Of a stretch of DNA of 59,436 bases, positions 1 to 59,436 are shown piece by piece. The position numbers and the translations under genes are program-made. Under the pieces are notes generated by a model that was given only the letters and a program-made list of their open reading frames with translations, was not told the origin of the DNA and did no database searches. This DNA comes from Bacteroidota bacterium (lineage in GTDB: Bacteria > Bacteroidota > Bacteroidia > JAFLBG01), in the NCBI GenBank assembly GCA_017303975.1, contig JAFLBG010000018.1, positions 1-59,436 on the forward strand, written 5' to 3'. Positions within the stretch are counted from its first letter, which is position 1, and every line of letters begins with the position of its first letter.

Positions 1-243
1 ACCTTAGCTGCACAAAAATACAATATAACAGAGATTGCAATTGCAGGCGGTGTTTCCGCTAATTCGGGTTTGCGAAAGAAAATAGTTGAGCTAGGAGATT
101 TATACAAAAGGAGTACCTATATTCCGGATAAAGCATATTGTACAGACAATGCCGGTATGATAGCAGTTGCCGCCTACTATAAATTTTTAAAGCAACAGTT
201 TTCTTCTCAAGCTATTGCGCCTGCCGCCAGATATTCTTTATAG
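1..243 (+). CDS. tsaD: TsaD, tRNA threonylcarbamoyladenosine synthase subunit (3' end only)
   Basis: An open frame enters from the left edge and stops at TAG 241-243, giving the last 80 residues of a protein. The segment has the TsaD C-terminal signature: a GGVSANSGLR stretch followed by a CTDNAGMIA stretch, which contributes the metal/nucleotide-binding site of this ASKHA-fold enzyme. TsaD transfers the threonylcarbamoyl group to A37 of ANN-decoding tRNAs in the cytoplasm. The start and most catalytic residues lie outside the window. The convergent gene that follows ends only 10 bp away. Confidence 0.93.
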   Translation, partial: TLAAQKYNITEIAIAGGVSANSGLRKKIVELGDLYKRSTYIPDKAYCTDNAGMIAVAAYYKFLKQQFSSQAIAPAARYSL

Positions 244-253
244 AATAATACCT

Positions 254-2632
254 CTAATGAATTATAATTTTTGTTACTGAACGTGTTTCATTATTCACCA
301 CAAGTTTGCCTATATATAAGCCTTTCGATAAATCAGAAGAATTAAGTTCTACCATTCCTTTTGAGTCGTTTAAATAATATTGTTTAATCTTTTTTCCTGT
401 CAAATCAATTATTTCAATACGGTATTGATTGTTGTGAGATACAATTGTTTGATAAGCCAGATAGCTAGAACTTGCTCCAAATACTTGTTTTAATTCGTTT
501 GTGGGGCTAGTATTAGTAGTTATACTGTTGGATGTGTTTTCTTTTATTTCGAAATTATCTATACCTCCTTCTACTAAATGAAATGGGCTTTTATCCCAAA
601 TGCTAATTTTAAAATTCATGGTACTGGTAAGTGCAATGTGATTTTTTACCGGAAAAGAAAATAAATCCCACGTAGAATTATTTGGACTTGTATAATCAAA
701 ATAAGCAACTGTATCCGCAGTAATACCATTAGATACTACTAGTTCAAGACTATCGTTTGGTGATCCGGCTCCTCCATCGTTAAAAAACCATTTGTAAAAT
801 GATATTTCCGGATTGGAATACGATGTTAGGTCGAATGAAGGCGAGGTTAAGATAGTAACACCATTATCAACATCATCAAAACTAGGCGCTCCTCCGCCAT
901 TCCCAGTAATGTAAGCAAAATCTAGGCAGTCGTTACTCGATGCATCTGTTGCCGGATTTGCAGTTGTTGTGTTAAAAATGGTTCCGACAGGTTTTGCTCG
1001 TACCCATGTACCCGAAGTTGCTGTGCCGGATATTGTCCATCCTAAATCAACCGAAAAATCATCTGAATATCCAGGAGAAAGGCTAAAAGAGAGTGGAGTA
1101 GGGGTTAAAGAAATAATTGCGCCATTACATTCGGCTATGTATCCCCATTTTCCTACCACCAAGGTATAGGTCCCAATTTTTACTCCTGAAAAAGTTGCAG
1201 TTCCACTTGCATTGGAATTTGCAGTGTAGGTGTAAATAGTGTTTATAAGAGATGCAGAAGCACTGCTCAAAGGGTTTCCTGTGTTGTCATAAACAGTAAC
1301 AGAAAAATTTGTTGTTGGTATTGGAGTGAGCGTTACATGCAAAACACTTACTATTCCATTTGATAAATTAACATTAGGAATTGTTTTGGAATAATAACCA
1401 ACTTTAGAAACTAATACAGAAAATGAACCACTTTGTGGAGTCCCGGTAGCATACGTTCCGTTTAGCAAAGAGTTGTCGGATGCGCTTGTAGATAAAATAT
1501 CAACTTTAGCATTAAAAATAGGGGCACCGTTCGATGAGTCAACTACTGTACCCTCTAGGTAGGATGCCCTTACATACGTGGGAGTTAACACGAAAAGCCC
1601 TTCATTTATATTGGTAACTAGAATGTTCCCAGAAGGTAAATAAGGATAAACTCCCCAAGCACCCTCAAACCCACTTCCTGAGCCGGAATAGGTGTCATAA
1701 TTCCCTACCTGTACTAAATTTGTTGGCCTGTGGGCATCTACAATTGTAAAGCCATCTTTGTACCATGATGATACAGCATAATCATTATGAATATGAACAT
1801 TGTGTACCACTGATCCAGACCCTGGATTCGACTGAATTCTATCAAGCTCTGTGATATTCGTTAGATTTGAAATATCGTAAGCCGCTAAATAGGAACCATT
1901 AACCTCATCTGTGGTATATATTACTTTTCTGTTGTCGCTTATCCAAGTGTTGTGTGTAAAATTTCCAGGAGTAGAAACACTTTGCAGTACTTGCGGACTT
2001 ACTTTATTTGCAAAATTTATAACAGTAAACTTTCCTTGGTAAATTTCTCCGGCATATAGGGTGTCGTTATCCACATAGCCATCGTGTACATAATGGCTGT
2101 TGTATTTCCCTGCATATGTTGGATTCCATGGATTTGTTAAATCTGCAACAATTACACCTCCATTGGCTAAATTTGAATTACTGCCATATAAATAAGCAAA
2201 TCCTTTGGTGGTATCAATGTGCAGTGCATGAATAGTTTTTAATAAGCCGGCAATTGCTCCATCTCCTTTCCAAAATTTAGACGGAAGTGTTGTGTCGGGC
2301 AAACCATTTAGATTAATAATTTGTAATCCGCTATCAGCCTCATTTGTAACATATGCAAATCCTTTATACGTTTTTACTTCACGCCACAAATTTGTAGGTC
2401 CGGATACCTGCTTTTTTAGTATAGGGTTTGTGGGAACAGTTACATCAACAATTGCTAGACCTTTTGAGGCACATACCAACGCGTATTCATTATTTAAGCT
2501 GTCAGCAAATCCGCCAATGTTGGCACACGTTTGCCCCGGAAAAGTTAGTTGAGATTTGAATTGAACATTTGTGTTTTGTGAAAATACAATTGTAGTACAT
2601 ATTGTAAGTGCTGAAAGAAGTTTTTTAATCAT
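254..2632 (-). CDS. T9SS-exported choice-of-anchor B / LVIVD-type surface protein
   Basis: A 792-residue secreted protein. Residues 1-18 form a signal peptide (MIKK plus a hydrophobic core ending at FSQ). Residues of about 20-360 contain repeated short blade-like units with AIVDVT, IVADLTNP and TIVDAHRPTNL motifs, as in the choice-of-anchor B/LVIVD-repeat beta-propeller family. Two carboxypeptidase-regulatory-like beta-sandwich modules follow at about 365-445 and 445-520, then a jelly-roll-like region with an acidic, Gly-rich stretch. The last ~75 residues (YRIEIIDLTGKKI, GLYIGKLVVN, KIIIH) match the T9SS type A sorting domain, so the protein is probably anchored on the outer surface. The substrate is unknown. 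Confidence 0.75.
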   Translation of the reverse strand: MIKKLLSALTICTTIVFSQNTNVQFKSQLTFPGQTCANIGGFADSLNNEYALVCASKGLAIVDVTVPTNPILKKQVSGPTNLWREVKTYKGFAYVTNEADSGLQIINLNGLPDTTLPSKFWKGDGAIAGLLKTIHALHIDTTKGFAYLYGSNSNLANGGVIVADLTNPWNPTYAGKYNSHYVHDGYVDNDTLYAGEIYQGKFTVINFANKVSPQVLQSVSTPGNFTHNTWISDNRKVIYTTDEVNGSYLAAYDISNLTNITELDRIQSNPGSGSVVHNVHIHNDYAVSSWYKDGFTIVDAHRPTNLVQVGNYDTYSGSGSGFEGAWGVYPYLPSGNILVTNINEGLFVLTPTYVRASYLEGTVVDSSNGAPIFNAKVDILSTSASDNSLLNGTYATGTPQSGSFSVLVSKVGYYSKTIPNVNLSNGIVSVLHVTLTPIPTTNFSVTVYDNTGNPLSSASASLINTIYTYTANSNASGTATFSGVKIGTYTLVVGKWGYIAECNGAIISLTPTPLSFSLSPGYSDDFSVDLGWTISGTATSGTWVRAKPVGTIFNTTTANPATDASSNDCLDFAYITGNGGGAPSFDDVDNGVTILTSPSFDLTSYSNPEISFYKWFFNDGGAGSPNDSLELVVSNGITADTVAYFDYTSPNNSTWDLFSFPVKNHIALTSTMNFKISIWDKSPFHLVEGGIDNFEIKENTSNSITTNTSPTNELKQVFGASSSYLAYQTIVSHNNQYRIEIIDLTGKKIKQYYLNDSKGMVELNSSDLSKGLYIGKLVVNNETRSVTKIIIH

Positions 2633-2721
2633 AATATGCTATAAAGTATGTTTTGAATAGTTGATTGGGAGGGTTATTAATATATAATTTACTAAAATTT
2701 TAGGATGTATCAAAAAAATTA

Positions 2722-2729
2722 TACTTTTG
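2722..2729 (+). promoter_or_regulatory. -7 promoter element of tRNA-Ser
   Basis: TACTTTTG matches the Bacteroidota sigma-ABfr -7 consensus TAnnTTTG exactly and ends 4 bp before the mature tRNA 5' end. No clear -33 TTG is present. The match plus position support a promoter read toward the tRNA. Confidence 0.6.
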
Positions 2730-2733
2730 TAGC

Positions 2734-2818
2734 GGAGAAATGGCAGAGTGGTCGATTGCGGCAGTCTTGAAAACTGTTGAACCGCAAGGTTCCGGGGGTT
2801 CGAATCCCTCTTTCTCCG
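2734..2818 (+). tRNA. tRNA-Ser(UGA)
   Basis: A complete class II tRNA cloverleaf. The acceptor GGAGAAA (2734-2740) pairs perfectly with TTTCTCC (2811-2817), and the discriminator base is G as expected for serine. The anticodon loop CTTGAAAA reads TGA. A long variable arm and a GGTTCGAATCC T-loop region follow. The 3' CCA is not encoded, so it must be added after transcription. A perfect palindrome begins 3 bp downstream. Confidence 0.97.
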
Positions 2819-2820
2819 CT

Positions 2821-2862
2821 AACAAAGGGATTTTTTCATGTACATGAAAAAATCCCTTTGTT
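2821..2862 (+). terminator. Perfect 42-bp palindrome after tRNA-Ser, probable terminator
   Basis: Bases 2821-2841 and 2842-2862 are exact reverse complements with no spacer. Each half contains a CAAAGGGA block and a T6/A6 run. As RNA this would form a long hairpin with a short AU-rich apex, followed by a T-rich tract. It most likely ends the tRNA transcript. A zero-spacer palindrome this long is unusual for a terminator. Confidence 0.7.
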
Positions 2863-2938
2863 GTTTATACTTCTTTTTTTGTTAAAACCTCTACTTCTAG
2901 TTGCACTGTTTAACCCGTTTTTACCTATATTTATAGGA

Positions 2939-4744
2939 ATGTTGAAACAGGTTTTAAAGAATGTTTTTGCGATTTTTTTTGTGCTAAATTCCATTTTTTT
3001 ATTTGCAACCAAAATGGATTCTGGCGTCAATTTTGTTTGTTATTTTGATACTGCGAACGCTACATCTTTATTCAATGTACCCAAGTTAGACGCATTGCCA
3101 GAAGAGTCTTTAGCGGATAGATTACAGCAGTATTTAAGGATTTTACATCCTCAAAGTAGCCTTAATTTGATGAGTAATGTCCGTAGCTTAACTTCAACAC
3201 ACTTATCGTATAATCAAACCATAAATGGAATCGAGATTTATAGAGCTCAAGTAAAAGTAAATATTTCAAGTTCTAATAAGATTACGTCATTATTTGATAA
3301 TTCAATTAAAGAAATTCGTATTGCTCCAAACAAATTTCCGGTAAATTATACTTTTCCCGCTTCTTATCGAACTAATGGGGCTTCCAAACAAGTTTATTTT
3401 TATTCAGCAGAACGTATTTTAGAACCTTGTATGTTAATACACTGCAAAGGCTCTGGCGATGAAAATTGGGAGTTAATTATTGATTCCAATAATAAAATTT
3501 TATACCAACGAGATTTGAATGTATATTACAAACCATTGGCAGATTCTGTTGTTAAGGCAATGGTATATATGCCGGATCCGCTAACTTCCGGAAATGTTGT
3601 GTATGGAGGCTCTTATAAGGACAATAACGATGCCGATTCTCCACAACTTACCAATCAGCGAACGCAGGTTGATATAAAAGTTGATTATTCCGGAGGTTTG
3701 TTTTCGCTCGAAAATAATTATGTATCTATTCAAGATTTTAGTTCTCCGTTTTATGCTCCGGCCACTAGTTTTGGAATTCCAGATTTTGATTTTACACGCT
3801 CGCAAAGTGAATTCGAAGATGTAAATGTATATTACCATATTAACACATACCAAAACTATTTACAGCAATTGGGATTTTTTAATTTGGTTAATTATCCTAT
3901 TGCAGTTGATCCACACGGGACTTTTAATGATAATTCTTTTTTTACACCTTCATCCGGCCCTCCTAGTCTAACCTTTGGAGTTGGCGGTGTAGATGATGCC
4001 GAAGATGCAGATGTAATTGTACATGAGTATGGTCATGCTGTTTCGTATAGTGCTGCACCCAATACTAATTTCGGTAATCAACGAATGGCACTGGATGAGG
4101 CAATAGGAGATTACATTGCTGCTTCTTATTCTAGAAGCATTAATGAATATAAATGGGAAGATGTATATACTTGGGATGGTCACAACGAATTTTGGAGTGG
4201 AAGAAAAACTACTTCCGAAAAACAGTATCCTAATGACTTAGATTATAATATTTATCATGATGCAGAAATTTGGTCGTCTACAATCATGCAAATTTGGGAG
4301 GATATTGGCAGGGAAACTACCGATAGAATATTGTTTGAATCGTTGTATAATTATTCTAGCGGAATGACTATGAAAGATGCTGCTATTCTTTTTGCTCAAG
4401 CAGATTCTCTTTTAAATGGAGGAGCTAATGCAGCCAGTATCTGTAAACGAATGTATGAACGAGGATTATTTGACATTTGTTATGTAGCACCTAACGATGG
4501 TAACTTTATTCATGTGCTAAATAGTATTGGTTTTTCTGACGGTACAGGACTACAAGTTTTGTTTGCAGATATAACCGATGCAAAAATTTCATTGTACAAT
4601 ACACTTGGAAAAAATCTTTATTCACATAATTTACAAGCCGTTGGTTCGTTTTCATTAGATGGGCGGAATTTTGCAAAAGGTATTTATTTGTTGGATATCG
4701 AAACGACATCGCAACGAAAAGTTTTTAAATTGATTAATCAGTAG
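2939..4744 (+). CDS. Secreted gluzincin metalloprotease (M4/M36-like) with T9SS sorting domain
   Basis: A 601-residue protein from ATG 2939. The frame stays open upstream to 2777, but that extension runs through the tRNA and palindrome, so it is rejected. From 2939 the N-terminus is a good signal peptide (MLKQVLKNVFAIFFVL). A fungalysin/thermolysin-type propeptide region follows (SLNLMSNVRSL, TINGIEIYRAQVKV). The zinc site HEYGH is at residues 362-366 with the third ligand glutamate (ALDEAIGDY) at 387, the gluzincin arrangement. The end carries a T9SS type A domain (SLYNTLGKNLY, KGIYLLDIE). It is predicted to be an extracellular endopeptidase; M36 versus M4 assignment is uncertain. Confidence 0.82.
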   Translation: MLKQVLKNVFAIFFVLNSIFLFATKMDSGVNFVCYFDTANATSLFNVPKLDALPEESLADRLQQYLRILHPQSSLNLMSNVRSLTSTHLSYNQTINGIEIYRAQVKVNISSSNKITSLFDNSIKEIRIAPNKFPVNYTFPASYRTNGASKQVYFYSAERILEPCMLIHCKGSGDENWELIIDSNNKILYQRDLNVYYKPLADSVVKAMVYMPDPLTSGNVVYGGSYKDNNDADSPQLTNQRTQVDIKVDYSGGLFSLENNYVSIQDFSSPFYAPATSFGIPDFDFTRSQSEFEDVNVYYHINTYQNYLQQLGFFNLVNYPIAVDPHGTFNDNSFFTPSSGPPSLTFGVGGVDDAEDADVIVHEYGHAVSYSAAPNTNFGNQRMALDEAIGDYIAASYSRSINEYKWEDVYTWDGHNEFWSGRKTTSEKQYPNDLDYNIYHDAEIWSSTIMQIWEDIGRETTDRILFESLYNYSSGMTMKDAAILFAQADSLLNGGANAASICKRMYERGLFDICYVAPNDGNFIHVLNSIGFSDGTGLQVLFADITDAKISLYNTLGKNLYSHNLQAVGSFSLDGRNFAKGIYLLDIETTSQRKVFKLINQ

Positions 4745-4754
4745 GATAAGTAAC

Positions 4755-6029
4755 ATGTGTGTATATAAAAAAATAGTTGTACTAGTATTTTTATTTTTTA
4801 TGCACTTGTCGGTACAGGCCAGTTACATTCTTATTCCGATGGATCAAGTGCAAAAAAATCATTTAAAAGCATACGGAATTGCATATTGGGCATTGACAAA
4901 AGAAACAGAAGTACAATGGCTGCTTAACTACCGCGGTGGAAGTTTTATGTTTAAAGACAACAAAGTTTTTCAGAGCGAGTGCATTATACGTGGTGTTTCG
5001 TTTGAAGTAATTGCCGATGCTCAATCTACTGCAATTCTTCAAGAAATATCTAATCCGGAAGTGAACATGGATGCAGTTAAACTGGAAAAGCCTCCCAAAG
5101 TGGCGGTGTATTCGCCCAAAACGAAACAGCCTTGGGATGATGCGGTAACACTGGCCCTTACATATTCCGAAATACCTTACGATGTAGTTTATGATGAAGA
5201 AATTATAGGAGATAAACTTTTATTGTACGATTGGTTGCATTTGCACCACGAAGATTTTACTGGTCAATATGGCAAATTTTATGGTGCATACAGAAATGCA
5301 GCTTGGTACCAAGAAGAAGTTCGGTATTTAGAAGCAAGTGCAAAGGCGTTAGGTTTTTCAAAAGTATCTCAGTTAAAATTGGGTGTGGCAAAAAAAATTA
5401 GAGATTTTACGGTAGGAGGGGGATTTTTGTTTGCCATGTGTTCTGCACCTGATTCGTATGATATCGCCTTAGCAGCTGAGGGTACAGATATTTGCGAATC
5501 TATGTTTGATGGAGATGGTTCAGATCCTTCCATGAATAAAAAATTAGATTTTACAAAAACATTTGCTTTTACAGATTTCTCTGTCATCCCAAATCCATAC
5601 GATTATTCTAAATCAACCATTGATACACGAGTAATGCGATCGCAAAAAGGAGTAAATAAAACCAACGATTATTTTTCTTTATTTTCTTTCTCAGCTAAGT
5701 GGGACCCGGTTCCTACGATGCTTTGTCAAAATCACGAAACATTGATAAAAGCATTTTGGGGTCAAACGGTAGGCTTTGATAAAAAAACAATTAAATCGAA
5801 TGTGTTGATTTTAGGGGAAAATAAAGCTGCCGGTGAAGCTCGCTATATACATGGCGAATTTGGCAAAGGCACGTACACGTTTTACAGTGGGCACGATCCC
5901 GAAGATTACGAGCATAGGGTGGAAGATCCTCCAACAGATTTGGCATTGCATCCTAATTCAGCCGGCTACAGGCTTATTTTAAATAATATATTATTTCCTG
6001 CTGCTAAAAAGAAAAAACAAAAAACGTAG
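4755..6029 (+). CDS. Conserved Bacteroidota secreted protein of unknown function (GATase-like fold suspected)
   Basis: 424 residues, starting 10 bp after the protease. Residues 1-22 form a signal peptide ending at VQA-S. The mature N-terminus contains ILIPMDQVQKNHLKAYGIAYW, a motif I recall from conserved Bacteroidota proteins sometimes labelled asparagine synthetase B; I see no AsnB catalytic Cys2 or ATP-pyrophosphatase motif to justify that name. Residues of about 110-260 (KVAVYSPKTKQPWDD, GGGFLFAMCSAPDSYD) look like a class I glutamine-amidotransferase-like fold with a Cys in the elbow position. The C-terminus has an HDPEDYEHR motif and a basic KKKKQKT tail. The function is not known. Confidence 0.6.
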   Translation: MCVYKKIVVLVFLFFMHLSVQASYILIPMDQVQKNHLKAYGIAYWALTKETEVQWLLNYRGGSFMFKDNKVFQSECIIRGVSFEVIADAQSTAILQEISNPEVNMDAVKLEKPPKVAVYSPKTKQPWDDAVTLALTYSEIPYDVVYDEEIIGDKLLLYDWLHLHHEDFTGQYGKFYGAYRNAAWYQEEVRYLEASAKALGFSKVSQLKLGVAKKIRDFTVGGGFLFAMCSAPDSYDIALAAEGTDICESMFDGDGSDPSMNKKLDFTKTFAFTDFSVIPNPYDYSKSTIDTRVMRSQKGVNKTNDYFSLFSFSAKWDPVPTMLCQNHETLIKAFWGQTVGFDKKTIKSNVLILGENKAAGEARYIHGEFGKGTYTFYSGHDPEDYEHRVEDPPTDLALHPNSAGYRLILNNILFPAAKKKKQKT

Positions 6030-6064
6030 TTTTTTTGTTGATTGGTTTGGGTTGAAAATAATTT

Positions 6065-6832
6065 TTAATCCAAAAATGCAGTCAACGGACTACTAGCATG
6101 TGCCGTAGTACTCCTGCTTCCAAGTCTAGCCTCAAATGCCATTCTTCCGGCTTCTACAGCTAATTTAAATGCAATACCCATTTCAACAGGATTGTTCGAA
6201 ACGGCAATAGCCGTGTTTACTAGCACAGCATCGGCTCCCATTTCCATAGCTTGTGCTGCATGAGATGGAGCTCCAATACCCGCATCTACAATTACAGGTA
6301 CATTGCTTTGCTCAATAATAATCTCTAAAAATTTTTTAGTTTCTAATCCTAAGTTGCTTCCTATAGGAGAGCCTAATGGCATTACCGCTGCAACACCAAT
6401 ATCTTCTAGCTTTTTACACAGCACCGGGTCGGCATGAATATATGGAAGAACTACAAACCCAAGCTTAACAAGCTCTTTGGCCGCATTAAACGTTTCAATT
6501 GGGTCGGGTAATAAATATTTAGGATCTGGATGTATTTCTAATTTTAGCCAGTTGGTTTGCAGGGCTTCTCTGGCAAGCTCTGCAGCCAGTATAGCTTCTT
6601 TTGCATTTCGTGCACCTGATGTATTCGGCAATAAATTAAATTGTGGATGATTTAGGTGTTTTAAAATATCATCGTCTGTATTTGTAACATCAACACGTTT
6701 TAAAGCTACCGTTACCAATTCAGAGCCAGAGGCTAAAAGACTTTCACTCATTAATTCGTTAGAACTAAATTTCCCTGTGCCCGTGAAGAGGCGTGAAGAG
6801 AATGTTTTATTGGCTATTATTAATTTATCCAT
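6065..6832 (-). CDS. thiG: ThiG, thiazole synthase
   Basis: A 255-residue cytoplasmic TIM-barrel enzyme that condenses deoxyxylulose phosphate, dehydroglycine and the ThiS thiocarboxylate into the thiamin thiazole phosphate. Seen: an N-terminal [12 protein letters not shown] motif, the Schiff-base lysine in [17 protein letters not shown], the phosphate-binding [11 protein letters not shown] and [20 protein letters not shown] loops, and [10 protein letters not shown]. Length is normal. It stands alone here, 13 kb from thiD/thiE and 16 kb from its partner thiS, with no THI-box upstream, so it appears not to be under the TPP riboswitch seen at 24.3 kb. Confidence 0.95.
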
Positions 6833-7034
6833 GTTGGTTATAATTGTTGTAGGTGTATTGCAAATTTCGGTAAATATTATCTAAAAAGGGGGCGTTTTAG
6901 TAAAATATGGACATATTCGTTAAAAAATGTTAAGCTTTTGTTAATGCAAAGTAATTGAGCTTAATTTTGTCCGTTAAAAAACACATATACAACTAAAGTT
7001 TAATTACATTTGCTCTTTATTAAAAATACTTAAC

Positions 7035-8984
7035 ATGAACACAATCAGAATACTAACAGGTTTAAGCTTATTTGTTTCTACTTTATTTTCAATAGCTCAA
7101 AACAACGATCCTGTTTTGATGACCGTAGGAGATTCTAAAATTACTGTTTCGGAATTTTCTTCTATTTATCACAAAAACAGCGCCAAGGACGAGAAAGCTA
7201 GCTCACAAGAAGCTATTGAAAAGTACCTTGATTTGTTTGTAAACTTTAAGCTGAAGGTAAAAGAAGCCGAAGATTTAAAGATGGATACTGTAGTGGCTTT
7301 TAAAGAAGAGCTAAAAGGATATAGAAAACAATTGGCTCAACCTTATTTAACTGATAAAGATGTAAATGATAAAGTATTGAAAGAGGCTTATGAAAGATTG
7401 CAATCGGATGTTCGTGCTAGTCATATTCTTTTAAAGGTAGCTGATAATGCGCTTCCTAAAGATACATTGGCTGTTTACACAAAAATTATGAAGCTTAGAG
7501 AGCGAATCATAAAAGGTGAGGATTTTAATAAAGTAGCGAAAGAAGTTTCTGAAGATCCTTCTGCAAAAGATAATGGAGGCGATTTAGGATATTTTACAGC
7601 AATGCAAATGGTTTACCCTTTTGAAAGCGCTGCATATAATACAAAGGTTGGCGAAGTTTCCATGCCGGTTAAAACAAGATTTGGATATCATTTAATTAAA
7701 GTAGTTGATAAACGTAAAGCACAAGGCGAAATGTTGGCAGCTCACATAATGGTTAAAACCGGTGATAAAATGACCAAAGAAGATTCGCTGAAAGCAAAAA
7801 CTAAAATAGACGAATTGTATGCAAAAATAAAAGCCGGAGAAGATTTTGCACAGTTGGCTCAAACATATTCCGATGATAAACCATCTGCCCAAAAAGGTGG
7901 AGAGTTGCCTTGGTTTGGTACAAACCGTATGCCACTTGAATTTGAACAGGCTGCATTCGCCTTAAAAAATAATAATGATGTGGCTGCTCCTATGCAAACA
8001 AAATATGGATGGCATATTATTAAGCGATTAGATAAAAAGGATTTAGGCACTTTTGAGAGTATGAAAAATGAGTTAAAGGGAAAGGTTTCAAAAGATTCAC
8101 GCTCACAAATTGGTCGTACATCTCTTATTGCAAAAATTAAAAAAGACTACGGATTTAAAGACAACGTTAAGTTGAAAGAAGAGTTTTACAAAGTTGTAGA
8201 TACCTCTTTTTTTGATGGTAAATGGACAGCAGATAAAGCTGCTAAACTAAATAAACCTATGTTTAGCTTTATGGATAAGCAATTCACGCAAACCGATTTT
8301 GCTAAGTTTTTGGAGTCGCGTCAAACAAAACGAGCTAAAATGGATATTAAACTTTTGGTTGATCAATCGTATGCTCAGTTTGTTGACGAGTCGGCTATTG
8401 CTTTTGAAGATGGAAGGTTGGAACAAAAATATCCGGAGTTTAAATCCTTAATGCAAGAGTACAGAGAAGGAATTTTATTGTTCGAGCTTACAGATAAAAA
8501 AGTTTGGTCGAAAGCTGTAAAAGATACTACTGGACTGAAAGAGTTTTATGAAAAGAATAAAGTGAACTATATGTGGGATGAAAGAGCAGATGCTTCTATT
8601 TACACATGTGCGGATGAGAAAGTGGCGAAAGCAGTTAGAAAACTACTTTCTAAAAATAAATCGCAGGCAGATATTACGGCAGAGATAAATAAAACATCTC
8701 AGTTAAACCTTCAGGTTGAGAATAAAATTTACACAAAAGGAGAAAATAAAATGATTGACGAAAATTGGACTCCTGGAATTTCTGCAGATAAAAAGATAGA
8801 TGGAAATAAAATTTCGTTTGTGGTAGTAAATAAATTATTGAAGCCAGAGCCAAAGGCATTTAACGAAGCTAAAGGCATTATTACCGCAGATTACCAAAAT
8901 TATTTAGAAAAAGAATGGATTGCTTCATTAAAGCAAAAGTATAAAGTAGATATCAATAAAGCCGTTTTATCTACCGTTAAATAA
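7035..8984 (+). CDS. Periplasmic parvulin-type peptidyl-prolyl isomerase with two PpiC domains
   Basis: 649 residues. Residues 1-21 form a signal peptide (MNTIRILTGL...SIAQ). A SurA-like N-terminal helical region (25-120) is followed by two parvulin domains at about 125-225 (RASHILLKV, GGDLGYFTAMQMV, RFGYHLIKVVDKR) and 233-335 (AAHIMVKTG, GGELPWFGTNRMP, KYGWHIIKRLDKK). The long C-terminal half has no recognised catalytic domain and is rich in Lys/Glu helices. The likely role is chaperone and proline isomerase for outer-membrane proteins in the periplasm. It is the first of three co-directional SurA-like genes; the next starts 18 bp downstream. Confidence 0.88.
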   Translation: MNTIRILTGLSLFVSTLFSIAQNNDPVLMTVGDSKITVSEFSSIYHKNSAKDEKASSQEAIEKYLDLFVNFKLKVKEAEDLKMDTVVAFKEELKGYRKQLAQPYLTDKDVNDKVLKEAYERLQSDVRASHILLKVADNALPKDTLAVYTKIMKLRERIIKGEDFNKVAKEVSEDPSAKDNGGDLGYFTAMQMVYPFESAAYNTKVGEVSMPVKTRFGYHLIKVVDKRKAQGEMLAAHIMVKTGDKMTKEDSLKAKTKIDELYAKIKAGEDFAQLAQTYSDDKPSAQKGGELPWFGTNRMPLEFEQAAFALKNNNDVAAPMQTKYGWHIIKRLDKKDLGTFESMKNELKGKVSKDSRSQIGRTSLIAKIKKDYGFKDNVKLKEEFYKVVDTSFFDGKWTADKAAKLNKPMFSFMDKQFTQTDFAKFLESRQTKRAKMDIKLLVDQSYAQFVDESAIAFEDGRLEQKYPEFKSLMQEYREGILLFELTDKKVWSKAVKDTTGLKEFYEKNKVNYMWDERADASIYTCADEKVAKAVRKLLSKNKSQADITAEINKTSQLNLQVENKIYTKGENKMIDENWTPGISADKKIDGNKISFVVVNKLLKPEPKAFNEAKGIITADYQNYLEKEWIASLKQKYKVDINKAVLSTVK

Positions 8985-9002
8985 ATTCATAAATCAACTC
9001 TA

Positions 9003-9902
9003 ATGCATCAACAAGTTTTTAAAAGCCAACACGTAAAAGGCTTTCTAAACTTGTTGATGCTTTTTTTTGTTCTAGCCGCAGCTTCTTGTTCTTTAGAGAA
9101 CTCTAGGAAATCGACTAATTCAGGCAAGGTTGTAGCAAAAGCGTACGATGATTTTTTGTACGAGTCGGAGGTTCTTCCTTTAGTTACGAGTGCTTCATCA
9201 CGAAAAGATACAGTTGATTTTATAAACTCGTACGCTGATAGATGGGTAAAACAACAAATTTTACTCAGAAAAGCCGAACAAAATTTATCCGAAGAAGATA
9301 AAGATGTTTCTGCTCAATTAGAGGATTATAGGCAGTCGTTGGTTATTTACAAATATGAGAATCAATTGGTACATCAGAAATTGGATACCGTAATTTCTGC
9401 CGGTGAGATAGAGGAATACTACAATCAAAACTCACAAAACTTCGAACTTAAAAACAATATTATAAAAGTTGTGTATGTTAAGGTAAGTAAGAAGGCCCCT
9501 GATTTAACGAAACTTAAAAATTGGTATAAGTCGGATGTAGAAAAAGATATAAAGCAGCTAGAAGATTATTGTAGAAAGTATGCCGATAATTACTACTTGG
9601 ATGACAACACGTGGCTTTTGTTTGCCGATATTTTAAAGGAAGTTCCCATTGAAACGTATAATCAAGAATTGTTCTTAAAAAATAACCGGTTTGTAGAGGT
9701 GCAAGACTCATTAAATTTGTATCTTTTAAATATTAAAGGATTTAAAATTAAAAACAGCATTTCTCCGTTGGCTTTCGAAAAAGAAAATATTAAGAATATT
9801 ATAATAAACAGACGCAAGATAGAGTTAATAGAGAAAATGAAAGAAGACTTATACAAGTCTATTAATGTTAGTAAAGAAATTGAAGTAACTAAATATGAAT
9901 AA
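9003..9902 (+). CDS. SurA/PpiC-like lipoprotein lacking an obvious isomerase domain
   Basis: 299 residues. The N-terminus has a basic segment, a hydrophobic core and the lipobox LAAASC, so it is probably a lipoprotein. Residues of about 40-150 resemble the helical SurA N-terminal region (RWVKQQILLRKAEQNL, LVIYKYENQLV), followed by an EIEEYYNQNSQNF motif that usually precedes a parvulin domain. However, the HILLK and GGDLG signatures of an active parvulin are absent. It sits between two parvulin genes and its last 8 bp overlap the next gene, which suggests translational coupling and a shared role in outer-membrane protein folding. Confidence 0.65.
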   Translation: MHQQVFKSQHVKGFLNLLMLFFVLAAASCSLENSRKSTNSGKVVAKAYDDFLYESEVLPLVTSASSRKDTVDFINSYADRWVKQQILLRKAEQNLSEEDKDVSAQLEDYRQSLVIYKYENQLVHQKLDTVISAGEIEEYYNQNSQNFELKNNIIKVVYVKVSKKAPDLTKLKNWYKSDVEKDIKQLEDYCRKYADNYYLDDNTWLLFADILKEVPIETYNQELFLKNNRFVEVQDSLNLYLLNIKGFKIKNSISPLAFEKENIKNIIINRRKIELIEKMKEDLYKSINVSKEIEVTKYE

Positions 9903-11271
9903 AAAGTATAATGTTTTCTTGGCGCTGCTTTTTTTGCAGGTGTCTTTTTTAGTTGCTCAAAAACCAATTGTTGCCGATAAAGTAATAGCGGTTGTTGGCA
10001 ATAAAATCATTACAAAATTTCAACTCGAAACGGAGTACCAGCAATATTTATCACAAAACGAGATTGTGGCAGGAGAAAATGCTAAATGCCAGATTTTGGA
10101 AGATTTGCTTTACAAAAAACTATTGGTTGTACAAGCAGAAAAAGATAGCGTTGAGGTTTCTGATGCGCAGGTAGATCAAGAATTAGATCGTAGAATGAGG
10201 TATTTTGTAGCTCAGTTTGGCTCCGAAGAAAAATTTATTAGCTTTTATGGCAAAACGATAGAGCAGTTTAAAGAAGAGTTGAGAGATAATGTGTATGATT
10301 TATTGTTGGCTAAGCAAGTACAAGAAGATATCACAAGAGGTGTTACGATAACTCCGTCTGATATTAAAACCTATTACGAAAAAATACCGGTAGATAGTTT
10401 GCCATTTATCAATGCCGAAGTAGAGATTGGTGAAATTGTTATAAAACCCAAAGTGTCTTCCGAGGCTAAGAAAATTGCCAGAGAAAAAATTGAAGAGCTT
10501 CGTCAGCGAGTATTGAAGGGCGAAAAATTTACCTCTTTAGCAATTTTATATTCCGAAGATCCCGGCTCTGCAAAGAATGGCGGAGAATACAAGGATATTC
10601 CTCGCGGACAGTTTGTGCCGGAATTTGATGCAATTGCGTTTAGAATTAAAGAGGGCGAAACATCCGAAGTGTTTGAAACAGCTTACGGCTATCATTTTAT
10701 GCAGTTACTAAAAAGAAAAGGAGAATTTGTTGATTTGCGACATATCTTAATTACACCCGTAATAAGCAGCAGTGATATGATAAAAGCTAAGCATTTAGCC
10801 GATAGCGTGTATCAATTGCTTAAGTCGGATTCTGTTAGGTTTGAAGAGTTGGCAGGACGCTATTCCGATGAAGAGGAAAGCAAATCAAATAGCGGAATTA
10901 TTCTTAATCCACAAACTGGTTCGCCTAAATTTGAAGTTGATCAATTGGGTGTTATAGACAACACCTTGTTTTTTGCTATAGATAAGCTAGAGCCCGGAAA
11001 AGCATCGGAGCCTACCTTAAGTGCAACAAGAGACGGTAAGCAAGCATATCGAATTTTGTATTTAAAAAGTCGTACCAATCCACATAAAGCAAATTTAAAA
11101 GAAGATTACCAGCGTATTCAAGGAGCTGCAAAAGCAGAAAAAGAAACTAAGATGGTAAACGATTGGATTAGAAAAAAGGTGCAAGGTGTGTTTGTAAGAA
11201 TTGATGGAGATTACAAGGATTGCAAGTTTCAGCACGAATGGAAATCCCAGGTTTCGGTGTTTTCTAAATAA
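9895..11271 (+). CDS. SurA-like periplasmic chaperone / peptidyl-prolyl isomerase
   Basis: 458 residues with a signal peptide (MNKKYNVFLALLFLQVSFLVAQ). It has a classic SurA N-domain (DKVIAVVGNKIITKFQLETEY, QILEDLLYKKLLVVQAEKD) at about 28-170. Two parvulin domains follow at about 175-275 (GEIVIKP, EDPGSAKNGGEY, AYGYHFMQLLKRKGE) and 283-395 (DLRHILITP, SNSGIILNPQTG). Domain order matches SurA, the periplasmic chaperone that delivers outer-membrane proteins to the BAM complex. The start overlaps the preceding lipoprotein gene by 8 bp. MoxR follows after 53 bp. Confidence 0.9.
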   Translation: MNKKYNVFLALLFLQVSFLVAQKPIVADKVIAVVGNKIITKFQLETEYQQYLSQNEIVAGENAKCQILEDLLYKKLLVVQAEKDSVEVSDAQVDQELDRRMRYFVAQFGSEEKFISFYGKTIEQFKEELRDNVYDLLLAKQVQEDITRGVTITPSDIKTYYEKIPVDSLPFINAEVEIGEIVIKPKVSSEAKKIAREKIEELRQRVLKGEKFTSLAILYSEDPGSAKNGGEYKDIPRGQFVPEFDAIAFRIKEGETSEVFETAYGYHFMQLLKRKGEFVDLRHILITPVISSSDMIKAKHLADSVYQLLKSDSVRFEELAGRYSDEEESKSNSGIILNPQTGSPKFEVDQLGVIDNTLFFAIDKLEPGKASEPTLSATRDGKQAYRILYLKSRTNPHKANLKEDYQRIQGAAKAEKETKMVNDWIRKKVQGVFVRIDGDYKDCKFQHEWKSQVSVFSK

Positions 11272-11324
11272 GAGAGGGTTTACAGCTAAATAAAATTTTG
11301 TTTACTACATAAGATATTTTAAAA

Positions 11325-12290
11325 ATGAAATACCAGTCAGATGTTGAAGCCGCAGACGCTTTAGTTGTAAAATATAAAGAGTTACGATTAGAAATAGCCA
11401 AAGTAATTATTGGGCAAGATGATGTTGTAAAAGATGTTATCATTTCTATTTTTAGCAAAGGTCATTGTTTATTGGTAGGTGTTCCGGGCTTAGCAAAAAC
11501 GTTATTGGTAAATACAGTAGCGCAAGTATTAGGCTTGAATTATAACCGAATTCAGTTTACTCCAGATTTAATGCCATCCGATATTATTGGTAGCGAAATT
11601 TTAGATGAAAATCGTCAACTTAAATTTATCAAAGGTCCGTTGTTTGCTAACATCATTTTGGCCGATGAGATAAATCGTACTCCGCCTAAAACACAATCGG
11701 CACTGTTGGAGGCCATGCAAGAAAGAACCGTTACCACAGGCGGAAATAAATACGAGTTAGGAAATCCATTTTTTGTGTTGGCAACTCAAAATCCTATTGA
11801 GCAAGAAGGTACGTATCCATTGCCGGAAGCACAATTGGACAGGTTTATGTTTAACGTTTGGTTGGATTACCCAACGTATAAAGATGAATTGCAAGTAGTA
11901 AAAAATACAACATCCGAATACAGTGTTCAATTGAAACAAATTTTATCAGCTGAGGAAATTATTTATTTCCAAAATTTGGTTAAGCGAGTTCCTGTGCCGG
12001 ATAATGTGTTAGAATTTGCAGTAAAGCTTTCAACCTCAACACGACCTAATACGCCTAATGCAAAAGAAATTGTAAATAATTATTTGGCTTGGGGCGCTGG
12101 TCCTAGAGCATCGCAATATTTAGTATTAGGAGCTAAATGCCATGCACTGCTTACCGGTAAATATTCTCCGGATATTGAAGATGTAAAAGCCGTAGCTGTT
12201 CCCATTCTGCGTCACAGAATTGTGCGTAACTACAAAGCAGAAGCTGATGGTGTTTCTACTGATACCATTATAAAGGAGTTGATGAAATAG
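11325..12290 (+). CDS. MoxR-family AAA+ ATPase
   Basis: 321 residues, cytoplasmic. Walker A is GVPGLAKT at 52-59, Walker B is IILADEINR with Asp114/Glu115, followed by the family-typical PPKTQSALLEAMQERTVT and ATQNPIEQEGTYPLPEAQLDRF (sensor 1 and arginine-finger region). MoxR ATPases act as metal-insertion or maturation chaperones, usually with VWA-domain and DUF58 partners. Here no such partner follows; a toxin-antitoxin pair lies immediately downstream. Confidence 0.92.
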   Translation: MKYQSDVEAADALVVKYKELRLEIAKVIIGQDDVVKDVIISIFSKGHCLLVGVPGLAKTLLVNTVAQVLGLNYNRIQFTPDLMPSDIIGSEILDENRQLKFIKGPLFANIILADEINRTPPKTQSALLEAMQERTVTTGGNKYELGNPFFVLATQNPIEQEGTYPLPEAQLDRFMFNVWLDYPTYKDELQVVKNTTSEYSVQLKQILSAEEIIYFQNLVKRVPVPDNVLEFAVKLSTSTRPNTPNAKEIVNNYLAWGAGPRASQYLVLGAKCHALLTGKYSPDIEDVKAVAVPILRHRIVRNYKAEADGVSTDTIIKELMK

Positions 12291-12312
12291 CTTCTAATCA
12301 TTGATTAGTAGC
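12290..12312. repeat. Imperfect inverted repeat between moxR and the MazF-type module
   Basis: GCTTCTAATCA and TGATTAGTAGC flank a single T; ten of eleven positions pair. It begins at the last base of moxR and lies about 12 bp before a TATATTTA -7-like element that would serve the antitoxin gene. It could be a weak moxR terminator or an operator for autoregulation of the toxin-antitoxin pair. The sequence does not distinguish these. Confidence 0.4.
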
Positions 12313-12346
12313 TATATTTTTGGTATATTTAATCAACAACCTAGGT

Positions 12347-12568
12347 ATGACACTAAGAAATATATACGAAGTAAAAAACAATCAATTAATAATAAACTTG
12401 CCTGATAGTTTTAGGAACAAGAAAAAATTATTAGTAACTGTAGACGATTCTGTAGATACAAAAACTCAAAAATTAGAATTACTGAAGAAAGCCGTAAATG
12501 ATTCATTGTTTTTAGACGATATAAAATCAGTAAATGACGATTTTCAATCTATAGAAGATTGTGAGTGA
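12347..12568 (+). CDS. Antitoxin partner of a MazF/PemK-type toxin
   Basis: 73 residues from ATG 12347 (TLRNIYEVKNNQLIINLPDSF). The frame continues upstream to 12320, but that would overlap the likely -7 element TATATTTA at 12324-12331. An AGG lies just before the chosen ATG. The N-terminal half resembles the short beta-rich DNA-binding segment of MazE-like antitoxins, and the tail is acidic (DDIKSVNDDFQSIEDCE), as expected of a toxin-binding region. Its TGA shares its last base with the toxin ATG (TGATG), a typical coupled arrangement. The identification rests mainly on the neighbour. Confidence 0.65.
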   Translation: MTLRNIYEVKNNQLIINLPDSFRNKKKLLVTVDDSVDTKTQKLELLKKAVNDSLFLDDIKSVNDDFQSIEDCE

Positions 12569-12918
12569 TGAAAAAATGGACTATTTATCAAGCGAACCTA
12601 GATCCTGTTATTGGTTCAGAGCAAGGAAAATCAAGACCTGTATTAATTATAAGCGAAGAAGAAATAAATAAACTTCTCAATATTGTTAATATAATTCCTA
12701 TTACATCTAAAAAGGTTGGACGTCAAATATATCCCAATGAATCCTTTATTCCTTCCGACAAATTTGGTCTTCCAAATAATTCTATTGCATTATGCCATCA
12801 AATAAGAACAATTGATAAGAGGAGATTGAGCAAATTATATGGCGAAATTAACGACCCGCAATTACAAGATGAAATTATTGAAGCTCTATGTTTTCAATTA
12901 GGAATTAACCGAAACTAA
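12568..12918 (+). CDS. MazF/PemK-type mRNA interferase toxin
   Basis: 116 residues from ATG 12568; an in-frame GTG one codon earlier (12565) is a possible alternative. The fold signature is clear: WTIYQANLDPVIGSEQGKSRPVLIIS, with the conserved G-x-E-Q-x-x-x-RPVLI segment, then IIPITSK, and a CHQIRTIDKRRLSKLYGEI segment matching the C-terminal MazF motif. MazF toxins cleave mRNA at short sequence motifs and are neutralised by the adjacent antitoxin. The pair looks intact and sits between unrelated housekeeping genes, consistent with horizontal acquisition. Confidence 0.9.
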   Translation: MKKWTIYQANLDPVIGSEQGKSRPVLIISEEEINKLLNIVNIIPITSKKVGRQIYPNESFIPSDKFGLPNNSIALCHQIRTIDKRRLSKLYGEINDPQLQDEIIEALCFQLGINRN

Positions 12919-12939
12919 ATTTAATTATTTACAACTACT

Positions 12940-15024
12940 ATGCAATTACAAAATTACGCATTAGGCAAGTGGACAACTAGTGCCGACAAAGGACAAACTT
13001 TATACAATGCGATAACCGGAGATGCTATAGCAACTGCATCAAGCAAGGGTCTTGATTTTGCTGCGATGCTAGATTATTCCAGAAAAGTTGGTGGAACAAA
13101 ACTTCGCAAAATGACTTTTCAAGAGCGAGGTAGAATGTTGAAGGCGCTCGCGTTGCATTTGCTTGAAAAGAAAGATGCATTCTATAAATTATCTTGGGCA
13201 ACAGGTGCTACAAAAATTGATAGTTGGGTGGATATTGAAGGAGGAATTGGAAATTTGTTTTCGTATGCTTCGTTGCGCAGACAGTTTCCAGATGAGCCTT
13301 ATTTTGTGGATGGAGAGATAGCTCGACTTTCAAAAGGAAATACGTTTATCGGAAATCATATTTGTGTTCCTAAGCAAGGTACTGCAATACATATTAACGC
13401 ATTTAACTTTCCTGTTTGGGGAATGCTAGAAAAGGTGGCTGTTAATTGGCTTGCGGGAGTTCCTGCAATTGTAAAGCCTGCAACCATTACTTCTTTTTTA
13501 ACAGAAGCAGTTGCCAAAGAAATTATAGCAAGTGGTATATTGCCGGAAGGTGCATTGCAATTGATTTGTGGCAGTGCCAATGGAATTTTAGATCATGTTA
13601 TCAATCAAGATGTGGTTACTTTTACGGGCTCGGCATCAACAGGAAAAATGCTGAAGGCGCATCCAAGGTTATTGGAAGAGGCAGTACCATTCAATATGGA
13701 AGCGGATTCTTTAAACTGCTGTATTCTTGGAATGGATGTAACTCCTGATAAACCGGAGTTTGATATTTTTATTAAAGAAGTTGTAAGAGAAATAACAACA
13801 AAAGCCGGCCAAAAGTGTACTGCAGTGCGCAGAATTATGGTTCCTGAAAATAAAGTAGAGGATGTGCGTAATGCAATTAGCAAACGTTTGGCTCAAACCA
13901 TCATTGGCGACCCGAATGTGGAAGGAGTTAGGATGGGTTCTCTTGCGGGAGAAACACAACGTAAGGAAGTTTTAGAGAAAGTGGAATTGTTATCTAAAAC
14001 ACAAAAACTAATTATTGGTGATTTTGAAAATTATGAAGTAAAAGGTGCTGATAAAAACAAAGGAGCATTTATGCCTCCAATCATTTTCTTGAATGAAAAT
14101 CCTTTTAAAAACACCGATTGCCACAATATAGAAGCATTTGGACCGGTAAGTACACTAATGCCTTACAAGAATACAGAAGAAGCTATTGAACTAGCTAAAA
14201 TGGGCAAAGGCTCGTTGGTAAGCTCTATTGTAACGGCTGATGATAAAATTGCAAGAGAATACGTATTAGGTGCAGCATGTATGCATGGTAGAATATTGGT
14301 GTTGAATAATGATTGTGTAAAAGAAAGTACAGGGCACGGCTCTCCAATGCCAATGCTAGTGCATGGTGGGCCGGGTAGGGCAGGAGGAGGAGAGGAAATG
14401 GGGGGGAAGCGTGGTATTATGCACTACATGCAGCGAACCGCTATACAAGGTTCTCCTACAACATTAACGGCTGTTACCAACCAATACCAGTATGGTGGAA
14501 AATATATTCTAAAAGATGTACATCCTTTCCGCCAATACTTTGAAGATTTAGAAGTAGGCGAAACGCTTATTACTGCTACGCATACAGTAACCGAAGATGA
14601 TGTAGTAAACTTTGCCAATTTAAGTGGTGATAAATTTTATGCGCATTTAGATCCTAATTCCTTAGATGGAACCATCTTTAAACGCACTGTTGCTCATGGC
14701 TATTTTATTTTATCGCGAGCAGCCGGTTTGTTTGTGGACCCTCCAAAAGGACCGGTATTATTGAATTACGGAATAGACGAATGCCGTTTTACAAAACCTA
14801 TTTACCCGGGCATGACTATTGGTGTGCGCTTTACCTGTAAAGAAAAAGTAGAACAAGAGAAAAAGAATGAAGAAGATATTGCCAAAGGTATTGTAAAATG
14901 GGTGGTTGATGTGTACGATGCTAGCCCGCAGGAAGTGCGAGATAAATATGGCTTGGAAGGCGCCACTGGCGATACGGTTGCTATTGCTACTATTTTGACG
15001 ATGGTGAAGAAGAGGATGGATTAG
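12940..15024 (+). CDS. paaZ: PaaZ, bifunctional oxepin-CoA hydrolase / semialdehyde dehydrogenase
   Basis: 694 residues with two domains. The aldehyde dehydrogenase domain (about 1-520) has the general base Glu254 (FNMEAD) and nucleophile Cys293 (KAGQKCTAVRR). The MaoC-like hydratase domain (about 530-690) has Asp564 and His569 in GDKFYAHLD. These positions are within a few residues of those I recall for E. coli PaaZ. In aerobic phenylacetate degradation PaaZ opens oxepin-CoA and oxidises the resulting semialdehyde. No other paa gene is in the window, so it is either part of a pathway split across the genome or used for a related ring-cleavage substrate. Confidence 0.92.
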   Translation: MQLQNYALGKWTTSADKGQTLYNAITGDAIATASSKGLDFAAMLDYSRKVGGTKLRKMTFQERGRMLKALALHLLEKKDAFYKLSWATGATKIDSWVDIEGGIGNLFSYASLRRQFPDEPYFVDGEIARLSKGNTFIGNHICVPKQGTAIHINAFNFPVWGMLEKVAVNWLAGVPAIVKPATITSFLTEAVAKEIIASGILPEGALQLICGSANGILDHVINQDVVTFTGSASTGKMLKAHPRLLEEAVPFNMEADSLNCCILGMDVTPDKPEFDIFIKEVVREITTKAGQKCTAVRRIMVPENKVEDVRNAISKRLAQTIIGDPNVEGVRMGSLAGETQRKEVLEKVELLSKTQKLIIGDFENYEVKGADKNKGAFMPPIIFLNENPFKNTDCHNIEAFGPVSTLMPYKNTEEAIELAKMGKGSLVSSIVTADDKIAREYVLGAACMHGRILVLNNDCVKESTGHGSPMPMLVHGGPGRAGGGEEMGGKRGIMHYMQRTAIQGSPTTLTAVTNQYQYGGKYILKDVHPFRQYFEDLEVGETLITATHTVTEDDVVNFANLSGDKFYAHLDPNSLDGTIFKRTVAHGYFILSRAAGLFVDPPKGPVLLNYGIDECRFTKPIYPGMTIGVRFTCKEKVEQEKKNEEDIAKGIVKWVVDVYDASPQEVRDKYGLEGATGDTVAIATILTMVKKRMD

Positions 15025-15091
15025 TTTGAGTTAGGGAATTCGTATTATCACCCACTGGAGTTCGTATCGTTAGGTATTAATTTTTATTAAC

Positions 15092-15535
15092 ATGAAATTT
15101 TTATTTCTTTTATTTCATATCCCATTATATTTTTTTTCGCAATCTAAAGGATATACAGGTGGTAGAATAATAATCAACCCTAAAGACAATTTTAAATATG
15201 AAATAATAGGTAAAGATACTATGTTAGTTGTTGATAAGCTTCCTGAGTTTAAAGGTGGGCAAGTTGGATTGATAAACTTTCTTAAAAGTAATGTTATATA
15301 TCCGGAAGGCGCAATTAGAGATTCAATTAGCGGTATTGTAATACTCCGCTTCACAATTACAGCGAAAGGTGAGGTTTCGAAAATTAGCGTTTTGAAAAGT
15401 GTTAGAGATGATTTAGATTCAAGTGCGATTGAAACTGTTGCGAAAATGCCAAAATGGAATCCTGGTTATCAGGGCGATATTGCTGTGCCAGTAGTTTATA
15501 ATCTTCCAATTAATTTTATTCGTAATCCTAAGTAG
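15092..15535 (+). CDS. Secreted TonB C-terminal-domain protein
   Basis: 147 residues. The N-terminus is a short signal-like hydrophobic segment (MKFLFLLFHIPLYFFSQ). Residues of about 50-140 match a TonB C-terminal domain: FKGGQVGLINFLKSNVIYPEGA, then GIVILRFTITAKGEVSKISVLKS, and a final VPVVYNLPINF strand. There is no transmembrane/proline-rich linker as in true TonB, so it is more likely a periplasmic TonB-domain protein, common in Bacteroidota, than an energy transducer. It stops 7 bp before the first copy of a 112-bp direct repeat. Confidence 0.8.
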   Translation: MKFLFLLFHIPLYFFSQSKGYTGGRIIINPKDNFKYEIIGKDTMLVVDKLPEFKGGQVGLINFLKSNVIYPEGAIRDSISGIVILRFTITAKGEVSKISVLKSVRDDLDSSAIETVAKMPKWNPGYQGDIAVPVVYNLPINFIRNPK

Positions 15536-15542
15536 CCCCTTT

Positions 15543-15654
15543 CATCCTAATTTGCAACGAGGATGTTTGTATAGTGCGTTTATAAAGCAAAAAGCTTAAG
15601 TAGGCTCAAAGCTTGTAAAAAGAATACAATTCTCGTTTACATTTAGTAAATTTG
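15543..15654. repeat. 112-bp direct repeat, left copy
   Basis: Aligns without gaps to 16168-16279 with 97 of 112 identities by my count. The left end is a degenerate version of a hairpin that is perfect in the right copy (CATCCTAATT instead of CATCCTCGTT). The right end contains TAAATTTG (15647-15654), a perfect TAnnTTTG -7 element 22 bp before the antitoxin-like gene, so the repeat probably supplies its promoter. Confidence 0.85.
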
Positions 15655-15676
15655 TATATTAAATATAGAAGCTAGA

Positions 15677-15886
15677 ATGACAACAGTACTTGTTAATATA
15701 CCCGAAAAAGACAAACAATTTTTTTTATCTGTTTTGCAAAAATTTAAATTTAAATCTACCGTTCTAACAGATAGTCAAAAAGAGGAGATTGCAATGGCTC
15801 GATGGATTGAGGATGGATTAAACAGTAAAGATGTTTCTATTGAAAAATTAAACAAATACTTCCGAAAGAATGGAGTTGATTGTTAA
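15677..15886 (+). CDS. Small antitoxin-like protein paired with a broken RelE/ParE-type toxin
   Basis: 69 residues (MTTVLVNIPEKDKQFFLSVL...). It has a beta-strand start, then helices and a charged C-terminal stretch (MARWIEDGLNSKDVSIEKLNKYF). Small proteins of this kind precede RelE/ParE-family toxins in Bacteroidota. Its stop overlaps the start of the downstream toxin-like frame by 17 bp, the usual antitoxin-toxin arrangement. The frame is intact, with a -7 promoter in the adjoining repeat, so it is probably expressed although its toxin partner is interrupted. Family assignment is by context only. Confidence 0.6.
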   Translation: MTTVLVNIPEKDKQFFLSVLQKFKFKSTVLTDSQKEEIAMARWIEDGLNSKDVSIEKLNKYFRKNGVDC

Positions 15887-16139
15887 GGGAAGTTTCTATA
15901 GAGATATCACCAATTAAACTAATAAAAATTTATTACAACAGGTTTACCAAGTTCTTGAGAATATCAGAGAGGCTAAATCTATATCTCAAATTTCCAATTT
16001 GATAAAATTAAAAGAGTACAAAATCTTCTATCGTATTCAGATTGAAAAAGATTATAGGATGGGTATAGTCATTAAAAAGAATACCGTTTATGTAATTCGT
16101 TTTGGGCATAGAAGTACTATTTATAAATATTTTCCATGA
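15870..16139 (+). pseudogene. RelE/ParE-type toxin gene interrupted by an in-frame TAA
   Basis: From ATG 15870 the frame reads MELIVKGSFYRDITN, meets TAA at 15915-15917 (codon 16), and then continues open to TGA 16137-16139. The whole is 90 codons with no frame change. The remainder (LLQQVYQVLENIREAKSIS, LKEYKIFYRIQIEKDYRMG, YVIRFGHRSTIYKYFP) is a recognisable RelE/ParE-superfamily toxin with the typical C-terminal RFGHR segment. The stop replaces a residue in the first helix, so a single base change would inactivate it. Either a real nonsense mutation or a sequencing error is possible. Confidence 0.8.
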
Positions 16140-16167
16140 TTATATAAGTCCCCTCCTCACCCCACCT

Positions 16168-16279
16168 CATCCTCGTTTGCAACGAGGATGTTTGTATAGT
16201 GTGTTTGTAACGCAAAAAGCTCAAGTAGGCTCAAAACTTTTAAAAAGAATACAACTCTAGTCTCAGTTTAGTTAATTTG
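16168..16279. repeat. 112-bp direct repeat, right copy, starting with a REP-like hairpin
   Basis: About 87% identical to 15543-15654. It opens with a perfect hairpin: CATCCTCGTT, loop TGC, AACGAGGATG (16168-16190). A short, GC-richer hairpin at the head of a dispersed repeat resembles the REP sequences mobilised by RAYT (Y1 transposase) proteins, though no transposase is in the window. The -7 element of the left copy is altered here (TTAATTTG). The two copies bracket the antitoxin/broken-toxin unit exactly. Confidence 0.85.
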
Positions 16280-16333
16280 GATTTCGGTCTTTTTACGAAA
16301 TCATTTTATGCTTCAGGTTTGTATCCAATAAGT

Positions 16334-16381
16334 AAAAGCAAAAAGGCTTGTAAGTATCTACTTACAAGCCTTTTTGCTTTT
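16334..16381 (-). terminator. Perfect 23-bp inverted repeat, bidirectional terminator
   Basis: 16334-16356 and 16359-16381 are exact reverse complements around TC. The stem has a GGCTTGTAAGTA core and A/T-rich ends that give a T-tract in either direction. It lies 12 bp past the stop of the minus-strand gene at 16393, which it should terminate. Confidence 0.85.
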
Positions 16382-16392
16382 GCAAATTTTAT

Positions 16393-16839
16393 TTATTTTT
16401 TCTTTTTGTCCTTTGATTCTCCGGTTATCGTAAACTCTTTTTTAATTTTTCCTTTTTTAGACCAAACAACTTTTGCTTCCAACGCGCCTCCTGTTATAGT
16501 CCCTTCCCACTTTAACTCTTCGCCTTTTTCATTTGTTCCAAGCGCTTCAAAATCATAAATTTTAATCTCCTCTTCATTTTCATCTGTTCCGGTTGAGTCG
16601 GTAAGTACTTTATAGTCAATCGGGTCGAATTTTGTTTTTTCGTAAATAAAATCAGAATCTACAATTCCGTTTTTAAATCTAACTTTGTCTTCAACCGGCT
16701 TTGGTGCTTTGCCCTCTTTAATTTCAGAAGTTTGAGCAACAAAATTTTTTCCGTCTAAAGCAGGCTTCCCTTTTTTCTTTTGACCAAATACAGTTGTGAT
16801 AACCAAAAAAGATAATGCGAATAAAAAGTGTTTTTTCAT
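16393..16839 (-). CDS. Small secreted protein of unknown function
   Basis: 148 residues. Residues 1-19 form a clear signal peptide (MKKHFLFALSFLVITTVFG), cut before QKKKGKP. The mature part is highly charged with alternating beta-strand-like segments (VRFKNGIVDSDFIYEKTKF, ELKWEGTITGGALEAKVVW) and a KDKKKK tail. This fits a small lipocalin- or barrel-like periplasmic protein, but I do not recognise a family. It is transcribed alone, divergently from rarA, and ends at a strong hairpin terminator. Confidence 0.65.
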   Translation of the reverse strand: MKKHFLFALSFLVITTVFGQKKKGKPALDGKNFVAQTSEIKEGKAPKPVEDKVRFKNGIVDSDFIYEKTKFDPIDYKVLTDSTGTDENEEEIKIYDFEALGTNEKGEELKWEGTITGGALEAKVVWSKKGKIKKEFTITGESKDKKKK

Positions 16840-16980
16840 TGTAGGCGTGTATTGATTATTTAATAATTTAAGTACCTAATTAATGTACAAATTTTTTATG
16901 AAATGCTACTATTCTTTAGTAAGAAATACGAATAATTGCTACATTCCAATTTTTATTGGAAAATAAGTTTAAAATTAGCA

Positions 16981-18261
16981 ATGACTATGAATTCGAGCAT
17001 TCCATTGGCAGAAAGGTTGAGGCCGCTTTCTCTTAACGATTATGTTGGTCAAGAGCATTTGGTGGGCAATGGTAGTGTTTTGCGAAATGCATTAGAAAAT
17101 AAAATAATTCCATCTATTCTCCTGTGGGGACCACCGGGTGTAGGAAAAACGACCTTAGCTTTTTTAATTGCAAAAGAACTAAAAAGACCATTTTATTCGC
17201 TAAGCGCTATTAACAGTGGGGTTAAAGATGTTAGAGATGTTATAGAAAAGGCCGGTAAAGAAAATTTTTTTGGGTCGAATAACCCAATTCTTTTTATTGA
17301 TGAAATTCATCGATTTAGCAAGTCTCAGCAAGATGCGTTGCTAGGGGCAGTTGAAAAAGGTACGATAACACTAATTGGTGCTACCACAGAGAATCCCTCC
17401 TTTGAGGTAATATCTGCGCTTCTTTCTAGATGTCAAGTATATGTGTTAAAATCTCTTGAAAAAGAGAAGCTTGTATCTCTTTTACAGTCGGCATTGGTGA
17501 AGGACGAATACTTGAAATCAAAATCAATAGTCATTGAAGAGTATGAAACGTTGTTGCAGCTTAGTGGTGGCGATGCTCGAAAACTATTGAATACATTGGA
17601 GTTGGTGGTAAATTCAATAACAGAAAAAGAAATTGTAGTTACCAATGACAAGGTAATGCAAGTAGTGCAGCAGAATTTGGCGCGTTATGACAAAGCAGGA
17701 GAAATGCATTATGATATCATTTCAGCTTTTATAAAGTCAATTAGAGGCAGCGATCCCAATGGTGCAGTGTATTGGCTTGCTAGGATGGTAGAAGGGGGCG
17801 AGGATCCTAAATTTATAGCACGCAGACTTATTATTTTGGCATCGGAGGATATTGGGAATGCGAATCCCACTGCATTGGTTATGGCTACAAATTGCTTTCA
17901 AGCGGTAACTGTAATTGGCTGGCCTGAATCTCGAATTATACTATCTCAAACCGCTATTTATTTGGCTTGTTCTGCCAAAAGTAATAGCTCTTACGATGCA
18001 ATTAATAAAGCCCAACAATTGGTTAGAAATACCGGTACACTAAGCGTTCCGCTGCATTTAAGGAATGCTCCAACTAAGTTAATGAAAGAGTTGAATTACG
18101 GTGCAGATTATAAATATGCTCACACCTTCAACAACAATTTTATCGAACAGCAATATTTACCTGATGAAATACAAAACGAAATACTTTACAATCCGTTAAA
18201 TAATGCTAAGGAAGCGGAGTTTAGACAATTCTTAAAAACAAGGTGGAAGAATAAATATTAA
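16981..18261 (+). CDS. rarA: RarA/MgsA, replication-associated recombination AAA+ ATPase
   Basis: 426 residues from ATG 16981 (MTMNSSIPLAERLRPLSL); the frame is open from 16936, but homologues begin with the PLAERLRP motif. Walker A is GPPGVGKTT, Walker B LFIDEIHRFSKSQQDALL, sensor 1 GATTENPSFEV, and the C-terminal region has the RarA tetramerisation motif (AVYWLARMVEGGEDPKFIARRL). RarA acts at stalled replication forks and interacts with SSB. The 3' end overlaps the convergent gene by 4 bp. Confidence 0.94.
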   Translation: MTMNSSIPLAERLRPLSLNDYVGQEHLVGNGSVLRNALENKIIPSILLWGPPGVGKTTLAFLIAKELKRPFYSLSAINSGVKDVRDVIEKAGKENFFGSNNPILFIDEIHRFSKSQQDALLGAVEKGTITLIGATTENPSFEVISALLSRCQVYVLKSLEKEKLVSLLQSALVKDEYLKSKSIVIEEYETLLQLSGGDARKLLNTLELVVNSITEKEIVVTNDKVMQVVQQNLARYDKAGEMHYDIISAFIKSIRGSDPNGAVYWLARMVEGGEDPKFIARRLIILASEDIGNANPTALVMATNCFQAVTVIGWPESRIILSQTAIYLACSAKSNSSYDAINKAQQLVRNTGTLSVPLHLRNAPTKLMKELNYGADYKYAHTFNNNFIEQQYLPDEIQNEILYNPLNNAKEAEFRQFLKTRWKNKY

Positions 18262-18725
18262 TTTCGTTCGAGGCGTAATGAATATTTGAAGTAAGCATAT
18301 ACTGATCCAACTATAATTCCGGCAACACCCTGCTCTGCACATTGCCAAGAAAAATCAAACAAAATGTTTCTTAGGTTTAGTTGTGTGCTAAAAGATACAC
18401 CTACAACCATGGTAATTAAAAAAATTATAATGCCTAAAGCTATACCACATACAAATCCTCGTGTTATAATACCTTCAATATAATCGGTAGCGATTTTTGA
18501 CATAAAAAGTAAATTCAACACAAATGCAATAATTATATACACGAGCAATGCAGAAAGGAAAAAAATATTTTTAGGATAAGTAATATGAGAAATGTCGTTT
18601 AATAAAACTCCATGCCACACATAAAACAACCCAAACATTGTAATACAAGATAGTATCCACGAAATAGGGAAACGTAATTTTAATATTTTATCCTTTTTGC
18701 TTAGCGGGGTAGAAGCTTCAAGCAT
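18258..18725 (-). CDS. Small integral membrane protein, unknown function
   Basis: 155 residues with four predicted membrane segments at about 20-38, 55-75, 90-110 and 128-150 (e.g. ISWILSCITMFGLFYVW, FLSALLVYIIIAFVLNLLF, GIALGIIIFLITMVVG). Conserved residues typical of a transporter or enzyme are not evident. It converges on rarA with a 4-bp overlap. Low-complexity hydrophobic composition makes the reading frame credible, but no function can be named. Confidence 0.6.
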   Translation of the reverse strand: MLEASTPLSKKDKILKLRFPISWILSCITMFGLFYVWHGVLLNDISHITYPKNIFFLSALLVYIIIAFVLNLLFMSKIATDYIEGIITRGFVCGIALGIIIFLITMVVGVSFSTQLNLRNILFDFSWQCAEQGVAGIIVGSVYAYFKYSLRLERN

Positions 18726-18912
18726 TTTAGAAATTTTATCTGCAAATATACCTTATTTTAATTTGATAAAGGGGTAATATTTCCAATTTATACGTATTCT
18801 AACTATCGATGCAGCCCCAAGATGTGTAAGTTGGAAGATTAATGGAACTAATGAGTGCTCACGCTTCAAAAAATTAAAGTAAAATCTAATTATTTTATTT
18901 CGTAAAAAAAGT

Positions 18913-18920
18913 TAATTTTG
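18913..18920 (+). promoter_or_regulatory. -7 promoter element of the TPR/ribH operon
   Basis: TAATTTTG is an exact TAnnTTTG match, 19 bp upstream of the ATG at 18940. No convincing -33 TTG is visible. It would drive the TPR gene and, through a 15-bp gap, ribH. Confidence 0.5.
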
Positions 18921-18939
18921 GAGCTTAAATTAAGAAACA

Positions 18940-19617
18940 ATGTCAGAAATTAAAGACGAACCAATATTAGATGTTCAAGAAACCTACAGTAAAGTAGAAA
19001 AGTATATAATAGACAACCAAAAAAGTTTGTCGATTATTATAGGTGCAGTAGTTGCATTGGTTGGTGGTTATATTGGCTATAAATATTGGTATGTAGCCGG
19101 TCAAGAAGAGGAAGCAAGAAAGGAAATGTATAAAGCCGAAGCTTATTTTGAAATGGATTCTTTAGACTTGGCCATAAACGGAAATGGTACTGATAAAGGT
19201 TTTCTTCAAATTGCGGATGAGTATGGTGTAGCTCCATCGGGAAATTTAGCTCATTATTATTTAGGTATTAGCTACCTTAAAAAGGGTGAATTTGAAAATG
19301 CAATTGAGCATTTAACAGAATTTAGTGCTGACGATCAAATTATAGCGCCAATGGCAATTGGTGCTACTGGTGATGCGCATATGGAGTTGGGTAAAACAGA
19401 CGAAGCAATTGCGTACTATTTAAAAGCTGCAGAAAAGAGCAAAAATAATTTTACATCTCCAATGTTTTTGAAAAAAGCCGCTATTGCATACGAAGAAAAG
19501 GGTAGTTATGCAGATGCTGTAAAGATTTATGAGCGTATAAAAGCTGATTTCACTGATTCGAATGAAGGCAAGGAGATGGATAAATACATTGCTCGTGCTC
19601 AAGCTGCTATTAACTAG
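18940..19617 (+). CDS. Membrane-anchored tetratricopeptide-repeat protein
   Basis: 225 residues. A cytoplasmic N-terminus (about 1-25) precedes one membrane segment (SLSIIIGAVVALVGGYIGY, about 28-50), so the body should be periplasmic. TPR-like helix pairs follow: NLAHYYLGISYLKKGEFENAI, MAIGATGDAHMELGKTDEAI, KKAAIAYEEKGSYADAVKIYE. The layout resembles YfgM-type proteins that associate with the Sec translocon and periplasmic chaperones. ribH begins 15 bp downstream, a pairing I recall as common in Bacteroidota. Confidence 0.82.
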   Translation: MSEIKDEPILDVQETYSKVEKYIIDNQKSLSIIIGAVVALVGGYIGYKYWYVAGQEEEARKEMYKAEAYFEMDSLDLAINGNGTDKGFLQIADEYGVAPSGNLAHYYLGISYLKKGEFENAIEHLTEFSADDQIIAPMAIGATGDAHMELGKTDEAIAYYLKAAEKSKNNFTSPMFLKKAAIAYEEKGSYADAVKIYERIKADFTDSNEGKEMDKYIARAQAAIN

Positions 19618-19632
19618 TAGTACATAAGAAAA

Positions 19633-20124
19633 TTGGCGACCTCTCTTAAAAAGCAATCAAATGTTTTAGTTAAATTGCCTGGCAATGCCAAGTATAAAAT
19701 TGGTATTGTTGTTGCCGATTGGAACAATGATATAACTGATTCCCTTTTACAATCGTGTTTAAATACTTTACAAGCAAGTGGAGTAAAGTTTAAAAATTGT
19801 ATTGTAAAACGAGTGCCCGGTGCTGTTGAAATTACAAGTTGTGCAGCTTGGTTTGGAAAACAAAATAAGGTTGATGCCGTTATTGTTTTTGGCTGTGTAA
19901 TAAAAGGCGATACTCCTCACTTTGATTATGTTTGCGACTCCGTAACATACGGTATTACTAAGTTGTGTATTCAATATCCTATCCCTTTTTTATTTGGAGT
20001 TTTAACAACCAACAATCACCAACAAGCAAAAGATAGAGCCGGAGGTAAGTTGGGTAATAAAGGTGAAGAGTGTGCTTTGGCTGCACTCCAAATGTTAGCT
20101 GTCAAGAAATCTTTTAGTAAGTAA
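19633..20124 (+). CDS. ribH: RibH, 6,7-dimethyl-8-ribityllumazine synthase
   Basis: 163 residues, with a TTG start at 19633; no ATG fits, and the resulting N-terminus MATSLKK resembles other Bacteroidota RibH proteins. Motifs seen: IGIVVADWNNDIT (substrate pocket), RVPGAVEIT, FGCVIKGDTPHFDYVC with the catalytic His, PFLFGVLTTNNHQQAKDRAG, and GNKGEECALAALQM. It forms the riboflavin precursor from the pyrimidine and dihydroxybutanone phosphate, normally as an icosahedral or decameric assembly. The rare start codon may lower its translation relative to the upstream TPR gene. Confidence 0.95.
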   Translation: MATSLKKQSNVLVKLPGNAKYKIGIVVADWNNDITDSLLQSCLNTLQASGVKFKNCIVKRVPGAVEITSCAAWFGKQNKVDAVIVFGCVIKGDTPHFDYVCDSVTYGITKLCIQYPIPFLFGVLTTNNHQQAKDRAGGKLGNKGEECALAALQMLAVKKSFSK

Positions 20125-20131
20125 TTAATTC

Positions 20132-20758
20132 CTATTTGTTTATTAATGAGAGCAGATTACTTACCACTTCTCTTTTGTTTAAAGCGTTTGATACCAGCGA
20201 AGAAATCGCAATTCCGTGAATACCAGTTTTCATCAATACCTCTATGTCATCTGCAGTTATACCGCCAATAGCCAGTATTGGAATGGTTATATTATTTTCT
20301 TTGCATTTGGTTAGAATAGCCGAATAGCCCTCTAAACCAAGAATAGGGCTTAAATTTTTCTTGGTTTCTGTAAATCGAAAAGGACCTAATCCAATATAAT
20401 CAACACCATTAGTTACGTGCTCAACAATATCTTCAAATGTATTTGCAGTACCACCTATAATTATATTGTTTCCTACTAACTTTCTTGCTTCTGCTACGGA
20501 AGTGTCTGTTTTTCCTAGATGCAAGCCATCGGCATCAATCTCCTTTGCAATAGAAACATAATCGTTAATGATTAATCTTGCATTGAATTGTTTGCATATT
20601 TCTTTCAACTCAGTTGCAATTGAAAGAATCTCTGAATACGATTTTTCTTTTACCCGTAATTGTATCCAATCTACACCTGCTAAGCATGCTTCCTGAGCCA
20701 TTTGTGCATGACTTTTATTGGAACTCTCTTGTGTAATATAATGAAGTCTAGATATCAT
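20132..20758 (-). CDS. thiE: ThiE, thiamin-phosphate synthase
   Basis: 208 residues, TIM-barrel. Motifs: WIQLRVKEKSY (pyrophosphate-binding), LIINDYVSIAKEIDADGLHLGKTD, IIGGTANT, YIGLGPFRFTETKKN, and ILAIGGITADDIEVLMKTGIHGIAISS. It joins HMP-pyrophosphate to thiazole phosphate to give thiamin phosphate. The ATG overlaps the stop of thiD by 4 bp, so the two are translationally coupled. It is the last gene of the minus-strand thiamin operon. Confidence 0.94.
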   Translation of the reverse strand: MISRLHYITQESSNKSHAQMAQEACLAGVDWIQLRVKEKSYSEILSIATELKEICKQFNARLIINDYVSIAKEIDADGLHLGKTDTSVAEARKLVGNNIIIGGTANTFEDIVEHVTNGVDYIGLGPFRFTETKKNLSPILGLEGYSAILTKCKENNITIPILAIGGITADDIEVLMKTGIHGIAISSLVSNALNKREVVSNLLSLINK

Positions 20759-21555
20759 ATTTTATGATATCCTAACAAAGTTTTGCTTGTATTTAGGTAA
20801 TGCGTAATATACCCTTTTCCCATTAGGCAGGAGCGTTGCAAATTATACCCTTTACCCAATAAAGCTGTAGTAGCAGCCGAAAGAACGCAACCCGAGCCAT
20901 GTTTAGGATATTCACTTATTTGCTTGGCTTTAAATGGATAATACTTCCCATCAGTAGTATATAAATAATCTTTTCCTTTATTATCCTCGTTATGTCCGCC
21001 TTTTAAGAAAACATTGCAATAGCGAGAAAGTTCTTTAGCCCCAACTTCCGCATTATCATTGCCTGTAAGTTGTTTTAGTTCATTCCAGTTGGGGGTAATT
21101 AAATAAACTTGTTTTAAAATGTTTTCCAAAATACCCCCTCTGTCTGAAGGTACAGACATCTCCCCCTTATTAAGGGGGAGAGTTAAAGAGGGGGTGAAAA
21201 ACTCGAATCCTGCGCTAGCTTTAATAATTGGATCCCAAATAATTTTAATGGTAGGATTGAGCGATTTAAGAATTGCAATAATAGAGCTTAACATTTCTAA
21301 CCCACTTACAATTCCAATTTTTGCATACTCAATTGGGTAAGACGAAAATAGGATTTTGATTTGTTTCTCAATAGTAGTTAAATCAACCCATTCAACAGAT
21401 TCAAATGTGTTTTCGTTTTGAATCGTATTCCCTGTTATTACAGCCAAGCCATACGTTTTATGAGCTTCAAATGTTTTAATATCGGCTAAAACACCTGCTC
21501 CTCCCGAAGGGTCAAATCCTGCTATTGATAATAGGTATGGGCGTTTAGTGGGCAT
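20755..21555 (-). CDS. thiD: ThiD, hydroxymethylpyrimidine (phosphate) kinase, with a 21-residue repeat-encoded insert
   Basis: 266 residues, ribokinase fold. Motifs: LSIAGFDPSGGAGVLADIKTF at the N-terminus, YAKIGIVSG, IIWDPIIKASAG, LITPNWNELKQLTG, and the catalytic anion hole KHGSGCVLSAATTALL. It phosphorylates HMP and HMP-P for ThiE. Residues 121-141 (TPSLTLPLNKGEM, then SVPSDRGG) are encoded exactly by the palindromic element at 21133-21195 and have no counterpart in the ThiD family. They fall in the variable stretch between the DPI strand and the ITPN strand, so the enzyme may still fold. The Shine-Dalgarno GGAGG (21562-21566) comes from another G/C-rich repeat. Confidence 0.92.
   Translation of the reverse strand: MPTKRPYLLSIAGFDPSGGAGVLADIKTFEAHKTYGLAVITGNTIQNENTFESVEWVDLTTIEKQIKILFSSYPIEYAKIGIVSGLEMLSSIIAILKSLNPTIKIIWDPIIKASAGFEFFTPSLTLPLNKGEMSVPSDRGGILENILKQVYLITPNWNELKQLTGNDNAEVGAKELSRYCNVFLKGGHNEDNKGKDYLYTTDGKYYPFKAKQISEYPKHGSGCVLSAATTALLGKGYNLQRSCLMGKGYITHYLNTSKTLLGYHKI
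21133..21195. repeat. 63-bp palindromic element inserted in frame in thiD
   Basis: Outer arms ACCCCCTCT (21133-21141) and AGAGGGGGT (21187-21195) enclose two inner hairpins: TGTCTG/CAGACA (21141-21146, 21153-21158; loop AAGGTA) and CTCCCCCTTA/TAAGGGGGAG (21160-21169, 21171-21180; 1-nt loop). The whole can fold as a three-way junction. Length is exactly 21 codons and its borders fall on thiD codon boundaries. Its runs of C5/G5 differ sharply from the surrounding AT-rich sequence. Confidence 0.85.
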
Positions 21556-21700
21556 ATTCTACCTCCCCCTTGCCCCCTCCAGAGGGGGATAAATAGATTC
21601 TTCTCCTTTTAGCCACATTAATTTGAGTGCTACGAACATTGTATTTGAGTTCGGTTAGTAAAGTTTTGTATTCTTTGTCAGTTTTTATTTTTGTAGACAT
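21545..21700 (-). pseudogene. Short remnant resembling the N-terminus of a DUF1016/YhcG-type nuclease
   Basis: From ATG at 21698-21700 the frame gives 51 residues. The first ~28 (KTDKEYKTLLTELKYNVRST, then QINVA) resemble the start of DUF1016/YhcG PD-(D/E)XK proteins. After that the frame runs into the G/C-rich repeat (SPSGGGKGE) and stops just inside thiD. This looks like a gene truncated where the repeat begins. The similarity is from memory and short, so this is a weak call. Confidence 0.3.
21562..21588. repeat. G/C-rich repeat upstream of thiD, carrying its ribosome binding site
   Basis: Contains CCCCCTC (21573-21579) and GAGGGGG (21582-21588) around CA, next to a CCTCCCCCTTG stretch, the same vocabulary as the element inside thiD. 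On the minus strand the right side reads GGGGGAGG, ending 6 bp before the thiD ATG, so the repeat provides the Shine-Dalgarno sequence. Confidence 0.65.
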
Positions 21701-21734
21701 AGCTTCAAAAGCTTAAATAGTTGAAATGTAGCCA

Positions 21735-22097
21735 TTATGTTTTTTGCAACAATTCTATTCTATTTCCAAATGGATCAATAAATGAAAATCGAATTTGTCC
21801 GGGAACCTGAATTTCTTCTTTGATTTGTACGTTGTGTCTTTCCAAATGCTCCCTAGCACTTGCTATATCCGTAATTTCAAAAGCAGGATGACGTTTTGAT
21901 TTATTTATTTCATTCTCTGTTCCAATATGCAATTGTATGCCAGCTATTTCGAACCACAAACCTCCGTTTTTAATCAATGCCTGTGGTTTAGGTATCTCTT
22001 TTAATCCGATAATGTTGGAGTAAAAAGCTCTTGCGTCATTTTCTCTTCCAATTGGAATACATATTTGAATATGATCTATGCGTTTAAAAACAATCAT
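21735..22097 (-). CDS. VOC-superfamily (glyoxalase/bleomycin-resistance fold) protein
   Basis: 120 residues, a single VOC unit: IDHIQICIPIGRENDARAFY at the start, GLWFEIAGIQLHIG in the middle, and FSFIDPFGNRIELLQ at the end. Likely metal-binding positions are His9 and the final Glu. VOC proteins include glyoxalases, dioxygenases and resistance proteins; nothing here picks one. It lies between thiC and thiD in the riboswitch-controlled operon with the same orientation, which may be incidental. Confidence 0.82.
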   Translation of the reverse strand: MIVFKRIDHIQICIPIGRENDARAFYSNIIGLKEIPKPQALIKNGGLWFEIAGIQLHIGTENEINKSKRHPAFEITDIASAREHLERHNVQIKEEIQVPGQIRFSFIDPFGNRIELLQKT

Positions 22098-22142
22098 TTT
22101 TTTATTAACTAATATTCAAATTAACACATCCTCAAATCAACA

Positions 22143-24008
<1,866 letters not shown>

Positions 24009-24051
24009 TTATTTTAATTCGTAATTTTTAATTCTCAATTTCAAATTTCTT

Positions 24052-24255
24052 CTATCCACCTTGTGTGGCAGTAATAACAAGTATCTTATCGTTGTTGTTC
24101 AATAGAGTGGTATCCCATTTAAGTTTAGGAATTACCTTACTATTTAAAGCAATTGCAATACCATTTTTGGCGAGTAAATTTTTCTCAGAAAGTAAATTAC
24201 TCAATGGCTTATTTTCAGTGGTTTCAATTATTTCACCATTAAAAGTGATTTGCAT
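24052..24255 (-). CDS. thiS: ThiS, thiamin sulfur-carrier protein
   Basis: 67 residues, ubiquitin-like fold, ending in ITATQGG, the exposed Gly-Gly that is adenylated and thiocarboxylated before sulfur donation to ThiG. NGIAIALNSKVIPKLKWDTT matches the family core. It is the first gene after the TPP riboswitch. Its acceptor ThiG is encoded 17 kb away, and no ThiF is visible in the window. Confidence 0.92.
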   Translation of the reverse strand: MQITFNGEIIETTENKPLSNLLSEKNLLAKNGIAIALNSKVIPKLKWDTTLLNNNDKILVITATQGG

Positions 24256-24317
24256 TTTTCAATTTTAATTTTTTTAATAAAATGCTTTAGGTGAATGGAA
24301 AGGAAAGATTGTATTCC

Positions 24318-24393
24318 TAACTTTTTCCTACAACAGTACAAACTGTATCAGGTTCAAAGGGTTTAATCTCAGCCTTTTCGGCACCCCTAAAGT
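24318..24393 (-). promoter_or_regulatory. TPP riboswitch (THI element)
   Basis: On the minus strand the sequence reads GGGGTGCC, then GGCTGAGAT (core at 24366-24372), ACCC, GAACCTGAT (core at 24347-24353), and a closing TAGGAAAAAG. These are the conserved helices and TPP-binding junctions of the THI box in the right order. The 5' end is near 24392 and the thiS ATG is about 62 bp past the 3' end. It should repress thiS-thiC-VOC-thiD-thiE when thiamin pyrophosphate is abundant. Confidence 0.95.
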
Positions 24394-24518
24394 TTATGCT
24401 AATATACAAACAAATTTGTACTTACACCTTGTTTATTTATCCAGCCGTTTATCAATACTATAGTACCTCTTATGTATTTTTGGTATCAACTGAAGTTTTA
24501 TTAGTGATATTTGAAGTA

Positions 24519-25166
24519 ATGATTAGAAATCTACTTTCCATACTGATATTTTTTATTTCGTTTGCCTTAGTTGCGTCTAAAAAAGACAGCCTAGGGCTAT
24601 CTATTTCTGCCGGTTTGAATTTTTCTACCATTAACACCGATAAAGATTTTGTTTCGAAACCACGTATAGGAAACAATATAAGGTTGGGCGTTTATCTAAA
24701 GCGAAATATTTTACTTTCTGCTGAATACACTCATTTTGCGAAACATGACATTTCTATTTTCGAAAAAAAAGTACAATCTCAATCGCTAGAGATTAACGCA
24801 AATTTTAGGTCTAATTTGGTGGGCTATTCTACCGCTTTTTATTTTATAACAGGAGTTGCCATGCAAAACAGAATTTTTAATAAGGTTACTTATGATGCTT
24901 TTAATTATGGTTTGTTAGAGTCAAGCAATGTGGTGCAGAGGGATAATTGGTATGGGATAAATTTAGGTTTTGGCTTGTCGCAAAAAATAAAATTTATTGA
25001 TGTATTTGCTGATTTAAAATATCGTATAAGCAAGCGTATTTCATCTGTTCCGGTCAATATTATTGATATTGGCTATCAAATTGGATTACGATACAATTTT
25101 ATGCTTGGTAAGCCTACTCGAAAAGTAAGAATGAAACTTCCAGGAGATAAATACCATTGGTTTTAA
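24519..25166 (+). CDS. Outer-membrane beta-barrel protein
   Basis: 215 residues from ATG 24519. The frame is open from 24396, but that stretch overlaps the riboswitch region, and the internal ATG gives a proper signal peptide (MIRNLLSILIFFISFALVA). Mature residues alternate polar and aromatic in strands typical of an 8-strand barrel: SLGLSISAGLNFSTI, NNIRLGVYLKRNILLSAEY, FADLKYRISKRI, IGYQIGLRYNFML. It is probably a small OmpA/OmpW-like or OmpX-like barrel; the exact family is not clear. Confidence 0.7.
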   Translation: MIRNLLSILIFFISFALVASKKDSLGLSISAGLNFSTINTDKDFVSKPRIGNNIRLGVYLKRNILLSAEYTHFAKHDISIFEKKVQSQSLEINANFRSNLVGYSTAFYFITGVAMQNRIFNKVTYDAFNYGLLESSNVVQRDNWYGINLGFGLSQKIKFIDVFADLKYRISKRISSVPVNIIDIGYQIGLRYNFMLGKPTRKVRMKLPGDKYHWF

Positions 25167-25275
25167 CTTGTAATATTTAAAACTTTATTTAAGGCCTAAA
25201 GAGGTATATGGCCTTCACTCTATTTTGATTTTAATTAACAATAAAATAAATGGAAGAAGTAAGTATAAATTAAAG

Positions 25276-25283
25276 TAAATTTG
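25276..25283 (+). promoter_or_regulatory. -7 promoter element of the FKBP cluster
   Basis: TAAATTTG, an exact TAnnTTTG match, ends 17 bp before the ATG at 25301. It is the likely promoter of the first of four consecutive FKBP genes. Confidence 0.5.
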
Positions 25284-25300
25284 AGTTAATTAATTTCGCA

Positions 25301-25828
25301 ATGAATAATCCGTTTTCTACATTCCTACATATTACATTATTTTTGTTTGTGTTGTTGAGCTGCAACAACAATAAAGGTCGAAAAAATGTGTCCGAAAGTA
25401 CCTTAAAAGAGCCACTTATTGATGCCAACAAAAAAATGGTAAAGCAAGAGTCGGACGAAATTGACCAATATGTTAAATTACAAGGATGGAAAATGCGCAC
25501 CAGTGGCTCAGGGTTGCGTTATATGATTTACGACACTACCAACAAACCGTTTGCCCAAAATGGCCAAATGGCAAAGGTTAAGTATAAAATATCCTTGTTA
25601 GATGGCACTGTATGCTATTCGTCCGAAAAAAATGGTTTTAAAGAGTTTTTAATTGGTCAGGATCATGTTGAAAGTGGGTTACATGAAGGTATTAGATATA
25701 TGAAGGAGGGCGAAAAGGCTTTGTTTGTTATGCCGTCTCATCTGGCGCATGGTTTGTCTGGCGATAACGATAAGGTGCCACCCCGATCAAGTTTAGTATT
25801 TGATATTGAGTTAATATCTCTTAGGTAA
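25301..25828 (+). CDS. FKBP-type peptidyl-prolyl isomerase lipoprotein
   Basis: 175 residues. The N-terminus has a lipobox (LFVLLSC) and an NNNKGRK linker. One FKBP domain spans about 75-175: VKYKISLLDGTVCYSSE, FLIGQDHVESGLHEGIRYMKEGEKALFVMPSHLAHG, PPRSSLVFDIELISL. Several aromatic pocket residues of canonical FKBPs are replaced (VESGLHEG instead of VIPGWEEG), so catalytic activity may be reduced. Size and architecture resemble the gliding-motility lipoprotein GldI, but the identity is not secure. Probable periplasmic folding factor. Confidence 0.78.
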   Translation: MNNPFSTFLHITLFLFVLLSCNNNKGRKNVSESTLKEPLIDANKKMVKQESDEIDQYVKLQGWKMRTSGSGLRYMIYDTTNKPFAQNGQMAKVKYKISLLDGTVCYSSEKNGFKEFLIGQDHVESGLHEGIRYMKEGEKALFVMPSHLAHGLSGDNDKVPPRSSLVFDIELISLR

Positions 25829-25870
25829 TTTCTAGCTATTTATTCTTATTTTTGCTCTTTAATTTTTTAA

Positions 25871-26797
25871 TTGAGCGCATTCAAAAAATATTCATCTAAA
25901 TTCAATAAGCACATATCTAATTCGATGTGTGTTTGTTTTTTTTTATTGACTTTTATTTCCAGCTGCAAAAAAGAAGAAAAATACAAAGGATATAAAGAAA
26001 CAAATAGTGGTTTGTATTATAAGCTATTATCCTTTGGTGATAGTACTAAAACTGCAAAAAATACAGATTTCCTCGCGCTGCGAATTGTGTATAAAAACGA
26101 ACGAGATTCGGTTTTTTTAGACACCAAGAATCAAAATCCTTTGGGGTATTTGCTTGTGCCTGCAAGCAAAGTAAGCTTTAAGGGCAGTTTTGAGGAGTTT
26201 TATACAAGCATGAATGAAGGAGATAGCATAACTTTTAAAGTACATAGTGATTCGTTATTTATCAAGTTTTTGCAAACCGAATACCCTGTTTTTATTAAAG
26301 AATCTAGTATTTTAAATGTGGATGTAAAACTCCAAAAAATATTATCCAAAGAAGCATATGAAAATGAATTAAAGCTGTTGGCGCAACTAATAGATGATTT
26401 AGATATAGAAGAGCAACGCAAGCTGTTGATTTATTTAAGACAAAACAATATTTTTCAATCGCCTTTAGATAATGGGTTGTATTATATATCGGCAATTGAG
26501 GGGGACGGCCCTCTAGTTGAAAATGAAAAAACGATTGTAATGCGCTACAATGGTTATTTTATGGATGGTAAAAAATTTGATACTACAATCGATTCGTCCT
26601 TATTTGAATTTGTAATGGGTAAAGAAGATCAAATTATACCCGGAATTGCCGAGGGAATTAAATTGATGAAACAAGGTGGGAAAGCAAAATTAATTATACC
26701 TTCGCATCTTGCTTACGGAAAGGATGGCTCATCTACTGGGGTTGTGCCTCCTTACACCACACTAATTTATGATATTGAAATTGTCCAAGTAAAATAA
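25871..26797 (+). CDS. FKBP-type isomerase lipoprotein with a degenerate first domain
   Basis: 308 residues from TTG 25871; ATG 25925 is a plausible shorter start that still gives a signal peptide and the lipobox FISSC. The first half (YKLLSFGDS..., SFKGSFEEFYTSMNEGDSITFKV, NVDVKLQKI) is an FKBP-like domain without the catalytic aromatic set. The second half (MRYNGYFMDGKKFDTTID, GIAEGIKLMKQGGKAKLIIPSHLAYG) is a more standard FKBP domain. It is paralogous along its whole length to the next gene, which indicates a tandem duplication. Confidence 0.78.
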   Translation: MSAFKKYSSKFNKHISNSMCVCFFLLTFISSCKKEEKYKGYKETNSGLYYKLLSFGDSTKTAKNTDFLALRIVYKNERDSVFLDTKNQNPLGYLLVPASKVSFKGSFEEFYTSMNEGDSITFKVHSDSLFIKFLQTEYPVFIKESSILNVDVKLQKILSKEAYENELKLLAQLIDDLDIEEQRKLLIYLRQNNIFQSPLDNGLYYISAIEGDGPLVENEKTIVMRYNGYFMDGKKFDTTIDSSLFEFVMGKEDQIIPGIAEGIKLMKQGGKAKLIIPSHLAYGKDGSSTGVVPPYTTLIYDIEIVQVK

Positions 26798-26853
26798 CAA
26801 TCAAAACAACATATTTGCCATTTATGTTATGGCAAAATCTTAAAAAAATGAAT

Positions 26854-27762
26854 ATGAAAAAACAATTTAAAACAGCAATTTTAGCATCAATAGGAGCTTT
26901 TGTGGTGTCTTGTAATTCTAACAAAGGGTCAGCAGATTTTGAAAAAACGGAATCTGGTTTGGAGTACAAATTTTATTCTCAAAATAAAGAGGGCGTAAAA
27001 CCTAAAGAAGGCGATTTTATAAAGGTAATTATGCAATACAAAACATCTAAAGATTCTGTGCTTTTTAAATCGGCTCAAGTTGCCATGGATGGTAGCGGAG
27101 CAATTGAGTTTCCTGTTGCAAAAGCACCGTTTAAAGGTAGTTTTGAAGAAGGCTTGGCAATGATGAGTGTTGGAGATAGTGCAAGTTTTAAAGTAAGCGC
27201 AGATTCTTTGTATTTGCTTGCTTTTAAAGCAAAGGAGCTACCTGCATTTATTGATAAAGGAAGTTTGTTGACATTTGATGTTAAGTTAGTTAGCATTCGT
27301 AGCAAAGAAGAGGTAATGAAAGAGCAAGAAATGGCAATGCAAAAGCAAGCCGCAGAAGCAGAAAAACGTAAAACTCAAGAGCCGCTTGAAATAGAAGCCT
27401 ATATAAAAACAAATAATATTACCACTAAACCTACTGCAAGTGGTTTGTATGTTATCGAAAAAACAAAAGGAACTGGAGCGCAAGTTTTGAAAGGTTCTAT
27501 GGTGCAAGTACATTATACCGGTATGTTTTTAGATGGAAATACATTTGATTCTTCTATTGATAGAGGGCAGCCAATCGAATTTTCGGTTGGGCAAGGTCAA
27601 GTTATTCCGGGATGGGATGAAGGATTACAATTAATGAAAGTAGGTGGGAAAGCTACTTTTTTAATACCTTCTAATTTGGCTTATGGCGAAATGGGGTCTC
27701 AAGGAGCCATTCCCCCATATTCTCCGTTGTTGTTTGATGTTGAGGTTGTTGGGGTTAAATAA
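26854..27762 (+). CDS. FKBP-type isomerase lipoprotein
   Basis: 302 residues from ATG 26854 (MKKQFKTAILASIGAF), with lipobox VVSC. The N-terminal degenerate FKBP-like half (YKFYSQNKEG, APFKGSFEEGLAMMSVGDSA) is joined through a charged helix (KEQEMAMQKQAAEAEKRK) to a canonical FKBP domain: VHYTGMFLDGNTFDSSIDRG, PIEFSVGQGQVIPGWDEGLQ, FLIPSNLAYGEMG. The VIPGW and F-D-S-S residues of the active pocket are intact, so this one should be an active periplasmic isomerase. Confidence 0.85.
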   Translation: MKKQFKTAILASIGAFVVSCNSNKGSADFEKTESGLEYKFYSQNKEGVKPKEGDFIKVIMQYKTSKDSVLFKSAQVAMDGSGAIEFPVAKAPFKGSFEEGLAMMSVGDSASFKVSADSLYLLAFKAKELPAFIDKGSLLTFDVKLVSIRSKEEVMKEQEMAMQKQAAEAEKRKTQEPLEIEAYIKTNNITTKPTASGLYVIEKTKGTGAQVLKGSMVQVHYTGMFLDGNTFDSSIDRGQPIEFSVGQGQVIPGWDEGLQLMKVGGKATFLIPSNLAYGEMGSQGAIPPYSPLLFDVEVVGVK

Positions 27763-27793
27763 TTTGTATACAAGTACATTTAAATTGTAAAAA

Positions 27794-29047
27794 ATGCGAA
27801 AAATAGTTTTTCTTCTGCTTGCACTGGTTGTTTCTTTCACTAGTTTCTCACAAAAAAAGATAAAGAAAAAAAAGGTTAAAAAGCCTGTACTTGTTAGTAC
27901 TGCAAGTGGACTGAAATATTCTATTGTTCAAAAAGGAAATGGAGCTCAACCTCAAGCCGGAGATTTAGTAAATGTGCATTATGTAGGACGACTTACCAAC
28001 GATACTATTTTTGATAGCTCGGTAGAACGAGGACAACCTTTTGCGTTTAAGCTGGGAGTGGGGCAAGTTATAAAAGGATGGGATGAAATTGTGGCGTTGT
28101 TGCATGTTGGCGACAAGGCCAATGTTACAATTCCTCCCGATTTAGCTTACGGTTCTAATCCGGTAGGAACAATTCCTGCCAATTCAACCTTGCTTTTTGA
28201 GGTTGAGTTGTTAGATATGATACCCGCCCCAAAACCTGCGGCTGTTACTAAGTCAATGGATACAATAACCACTGCAAGTGGCTTAAAGTATATTATGTTA
28301 AAGAAAAACCCCAATGGAGTATTGCCTCAAAAAGGTGATAAGCTTACAGTTCATTATTCGGGTTTTTTAACGGATGGTCAGTTGTTCGATTCTTCTGTTG
28401 AAAGAGCTAAACCATTTGAGTTTAAAATAGGAGCGAGCAGAGTAATTAAAGGTTGGGAGGAAGGGTTTACCTATTTGCGTCAAGGCGAAAGGGCGAAGTT
28501 TATTATTCCACATGCACTTGCCTATGGAGAAAAAGGAATGGGGATAATTCCAGCTAAATCTGATTTAATTTTTGATGTAGAGTTGCTCTTGGTTACTCCA
28601 CGTAAAGCTCCAAAACCATATGATATTGCAGGATTAGAGGTTAAAACTACCGAAAGTGGTTTAAAATACATTCGTGTAAAGGAAAATCCTAACGGTCCAT
28701 TGGTAGTTCCTGGAAATGTTGTAATGGCACATTATACAGGATTTCTGGAGGATAGCACCATGTTCGACTCGACTGTTGATTTGGGCAAACCCTTTCAGTT
28801 TGTAATTGGAAAAAATCAAGTTATTAAGGGGTGGGAAGAAGCATTTTTATTGATGCGAATAGGAGAAAAATATAGAATTATTATTCCTCCTGCTTTAGCC
28901 TATGGAGAAAAGGGAAAAGCTCCGGCAATTAAACCAAATTCAACTTTAATATTTGATGTGGAAATTATGTCTGCTTTCGACCCTGTAAAACCTAAAAGTG
29001 ATGATCATGGTGGGCATGACCATAGCGATCCTAATCACAAACATTAA
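27794..29047 (+). CDS. Secreted protein with three tandem FKBP domains and a His-rich tail
   Basis: 417 residues with a signal peptide (MRKIVFLLLALVVSFTSFSQ) and a Lys-rich linker. FKBP domains occur at about 38-145, 155-265 and 275-390, each starting with TxSGLKY and holding VHYxGxL, FDSSVER/FDSTVDL, a VIKGW motif and an ALAYGEKG-type loop. The C-terminus (DDHGGHDHSDPNHKH) could bind metal, as in SlyD. It is fourth in the run of FKBP genes, 31 bp after the previous one. Probable periplasmic chaperone/isomerase. Confidence 0.87.
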   Translation: MRKIVFLLLALVVSFTSFSQKKIKKKKVKKPVLVSTASGLKYSIVQKGNGAQPQAGDLVNVHYVGRLTNDTIFDSSVERGQPFAFKLGVGQVIKGWDEIVALLHVGDKANVTIPPDLAYGSNPVGTIPANSTLLFEVELLDMIPAPKPAAVTKSMDTITTASGLKYIMLKKNPNGVLPQKGDKLTVHYSGFLTDGQLFDSSVERAKPFEFKIGASRVIKGWEEGFTYLRQGERAKFIIPHALAYGEKGMGIIPAKSDLIFDVELLLVTPRKAPKPYDIAGLEVKTTESGLKYIRVKENPNGPLVVPGNVVMAHYTGFLEDSTMFDSTVDLGKPFQFVIGKNQVIKGWEEAFLLMRIGEKYRIIIPPALAYGEKGKAPAIKPNSTLIFDVEIMSAFDPVKPKSDDHGGHDHSDPNHKH

Positions 29048-29158
29048 TTCTAGAGTACACGTGTTTTTAGTCTAATTTTTAGTATATTGATGTGTTAAAC
29101 TAAAACTTTAATACAATCTTGTAAATAATTGATTTGTAGTTTTTTATTATTTTAAAAT

Positions 29159-30697
29159 ATGGCTATGCAGTTGTTGGGATCGATACTTAAAAGTACAATA
29201 GACCTAAATCGAAAATTGCCGAAATTTCCGAGGAAAGATGCATTTAAGGTTCAAACAAATACACTTACTAAACTACTAACAAAAGCACAAGCTACCGCTT
29301 TCGGAGAACACTATAATTTTAATGCACTATTACGTTCCAAAGATATTGTAGGCGATTTTCAAAAAAGTGTTCCTACGCACGATTATAATTCCATATTTCA
29401 AAAATGGTGGTACCGGGCTATTAATGGAGAGCCATTTGTTTGCTGGCCTGAACAAGTCAAATTTTTTGCGTTAAGTTCCGGCACGTCCGAGGCGTCTAGC
29501 AAATACATTCCTGTTACAAAGGATATGATAAAGGCTATACGTAAAACGAGTATGCGGCAAATTTTAACCATGTCGCATTATAATTTACCCAAAGAACATT
29601 TTCAACGTGGAATATTAATGTTAGGCGGAAGCACACATTTAAACTATAACGGAACGTATTTTGAAGGCGATTTAAGTGGAATATCTACCGGTAATTTACC
29701 TTTTTGGTTTCAATATTTTTATAAGCCGGGAAGGCGAATTGCAAAAGAGCGAGATTGGAACTCCAAATTAGACGAAATTACAAAAAGTGCAAAAGATTGG
29801 GATATTGGTGTAGTATCTGGTGTGCCGGCATGGATGCAAATACTTTTTGAACGAATTATAGCTCATTACAAGCTAAACAATATACATGAAATTTGGCCCA
29901 ACTTGCTTATTTACGCGCACGGAGGTGTTTCATTTACTCCATATAAAAAAGGGTTTGAAAAGCTTTTGGGTAAACCAATGATATATTTGGAAACATATTT
30001 GGCTTCCGAAGGTTTTATTGCGTATCAAGAACGACCTAATTCCGAGGGAATGCGTTTGGTGCTCGATAATGGAATTTTTTATGAATTTGTGCCATTTAAT
30101 GAGAACAATTTTGATGGCGATGGCAATATGATTCAAAATCCGGAGACACTTACCGTAGAAAATGTCAAAGAAAATCAAGAGTATGCAATACTACTTTCAA
30201 CCTGCTCAGGTGCTTGGCGTTATTTAATTGGAGATACTATAAAATTTACTTCCTTAGAATATGGCGAAATTGTAATTACCGGTAGAACCAAGCATTTTTT
30301 GAGCTTGTGCGGAGAGCATCTTTCGCAAGATAACATGAATAGAGCCATAAAAATGGTGGAAGATGAATTAAATATTGTGATTAGAGAGTTTAGTGTTGCC
30401 GGAATTAACTACGAAAATTTATTTGCTCACAAATGGTATATTGGAACAGATGATAAAGTAGATACTTCTGTTTTAAAGGAGAAAATTGACTCTAATTTGA
30501 AAGCGTTAAACGATGATTACCGAGTGGAGCGTATTGCAGCGTTGAAAGATATATTGATAGAAGTGCTTCCATCGGCAGTTTTTTATGATTTTATGCGTTC
30601 AAAAGGCAAGGAGGGGGGGCAAAATAAATTTCCACGGGTTTTGAAAAAAAATCAGCTGACAGATTGGGAAGCTTTCTTAGCCAAATTAACTAAATAA
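29159..30697 (+). CDS. GH3-family acyl-acid amide synthetase
   Basis: 512 residues of the ANL adenylating superfamily, GH3 branch. Signatures: VKFFALSSGTSEASSKYIPVT (nucleotide-binding SSGTS), MLGGSTHLNYNGTYFEGDLSGIS, SEGFIAYQERP, YRLI-type GAWRYLIGDTIKFTS, and GRTKHFLSLCGEHLS. Plant GH3 proteins conjugate hormones to amino acids; the bacterial substrates are unknown. The stop is followed after one base by the ATG of a LysE-type exporter, so the two are almost certainly co-translated and may handle the same product. Confidence 0.88.
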   Translation: MAMQLLGSILKSTIDLNRKLPKFPRKDAFKVQTNTLTKLLTKAQATAFGEHYNFNALLRSKDIVGDFQKSVPTHDYNSIFQKWWYRAINGEPFVCWPEQVKFFALSSGTSEASSKYIPVTKDMIKAIRKTSMRQILTMSHYNLPKEHFQRGILMLGGSTHLNYNGTYFEGDLSGISTGNLPFWFQYFYKPGRRIAKERDWNSKLDEITKSAKDWDIGVVSGVPAWMQILFERIIAHYKLNNIHEIWPNLLIYAHGGVSFTPYKKGFEKLLGKPMIYLETYLASEGFIAYQERPNSEGMRLVLDNGIFYEFVPFNENNFDGDGNMIQNPETLTVENVKENQEYAILLSTCSGAWRYLIGDTIKFTSLEYGEIVITGRTKHFLSLCGEHLSQDNMNRAIKMVEDELNIVIREFSVAGINYENLFAHKWYIGTDDKVDTSVLKEKIDSNLKALNDDYRVERIAALKDILIEVLPSAVFYDFMRSKGKEGGQNKFPRVLKKNQLTDWEAFLAKLTK

Positions 30698-30698
30698 G

Positions 30699-31331
30699 AT
30701 GATTAGTGCAGTTTTAGAAGGCATTTTACTTGGCTTAACATTGGCAATGTTAATTGGTCCCGCTTTTTTTGCTTTGCTAGACACTAGTTTAACCAACGGA
30801 TTTAAAATTGGTGTAGCGTTGGCTTTTGGTATATTTCTTAGCGATTTGTTTTGCATCATATTGGCTTATTTAGGTTTTTTACAGTTTATTGATAATCCAA
30901 TCTATAAAATGGAAATAGGCATTGTTGGGGGCTTTATTCTTGTGTTGTTTGGGTTGTATAATATGTTGGGTAAAAAAACACTAAAACAATCGTCTGCCGC
31001 TTCTAGTTTTGGGAAATCGATATCGGTGGTGGTGATAAAAGGCTTTTTTTTAAACCTATTTAATCCATTTGTAATACTATTTTGGGTAGGTGTAGTTACG
31101 CTGGCCGGGTCTAGATTCGAGTCTTCAAAAATTAATGCAATTGTGTTTTTTGTAGCATCTCTCATTACCATTTTTGCAACAGATGTGGTAAAATGCTTTG
31201 TTGCTCGAAAAATTAAAAACTACCTAAACGCTACTGTACTTTTGTGGGTAAATAGAGTGTCAGGGTTAATACTTGTAATATTTGGACTCGTATTGGCAAT
31301 TAGAGTAATAGCTCCTAATTTATTTCTCTAA
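30699..31331 (+). CDS. LysE/RhtB-family exporter
   Basis: 210 residues, about six membrane segments. The N-terminus has the family motif GLTLAMLIGPAFFALLDTSL (G-x-x-x-G-P), and FFLNLFNPFVILFWVGVV matches the conserved NPK-like segment. LysE/RhtB proteins export amino acids and derivatives across the inner membrane. Coupled to the GH3 ligase upstream, with a 1-bp gap. The 3' end overlaps the convergent pyrophosphohydrolase gene by 12 bp. Confidence 0.85.
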   Translation: MISAVLEGILLGLTLAMLIGPAFFALLDTSLTNGFKIGVALAFGIFLSDLFCIILAYLGFLQFIDNPIYKMEIGIVGGFILVLFGLYNMLGKKTLKQSSAASSFGKSISVVVIKGFFLNLFNPFVILFWVGVVTLAGSRFESSKINAIVFFVASLITIFATDVVKCFVARKIKNYLNATVLLWVNRVSGLILVIFGLVLAIRVIAPNLFL

Positions 31332-31706
31332 AATTTCTTTTATGTTAGGCTTAAAGTACTTTTCGCTTTTCAGCACTTTCCCATCTTCTCTATAAATAGG
31401 CTTTCCGTTTTCATCTAGTTTGCTCATGTTGCTTCGGTGTATTTCGTTAAAAACAGCTTCAATTTTGTCTTGAAGTCCGTGTTTTAAAATAGTGCCACAT
31501 AAAATATACATTAAGTCGCCTAAGGCATCGGCAATTTCTACCAAATCACCATTTTTGCAAGCTTCTAAGTATTCTTCATTTTCTTCGCGCATAAGGGTAT
31601 AGCGCAGTAAATATTCGTCTTGGGTTAGTTTAGAAGTTGGAGTAAAGTTGTTTTTTATGCTAAAAGCATCATGAAACTCTTTTACTTTGTTTATACTGTT
31701 CTCCAT
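31320..31706 (-). CDS. MazG/PRA-PH-superfamily NTP pyrophosphohydrolase-like protein
   Basis: 128 residues, all-helical. The metal-binding signature is visible: REENEEYLEA, then EIADALGDLMYILCG, the EExxE plus ExxD pattern of the all-alpha NTP pyrophosphatase superfamily. The C-terminus (KLDENGKPIYREDGKVLKSEKYFKP) matches phage and bacterial phosphoribosyl-ATP pyrophosphohydrolase-like proteins. Probably cleans up noncanonical nucleotides; the substrate is not known. One base separates it from the upstream Skp-like gene. Confidence 0.83.
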   Translation of the reverse strand: MENSINKVKEFHDAFSIKNNFTPTSKLTQDEYLLRYTLMREENEEYLEACKNGDLVEIADALGDLMYILCGTILKHGLQDKIEAVFNEIHRSNMSKLDENGKPIYREDGKVLKSEKYFKPNIKEILEK

Positions 31707-31707
31707 T

Positions 31708-32352
31708 TTATTTCTTTTTATTCTTTTGGTTGTATTGCTCGTTCAATCCAGCCACCACTTCGTTGGTAATATCTAGGGAATCGTTTGCAAATAGCAATTC
31801 GCCAATGCCCGAATACGATAAAACATAATTGTATCCTGCATTTTTGTTATACTCGTTTAGGTAGGCAGTAACATCCTTTTTGAGTGCCATGTTTTTTTTC
31901 TGAATATCGTATTGCAATTCTTGTAATTGGGCTTCCATATTAGCAAGTTCCTCGCCTCTGCGTTTCATGTCTTCGTCAGCGGCTTTGGCTTGGTCAACTG
32001 ATAAAAGCCCTTTTTGGATTTTTTCTTGATACATTAAATAATCATCTTGGTATTTTTGAGCTTTATCCTTGTAGTTTTTTTCTAACCAGCCTTGTTTAGC
32101 TTCTGCCTCTTTTTCTAAGTCTTTAACCCACTTTAATTTGCTGATAAGTGTATCTGTATTTACAAAAACTATTTTGTTTGGCTTTATCTCTTTGGGTAAA
32201 AGCGGAGTTAGTGTGCTATTAACTGTACTATCCGAGGTGGAAGTGTTTGTCGTGTTAGAAATTCCACTTTTTTTACCACTAAAGTGTAAATAATACAAAA
32301 ATGCAACTGCAACAAGCAGAACTACATTTAAAATGGTTGATACATTTTTCAT
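31708..32352 (-). CDS. OmpH/Skp-family periplasmic chaperone, membrane anchored
   Basis: 214 residues. An N-terminal membrane segment (STILNVVLLVAVAFLYYL) is followed by a Ser/Thr linker, then the Skp/OmpH core: KIVFVNTDTLISKLKWVKDL, long coiled-coil helices rich in K/E/Q (AEAKQGWLEKNYKDKAQKY, EDMKRRGEELANMEAQLQEL), and a returning strand YNYVLSYSGIGELLFANDSLDIT. Skp holds unfolded outer-membrane proteins in the periplasm. Unlike classical Skp it looks anchored rather than soluble. Confidence 0.87.
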   Translation of the reverse strand: MKNVSTILNVVLLVAVAFLYYLHFSGKKSGISNTTNTSTSDSTVNSTLTPLLPKEIKPNKIVFVNTDTLISKLKWVKDLEKEAEAKQGWLEKNYKDKAQKYQDDYLMYQEKIQKGLLSVDQAKAADEDMKRRGEELANMEAQLQELQYDIQKKNMALKKDVTAYLNEYNKNAGYNYVLSYSGIGELLFANDSLDITNEVVAGLNEQYNQKNKKK

Positions 32353-32509
32353 TGTCTAAGTAAGTTTTTGGTTTTAAAACGTGTGAATATACCGTTTTAT
32401 AAAAAGCTGGCATAAATTTTCTCTTTTATTTTCTAATAAGCGAAACTTTTACCGCTATTTTGAGTATAAGGATATTAACAGTCTTAAATTAACCACAAAA
32501 CCCAACCTT

Positions 32510-35500
32510 ATGAAGAAATTACTATTTCTTTTCATTGCTTTACCTGCATTTATTTTTTCACAGTTAAACACCAATTCCTACCAATCCAAAAGGTTGTGGG
32601 TAAAACTAAAAAATCCTAGTTTATCCATCACTAGCGTTTCCGGTGTAAGTCAAGAAGCTACAATTCCTGATGTGTTTACCAATTTTGGTAAATCAGTAAG
32701 AATAAATAAGGTTAGTAAGTCATTTACCAATATTTCCAATTTTCCAGCCCTACAAAATATATACGAAGTCGATTTAGCTTCGGTAAATGATGTTGGGAGA
32801 GCAATCAAGGTGTTAAAATCTTCTCCGGAAGTGGAATATGCCGAATCAATTCCGTTGGAAAAATTGAGTTATAATCCAAACGACCCTAATTATTCAGCGC
32901 AATGGGAGCTTGCTAAAATTAATGCATCCGGAGCATGGAATCTTAATAAAGGAAGTACAAGTGTTGTTGTTGCTGTTATTGATGATGCAATACAAATTAA
33001 TCATGCCGATTTAGCATCTAGTATTTGGGTAAACTCCTTAGATAATAATACAAATGGAGTGGATAATGACAATAATGGTTATATAGACGATAAGAATGGA
33101 TTTGATGTTGCCGATAATGATAACGACCCAAGCCCTACTTCTGCACAATTTTTTCATGGAACTCAAGTAGCAGGTGCTGCTGCGGCAACCACAGATAATG
33201 CCAAGGGTGTTGCCTCCATAGGATTTAAAATAAAAATAATGCCAATAAAGGCCAGTAATGTAGCCAATGCAATTACGCATGGCTACGAAGGTATTTTATA
33301 TGCAGCCATCAATAAAGCAAACGTTATTTGTTTGGCTTGGGGAAGTCCTGTTGCTACTGTTACCGGGCAAAGTATAATTGATTTTGCCTACTCAAAAGGA
33401 TGTGTAATTGTAGCGGCTGCAGGTAATGATAATACAAACGCAATGTACTATCCAGCGGCATACAATAATGTAATAGCTGTTGCTTCTACCAATAATGGAG
33501 ATGTAAAATCTTCATTTTCTAATTTTGGAAATTGGATAGATGTTTCTGCTCCTGGCGATAATATTTTTACAACTACCTATACTATGGTAGCAAATTCAGG
33601 TTATTCTACAGCATCAGGAACATCTATATCGGCAGGTATTGTGTCTGGTTTATGTGGGTTGATGTTATCTTATAAACCTGCAGTTACTCAGCAGGATATA
33701 GAAAATTGTTTAAAAAACAATGCAGATCAAAGTATTTACAGTTTAGCCGGGAATACCGCATATGCTGGTTTGTTGGGGTCGGGAAGGATAGAAAGTTCAA
33801 GTGCATTGAGTTGTTTGTTGGGTACACAGTACAATACACCAATTGCAGATTTTGAGGCCAACTATACAACCATCTATGCCGGTTCTAAAATATCGTTTAC
33901 CAATAAATCCAAACATGCTCCAACTTCTTATCAATGGCGTGTAGATACAGGTGCAGCTAATTTAGTTTCTCCCCAAACAAACTTATCTAATATTACATTT
34001 AAAACTCCGGGAGTTTATACCGTTACATTATCTGCCACCAATAGTTTTGGAACAGACGTGGAGGTTAAAACAAATTACATTACCGTATTGTCTGGACCAA
34101 AAGGGTGCGATACCTTGTATTGGGAAAATAATCCTTTTTCAAATAATCCAAATCCAAATAAATGGTCGGCTTCTTTGTGGACATATCCTGATGCAGCAGC
34201 AAGCGGTGGTCATGCGTTTGGTGTAAATAGTTTATTACACAAAGAGATTGCACAATTGTACGGAGTAAGTAACGGATTGAATTATGTTCATAGAATAACG
34301 TTGTTGCTTGGTAAAACAAGTGCACCTGCATCTAGTATTGCATCTAAATACATAAAGATTAAGGTATATGGATTGGATTCCATTACAAGAAAACCGGTGG
34401 ATATTAACGCTCCGGTAACGAATGTTCCTCTATCTACTTTGCTAAATGCTTCACCTTCCGGTATTAAAACTGTTATCATTAATTTACCTGCTATTAAAAT
34501 TCCATCTGTAGGAATTGCAGGTGTTAAGCCTGATAGTTTCTTTGTGAGTATTGCAATGCAGGGTGGTGGATTAAACGAAGGTAATTTGCAATGGGCTGCA
34601 AGCAATGGAGATACAATGGCGTTGATTGGGTCTAGTTTTGCACCAGTTCAAAATCCAAATGAGGATTTAATTTGGTATAAAAAAGCTGATAATTCTTGGT
34701 GTCATTTAAAGGCAAGTGGCGGCTGTACTCCATGGGATTTTATTTCGAAATCTCATATTCATATGTTTCCTCATATGACAGATTTAGCACCTGAAGTTCA
34801 GTTTACCACAAGTTCAGACACTATTTGTGAGAATGATTTTATTGTGTTTGACGCTACTAACTCAAAATTCAATACTTCGCTAGGTTGGGATTTTGGAGGA
34901 GGTAAGCCGAATGTTTCTTCAAGAATTGTAGATACAATTTATTTTACGAACAGTGGTTCAACTCCCAAAACGTATAATGTAAAATTGGTAGGTGTTTCAT
35001 CAGGGTGTGCAAATCTTACAGACACATTGATTAAAACAATAGTTGTTAATCCCAAACCACAAATTAATGTGTCTTTATCTCCCGGCAATTCAATTTGTAT
35101 AGGTTCAGGAGATACGCTTACGGCTGTGGCTTCAGGTGCTAGTTCTTACAGTTGGTCGCCATCCTCTGGATTGAGTGCTACAATTGGAGATACAGTAAAA
35201 ATTGTTCCGTTGCTGAATAATCAAACATACGAGGTTGCTGCAACAACTGCTAATGGTTGTTATGGGGCTACATCTTTTAATGTTTACTTAGATACGATGC
35301 CTGTTGCAAATGGAAATGTATCTGTAACCAATACTATTCCTAATCAGTTTATAAATTTAGATGCTACAACCAGTTCGAATGTAGCTACTTTTGTTTGGTC
35401 AATGCCTGGCGCAACACCTGCATCATCAACCTCTCCGCTAGCAACCATAAAATACACCAGCGCAGGAACGTATACTGTTAATTTGAAAGTAACAAACAGT

Positions 35501-35827
35501 TGTGGTTCCGATAGTTCATTCTCCCAAATAATTACAATAACACCTAATACGGGAATAGGAGAATGGTTTACCACCAAACACATTACCTCTATGTATAGTG
35601 CTGATGATAAATCAGTTTTCGTATCGGTAAATAATTTAGCAAGTATGGAAAATGCTACACTTGTTTTGACTAATCAGTTAGGTCAGCAAAATTATGTTCA
35701 AGCAATTGATATACAAAACGGTCAGAATAGCTACGCTGTGCCTGCAAGTACGTTGTCTAAAGGGATTTACTATTTAACAATTGGGAATGTAAAAGGAATG
35801 TATGTGAATAAAATTGTTGTACAGTAA
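32510..35827 (+). CDS. T9SS-exported subtilisin-like (S8) serine protease
   Basis: 1,105 residues with a signal peptide (MKKLLFLFIALPAFIFSQ). A propeptide-like region spans about 25-120. The S8 catalytic triad is Asp158 (VVAVIDDAI), His216 (FFHGTQVAG) and Ser372 (SGTSISAG), with oxyanion Asn306 (AAAGND). A D/N-rich calcium-type loop lies at about 178-200. After the protease come PKD/Ig-like modules (YQWRVDTGAAN..., SYSWSPSSGL, FVWSMPGATPA) and a C-terminal T9SS type A domain (LVLTNQLGQQNY, KGIYYLTIGNVKG). Predicted extracellular endopeptidase. The Asp motif is DDA rather than DTG/DSG. Confidence 0.92.
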   Translation: MKKLLFLFIALPAFIFSQLNTNSYQSKRLWVKLKNPSLSITSVSGVSQEATIPDVFTNFGKSVRINKVSKSFTNISNFPALQNIYEVDLASVNDVGRAIKVLKSSPEVEYAESIPLEKLSYNPNDPNYSAQWELAKINASGAWNLNKGSTSVVVAVIDDAIQINHADLASSIWVNSLDNNTNGVDNDNNGYIDDKNGFDVADNDNDPSPTSAQFFHGTQVAGAAAATTDNAKGVASIGFKIKIMPIKASNVANAITHGYEGILYAAINKANVICLAWGSPVATVTGQSIIDFAYSKGCVIVAAAGNDNTNAMYYPAAYNNVIAVASTNNGDVKSSFSNFGNWIDVSAPGDNIFTTTYTMVANSGYSTASGTSISAGIVSGLCGLMLSYKPAVTQQDIENCLKNNADQSIYSLAGNTAYAGLLGSGRIESSSALSCLLGTQYNTPIADFEANYTTIYAGSKISFTNKSKHAPTSYQWRVDTGAANLVSPQTNLSNITFKTPGVYTVTLSATNSFGTDVEVKTNYITVLSGPKGCDTLYWENNPFSNNPNPNKWSASLWTYPDAAASGGHAFGVNSLLHKEIAQLYGVSNGLNYVHRITLLLGKTSAPASSIASKYIKIKVYGLDSITRKPVDINAPVTNVPLSTLLNASPSGIKTVIINLPAIKIPSVGIAGVKPDSFFVSIAMQGGGLNEGNLQWAASNGDTMALIGSSFAPVQNPNEDLIWYKKADNSWCHLKASGGCTPWDFISKSHIHMFPHMTDLAPEVQFTTSSDTICENDFIVFDATNSKFNTSLGWDFGGGKPNVSSRIVDTIYFTNSGSTPKTYNVKLVGVSSGCANLTDTLIKTIVVNPKPQINVSLSPGNSICIGSGDTLTAVASGASSYSWSPSSGLSATIGDTVKIVPLLNNQTYEVAATTANGCYGATSFNVYLDTMPVANGNVSVTNTIPNQFINLDATTSSNVATFVWSMPGATPASSTSPLATIKYTSAGTYTVNLKVTNSCGSDSSFSQIITITPNTGIGEWFTTKHITSMYSADDKSVFVSVNNLASMENATLVLTNQLGQQNYVQAIDIQNGQNSYAVPASTLSKGIYYLTIGNVKGMYVNKIVVQ

Positions 35828-35847
35828 ATAGAGCGATATTTTAAATG

Positions 35848-35882
35848 AAAGCCGAGCTCCATATTATTTGGAGCTCGGCTTT
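35848..35882 (+). terminator. Rho-independent terminator after the S8 protease
   Basis: AAAGCCGAGCTCC (35848-35860) pairs perfectly with GGAGCTCGGCTTT (35870-35882) across a 9-nt AT loop, followed by TTTA. A strong 13-bp GC-containing stem 20 bp past the stop codon. Confidence 0.9.
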
Positions 35883-35961
35883 TTATTATAATAACCTATA
35901 CCTGTAAAACAATAAAGTTTGTAAATTGTTTATTGAGTGTTATATTTTTTTAGTTTAGAAA

Positions 35962-37443
35962 GTGAAACAAAAAAGTAAAAAGGTTTGCATTGTTGGTTCC
36001 GGAATTGCAGGTTTGGCCTGCGCAGCTCGGCTGGCGGCTAAAGGATACGCTGTTGCTTGTTTTGAAGCAAACTCCTATTATGGAGGCAAGCTTACTTCGT
36101 TTGAGAAAGATGGCTTTAGATTTGATGCAGGCCCTTCGCTTTTTACCATGCCCCAATTGGTTGATGATGTATTTGTTGCTGCCAATAAAAATCCCCGTAC
36201 TTATTTTAATTATAAGCAAAAAGAGGTTGCTTGTAACTATTTTTTTAGCGATGGCTTGCTGCTTACCGGCTATGCCGATATCACAAAGTTTGCACACGAA
36301 ATAGAAAATAAATTAGGTGTAAACAAAAATGTAATTATCAATTACTTTAATAAGTCAAAAATGAAGTACCAGCGTGTTGGTAATTTATTTATGACTCATT
36401 CGTTGCATAAGTTATCTACTTGGCTAAGTAGTAAAGTGCTAGTTGCGCTTTCACATATTTATTCCTTCGATTTGCTTAATACAATGAATGGGGTAAATGT
36501 GCGTGAGCTAAAGAATGATAAATTGATACAGTTGTTTAATAGGTACGCAACATATAATGGTTCTAATCCATATAGCGCACCGGGATTACTTACGCTTATT
36601 CCTCATTTAGAGCACGGTATTGGAACATTTATTCCGGAAGGAGGGATGCAACAAATTCCCGAATCACTTTATAAGCTTTGTATTGATTTAGGTGTAACGT
36701 TTCATTTTAATTCGCCAGTAGATAAAATAATTCTTAATGGGAGTAGGGCTTCCGGGGTTATTTCTAAGCAACAGCATTTTGATTTTGATATGGTAGTTTG
36801 CAATAGCGATATAGCTAATGCCTATAAGAAATTAATACCTGAGTTAAAAAAATCAAAAACTATTGCAACGCAAGAGCGATCTAGTAGCGCATTGATTTTT
36901 TATTGGGGAATAAATAAAAGATTTTCTCAACTCGATTTGCACAATATTTTGTTCAGCTCTAATTATAAAGAAGAGTTCGATTGTATGTTTGCTAAACAAG
37001 AAGTCTATCAAGACCCTACAGTATATATAAACATATCATCGAAAGAAATAACCGGAGATGCTCCTGTGGGTGCCGAAAATTGGTTTGTAATGATAAACAT
37101 GCCGGCTAATAAAGGCTATTATACTGATGAGGTGCAGCGAAAGGCAAGAGCCTTTATTATAAAAAAGATTAACACACTACTTTCAACAGATATTGAAAAA
37201 TACATCATTGTTGAAGATGTGTTAACTCCCGTGTCTATAGAAAGTAAAACAGGTAGTTTGCATGGCTCGTTGTATGGTACTGCTAGTAATACAAAAATGT
37301 CAGCATTTAGCAGACACGCTAATTTTTCTACTGAGGTAAATAATTTATTTTTTTGTGGTGGAAGTGTGCATCCTGGAGGAGGAATTCCACTTTGCTTAAA
37401 TAGTGCTAAAATTGTAAGTGAACTAATAGCAGATGTTAATTAA
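35962..37443 (+). CDS. crtD: CrtD-type carotenoid 3,4-desaturase (CrtI family)
   Basis: 493 residues with GTG start 35962. The FAD-binding motif is VCIVGSGIAGLACAARLAAKGY. FDAGPSLFTMPQLVDDVF, NRYATYNGSNPYSAPG and HLEHGIGTFIPEGGMQQIP are features I associate with Bacteroidota 1-hydroxycarotenoid 3,4-desaturases rather than with phytoene desaturase CrtI. The C-terminus has the GGSVHPGGGIPLCLNSAK motif common to both. Directly followed (11-bp overlap) by cruF, whose 1-hydroxylated product is the CrtD substrate, which supports the CrtD call. Phytoene desaturase is the main alternative. Confidence 0.8.
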   Translation: MKQKSKKVCIVGSGIAGLACAARLAAKGYAVACFEANSYYGGKLTSFEKDGFRFDAGPSLFTMPQLVDDVFVAANKNPRTYFNYKQKEVACNYFFSDGLLLTGYADITKFAHEIENKLGVNKNVIINYFNKSKMKYQRVGNLFMTHSLHKLSTWLSSKVLVALSHIYSFDLLNTMNGVNVRELKNDKLIQLFNRYATYNGSNPYSAPGLLTLIPHLEHGIGTFIPEGGMQQIPESLYKLCIDLGVTFHFNSPVDKIILNGSRASGVISKQQHFDFDMVVCNSDIANAYKKLIPELKKSKTIATQERSSSALIFYWGINKRFSQLDLHNILFSSNYKEEFDCMFAKQEVYQDPTVYINISSKEITGDAPVGAENWFVMINMPANKGYYTDEVQRKARAFIIKKINTLLSTDIEKYIIVEDVLTPVSIESKTGSLHGSLYGTASNTKMSAFSRHANFSTEVNNLFFCGGSVHPGGGIPLCLNSAKIVSELIADVN

Positions 37444-38068
37444 CAGAATATCTATACTTGTAATAATTATATTCCATTTGGTTGGGCTTGTTGGAATTTT
37501 GTTTTTTGATAGAGCGTATTTTATTTCTCTTACACCATTAAATTTACTTATTACGCTGTGTTTTTTTTTAGTTGCAGAATTGCGTTCTAAAGCTCGTTTA
37601 GATAGGAACAATTGGCTAATTATGTCTATTGCCATAGCAGTTTTGGGGTATTTAGTAGAATTAATTGGGGTAAAAACGGGTAGCATATTTGGTCAGTATC
37701 AGTATGGCGAAACGCTTGGGGCAAAACTTTTAGATGTTCCGCTTGTTATTGGAGTGAATTGGTGTTTGTTACTAATTGGTAGTGCGAGCGTTGCTAATAA
37801 ATACAAAAATTATTGGGTCAAATTGTTTGTTGGTGCTTCATTGATGGTAGCGTTGGATTTGTTGATTGAACCAATTGCTGTCTCATTTAATTATTGGAGT
37901 TGGGCAGGAAATACAATACCAATTCAGAACTATGTTGCTTGGTGGATTGTTTCATTTATATTATTGGCTTTGGTTTTTAAAATGAATAGTTATATTACAA
38001 GTAAGGTAGGAGAGTGGATATACTTAATTCAAGTAATCTTTTTTTCTTTGTTAAATTTGATGTTGTGA
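37433..38068 (+). CDS. cruF: CruF-like carotenoid 1,2-hydratase
   Basis: 211 residues, integral membrane with about six to seven segments. Motifs: LVELIGVKTGSIFGQYQYGETLGAKLLDVPLVIGVNW and MVALDLLIEPIAVSFNYWSW, the core of the DUF422/CruF carotenoid-biosynthesis family, with conserved Glu, Asp and Tyr residues. CruF adds water to the 1',2' double bond of a psi end group (for example gamma-carotene). Overlaps crtD by 11 bp and precedes crtZ by 13 bp. Confidence 0.85.
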   Translation: MLINRISILVIIIFHLVGLVGILFFDRAYFISLTPLNLLITLCFFLVAELRSKARLDRNNWLIMSIAIAVLGYLVELIGVKTGSIFGQYQYGETLGAKLLDVPLVIGVNWCLLLIGSASVANKYKNYWVKLFVGASLMVALDLLIEPIAVSFNYWSWAGNTIPIQNYVAWWIVSFILLALVFKMNSYITSKVGEWIYLIQVIFFSLLNLML

Positions 38069-38081
38069 AAATTAGAGTAGT

Positions 38082-38546
38082 ATGCTGACTTATATTTTAA
38101 TTACGTTGTTTACTTTTTTTATGATGGAGCTTGTAACTTGGGCAACTCATAAATATGCCATGCATGGCTTTATGTGGTTTTTTCACGAAGACCATCATCA
38201 GGTTAAACCGGGCTTCTTTGAGAAGAATGATTTCTTTTTTCTAATTTTTGCCATTCCAAGTTGGTTGTGTATTATGCTTGGCTTAATGCATCAGTATTAT
38301 TTTGTGGTATCGATTGGAGTCGGAATTGCAATGTATGGGGTAGCTTATTTTTTTGTACACGATGTTTTTATTCATCAACGTTTTAAGTGGTTTAGAAACT
38401 CCGATAATGTATACTTGCGTGCATTAAGAAAGGCTCATAAAGTACACCACAAGCACTTAAACAAAGAAGATGGAGAATGTTTTGGAATGCTTTGGGTGCC
38501 AACAAAATATTACAAAGAGGCTAAACGTGCAGTTGATTCAAAATAA
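38082..38546 (+). CDS. crtZ: CrtZ, beta-carotene 3-hydroxylase
   Basis: 154 residues, membrane di-iron hydroxylase. All four histidine clusters are present: HKYAMHG, HEDHH, HDVFIHQR and HKVHHKH. CrtZ hydroxylates the beta ring at C3. Length and motif order are typical. It lies 11 bp upstream of the lycopene cyclase gene in the same operon. Confidence 0.93.
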   Translation: MLTYILITLFTFFMMELVTWATHKYAMHGFMWFFHEDHHQVKPGFFEKNDFFFLIFAIPSWLCIMLGLMHQYYFVVSIGVGIAMYGVAYFFVHDVFIHQRFKWFRNSDNVYLRALRKAHKVHHKHLNKEDGECFGMLWVPTKYYKEAKRAVDSK

Positions 38547-38557
38547 TCTATTCGAGG

Positions 38558-39241
38558 ATGAATAATCTCTATTTACTTCTCGATTTATTTGTTATTCTAG
38601 GCCCCCTGTCTTTAAGCTTCGATAAACGTGTTTCATTTTATGAAAAGTGGAAGTACATTTTTCCGGCAATAGCTTGCATGATGCTTATTTTTATTCCGTG
38701 GGATAGTGCATTTACCTATTACGGAATTTGGGGATTTAATGATAGATACATTCTCGGACCTACTCTTTTTTATTTGCCTATAGAGGAATGGCTTTTTTTT
38801 CCGGCAACACATTACGCTTGTTTGTTTATATATGAGTGTGTCGGAGCTTACTTTAAAAAAGATATTCTAGACAAATACTATAAAATAGTTTTGGCACTTT
38901 TTGTACTAGTTGGTATTGGGTGTGCAATATTGGTTCCCACTCAATTGTATAGCAGTTTAAAAATGGGCGGAGCTGCGCTAGTTGCCGCTGTAGTTTTGTT
39001 TTACTATAAGCCAATTTGGTTAAATAAATTTACCGCAGCGTTTTTACTATCTATTCTTCCATTTCTACTAATGAACGGATTATTAACAGGCGCTTTTATA
39101 GAGCAAGAAATAGTGTGGTATAATCCTAACCATATATTTAATATTCGAATAGGAACCATTCCGGTTGAGGATTTATTTTATAATCTTTTTATGCTGCTTA
39201 CAACAGTTACTTTTTACGAATGGTTTAGAAAGCTATATTAG
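38558..39241 (+). CDS. CrtYcd-type heterodimeric-domain lycopene beta-cyclase
   Basis: 227 residues with two tandem lycopene-cyclase domains, each of about three membrane segments. The paired acidic motifs PIEEWLFFPATHYACLF (first half) and IPVEDLFYNLFMLL (second half) are diagnostic of the CrtYc/CrtYd fusion type. It would cyclise one or both ends of lycopene. Last gene of the carotenoid operon; phytoene synthase, phytoene desaturase and GGPP synthase are not in the window. Confidence 0.88.
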   Translation: MNNLYLLLDLFVILGPLSLSFDKRVSFYEKWKYIFPAIACMMLIFIPWDSAFTYYGIWGFNDRYILGPTLFYLPIEEWLFFPATHYACLFIYECVGAYFKKDILDKYYKIVLALFVLVGIGCAILVPTQLYSSLKMGGAALVAAVVLFYYKPIWLNKFTAAFLLSILPFLLMNGLLTGAFIEQEIVWYNPNHIFNIRIGTIPVEDLFYNLFMLLTTVTFYEWFRKLY

Positions 39242-39253
39242 TTGTGCTAAAAA

Positions 39254-39505
39254 TCAGCACAATGTAAATCGTTTTACAGAAACGTTCGGCTCGTTTTCTT
39301 TTGATAAAACAATAGTGTCAAACCACATAGACAGTGGGCGTGCATATACACTGCCAAAGTGAATCGATTTGTAAATTACAAGTGTTTCGTTGTTTTCGCT
39401 ATGGGTGGCCAATGTTAAAACTTCGTATTTCCCGCCCTTGTAATGTTTGTAAACTTTCCCTATTTCAGGATATTCCTTAATTTGATTTTTTGACTCACCC
39501 GCCAT
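39254..39505 (-). CDS. DUF1653 small protein
   Basis: 83 residues. PEIGKVYKHYKGGKYEVL and LVIYKSIHFGSVYARPLSMWFD match the DUF1653 family, a small beta-barrel-like domain of unknown role. The start at 39505 gives MAGESKNQIKEYPEIG. Convergent with the carotenoid operon and 31 bp upstream of nothing else; purL lies behind it with a separate reading start. Function unknown. Confidence 0.8.
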   Translation of the reverse strand: MAGESKNQIKEYPEIGKVYKHYKGGKYEVLTLATHSENNETLVIYKSIHFGSVYARPLSMWFDTIVLSKENEPNVSVKRFTLC

Positions 39506-39536
39506 CTTGTATGTACTAATGATTAGTTGATGTGAT

Positions 39537-41765
39537 TTAATTTCTAAGTAGTTCTCCCAACGAGCTTTCGTACTTGCCTTTAAAGTTGCTTATTTCGCCC
39601 CAGCTTTCTTCATCTACTTTTATTGTTTTTTCTGTTACTTCTCCTATAAAGTTGAATTCAACTTCTTGATTCATCATAAACTCAATAAACGTATCTTCTT
39701 TTTCTTGGGCTACACTAACTACAATTCTGCTTTGCGACTCTCCAAATAAAAATGCATCTTTTCGTAACATATCGTCTGTGCTAATATCAAAACCTAACTG
39801 GTTTACAAATGCACTTTCTACAAGTGTTACAAATAATCCACCATCCGACACATCGTGAGCGGTTTCTATTAATCCTGCTCTTATCAAAGCTTTGGTTGCA
39901 TGTTGAACGTTGAATTCTTCGTCCAAGTTAAAGTAGGGTGCAGGTGTGTTTTTTATGTTGTGAAAAGAGTAAACATATTCTGAACTGGAAATATCATTTC
40001 TTGATTCACCGATTAAATAAATTAAGTGTCCGGCTTTTTTAAATCCAATTGGAGTAATATTTTTTTTGTCTTTTATTAATCCCAACATTCCAATCGTTGG
40101 AGTAGGGAAAACAGGTCCTTCGTAAGAAGACTGATTGTAAAAACTAACATTGCCTCCTGTAACAGGAGTTTTAAATTTTGTGCAAGCAGCCGACATTCCT
40201 TTAATAGAGCCCACAAATTGCCAATACACTTCTGGATTATATGGATTTCCAAAGTTTAAACAGTTTGTTACTGCACTCGGCTCTCCTCCGGAACACACAA
40301 TGTTTCTGGCACATTCAGAAACTGCAATGGCGCAACCTATTTCAGGGTCGGCATTTACATAACGAGAGTTGCAGTCCACTTTCAATGCAAGTGCATTGTT
40401 TGAATCTTTAATATTTACTATAGCAGCATCCGATGGATTGTTGGTGCTCATATTTATTGTACCTACCATTGAGTCGTATTGCTCATACACCCACTTTTTA
40501 GAAGCAATGTTTGGATGAGAAACTAAAAAGGTAGCCACGTCTTTTAAATTTTCAGGCTGTTTTACTTGCTCAATCGAAAACTCTTTAGCTGCTGCATAAT
40601 AAGCAGGCTCTACATAATCTCTTTTATATACAGGAGCTCCTCCGCCTAATACCAATGATTCTGCAGGAACTTGTGCTACTAGCTCATTATTCATGTAGTA
40701 TTCCAATATATCGCCTTCTATCACTTCTCCAATTTGAACACAGTTTAAATCCCACTTGTCAAAAACTTTTTTTACAGGTTCTTCCATTCCCTTCTTCACA
40801 ACAATAAGCATTCTTTCTTGCGATTCGGACAAAAGAATTTCAAACGGCAGCATGTTTGCTTGGCGAGTAGGAACTTTATCCAACCATATTTTCATTCCGT
40901 GTTTTCCTTTTGCAGACATTTCAGAGGTGGAACACGTAATTCCCGCGGCTCCCATATCTTGCATGCCAATTACAGCACCTGTTTTTATAACTTCTAACGA
41001 TGCTTCGAGCAATAATTTTTCTTGGAATGGATCGCCCACTTGTACCGCAGGCAAATCTTTAGCCGACTCTTCGGTTAAATTAGCTGATGCAAAGCTAGCT
41101 CCATGTATTCCATCTTTTCCTGTTGACGAACCTACAATGAAAACCGGGTTTCCTGCTCCGTAAGATGTAGCAGAAACAGTTTCTCCCACTTTAACCAATC
41201 CTACAGACATTGCATTTACCAATGGATTTACATTAAAGCATTCATCAAAAAACACCTCGCCACCAACTGTCGGAATTCCAAATGCATTTCCGTAATCTCC
41301 AATTCCTTTTACAACGCCTTTTATGAGCCACTTTGTTCTTTCTAATTTTATATCACCAAAACGTAATGAATTTAATTGTGCAATAGGACGAGCACCCATT
41401 GTAAAAATATCTCTGTTTATTCCACCAACACCCGTTGCTGCGCCTTGGTATGGCTCTAATGCAGAAGGGTGGTTGTGCGATTCAATTTTAAAAGCACACG
41501 CCAATCCATCACCAATATCAACCAATCCGGCATTTTCTTCTCCGGCTTTGGCAAGCATGTGCGGGCCATCTTTAGGTAATGTTTTAAGCCAAGTAATAGA
41601 GTTTTTGTAGGAGCAATGTTCACTCCACATTACAGAATAGATGCTTAACTCTGTAAAATTGGGAGTTCTGCCTAAAATCTCTTTTATTTTTTCAAACTCT
41701 TCCGGAAGTAATTTTAATTTTTGCGCTTGCTCTACTGTTGCTAAGTCATGCTCTTTTACTTGCAT
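39537..41765 (-). CDS. purL: PurL, phosphoribosylformylglycinamidine synthase II
   Basis: 742 residues from the ATG at 41765 ([17 protein letters not shown]); the frame is open to 41786 but homologues begin near MQ. Small-type Pur[80 protein letters not shown], and C-terminal [18 protein letters not shown]. It catalyses the ATP-dependent amidation step of purine synthesis with PurQ and PurS, which are not visible here. Full length. Confidence 0.95.
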
Positions 41766-41819
41766 AAATATCTTTTTTGTGTGCAAACAAATTTAATAGG
41801 ATTAATGGTGTTATAGCTA

Positions 41820-42641
41820 TTAAGATCTATATTTTTTTATCAACGTAACTACTTCTTTTGCTTCTTTTACATCGTGCACCCGAAGAATATCCGCTCCGTT
41901 TAATAAACAAATGGTGTTCAGCACTGATGTGCCGTTTAAAGCATTTTTTGGCAGCGTACCCAACACACTATTTATCATCGACTTTCTTGATACGCCTGTT
42001 AATAAAGGATATCCAAGCATTTTATAAACATGTAGGTTTTTTAAAATTTCATAATTATGGTCTACAGTTTTCCCAAATCCGAATCCGGGATCTACAATTA
42101 TTTTATTAAACCCATGTAGGCTTAATTTGTCTATTTGTTTTTGTAAGTGGTCGTACACATCCATTACTACATCTGTATATGCAGGTTTAAGTTGCATGGT
42201 GGCAGGAGTGTTTTGAATGTGCATTAATATATAAGGTACGTTTAATTCACGCACGGTGTCAAACATGTTATCGTCTAGTGTTCCTCCTGAAATGTCATTT
42301 ACCATATCGGCACCTGCTGAAACTGCCCTAACGGCAACAGAATGGTTGTAAGTGTCAACAGAAATTATTGCTTTTGGGAACAAGGCTTTCGTAAGCTGTA
42401 TAGCCGGAATCACTCGTTCTAATTCTTCCTCTGTAGTAATTGTTGCGGCACCGGCTTTGGTGGAGCACCCTCCAATATCAATAATATCGGCACCTTCGTG
42501 TATCAATTTGTTTATGTGTGTTACAAGCAATTCTTCCTTCAAGTATTTTCCTCCATCAAAAAAAGAATCGGGTGTAACATTTAAAATTCCCATTACCCAA
42601 GGAGCTGTTGGTTCTAAAAGGGAGAATAAATTCGAATTCAT
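41820..42641 (-). CDS. folP: FolP, dihydropteroate synthase
   Basis: 273 residues, TIM barrel. Motifs: MGILNVTPDSFFDGGKY, ADIIDIGGCSTKAGA, ISVDTYNHSVA, MVNDISGGTLD, YILMHIQNTPATMQ, IIVDPGFGFGKTVDHNYEIL and LTGVSRKSMIN. It condenses p-aminobenzoate with dihydropterin pyrophosphate in folate synthesis and is the sulfonamide target. Divergent from the DUF1599 gene, with a 228-bp spacer that contains an inverted repeat. Confidence 0.95.
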   Translation of the reverse strand: MNSNLFSLLEPTAPWVMGILNVTPDSFFDGGKYLKEELLVTHINKLIHEGADIIDIGGCSTKAGAATITTEEELERVIPAIQLTKALFPKAIISVDTYNHSVAVRAVSAGADMVNDISGGTLDDNMFDTVRELNVPYILMHIQNTPATMQLKPAYTDVVMDVYDHLQKQIDKLSLHGFNKIIVDPGFGFGKTVDHNYEILKNLHVYKMLGYPLLTGVSRKSMINSVLGTLPKNALNGTSVLNTICLLNGADILRVHDVKEAKEVVTLIKKYRS

Positions 42642-42818
42642 GCGTCTGTATTTTTAAATTCTAATTTTAGTTTGCTATACACCATTCAAATGCATTACAT
42701 TTTGTAAACTTTGGTAAATGGCTGTATTTCATGATAACTAACAATGATGTTTAAAACTGTTTAGATTTCTTCTATTTATGTTGAAAAATCAAAGCGTAAA
42801 AGTCGGATATTCAGCATA

Positions 42819-42852
42819 TAATTCATAATTTAACACCTAGAATTATGAATTA
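42819..42852. repeat. 12-bp inverted repeat upstream of the DUF1599 gene
   Basis: TAATTCATAATT (42819-42830) and AATTATGAATTA (42841-42852) are perfect reverse complements 10 bp apart, ending 17 bp before the ATG at 42870. The 228-bp folP/DUF1599 gap otherwise shows no gene. It could be an operator or a 5'-UTR hairpin; pure A/T composition weakens either reading. Confidence 0.45.
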
Positions 42853-42869
42853 GTTCGGTTTACAATACT

Positions 42870-43409
42870 ATGGAAAAAACTCGAGTGCAATACGAAGCAG
42901 CTGTAAAGTCAGCCAGAAATGTTTTTACGAATAAAATGAAAGATTATGGAACGGCATGGCGAGTGCTTAGAGTTAGTTCTATTACCGATCAAATTTTTAT
43001 AAAAGCACAACGTATTAGAAGTATTGAGGAGAAAGGGATGCAAAAGGTGCAAGAAGACGTACGTTCGGAATATATTGGAATCGTTAATTATTGTGCCATT
43101 GCTCTTACGCAACTAGAGCTAAGAAGCGATACCAGAGTAGAGTTGCCGCACGATGAAGCCATTCAGTTGTATGATAAGTATATAACAATGGCAAGGAATT
43201 TGATGGAAAATAAGAATCATGATTACGATGAAGCTTGGCGTGATATGCGCATAAGTTCACTAACAGATTTGATTTTAATGAAGTTGTTGCGTATAAAACA
43301 AATTGAGGATAATAAAGGTCAAACCATTGCATCCGAAGGGATAGATGCCAATTACTTAGATATGATTAATTACGCAATTTTTGCATTGATTCGTTTAAGT
43401 GAACAATAA
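42870..43409 (+). CDS. DUF1599 (nucleotide-modification-associated domain) protein
   Basis: 179 residues made of two tandem copies of the same domain: KMKDYGTAWRVLRVSSITDQ and YIGIVNYCAIALTQLE in the first, KNHDYDEAWRDMRISSLTDL and YLDMINYAIFALIRL in the second. This matches DUF1599, an all-helical domain found alone in Bacteroidota and linked elsewhere to modified nucleotides. Function unknown. folP, DUF1599, BT_3928, tpiA and prmA in this order is a neighbourhood I recall as conserved in Bacteroidota. Confidence 0.85.
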   Translation: MEKTRVQYEAAVKSARNVFTNKMKDYGTAWRVLRVSSITDQIFIKAQRIRSIEEKGMQKVQEDVRSEYIGIVNYCAIALTQLELRSDTRVELPHDEAIQLYDKYITMARNLMENKNHDYDEAWRDMRISSLTDLILMKLLRIKQIEDNKGQTIASEGIDANYLDMINYAIFALIRLSEQ

Positions 43410-43422
43410 AAACTAAAATTTT

Positions 43423-44541
43423 ATGATGAGGATTATAACACAATTTTCTAGAATATTTGTAGGAGTTCTATTTATCTTTTCCGGACTTATCAAAGCAAAT
43501 GACCCGCTTGGGTTTTCCTATAAGCTGGACGAATATTTTGAAGTTTTTGGAACGGAATTTTTAATGCCATTATCTTTGTTTTTGGCAATATTTATGTGTG
43601 TGCTTGAAGTGGTGTTGGGTTTCTTTCTGCTATTAGGTGCACGTATAAAACTTACGCTTTGGCTTTTGCTAGCCCTAACAGTGTTTTTTGGATTTCTAAC
43701 TTTTTATTCAGCCTATTACGATGTAGTTAAGTCGTGTGGATGTTTTGGCGATGCTATAAAACTTACACCTTGGCAGTCGTTTTGGAAGGATATGATTTTG
43801 TTGGCTTTTGTGTTGATTTTGTTAATCGGTCAAAAGCACATCAACTCACTTCTTGGAGAAACAGCGGAGAATATTGCAATGGCAATAATTATTGCAGGCA
43901 CTGTAGCATTTCCTGTTTATACCTACAACTACTTGCCAATCAAAGATTTTAGAGCATATGCAATAGGGAAAAACATACCAGAACAAACGCTAGGTAAGCC
44001 CGATGTCCTAAAGTTTTTCTACACCTTAAAAAACAAGAAAACTGCTGAAACTAAAGAGTTTGATACATGGCCAGAAAATTGGGATGTAGAATGGGATTAC
44101 GTAAGCAGCAGAAACGAAGTTGTTGAAAAAGGCGTAGAGCCTCAGATAAAAGATTTTGGTATTTCTTCTGTTGAAGACGGTGCAGATTATACACAAGATA
44201 TCATAACAAATCCAAACTATAATTTTCTGCTGATAGCATATGATTTAGCTAAAACGGAAAAAGATGTTCAAGGTAGAATAAATGATTTTTATGAACTGTG
44301 CTCAAATGACAGTGTTTCTTTTGTATGTCTTACTGCCTCCGGCAAAGATTTGGTAACTCCGTTTAAAGCAGAATATAAAATTAACTATCCGTTCTATAAC
44401 ACAGATGGTACAGTGCTAAAAACAATGATAAGGGCCAATCCCGGGCTTATGCTTTTAAAAGGCGGTGTAGTGATAGATATGTGGCATTATAATTCATTCC
44501 CTGCTTACAACGATGTTAAGCAAAAATATTTTGGTAAGTAG
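43423..44541 (+). CDS. BT_3928-family DoxX-like membrane protein
   Basis: 372 residues. The N-terminal ~150 residues form a DoxX/MauE-like four-helix membrane domain (RIFVGVLFIFSGLIKANDPLGFSYKLDEYF, FLAIFMCVLEVVLGFFLLLG, then a SCGCFGDAIKLTPW motif typical of MauE-like proteins). The C-terminal ~200 residues are soluble, thioredoxin-fold-like without a CXXC (VSFVCLTASGK, INYPFYNTDGTVLKTMIRANPGLMLLKGG). Possibly quinone- or thiol-redox related. Its stop shares one base with the next start. Confidence 0.8.
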   Translation: MMRIITQFSRIFVGVLFIFSGLIKANDPLGFSYKLDEYFEVFGTEFLMPLSLFLAIFMCVLEVVLGFFLLLGARIKLTLWLLLALTVFFGFLTFYSAYYDVVKSCGCFGDAIKLTPWQSFWKDMILLAFVLILLIGQKHINSLLGETAENIAMAIIIAGTVAFPVYTYNYLPIKDFRAYAIGKNIPEQTLGKPDVLKFFYTLKNKKTAETKEFDTWPENWDVEWDYVSSRNEVVEKGVEPQIKDFGISSVEDGADYTQDIITNPNYNFLLIAYDLAKTEKDVQGRINDFYELCSNDSVSFVCLTASGKDLVTPFKAEYKINYPFYNTDGTVLKTMIRANPGLMLLKGGVVIDMWHYNSFPAYNDVKQKYFGK

Positions 44542-45620
44542 TGATTAGTTATATTTTCAAGAAAATTATTTACGGATTTTTGGTCATGCTGGGCGTGGTT
44601 ACTGCCGTTTTTTTCTTGTTTAATGTATTGCCCGGAGATCCTGCTCGATTAATGTTGGGACAGCGTGCCGATCAAGCTTCCATCGATGCAATAAATAAAG
44701 ATTTAGGAAGAGACAAACCATTGTTCAGTCAGTTTGTATTGTATTTAAATGATTTATCTCCAATCTCATTTCACAATAAAGTGGATAAAGACAATTATTT
44801 ATTTTTAAATCCTGAAAAATACTCAGCTAAGGAATTGCTTGATATTGGTAGCCAAGGCGTTCTTGTGCTTAAATATCCTTATTTAAGAAGGTCTTACCAA
44901 ACCAAGAAAAAAGTTTCCGAAATATTACAAGAAACACTTCCTGAAACAGCAGTATTGGCATTTTCAGCCATGGTACTTGCATCTTTTTTAGGAATTATTT
45001 TGGGCGTTGTTGCAGCCTTAAAAAAAAATACATTATTCGATAAACTATCTCTTTTGCTTGCAGTACTTGGCATGGCAGGTCCTTCTTTTTTTGTAGGACT
45101 AATTTTTGCCTGGATTTTCGGGTATTTGCTAAGCGATTATACCGGATTAAATACAGTTGGCAGCCTATATACATCGGACGATTACGGAAATGGAGAATAC
45201 TTAGATTTGAAAAATTTAATTCTTCCTGCTGTAACACTTGGAATAAGACCGTTGGCAATCATTGTACAATTAACTCGAAGTTCTCTGTTAGATGTATTGT
45301 CGCAAGACTATATACGTACAGCTCATGCAAAAGGGCTATCAAAGGCTGTGGTGGTTTTTAAACATGCCTTAAAAAATGCACTAAATCCTGTTGTTACTGC
45401 AATTTCCGGGTGGTTTGCAAGTTTGTTGGCAGGTGCCATTTTTGTAGAATATATATTTGGGTGGAAAGGTGTTGGCAAGGAAGTTGTTGATGCATTAGAT
45501 AAATATGATTTGCCGGTAGTAATGGGAACAGTATTGGTTGCTGCATTTTTATTTGTGCTAATTAATATACTGGTTGATATAATTTATGGATTACTCGACC
45601 CGCGAATACGATTGAGGTAA
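44541..45620 (+). CDS. ABC transporter permease of the DppB/OppB type, without visible partners
   Basis: 359 residues, GTG start 44541 overlapping the preceding TAG by one base. Features: the N-terminal FLFNVLPGDPARLMLGQRAD motif, a periplasmic insert, and the binding-protein-dependent permease core (EYIFGWKGVGKEVVDALDKYDLPVVMG, LVDIIYGLLDPRIRLR). The EAA-loop segment is YIRTAHAKGLSKAVVVFKHALKNAL. DppC, DppD, DppF and a substrate-binding protein are not adjacent, so the rest of the transporter must be elsewhere. Confidence 0.9.
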   Translation: MISYIFKKIIYGFLVMLGVVTAVFFLFNVLPGDPARLMLGQRADQASIDAINKDLGRDKPLFSQFVLYLNDLSPISFHNKVDKDNYLFLNPEKYSAKELLDIGSQGVLVLKYPYLRRSYQTKKKVSEILQETLPETAVLAFSAMVLASFLGIILGVVAALKKNTLFDKLSLLLAVLGMAGPSFFVGLIFAWIFGYLLSDYTGLNTVGSLYTSDDYGNGEYLDLKNLILPAVTLGIRPLAIIVQLTRSSLLDVLSQDYIRTAHAKGLSKAVVVFKHALKNALNPVVTAISGWFASLLAGAIFVEYIFGWKGVGKEVVDALDKYDLPVVMGTVLVAAFLFVLINILVDIIYGLLDPRIRLR

Positions 45621-45672
45621 ATAGTAAGAGTTTGAAAGTTGTAAGGTTTGAAAGTTAGAAAGAGGAGTTTAA

Positions 45673-45801
45673 CTGATAAATAAGTTGTATTTCGATGGTC
45701 ATAGGCTCGCTCAGTTAATGATTGACTATGATTTAGGTGTAAGCACGCAGCAAGTGTATGAATTAAAAAAAATTGATAATGATTATTTTGGAGAGGAATA
45801 G
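45673..45801 (+). pseudogene. Remnant of an Mrr-type restriction endonuclease (C-terminal tail)
   Basis: After TAA 45670-45672 a 42-codon open stretch reads LINKLYFDGHRLAQLMIDYD, then LGVSTQQVYELKKIDNDYFG, and ends at TAG 45799-45801. This matches the tail of Mrr/restriction-system proteins (typically IDGxxLAxLMIDxNVGVS...YEIKxIDxDYF). There is no start codon or nuclease domain; the rest has been deleted. Similar AT-rich sequences in opposite orientation lie on both sides (about 45630-45660 and 45827-45852). Confidence 0.65.
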
Positions 45802-45857
45802 TATAATTTGCTTTGATTTTTCAACGTTCTAACCTTCCAACTTTAAACAAACTATTC

Positions 45858-46616
45858 ATGAGAAAAAAAATTGTTGCCGGTAATTGGAAAATGAATAAAA
45901 GCCTTTCAGAAGCAATTGCTCTTTTGGAAGCGCTAGATGATTCCTATGAAACATATGCAACTGAAGCTGTTGAGGTTGTTGTTGCTCCGCCTTTCCCGTA
46001 TTTATTTTCGATTAAGGAATCGGTTAGGAATAAAAATATTGCAATAAAAGTTGCTGCACAAAATTGCCATCACGAGGAGAAAGGAGCTTATACCGGAGAA
46101 GTTTCTGCATCCATGTTAAGTTCGATTGGAATAGATTATATTATTATTGGACATTCTGAAAGACGACAATATTTTAATGAAAATTCTGCACAGCTAAAAA
46201 ATAAAATTCAACAAGCATTTTCAAATAACTTAACTCCAATTTATTGTGTGGGCGAAAGTTTGGCTGAACGTGAAGCTAACAGGCATTTTGAAATTGTTGA
46301 GCAGCAGCTTACAGAAGTTTTAGCAGGAATTTCACCGCAAGCTAAATTTGTGGTTGCTTACGAGCCGGTTTGGGCTATTGGCACAGGAAAAACAGCGTCT
46401 GTAAATCAAGCGCAAGAAATGCATGCATTTATTCGTGCGGTATTGCAAACGATACTGTCGCCCGATACAGCAGCCGCTACATCTGTGTTGTATGGTGGTA
46501 GTTGTAATGCGCAAAATGCAAAAGATTTATTTGCTTGCACAGATATAGACGGAGGACTTATTGGAGGCGCTTCGTTAGACGCCACTCAATTTATTACAAT
46601 CATTAAATCATTTTAA
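45858..46616 (+). CDS. tpiA: TpiA, triose-phosphate isomerase
   Basis: 252 residues from ATG 45858 (MRKKIVAGNWKMNKSL); the longer open frame from 45813 has no plausible start. Active-site residues are present: Lys in AGNWKMN, His in IIIGHSERRQ, Glu in VVAYEPVWAIGTGKTA, and the phosphate loop VLYGGSCNAQNAKDLF with DGGLIGGASLD. Glycolytic enzyme, cytoplasmic. prmA begins one base after the stop. Confidence 0.96.
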   Translation: MRKKIVAGNWKMNKSLSEAIALLEALDDSYETYATEAVEVVVAPPFPYLFSIKESVRNKNIAIKVAAQNCHHEEKGAYTGEVSASMLSSIGIDYIIIGHSERRQYFNENSAQLKNKIQQAFSNNLTPIYCVGESLAEREANRHFEIVEQQLTEVLAGISPQAKFVVAYEPVWAIGTGKTASVNQAQEMHAFIRAVLQTILSPDTAAATSVLYGGSCNAQNAKDLFACTDIDGGLIGGASLDATQFITIIKSF

Positions 46617-46617
46617 A

Positions 46618-47445
46618 ATGGATTATATAGAGTTTGATTTTACTGTAAGTCCATTAGAGCCGCATGCTGAAATTCTTACCACAAATTTGGCTGAATTAGG
46701 CTTTGATAGTTTTGTAGACACAGAAAAAGGCTTTCTTGCGTATATACCGCAAAACGTTTTTACAAAAGATGTAATAAAAAGTATTGGCGAATTTTATAAT
46801 TCGGAAGTTTCTGTAACCTATACCTATAGAGCTATTCAACAACAAAACTGGAATAAAATTTGGGAAGACAACTTTAAACCAATTGTTGTTGCAGATAAAT
46901 GTGCTGTTCGCGCTACTTTTCACGAGCCAATGAAATTTCCTTACGAAATTATTATTGACCCCAAAATGGCTTTTGGTACAGGACATCACGAAACTACATC
47001 CATGGTAATGGAAACAATGCTCGGCTTTGATTTTAATAACAAACTCGTTGCCGATATTGGTGCCGGAACAGGAATACTGAGTATTTTAGCTTCAAAACTT
47101 GGCGCTACAAGCATTGCAGCGGTAGATATTGACGAGTGGCCTTATGAAAGTATTTTAGAAAATTCTTTCCTCAATCAAATAGAAAACATTACTGCTTATA
47201 AAGGAACGGTAGACTTATTTAAAAATTTGCAGTTCGATATTGTATTGGCAAATATCAATAAAAATGTAATTCTACAAGATGTGCAAAAGTACTACGAAAT
47301 ACTTAATAAAGGCGGACTGCTTATACTGAGCGGATTTTACGAAGCTGATTGTCCGGATATTTTAGCGCAAACAACAAAATTAAATTTAAAAGAAATAAAA
47401 CGTTTGGTTAAGAATAACTGGACGTGCTTAACATTGCAATTTTAA
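46618..47445 (+). CDS. prmA: PrmA, ribosomal protein L11 methyltransferase
   Basis: 275 residues. The N-terminal substrate domain includes WNKIWEDNFKPIVV. The SAM-dependent domain has MAFGTGHHETTSMVME, VADIGAGTGILSILASKLGA, AVDIDEWPYESILEN and VLANINKNVIL (an NPP-like motif altered to NIN, typical of PrmA). It trimethylates L11. Coupled to tpiA; the next gene starts 5 bp downstream. Confidence 0.94.
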   Translation: MDYIEFDFTVSPLEPHAEILTTNLAELGFDSFVDTEKGFLAYIPQNVFTKDVIKSIGEFYNSEVSVTYTYRAIQQQNWNKIWEDNFKPIVVADKCAVRATFHEPMKFPYEIIIDPKMAFGTGHHETTSMVMETMLGFDFNNKLVADIGAGTGILSILASKLGATSIAAVDIDEWPYESILENSFLNQIENITAYKGTVDLFKNLQFDIVLANINKNVILQDVQKYYEILNKGGLLILSGFYEADCPDILAQTTKLNLKEIKRLVKNNWTCLTLQF

Positions 47446-47450
47446 GAAAA

Positions 47451-50400
47451 ATGAATTTGAAAAAAATTACTGTTTATATCTTGCTGAGTCTATTCTCGGG
47501 TGTTTTGATTGGGCAAACCCAAATTAAAAGTTTTACAGAAGAGCCTGTGAAATTTATGGACGAGCTAAAAGATTTTTTTCAGCAAAATAGTTCTGATAAG
47601 GGTGCTGCAGATGATTTTGCTGATGATTTTGAAAAATTTTGGAAGCTTAATAAACTTAATCCGGATCAAACAAAAGCTGTTTATACAACTTGTAATTTAA
47701 TGCTAAAAAAGCGCTTGCGTGCCATGGTAGAGTTTAAATCCTACTTAACATGTATTATGAATTTTGCAAACACAAATCAGTCGTTAGGAAATTTTAAAAC
47801 ATGGAGTTTTTGTGTGGAGAAAATTTTAAATGGAAAAGCTATAAAAAACTTTACCGACTACCTAACAATGAGCGAGTCGTTGTTTTATTCAAATTCATTT
47901 TATAAATCGCCTACGTACGAATGGGCGTCTAATAACTCTAATTACGTATTTGAATACGATAGTGTGCCCAAAGTTGTATTTCCTAGTTTAAATTTAAGTT
48001 GTTACAATTCTAAGTCAGATAGCACTGTTATTCAAAGTACGCAAGGAGTTTATTTTCCTTTCTCTCAAAAATTTATTGGTAAGGGAGGGCGGTTCGATTG
48101 GACTCGTGTTGGTTCCGACCCAAATGTTGTGTATGCTGAAATAAAAAAATATGAAATAATTTGCAAGGCAGGTGGCTTTACAATCGACTCTGTTACGTTT
48201 TATCATAAGCAATATTTTACAAAACCACTAAAAGGTGTTATCACAGAAAAAATGATTTCTGAAGATAAAAGTATTGCTTCTTATCCGCGTTTCGAGTCGT
48301 ACGACAAACGCCTTCAAATTCCCAATGTAGCATTAAATGTAGATTATGATGGAGGTTTTGCTATGCGTGGTTCAAAGTTTATGGGTGCGGGTAGTAATGC
48401 CGAGGATGCATATTTAAAATTCAAAAGAAACGATAAATATTTTATAGTAGCTGGCTCTAAGCAGTTTGCCATTACTAAAGAAAAATTGTATTCGGACAAC
48501 TCGAACGTACTTATCTTTTTGGAGAATGATACCATATCTCATCCTGGTTTAAGTTTAACATATTTGATACCCAAAAATCAACTATCGTTGATTCGAGTAG
48601 AAGATGGTTTAGGCAAGACTCCATTCTTCAATACGTTTCATGCGGTAGATATGTATTTTGAAGAGTTGTCATGGAAAACGGATGAGCCCACCATTAATTT
48701 AAAATCCTTAACAGGTAGTAGTACTATAGAAGCAGATTTCGAATCAAATAATTACTATAAGCAAAATCGCTATGACCGCCTGATGGGAATGGATGGATCG
48801 CATCCATTGCCAAGAATAAGAGACTATATTGTTAAAGCCAATGGAGGAAATAGAGAAGTAAATGTAATTGAGTTGGCAAAATACATGAAGATTACTGCTG
48901 ATAATTTGCGCCCAATGCTTGTAACGTTTGCAAGTAAAGGGTTTTTAACGTATTTCACTGCCGAAGATAGAATAATTGTAAAACAACGCTTGTTTAATTA
49001 TATCTCAAACAGAGCCGGGAAGACAGATTACGATGTTATTTCTTTTCACTCGGAAATAAAAGGAGTGCCAAATGCAAGCATTAATTTATTGAATTATGAT
49101 ATTACGTTGCGAGGTATTTCTTCTATACTACTTTCCGACTCTCAGCAAGTATTTATTTATCCCAAAGACAAGCAAATTATACTTAAAAAGAATAGAGATT
49201 TTCTGTTTGCAGGTATCATTAATGCGGGTAAATTCGAGTTTTGGGGCAAAGAATTTTCTTTTGAATACGATAAGTTTAAAATTAATTTAACTCAGGTGGA
49301 TTCGCTTAGAATTAAAGTGGAATCTTTCGAACCTAATGAAAGAGGCGAGTATCCATTGGTGAGAGTTAAAAGTATTGTCGAAAATATTACGGGTGATTTG
49401 CTAATTGATCATCCTAAAAATAAATCTGGAATCAAAGAATTTGTGCAATATCCTATTTTCAATAGTTTCAAGGAGTCATATGTTTTTTATGATAAAAAAT
49501 CTAAACCGGGTAAGTTGTACAATAGGAGTAATTTCTATTTTAAATTGGAGCCTTTTACAATTGATAGTTTAGATAATTTTTCTAACAAGGCACTCTCCTT
49601 TAAAGGAACATTTGCATCAGCAGGAATTTTTCCAAGTTTCGAGGAAAAACTTTCACTTCAATCTGATTACTCTTTGGGTTTTGTTAGAAATACACCACCC
49701 GATGGATTTGCATTGTACGAAGGGAAAGGTAAGTTCATGAACAAAATTAATTTAAGTAATAATGGCTTAAAAGGAGATGGAGATATAAAGTATGTTACGT
49801 CTACAACAAAATCAAACGATATCATTTTTTTCCCGGATTCTATGAATGCCCACGGTCAAAATTTTAATGTGGAAGAGCAAAAAGGAGGTAAAGTTGAATT
49901 TCCGCAAGTTAAAGGAGAAAATGTGTATGTGCATTGGATGCCTAAGAAAGATTATATGCACATTTCCAATAAAGAAAAACCGTTCACAACATATAATGGA
50001 CAAGCCGATTTTTATGGTAGATACACACTTACTCCGGATTTATTGTCAGGAAATGGAAAATCTACCTTCTCCGGAGCTGAACTGGAATCTAATAACATTG
50101 CATTCAAAAATATGACTTTTGATGCAGATACATCTGATTTCCGTCTTAAAGCAACACAGCAAACTACGGATAATGCATTGGCTTTCTCTACCAAAAATGT
50201 AAATGCACATATCGATTTTACTACTCGTTCGGGCGAGTTTAAGTCAAATGGAAAAGGTTCTGTTGTAAATTTCCCTCAAAACCAATATATGTGTTTCATG
50301 GATCAGTTTAAATGGTTTATGGATAAAAGCGATATAGAACTTGGTTCCAGTAAAAAAGTGGATGATAGAACAGATGTGGAGTTAACCGGTTCGGAGTTTA

Positions 50401-51950
50401 TTTCTACGCACCCAAAACAAGATTCTTTAAAGTTTGTAGCCCCATATGCAAAATACGATACCAAAAACTATATTATTACTGCTAAAGAAGTGAAGCATAT
50501 TAATGTAGCCGATGCTAGAGTATTTCCAGATAGTGGGGTGGTTGTGATAGAAAAAAATGCCGTAATGAAAACGTTGAAAAACGCAAGAATCATGGCTAAT
50601 ACTGTTACCAAGCATCATAATTTGTACGATTGTACTGTGAATATTTATGCTAAGAAGAGTTATTCTGGATCAGGCTATTATGATTATGTAGATGAGTTGA
50701 AGAAAAAACAATCTATTTATTTTAGTAATATTTCTGTAGATACAACCTATCAAACCTTTGCATCTACAGAAATTGGTGAGGATAAGGGATTTACGCTTAG
50801 TCCGCATTTTGATTACAAAGGAAAAGCATCCTTGTATGCTTCCAAACCAGCACTTTTATTTGCAGGAGCAGCACGAATTCATCAACCATGTGAGTCTGTA
50901 AAATCCAGTTGGTTGAAATTTTCAGATGAAATTAATCCGAATCAAATTTATATACCTGTATCTGCTACTCCAGAAGATTATGAGGGTAATAGTATCCATT
51001 CATCACTAATGTTGGCAAACGATTCAGCCCATGTGTATTCTGCATTCTTGTCTAAGGCAAGAACAAAAAGCGACCCGGAGGTATTTCCCTCTGAAGGTTT
51101 CTTAACATTTGATAAAACAACTCAGGAGTATCGAATATCTAATAAAGAAAAGCTTACCGAAATAAACATGCCTGGAAATTACTTAAGCATCAATACAAAA
51201 TCGTGTATTGTAAAAGCAGAAGGTAAATTAAACTGGGGCACAGATTACGGTCAAATTAAAGTAAACACGGTAGGTGTAGCCAAACAGTATTTAATTCCTG
51301 ACTCGGTTGTGTTTGAAGTAATGATGGGACTGAATTTCTTTTTTGACGATAATGCGTTGGGTAAGATGGCCGATGAAATTGGTATTTATTTTACGAATCT
51401 TCCGCTTACTGACTTCTCCAGGCCATTGTATGAAAAGGGATTGCGTGAGTTGGTAGGAAAAGCCGAGGCAGATAAATTAATATCTCAGGTAAATCTTTAC
51501 GGTTCATTCAAAAAATTCCCTGATGAATTAAAATATTCAATTTTGTTTAATGATTTAAAATTCAAATGGAATCCAACTACAAAATCATATTTATCGGTAG
51601 GTAAAATTGGAGTTGGAAGTATTCTTAAAACTCAGGTAAACAAATATGTTGATGGTTTTATAGAGATTGAAAGAAAGAAAAGTGGCGATAACTTAAATAT
51701 TTATTTGGAGTTAGATGGAACTAATTGGTATTATTTTAACTATTCAAGAGGTTTAATGCAAGCTATTTCATCGAACGAAAGTTTCAATAACATTATAAAG
51801 GAACTTAAATCGGATAAGCGTCAGATGAAAACGGAAAAAGGGCAAGCTGCCTATCAATTTAATTTATCTAACCTAAATAAGAAAACGCAGTTTATTAAGA
51901 GGGTAAATCAAGTTAATGCGGAGGAAGAGGAATACAAAGAACCTAAATAG
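47451..51950 (+). CDS. Very large secreted protein of unknown function (about 1,500 residues)
   Basis: 1,499 residues from ATG 47451, which gives a clean signal peptide (MNLKKITVYILLSLFSGVLIGQ); an open stretch back to 47424 overlaps prmA. No lipobox, no T9SS tail and no transmembrane barrel end are evident. Most of the length is repetitive beta-rich sequence with many charged residues (e.g. LNVDYDGGFAMRGSKFMGAG, AKYDTKNYIITAKEVKHINV). The latter region, with ADARVFPDSGVVVIEKNAVMK, recalls OstA/LptA-type beta-jellyroll domains, but this is only an impression. Possibly a periplasmic or envelope-spanning structural protein. Ends 26 bp before a strong bidirectional terminator. Confidence 0.6.
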   Translation: MNLKKITVYILLSLFSGVLIGQTQIKSFTEEPVKFMDELKDFFQQNSSDKGAADDFADDFEKFWKLNKLNPDQTKAVYTTCNLMLKKRLRAMVEFKSYLTCIMNFANTNQSLGNFKTWSFCVEKILNGKAIKNFTDYLTMSESLFYSNSFYKSPTYEWASNNSNYVFEYDSVPKVVFPSLNLSCYNSKSDSTVIQSTQGVYFPFSQKFIGKGGRFDWTRVGSDPNVVYAEIKKYEIICKAGGFTIDSVTFYHKQYFTKPLKGVITEKMISEDKSIASYPRFESYDKRLQIPNVALNVDYDGGFAMRGSKFMGAGSNAEDAYLKFKRNDKYFIVAGSKQFAITKEKLYSDNSNVLIFLENDTISHPGLSLTYLIPKNQLSLIRVEDGLGKTPFFNTFHAVDMYFEELSWKTDEPTINLKSLTGSSTIEADFESNNYYKQNRYDRLMGMDGSHPLPRIRDYIVKANGGNREVNVIELAKYMKITADNLRPMLVTFASKGFLTYFTAEDRIIVKQRLFNYISNRAGKTDYDVISFHSEIKGVPNASINLLNYDITLRGISSILLSDSQQVFIYPKDKQIILKKNRDFLFAGIINAGKFEFWGKEFSFEYDKFKINLTQVDSLRIKVESFEPNERGEYPLVRVKSIVENITGDLLIDHPKNKSGIKEFVQYPIFNSFKESYVFYDKKSKPGKLYNRSNFYFKLEPFTIDSLDNFSNKALSFKGTFASAGIFPSFEEKLSLQSDYSLGFVRNTPPDGFALYEGKGKFMNKINLSNNGLKGDGDIKYVTSTTKSNDIIFFPDSMNAHGQNFNVEEQKGGKVEFPQVKGENVYVHWMPKKDYMHISNKEKPFTTYNGQADFYGRYTLTPDLLSGNGKSTFSGAELESNNIAFKNMTFDADTSDFRLKATQQTTDNALAFSTKNVNAHIDFTTRSGEFKSNGKGSVVNFPQNQYMCFMDQFKWFMDKSDIELGSSKKVDDRTDVELTGSEFISTHPKQDSLKFVAPYAKYDTKNYIITAKEVKHINVADARVFPDSGVVVIEKNAVMKTLKNARIMANTVTKHHNLYDCTVNIYAKKSYSGSGYYDYVDELKKKQSIYFSNISVDTTYQTFASTEIGEDKGFTLSPHFDYKGKASLYASKPALLFAGAARIHQPCESVKSSWLKFSDEINPNQIYIPVSATPEDYEGNSIHSSLMLANDSAHVYSAFLSKARTKSDPEVFPSEGFLTFDKTTQEYRISNKEKLTEINMPGNYLSINTKSCIVKAEGKLNWGTDYGQIKVNTVGVAKQYLIPDSVVFEVMMGLNFFFDDNALGKMADEIGIYFTNLPLTDFSRPLYEKGLRELVGKAEADKLISQVNLYGSFKKFPDELKYSILFNDLKFKWNPTTKSYLSVGKIGVGSILKTQVNKYVDGFIEIERKKSGDNLNIYLELDGTNWYYFNYSRGLMQAISSNESFNNIIKELKSDKRQMKTEKGQAAYQFNLSNLNKKTQFIKRVNQVNAEEEEYKEPK

Positions 51951-51976
51951 TTTTTAGTAGGGTTATTATATAATGC

Positions 51977-52005
51977 AAAAAGCAGGACTAATTGTCCTGC
52001 TTTTT
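51977..52005. terminator. Bidirectional Rho-independent terminator
   Basis: AAAAAGCAGGAC (51977-51988) and GTCCTGCTTTTT (51994-52005) are perfect reverse complements around TAATT. T-tracts are present in both directions, so it can end the large plus-strand gene (stop 51950) and the minus-strand peptide gene at 52066. Confidence 0.92.
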
Positions 52006-52065
52006 AGTTATAATTCGGCTGTGATTAGGATAAATCCCCCCAGAATACCCCAACCACAACCGAGC

Positions 52066-52170
52066 TTATGAGATTACAGTTAATATATTGTAAAACACTG
52101 TTACTAACACTAAAAATACACTTACATCTTTTGATGTTTTGTTGTCTATCTTCTTTGCAATTGTTTTCAT
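52066..52170 (-). CDS. Small hydrophobic peptide gene 1 (34 residues), LytTR-box controlled
   Basis: ATG at 52168-52170 is preceded 4 bp upstream by a very strong Shine-Dalgarno (AAAGGAGGG), unusual in this AT-rich genome. The peptide starts MKTIAKKIDNKTSKD (basic, polar) and ends in a hydrophobic stretch (VSVFLVLVTVFYNILTVIS). It shares the MKT start, an NKxTS-like segment and a hydrophobic tail with the 45-residue peptide at 52473. The promoter-proximal sequence (TAATATTG, then TTAAAAGAA) also matches that of the sister gene. A paired direct-repeat element lies at 52246-52275. Function unknown; a secreted signal, bacteriocin-like or membrane-active peptide is possible. Confidence 0.6.
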   Translation of the reverse strand: MKTIAKKIDNKTSKDVSVFLVLVTVFYNILTVIS

Positions 52171-52245
52171 GGTGCCCTCCTTTTTTAGAATTTGTTTCTT
52201 TTAACAATATTACCATCAATTTGTGGTGATTACAATCAGCGTTTT

Positions 52246-52275
52246 ACGAACGGTAGGTTTTGTTTAATAAACGGT
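52246..52275 (-). promoter_or_regulatory. Direct-repeat regulatory element 1 (9-12-9 spacing)
   Basis: On the minus strand: ACCGTTTAT, 12 bp, ACCGTTCGT. The two 9-mers are direct repeats 21 bp centre to centre (two helical turns), the geometry of LytTR-family response-regulator sites such as AgrA, ComE and PlnC/D boxes. Located 75 bp upstream of the peptide-1 ATG and 34 bp from a TAATATTG -7-like element. Identical to element 2 at 25 of 30 positions. Confidence 0.65.
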
Positions 52276-52383
52276 AAAAATGGTCTGTTTCAGAAAATTT
52301 TCATCGATATAGGGCTCGTCAGAATTGTATGCTCCTTGTAAAATTAGAGCTTTAAGATCCCCCGTTTTATCAGCCATTTAAAA

Positions 52384-52417
52384 ACAGAAACGCTCAGCTA
52401 TTGCCGAGCGTTTCTGT
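52384..52417 (-). terminator. Rho-independent terminator of peptide gene 2
   Basis: ACAGAAACGCTC (52384-52395) and GAGCGTTTCTGT (52406-52417) pair perfectly over a 10-nt loop. On the minus strand it is followed by TTTTTAAA, and it lies 55 bp past the stop of the 45-residue peptide gene. Confidence 0.88.
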
Positions 52418-52472
52418 CATTCTGAACCTTAAAAACAAAACTACATCCCCCAAAGAGTTAAGTCTTTAAATT

Positions 52473-52610
52473 TCACGAATTGAAGTATAAAATTGCGTTT
52501 ATTACATGATAAAAAATAAAGCCAGCTGTTCCAAGAATTAATAGTGCATTAATAATATCAGCTGCATTAATTCTACTTGTTTCTTTCTTGTTTATTGTTG
52601 CCGTTTTCAT
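52473..52610 (-). CDS. Small hydrophobic peptide gene 2 (45 residues), LytTR-box controlled
   Basis: ATG at 52608-52610 is preceded by AAAGGAGAACATC, a strong Shine-Dalgarno. The peptide begins MKTATINKKETSRINAADI and continues with a hydrophobic segment (NALLILGTAGFIFYHVINAI) that could span a membrane. Own promoter-like TATCTTTA at about 50 bp upstream, direct-repeat element at 52693-52722, and own terminator at 52384-52417 make it a complete minimal transcription unit. Similar design to peptide gene 1. No family recognised. Confidence 0.62.
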   Translation of the reverse strand: MKTATINKKETSRINAADIINALLILGTAGFIFYHVINAILYFNS

Positions 52611-52692
52611 GATGTTCTCCTTTCTTTTTAGTTTGTTTTGCGTTCTTTTAATAAAGATACATTCGCTTTTTTCGCAAAGCTATTGCGGTTGT

Positions 52693-52722
52693 ACAAACGG
52701 TAAGTTTTGTTAAATGAATGGT
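52693..52722 (-). promoter_or_regulatory. Direct-repeat regulatory element 2 (9-12-9 spacing)
   Basis: On the minus strand: ACCATTCAT, 12 bp (TTAACAAAACTT), ACCGTTTGT. Same layout as element 1, including a near-identical spacer. It ends 82 bp upstream of the peptide-2 ATG and 33 bp from TATCTTTA, against 75 and 34 for element 1. Conserved spacing to both repeat and promoter is strong evidence of a shared activator site. Confidence 0.65.
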
Positions 52723-52962
52723 CTAATTCATTCTGTTGTAGTATTTTTAATTGAATTGTTCGATTGTGATTAGGTTAGAAAGGTCTTGGATTTATTTAAT
52801 TATGTATGTTGGTTGGATGTTTTACTTGTAACTTTTGAGAAGTGGTATTCGTCCAATGTTAAAAAGAAGTAGTGCTGAGATTGTCAAACTTTTTTTAGTT
52901 ACACTACTCTTTTTTTAAAATTAGTGGTATATTTAAGACTTAAAATTTAATAATTACAAAAA

Positions 52963-53562
52963 ATGATTAAAAAAGTACTATTTGCGGCTTGTTTAGCCTC
53001 AGTTTTTTCGATAAATGCACAAGTAACTGTTACTTTCCCTAATGGAGGAGAAACATTACCATCAGGAATACCTGCATTCATTACTTGGGACGATTCTCAA
53101 ACATCTGCCCCAACATCAGATATTTATTTGTCTCTTAATGGTGGTGCTAACTGGACTTTAGTTTCAGCTGGTGAGTCTAATTTAGGTATAGGTTTTTCTC
53201 TTTATTCTTGGTCGGTGCCAAGTACTACTTCTACCTCAGCTCTTATTAAGGTTGATGATGGAGTAGGTGCAGATCAAAGCGATGCTGTATTTACTATTGG
53301 AGGAGGGCTTCCTAATTCCGTGCAATCAATTAATGGTGTTGCTTCTGTTAAAGCATTTTTTGCTAATAACGAATTAAATATTTCTAATATAGAAAAGGCA
53401 TCCTTTAACAACTTAAAAGTTTATGATGTTACAGGCAATTTGGTGTTTAAGTCAGATGCATACTCAAATGCTTATTCTGTTAACGATTTTAAATCGGGTA
53501 TTTATCTTATTCAAATAGCAGACAAGAATAACAATATTGTTACAAAGAAAATAGTTAAATAA
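52963..53562 (+). CDS. Small T9SS-exported protein with an Ig-like/Kre9-KNH-type domain
   Basis: 199 residues with a signal peptide (MIKKVLFAACLASVFSINAQ). One domain at about 21-120: VTVTFPNGGETLPSGIPAFI, YLSLNGGANWTLVSAG, YSWSVPSTTSTSALIKVDDG. This matches the Ser-Thr-rich GPI-anchored/Kre9-KNH-type beta-sandwich found in many bacterial surface proteins. The C-terminus (NLKVYDVTGNLVFKS, KSGIYLIQIADKN, KKIVK) is a T9SS type A sorting signal. Probably a surface adhesin-like or matrix protein. Preceded by TATATTTA, a -7-like element, and followed by a terminator. Confidence 0.82.
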   Translation: MIKKVLFAACLASVFSINAQVTVTFPNGGETLPSGIPAFITWDDSQTSAPTSDIYLSLNGGANWTLVSAGESNLGIGFSLYSWSVPSTTSTSALIKVDDGVGADQSDAVFTIGGGLPNSVQSINGVASVKAFFANNELNISNIEKASFNNLKVYDVTGNLVFKSDAYSNAYSVNDFKSGIYLIQIADKNNNIVTKKIVK

Positions 53563-53579
53563 CAATCTAATTAATTAAT

Positions 53580-53617
53580 AAAAAAAGTTGTTTGTAGTAT
53601 TACAAGCAACTTTTTTT
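53580..53617 (+). terminator. Rho-independent terminator after the small T9SS protein
   Basis: 53580-53596 pairs with 53601-53617 around GTAT, with one G-U wobble in 17 bp; the right arm ends in T7. It lies 17 bp past the stop codon and just 15 bp before the next ATG. Confidence 0.88.
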
Positions 53618-53631
53618 ATTTTTATACCTAC

Positions 53632-54504
53632 ATGTCAACAGTTAAAGAGAATTCAATGGATAAAGAGTGGGATTTGGTTATAAAACCAAAATCTTCTTTG
53701 TTTGATATTGATGTTAAAGAGGTTTTAAAATACAAGGATTTGTTGATGATGTTTGTAAAGAGAGATTTTATTTCTGTTTACAAACAAACAATTCTGGGCC
53801 CTATTTGGTTTTTTATTCAACCCATATTTACAACCATTACTTTTACTATAGTATTTGGCACTATTGCTAAGATATCAACGGAATCTATTCCTGCGCCTTT
53901 GTTTTATTTAGCCGGAATTACCTTGTGGAATTATTTTTCAGAATGTCTTAATAAAACATCCGATGTATTTACTACCAATGCCTCTATTTTTGGCAAGGTA
54001 TATTTTCCAAGATTAGTTGTTCCAATTTCAATTATTGTATCTAATCTGCTAAAATTAGCAGTTCAGTTTGCCCTGTTTTTAGGACTTTGGTTTTATTATT
54101 TAGCATCAGATGTTTATGCCATTCATCCGCAGTATGGCTACATGATTTTACTTCCGTTTCTTATTCTTATTATGGCACTAATTGGTTTAGGATCGGGTAT
54201 TATTCTTTCTGCATTAACAACAAAATACCGCGATTTAAAATTTCTGATTTCGTTTGGAGTTCAATTGCTAATGTACGCAACTCCTATTGTTTATCCGCTT
54301 TCGAGTGCCACTGGAAAAATTAAAATGATTTTATTGCTGAATCCAATTACAAGTGTAATAGAACTATTCAAATTTATGTTTTTGGGTGTAGGAAGCTTTA
54401 ACCCAATGTATTTAATTTATGCTACCGTGTTTTCTATTTTAGTGTTTGTTTTAGGCGTTTTAATCTTTAACAAAGTAGAGAAAAACTTTATGGATGTAGT
54501 TTAA
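53632..54504 (+). CDS. Wzm-like ABC-2 permease for polysaccharide export
   Basis: 290 residues with about six membrane segments. The amphipathic N-terminus (EVLKYKDLLMMFVKRDFISVYKQTILGPIWFFIQPI) and YFPRLVVPISIIVSNLLKL, TTKYRDLKFLI and YATPIVYPLS motifs are typical of the O-antigen/teichoic-acid exporter permease (Wzm/TagG). The matching ATPase is at 57336, with cysC-cysD-cysN between the two. It exports an undecaprenyl-linked glycan across the inner membrane. Two bases separate it from cysC. Confidence 0.9.
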   Translation: MSTVKENSMDKEWDLVIKPKSSLFDIDVKEVLKYKDLLMMFVKRDFISVYKQTILGPIWFFIQPIFTTITFTIVFGTIAKISTESIPAPLFYLAGITLWNYFSECLNKTSDVFTTNASIFGKVYFPRLVVPISIIVSNLLKLAVQFALFLGLWFYYLASDVYAIHPQYGYMILLPFLILIMALIGLGSGIILSALTTKYRDLKFLISFGVQLLMYATPIVYPLSSATGKIKMILLLNPITSVIELFKFMFLGVGSFNPMYLIYATVFSILVFVLGVLIFNKVEKNFMDVV

Positions 54505-54505
54505 A

Positions 54506-55105
54506 ATGACAAAACCCTCAAGCAATATATTTAAAGCTGAAACTTTCGTCAGTCAAGCAAATAAAGAGAGTTTGCTTAAACAAAAAGCAGTGGTTGTTTG
54601 GTTGTTTGGTCTTTCTGGTGCAGGGAAAAGTACTATTGCAGTGGAGTTGGAAAATAAATTATACAAAGAAGGATTCTTAACTAAACTACTGGATGGAGAT
54701 AATTTAAGGCTAGGATTGAATAAGGGGTTGGGTTTTACAGATGATGATAGAGCTGAGAATTTAAGGCGTTCGGCTGAAGTCGCAAAACTTTTTTACGAAT
54801 GTGGAATAGTTACCATCTGTTCATTCATTACTCCTCTTGCTTCTCATAGAGAAATTGTAAAAAATATCGTAGGAGATGGTTTGTCCTTTGTTTATATCAA
54901 CTGCGAAAAGGAAATATGCGAAAAAAGAGATGTAAAAGGATTGTACGCCAAAGCTCGCAATGCCGAAATTGTTGGCTTTACAGGAGTAGGTTCTAGTTTT
55001 GAAGTTCCTTCAGCTTCGGATTTAGTAATAGATACATCCAATAAATCAATAGCACAATCGGTTGAAGAATTGTACCAATACATAGTCGCTAAAATTAAAA
55101 TTTAA
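54506..55105 (+). CDS. cysC: CysC, adenylylsulfate kinase
   Basis: 199 residues. Walker A is LFGLSGAGKSTIAVELENKL. LLDGDNLRLGLNKGLGFTDDDRAENLRR and SFITPLASHREIVKN are APS-binding motifs; KGLYAKARNAEIVGFTGVGS completes the family pattern. It phosphorylates APS to PAPS. It lies between the exporter permease and cysD, with gaps of 1 and 5 bp. PAPS is the donor for sulfotransferases as well as for assimilation. Confidence 0.95.
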   Translation: MTKPSSNIFKAETFVSQANKESLLKQKAVVVWLFGLSGAGKSTIAVELENKLYKEGFLTKLLDGDNLRLGLNKGLGFTDDDRAENLRRSAEVAKLFYECGIVTICSFITPLASHREIVKNIVGDGLSFVYINCEKEICEKRDVKGLYAKARNAEIVGFTGVGSSFEVPSASDLVIDTSNKSIAQSVEELYQYIVAKIKI

Positions 55106-55110
55106 CTGGT

Positions 55111-56013
55111 ATGTCTTACAATCTACCTTATTTAAAACAGCTAGAGGCAGAGTCGATTTTTATTATTAGAGAAGCTTTTGCTCAATTTGAAAATCCAGCC
55201 ATCCTCTTTTCAGGCGGTAAAGATTCCATTGTATTAGTTCATTTATGTCGTAAGGCATTTTATCCATCAAGAATTCCTTTCCCTTTAGTGCATATTGATA
55301 CAGGCCATAATTTTTTAGAAGCAATCGATTTTAGAGATTATTTGGTGGATAAATTGGGTGTAAAGTTAGTTGTGGGTTATGTGGAGGATTCAATTAAAGA
55401 AGGCAAGGTTACAGATGAAAAAGGAATAAACAGCAGCCGTAATGTGTTGCAAACTGTTACATTACTTGATACAATTGAAAAATATAAATTTGATGCTGCG
55501 CTTGGCGGAGCAAGGCGTGACGAAGAGAAAGCGAGGGCAAAAGAAAGATTTTTTTCACATCGTGATGAATTTGGACAATGGGATCCTAAAAATCAACGCC
55601 CGGAGTTGTGGCAATTATTCAATGGAAAGAAGCATCAAGGGGAACATTTTAGGGTGTTTCCTCTTAGTAATTGGACAGAATTGGATGTTTGGAACTATAT
55701 AAAGCAAGAAAATTTAGAACTCCCTTCTATTTACTTTTCCCATATTCGCTCTTGTTTTAAACGAGATAACGTAATTTTAGCGTATTCCGATTTTATGGTG
55801 TTAAAAGACACAGAAACCCCAGTAGATATGACAGTTCGATTTAGAACAGTTGGTGATATGACTTGTACCGGAGCCGTACTTTCTAAAGCTTCTACAATAG
55901 ACGAAATAATTCATGAAATAGAGCAGAGTAGTACCACAGAACGAGGCACACGCTTTGACGATCAACGCTCCGAAGCAGCGATGGAGGACAGAAAAAAAAG
56001 TGGATATTTTTAA
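55111..56013 (+). CDS. cysD: CysD, sulfate adenylyltransferase small subunit
   Basis: 300 residues. The PP-loop is ILFSGGKDSIVLVHL; PFPLVHIDTGHNF, GARRDEEKARAKERFFSHRD and VFPLSNWTELDVWNYI are family signatures. The C-terminal RFRTVGDMTCTGAVLS and RGTRFDDQRSEAAMEDRKKSGYF complete it. With CysN it makes APS from ATP and sulfate. cysN follows after 3 bp. Confidence 0.96.
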   Translation: MSYNLPYLKQLEAESIFIIREAFAQFENPAILFSGGKDSIVLVHLCRKAFYPSRIPFPLVHIDTGHNFLEAIDFRDYLVDKLGVKLVVGYVEDSIKEGKVTDEKGINSSRNVLQTVTLLDTIEKYKFDAALGGARRDEEKARAKERFFSHRDEFGQWDPKNQRPELWQLFNGKKHQGEHFRVFPLSNWTELDVWNYIKQENLELPSIYFSHIRSCFKRDNVILAYSDFMVLKDTETPVDMTVRFRTVGDMTCTGAVLSKASTIDEIIHEIEQSSTTERGTRFDDQRSEAAMEDRKKSGYF

Positions 56014-56016
56014 ACT

Positions 56017-57276
56017 ATGAGCTCTACAAACAACATAGATTTATTGCGCTTTGCAACAGCAGGTAGTGTGGATGATGGCAAGAGTACGCTTATTGGAAGA
56101 CTTTTGCACGATTCAAAGTCTATATTACAAGATCAATTAGAAAACATTAAAGCTTTAAGTGAAAAGCGTGGAGATAATTTTTTGAATCTAGCACTTTTAA
56201 CAGATGGTTTACGAGCAGAGCGAGAGCAAGGTATTACCATAGATGTAGCATATAGATATTTTTCAACTCCTAAACGTAAGTTTATTTTAGCAGATTCACC
56301 TGGGCATGCGCAATACACTAGAAACATGATTACTGCCGTATCGGGCGTAAGTTTGGTTATTGTAATGATTGATGCCCGAAATGGGGTAGTTGAGCAAACC
56401 AGAAGGCATTCGTTTATTGCCGAACTTTTAGGCGTTAAGCATTTAATTGTTTCTGTAAATAAAATGGATTTGGTTGATTATAATCAAACAGTTTTTACTA
56501 CCATAAAAGACAAGTACACTGATTTTATTTCGAAAACATCTATTCCTGATGTTCAGTTTGTGCCTATTAGTGCGCTGAAAGGAGATAATGTAGTGGACAA
56601 ATCAACACAAATGCATTGGTACGATGGACCTACATTAATGTATTTGCTCGAAAATGTGCAGGTAAATAGCGATTACAACAGAGTAGATTGTCGTTTTCCT
56701 GTTCAAACCGTAATTCGGCCACAAAGTGCCGATTATCATGATTACAGAGGCTATGCCGGAAGAGTGGCAAGTGGTGTTTTCAAGAAAAACGATGAAGTGA
56801 TTGTTCTTCCGTCAAAGAATAAAACAAGAATTAAGAAGATTGATACGTTTGATGGCGAGCTAAATGAGGCTTTTGCACCCATGTCGGTAACATTATTGCT
56901 TGAAGACAATATTGACATAAGTCGTGGAGATATGATTGTAAAACCTAATAATCTGCCTATGGAAACACAGGAGTTAGATGTAATGGTTTGTTGGTTGAGC
57001 GATAAAAAACTTGTTGTTGGGGGTAAGTATATCTTAAAACATACCACAAAAGAGGTTAAATGTGTGGTAAAAGAGGTTTATTACAAAATAAACATCCAAA
57101 CATTGCATAGATACGATGTTGATACAGAAATTGGCTTGAATGATATTGGTAAGATTAAGCTAAAAATAGCAGCCCCTTTGCTGTATGATTCCTACCAACA
57201 AAATAAGGCTACCGGAAGTCTGATTTTAATAGATGAATCAACACTAAATACAGTTGCTGCATGCACAATAAGATAG
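56017..57276 (+). CDS. cysN: CysN, sulfate adenylyltransferase GTPase subunit
   Basis: 419 residues, EF-Tu-like. G1 is GSVDDGKSTLIGRLL, G3 DSPGHAQYTRNM, G4 VNKMDL; REQGITIDVAYRYF is the switch I motif. C-terminal beta-barrels follow (VIRPQSADYHDYRGYAGRVASG). Shorter than E. coli CysN but without a CysC fusion, consistent with the separate cysC upstream. GTP hydrolysis drives APS formation by CysD. Confidence 0.95.
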   Translation: MSSTNNIDLLRFATAGSVDDGKSTLIGRLLHDSKSILQDQLENIKALSEKRGDNFLNLALLTDGLRAEREQGITIDVAYRYFSTPKRKFILADSPGHAQYTRNMITAVSGVSLVIVMIDARNGVVEQTRRHSFIAELLGVKHLIVSVNKMDLVDYNQTVFTTIKDKYTDFISKTSIPDVQFVPISALKGDNVVDKSTQMHWYDGPTLMYLLENVQVNSDYNRVDCRFPVQTVIRPQSADYHDYRGYAGRVASGVFKKNDEVIVLPSKNKTRIKKIDTFDGELNEAFAPMSVTLLLEDNIDISRGDMIVKPNNLPMETQELDVMVCWLSDKKLVVGGKYILKHTTKEVKCVVKEVYYKINIQTLHRYDVDTEIGLNDIGKIKLKIAAPLLYDSYQQNKATGSLILIDESTLNTVAACTIR

Positions 57277-57335
57277 GTTTTTTATTATATCTAAAATAGT
57301 TATCTTTCAGCTTGTTTTGTTACCTAAGTTGATTC

Positions 57336-58616
57336 ATGTCCAATAAAGTTATCAGTGTTGAAAATATAAGTAAACAATACCGCTTAGGTAGTATTGGTCG
57401 TGCTAGTCTATCCGATGAATTCAAATCATTTGTAAATAGAATTTCCGGGAAGAAAGAAAGTGTTCAAATTGACGAAAATGATAGAACAATAAAAGGCACA
57501 TCCAATCTGGTTTGGGCTTTGAAAGACGTTTCGTTTGATGTGTCGCAGGGAGAAGTAGTTGGTATAATTGGTAAAAATGGTGCAGGCAAATCAACTCTTT
57601 TGAAAATTTTATCACGAACTACAACACCAACAACCGGAACTATTAAGTTAAAGGGTCGTGTGGCAAGCTTGTTGGAAGTTGGAACTGGTTTTCATCCTGA
57701 GCTTTCCGGACGTGAAAATATTTTTTTAAATGGAACTATTATGGGCATGACCAAGCGTGAGGTTGCCCAAAAATTTGATGAAATTGTTGATTTTGCTGGT
57801 GTTGAAAAATATATCGATACTCCTGTTAAGCGTTACAGCAGCGGAATGTATGTTCGTTTGGCATTTGCAGTTGCTGCTCACTTAGAGCCAGAAATATTAA
57901 TTGTGGATGAGGTGCTTGCGGTTGGCGATGTGGAGTTTCAAAAAAAATGTTTAGGCAAGATGAAAGATGTTTCCTCTGCCGGTAGAACTGTATTGTTTGT
58001 AAGTCATAATATGCCTGTGCTTAAAGCCTTGTGTACTCGCAGTATTATGTTGGAAAAAGGAAAGATTATAAAAAATGGAAATACAAACGAAATAGTTTCT
58101 TACTACTTGAATTCGGAAAAAGCAGCAACGGATAAAGATGGTGTAATTCCTGTTTCCACACAACGTATAGGCACAGGAGAAGGCAAGTTTTTTTATTTTG
58201 CATTGTTAGATGAACAAACAAAAAGCGGCACCGATCAAATCTATTTTAGAGATACACTTGTTGTTAAATTGGGTTTTGAAGCATTTAAAACTATTCCGAA
58301 AATAAATTTTTGGATGCGTATTTTTAATAGCGATGGTATGGAAGTGGCACTAATCGAGCAATCTAAAGATATGTTTTTTGCAGACAAAGTAAGTGAAGGC
58401 AAGCACACCTATGAAATTGATATGCATATCGATTTGTTGCCCGGTAGTTATCATATGTCCGTTGGAACGTATGCCAATGGTAGCGCATTTGATTACATCG
58501 ATAAAGTAATTGAATTTACCGTTTTGCAAACATCAAGAAATACTACCGAGCATTATCGTTGGGATAAATCGTTTGGTAGCGTAATGGTTGAATCTAATTG
58601 GAAAAAATTAAACTAA
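57336..58616 (+). CDS. Wzt-like ABC ATPase with C-terminal glycan-recognition domain
   Basis: 426 residues. The ATPase domain (1-250) has Walker A GIIGKNGAGKSTLLKIL, signature RYSSGMYVRLAFAVAAHLEP, Walker B ILIVDEVLAVGD and the LEVGTGFHPELSGRENIFLNG segment typical of polysaccharide exporters. The C-terminal ~130 residues (IYFRDTLVVKLGFEAF, LLPGSYHMSVGTY) form a Wzt-C beta-sandwich that recognises the glycan end. Partner of the Wzm-like permease at 53632. The next gene starts 7 bp later. Confidence 0.92.
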   Translation: MSNKVISVENISKQYRLGSIGRASLSDEFKSFVNRISGKKESVQIDENDRTIKGTSNLVWALKDVSFDVSQGEVVGIIGKNGAGKSTLLKILSRTTTPTTGTIKLKGRVASLLEVGTGFHPELSGRENIFLNGTIMGMTKREVAQKFDEIVDFAGVEKYIDTPVKRYSSGMYVRLAFAVAAHLEPEILIVDEVLAVGDVEFQKKCLGKMKDVSSAGRTVLFVSHNMPVLKALCTRSIMLEKGKIIKNGNTNEIVSYYLNSEKAATDKDGVIPVSTQRIGTGEGKFFYFALLDEQTKSGTDQIYFRDTLVVKLGFEAFKTIPKINFWMRIFNSDGMEVALIEQSKDMFFADKVSEGKHTYEIDMHIDLLPGSYHMSVGTYANGSAFDYIDKVIEFTVLQTSRNTTEHYRWDKSFGSVMVESNWKKLN

Positions 58617-58623
58617 ATATACT

Positions 58624-59436
58624 ATGGAACTAAAAGATAAAAAGATATTAGTAATTGGAGGAGCCGGATTTATAGGCGGTTTTTTGGTAAGAGAGCTGTT
58701 AAAAGAGCCTGTTAAAGAAGTTATTGTTTATGACAATTTTGCCCGTGGGAAAATGGACAATATTGAAGATTGTTTGCAAGATAAACGCTGCTATGTTTAT
58801 CCAACCGGAGGCGATGTGCGTGAAACAGATATTTTAAATGATGCTATGAAAGGCGTTGATTACGTATTTCATCTAGCAGCCATGTGGTTATTGCATTGTA
58901 AAGATTATCCTCGTACTGCTTTTGATGTGAATGTAGCAGGAACCTTTAATGTATTGGAAGCATGTGTAAAGAATAATGTAAAAAAGCTTATTTATTCTTC
59001 GTCTGCATCTGTTTATGGTGATGCAGTAGAAGTTCCAATGACAGAGAATCATCCATTTAATAATAAAAATTTTTACGGTTCTACTAAAATTTCCGGTGAG
59101 GCTATGTGTACGGCCTTTAATGATAGATATGGCTTATCTGTAATTGGATTGCGTTATATGAATGTGTATGGACCAGGACAAGATCAACACGCTGTTTATA
59201 GTGGTGTTGTGCCTATTATGTTAAATAAAATTGATGCCAATGAAGCTCCAACTATAAACGGAGACGGGACACAAGCATATGATTTTATTTATGTAGAAGA
59301 TGTGGCTCGTTGCAACATTGCAGCATTAAAAAGCGACACAAACTTTGGCTACTATAACGTAGGTACAGGTATTCAAACTACTATCAAGCAATTATGCGAT
59401 ACTATTTTAGATTTAAAAAAATCGCCATTGAAAGTT
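58624..59436 (+). CDS. NAD-dependent sugar-nucleotide epimerase/dehydratase (3' end outside window)
   Basis: The frame from ATG 58624 is open to the window edge (271 residues). Extended SDR fold: GGAGFIG nucleotide motif, DNFARGKMDNI, VFHLAAMW, NVAGTFNVLEAC, SSSASVYGD, catalytic Tyr/Lys in YGSTKISGE, LRYMNVYGPGQ, and DFIYVEDVARC. It resembles UDP-glucose 4-epimerases or related dehydratases that make activated sugars for the exported glycan. The specific reaction cannot be given. Confidence 0.9.
   Translation, partial: MELKDKKILVIGGAGFIGGFLVRELLKEPVKEVIVYDNFARGKMDNIEDCLQDKRCYVYPTGGDVRETDILNDAMKGVDYVFHLAAMWLLHCKDYPRTAFDVNVAGTFNVLEACVKNNVKKLIYSSSASVYGDAVEVPMTENHPFNNKNFYGSTKISGEAMCTAFNDRYGLSVIGLRYMNVYGPGQDQHAVYSGVVPIMLNKIDANEAPTINGDGTQAYDFIYVEDVARCNIAALKSDTNFGYYNVGTGIQTTIKQLCDTILDLKKSPLKV

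Follow-up and report, generated by a model that had tools for sequence, protein, structure and literature searches.

In the window, by which we mean the whole 59,436-nucleotide stretch of contig JAFLBG010000018.1 (Bacteroidota bacterium, class Bacteroidia; GenBank assembly GCA_017303975.1), two very short open reading frames (ORFs) of 34 and 45 codons lie close together on the minus strand. Each is preceded by a strong Shine-Dalgarno (SD) sequence, a -7-like promoter box, and, farther upstream, a pair of 9-bp direct repeats separated by 12 bp; these elements, their placement, and the hairpins that follow the ORFs are read directly from the DNA (Table 1). An initial sequence-only reading had reported both tiny genes with their SDs, a match of 25 of 30 bases between the two repeat elements, and element-to-ATG distances of 75 bp (34-aa gene) and 82 bp (45-aa gene), all of which were confirmed. 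It had also placed the -7-like boxes 34 and 33 bp from their elements; the near equidistance held, but the values needed correction, as both boxes start exactly 33 bp past the end of the element. The 12-base spacers of the two elements are likewise similar (TAAACAAAACCT and TTAACAAAACTT), and both ORFs open with the same ATGAAAAC start, so that both peptides begin with MKT. AGGAG or GGAGG ahead of a start is rare in this region, being found at 1 of the 43 window ORFs of at least 150 aa. Where ATGAAAA follows a strong SD elsewhere in the genome, it opens a long gene or a chance ORF, and these sites were set aside. Because each ORF has its own strong hairpin on the 3' side, each resembles a one-gene transcription unit, and each gene looks like a self-contained unit consisting of element, promoter, SD, ORF, and terminator.

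Table 1. Positions in the window of the two short ORFs and of the features that accompany them
Feature	Position	Strand	Remark
34-aa ORF, MKTIAKKIDNKTSKDVSVFLVLVTVFYNILTVIS	52066..52170	minus	Basic N-terminus and 19-residue hydrophobic C-terminal segment
SD of 34-aa ORF, AGGAGG (extended AAGGAGG)	52176..52181	minus	
-7-like box of 34-aa gene, TAATATTG	52205..52212	minus	5/6 fixed bases of TAnnTTTG
TTGT in promoter of 34-aa gene	52232-52235		10 bp after element, 19 bp before -7-like box
Element of 34-aa gene, ACCGTTTAT-N12-ACCGTTCGT	52246..52275	minus	Exact pattern match
Probable terminator region after 34-aa ORF, 18-bp GU-rich hairpin	52015..52063	minus	RNA fold
Bidirectional terminator common to 34-aa unit and upstream plus-strand gene	51977-52005		Adjoins the 52015..52063 hairpin
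45-aa ORF, MKTATINKKETSRINAADIINALLILGTAGFIFYHVINAILYFNS	52473..52610	minus	Hydrophobic helix (predicted, residues 16-44) after a basic N-terminus
SD of 45-aa ORF, AAGGAG	52617..52622	minus	
-7-like box of 45-aa gene, TATCTTTA	52652..52659	minus	5/6 fixed bases of TAnnTTTG
Element of 45-aa gene, ACCATTCAT-N12-ACCGTTTGT	52693..52722	minus	Exact pattern match
Probable terminator after 45-aa ORF, 16-bp hairpin, then T run	52383..52418	minus	RNA fold

The flanking gene (window 47424-51950) encodes a 1508-aa protein with no Pfam match, which is conserved at 17 loci in a variety of Bacteroidota MAGs. At most of these loci it immediately follows a prmA-like gene and one for triosephosphate isomerase. 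In these 17 relatives (up to 53% identical), neither the element nor the peptides are found beside the 1508-aa gene and other genes follow it, and the idea of a conserved peptide locus was dropped. Elsewhere in the window, a TPP riboswitch (Rfam RF00059; 24308-24398, minus strand) stands before a set of thiamine genes that includes a thiC-like one, an expected arrangement.

Both predicted peptides carry a short basic N-terminus, with a charge of +3 (34 aa) or +2 (45 aa) before the hydrophobic part, followed by about 19 or more hydrophobic residues that run nearly to the C-terminus (hydropathy over 19 residues of 2.3 and 2.0, respectively). This is the layout of a single-span small membrane protein, in which a helix of at least about 19 residues follows a short basic N-terminus. 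An AlphaFold2 single-sequence model of the 45-aa peptide gave one helix at residues 16-44 with a mean pLDDT of 85, a value expected of any such peptide. Neither peptide had a match in Pfam, NCBIfam, or PHROGs, and for the 45-aa peptide there was no relative in the phage or plasmid collections and no second copy in the genome. The two peptides resemble each other only marginally (P 0.02), and the similarity of their 5' regions is significant mainly through the SD region, being weak outside it (P 0.09). Given such predicted features, the likeliest product of each putative ORF appears to be a peptide that spans the membrane once and acts in the cell that makes it.

By inspection, no signal peptide, lipobox, signal-peptidase site, or double-glycine leader is present in either peptide, no transporter, modifying, or immunity gene adjoins the peptide genes, and the hydrophobic part sits at the extreme C-terminus. 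These observations speak against the idea that LytTR controls secreted pheromones or bacteriocins here, as it does in the Gram-positive Agr, Com, and Pln systems, an identity that we consider unlikely even though streptococcal bacteriocin genes are driven from LytTR sites (PMC6193735), the peptides do combine a basic N-terminus with a hydrophobic tail, and another LytTR gene in the genome adjoins pinensin-type lanthipeptide genes. Secretion of the putative peptides is possible but would be the less likely outcome.

Small membrane toxins are of like size, with a basic N-terminus and a single hydrophobic helix. It seems quite unlikely, all the same, that the two peptides are membrane-acting self-toxins of a type I-like kind or cell-death effectors: their strong SDs come without a translational block, and an activator site at each of two genes suits induction rather than silencing, although streptococcal LytTR systems are known to control a suicide pathway (PMC6193735). 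No antitoxin was found, and a scan for antisense RNA promoters, made with a consensus that does not cover Bacteroidota promoters, returned nothing above shuffled sequences. We assign a similarly low probability to the proposal that LytTR induces small regulatory RNAs from these units, or that they are remnants of promoter duplication, with the ORFs being incidental in either case. The regionally rare SDs, the common start, and the same basic-hydrophobic layout in both ORFs argue for coding function, and the likeness of the 5' regions on which this proposal would draw, together with the strong hairpins near the promoters and the lack of protein homologues, is weak outside the SD region, as described above.

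For the element itself, whole-genome scans were pattern searches. Without mismatch, ACCRTTYRT-N12-ACCRTTYRT occurs at two sites in the 3.43-Mb genome, both of them in the window, and the reversed control pattern has 0 occurrences. Class-wide, the bare perfect pattern was found in 27 of 395 genomes versus about 20 for the control and is not clearly enriched; the signal thus rests on the placement of the element. Many of the class-wide pattern matches fell inside genes or in simple repeats (as in G249) and were discarded. The composite of element, 55-85 nt, AGGAG, and ATG is present twice in this genome and six times in the 394 other Bacteroidia genomes, one per genome and about as often as the control. 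Copies of the element with one or two mismatches lie upstream of an exbB-exbD-exbD-tonB operon (contig C2), a lipoprotein-like gene (C11), and a secreted-protein gene (C4). At the operon (L045:57-3396, minus strand), a one-mismatch element stands 151 bp upstream of exbB with a 5/6 match to the -7 box at 32 bp, and at the lipoprotein-like gene TATATTTG follows 33 bp after a weak element. For two-mismatch copies, the reversed control gives similar numbers in the genome, and the resemblance of these weaker sites to targets in relatives, which include envelope and secreted proteins, is suggestive only.

The sequence-only reading had proposed that a LytTR response regulator controls a family of short exported or membrane-active peptides. 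Its prediction of further elements before short ORFs fared poorly in part, as none were found beyond the two here and none of those in the 394 other genomes was convincing, and a regulon of many short ORFs was rejected, the weaker sites preceding ordinary genes or falling within genes. An exported family in particular is not supported: there are only two such genes in the genome, with no export or maturation signature and no homologues, and the other possible targets of the element (the exbB-exbD-tonB operon, the lipoprotein, and type IX secretion system [T9SS] proteins) are ordinary envelope genes. The regulatory half of the proposal stands better, since the repeats behave like a LytTR activator site in their placement before LytTR genes, including orthologues of the C31 regulator described below, and in their spacing to the -7 box.

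The genome encodes five LytTR proteins, all on contigs other than that of the window. One of them, a 269-aa REC-LytTR regulator on contig C31 (17533-18339; here, the C31 regulator), has relatives in 252 of 395 genomes (E <= 1e-30), not all of which are orthologues; the comparison genomes belong, at closest, to the same class (Bacteroidia). In G197 and G291, REC-LytTR genes with confirmed domains have the element 51-60 bp ahead of them, and the element or a near copy is found upstream of C31-like genes in G018 (63% identity, the closest), G061, G378, G291, and G349. In one genus (g114 of family f33; L122-L133), near-identical 30-bp elements with a conserved spacer (ACCGTTCATTGGTCAAAATCGACCGTTAGT) occur in several copies per genome, preceding stand-alone LytTR genes and large RHS-like secreted proteins, with a perfect TACGTTTG 42 bp downstream and often a third half-site between. 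Per-gene shuffling P values combined over 36 upstream regions gave a Fisher P of 9e-11, which overstates the case, many of the rows being related; as an internal control, the neighboring tandem LytTR paralogues at these loci had no element (p 0.2-1.0). In G349 (C5:4500-24400; L210:1-19901), the element precedes five gene starts with a -7 box 31-32 bp later, in a cluster that encodes Reg_prop/Y_Y_Y histidine kinases, a C31-type REC-LytTR, and T9SS-sorted proteins (a subtilase and SBBP propellers). The cluster is a candidate regulon in which a LytTR protein would control T9SS cargo.

The distance from the element to the -7 box, which in Bacteroidota is TAnnTTTG, provides a second line of evidence. 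Across 24 related elements (window included, g114 multi-copy set left out), -7 matches cluster 31-33 bp after the element (permutation P 0.001), a preference first spotted by eye in part of the same data, such that this P value is supportive rather than independent. An independent case for the geometry of the window, found later, comes from contig C5 of the same genome (about 134944-136542; L042:4945-6543), where a stand-alone 124-aa LytTR gene lies just upstream of a pinensin-family lanthipeptide precursor gene, one of two such precursors beside it (NCBIfam NF038180, E 1.2e-9 and 1.2e-6). Between the LytTR gene and the precursor gene, a perfect repeat with a 21-bp period, TACGAATAAT-N11-TACGAATAAT, ends 32 bp before TATACTTG, a spacing read off the sequence; this repeat differs in sequence from the window elements, whereas its geometry is alike, and LytTR control of a Bacteroidota lanthipeptide at this locus appears likely. 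The window elements thus have the geometry of LytTR-type activator sites (direct repeats of about 9 bp, 11-13 bp apart, upstream of a promoter) and a promoter spacing common to other LytTR-linked copies (33 bp for both here, 31-33 bp in relatives, and 32 bp at the pinensin locus). The 33-bp spacing also fits a general LytTR activator arrangement, with the middle of the repeat pair roughly 55-60 bp ahead of the start site. The LytTR type of the element and its spacing to the -7 box are thus supported along both lines, and the window repeats are probably LytTR-type sites. Least probable among the alternatives is a neutral duplication or a site for another type of regulator with an accidental LytTR resemblance, which the presence of only two perfect copies in the genome and the near-control class-wide counts would suit but which recurrent placement before LytTR genes and a preferred -7 distance in independent lineages oppose.

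As for the regulator that would act on these LytTR-type sites, we infer that the C31 protein may be the cognate one for both window elements because of the behavior of its relatives, the [VI]ARR/[VI]SRR end of the DNA-binding domain that it has in common with them, and the different repeat at the C5 LytTR gene. The C31 gene of this genome, unlike its relatives, has no element upstream, which counts against this assignment, as does the presence of four other LytTR proteins in the genome. The stand-alone LytTR on contig C5 is a less likely regulator of the peptides, given that its neighboring lanthipeptide gene has a different repeat. L070 was also considered as a response regulator; its first residues are suggestive, but the longer translation (312 aa) does not bear this out, and it was not used as evidence.

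Taken together, these observations suggest that two orphan membrane peptides are probably expressed under a LytTR-type activator site. In our model, each unit would begin with a LytTR activator site and a weak Bacteroidota promoter, continue with an ORF of 34 or 45 codons behind a strong ribosome site, and close with a terminator. The response regulator, of LytTR type and most likely the C31 REC-LytTR, would dimerize on the 9-12-9 repeat along one face of the DNA and bring RNA polymerase to the -7 box that starts 33 bp farther on, such that arrival of a signal would produce a burst of both peptides. The peptides would be single-span inner-membrane proteins with the N-terminus inside and would most likely act on an envelope component inside the producing cell. 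That the regulator activates and does not repress, that the ORFs are translated, and what the peptides do are likewise inferred. We hold the model as a whole, from two one-gene units activated by a LytTR regulator (most likely C31) to single-span inner-membrane products, with moderate confidence. More tentatively, a REC-LytTR system whose targets in other members of the class are its own gene and T9SS-secreted proteins might here target most strongly two orphan membrane peptides that feed back on, or modulate, the envelope or the sensor; such a small-peptide feedback circuit is not known to have been described in the phylum, and we offer the idea as a speculation.

The arrangement of element, gap, and TAnnTTTG with its 31-33 bp rule provides a usable search key. 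It ties the C31-type regulator lineage, associated with Reg_prop kinases in one relative, to the T9SS proteins of relatives and possibly to the two tiny peptides here, and it connects pinensin-type lanthipeptides with a second LytTR encoded in this genome. Provided that the peptides are real, they would offer a tractable example of signal-controlled small membrane proteins in the phylum, within an unstudied and testable small-peptide circuit of a little-known Bacteroidota bacterium.

Several known systems invite comparison. The sequence-only reading knew of no described system of this form in the phylum, a view that must be revised, as LytTR-like repeats with nearly the same promoter spacing were proposed ahead of Bacteroides operons in 2018 (PMC6193735, Table 3); that prediction is all that we found in the literature searched, with no paper there testing a LytTR binding site in Bacteroidota. 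Published LytTR repeats are of the 9-12-9, ACC type and lie about 10 bp upstream of the -35 (PMC6193735). The S. mutans LytTR regulatory system (LRS) and the LRS-like Bacteroides operons resemble the window units in having ACC-type 9-12-9 repeats about 10 bp ahead of the promoter, and the Bacteroides repeats end 34 bp before a TATCTTTG -7 box, versus 33 bp here (PMC6193735). An LRS, however, is an operon in which a REC-less LytTR regulator is co-transcribed with a larger membrane inhibitor, whereas here no regulator gene adjoins the units, the protein that fits best carries a REC domain, the stand-alone LytTR on contig C5 sits with lanthipeptide genes, and the targets are peptides of 34 and 45 aa.

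The Agr, Com, and Pln systems likewise combine a LytTR regulator, repeats of the 9-12-9 type, and small peptide genes (general knowledge and PMC6193735), but their processing transporter, leader, and sensor gene have no counterpart adjoining the peptides here; by inspection and from the adjacent genes, neither the double-glycine leader or AgrB-type processing nor the dedicated transporter or protease of such systems or of class II bacteriocins was found. Also comparable are LytS/LytTR two-component systems such as BtsS/BtsR and YpdA/YpdB of E. coli, each a histidine kinase with a REC-LytTR regulator that has few targets and conserved DNA-binding motifs in the target promoters, although those targets are transporters (PMC5552118) and those here would be small peptides. 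The Reg_prop/Y_Y_Y kinase and LytTR cluster of G349 has the same element type, the same -7 spacing, and a homologous regulator, and it differs in that its targets are the gene of the regulator and large proteins secreted by the T9SS.
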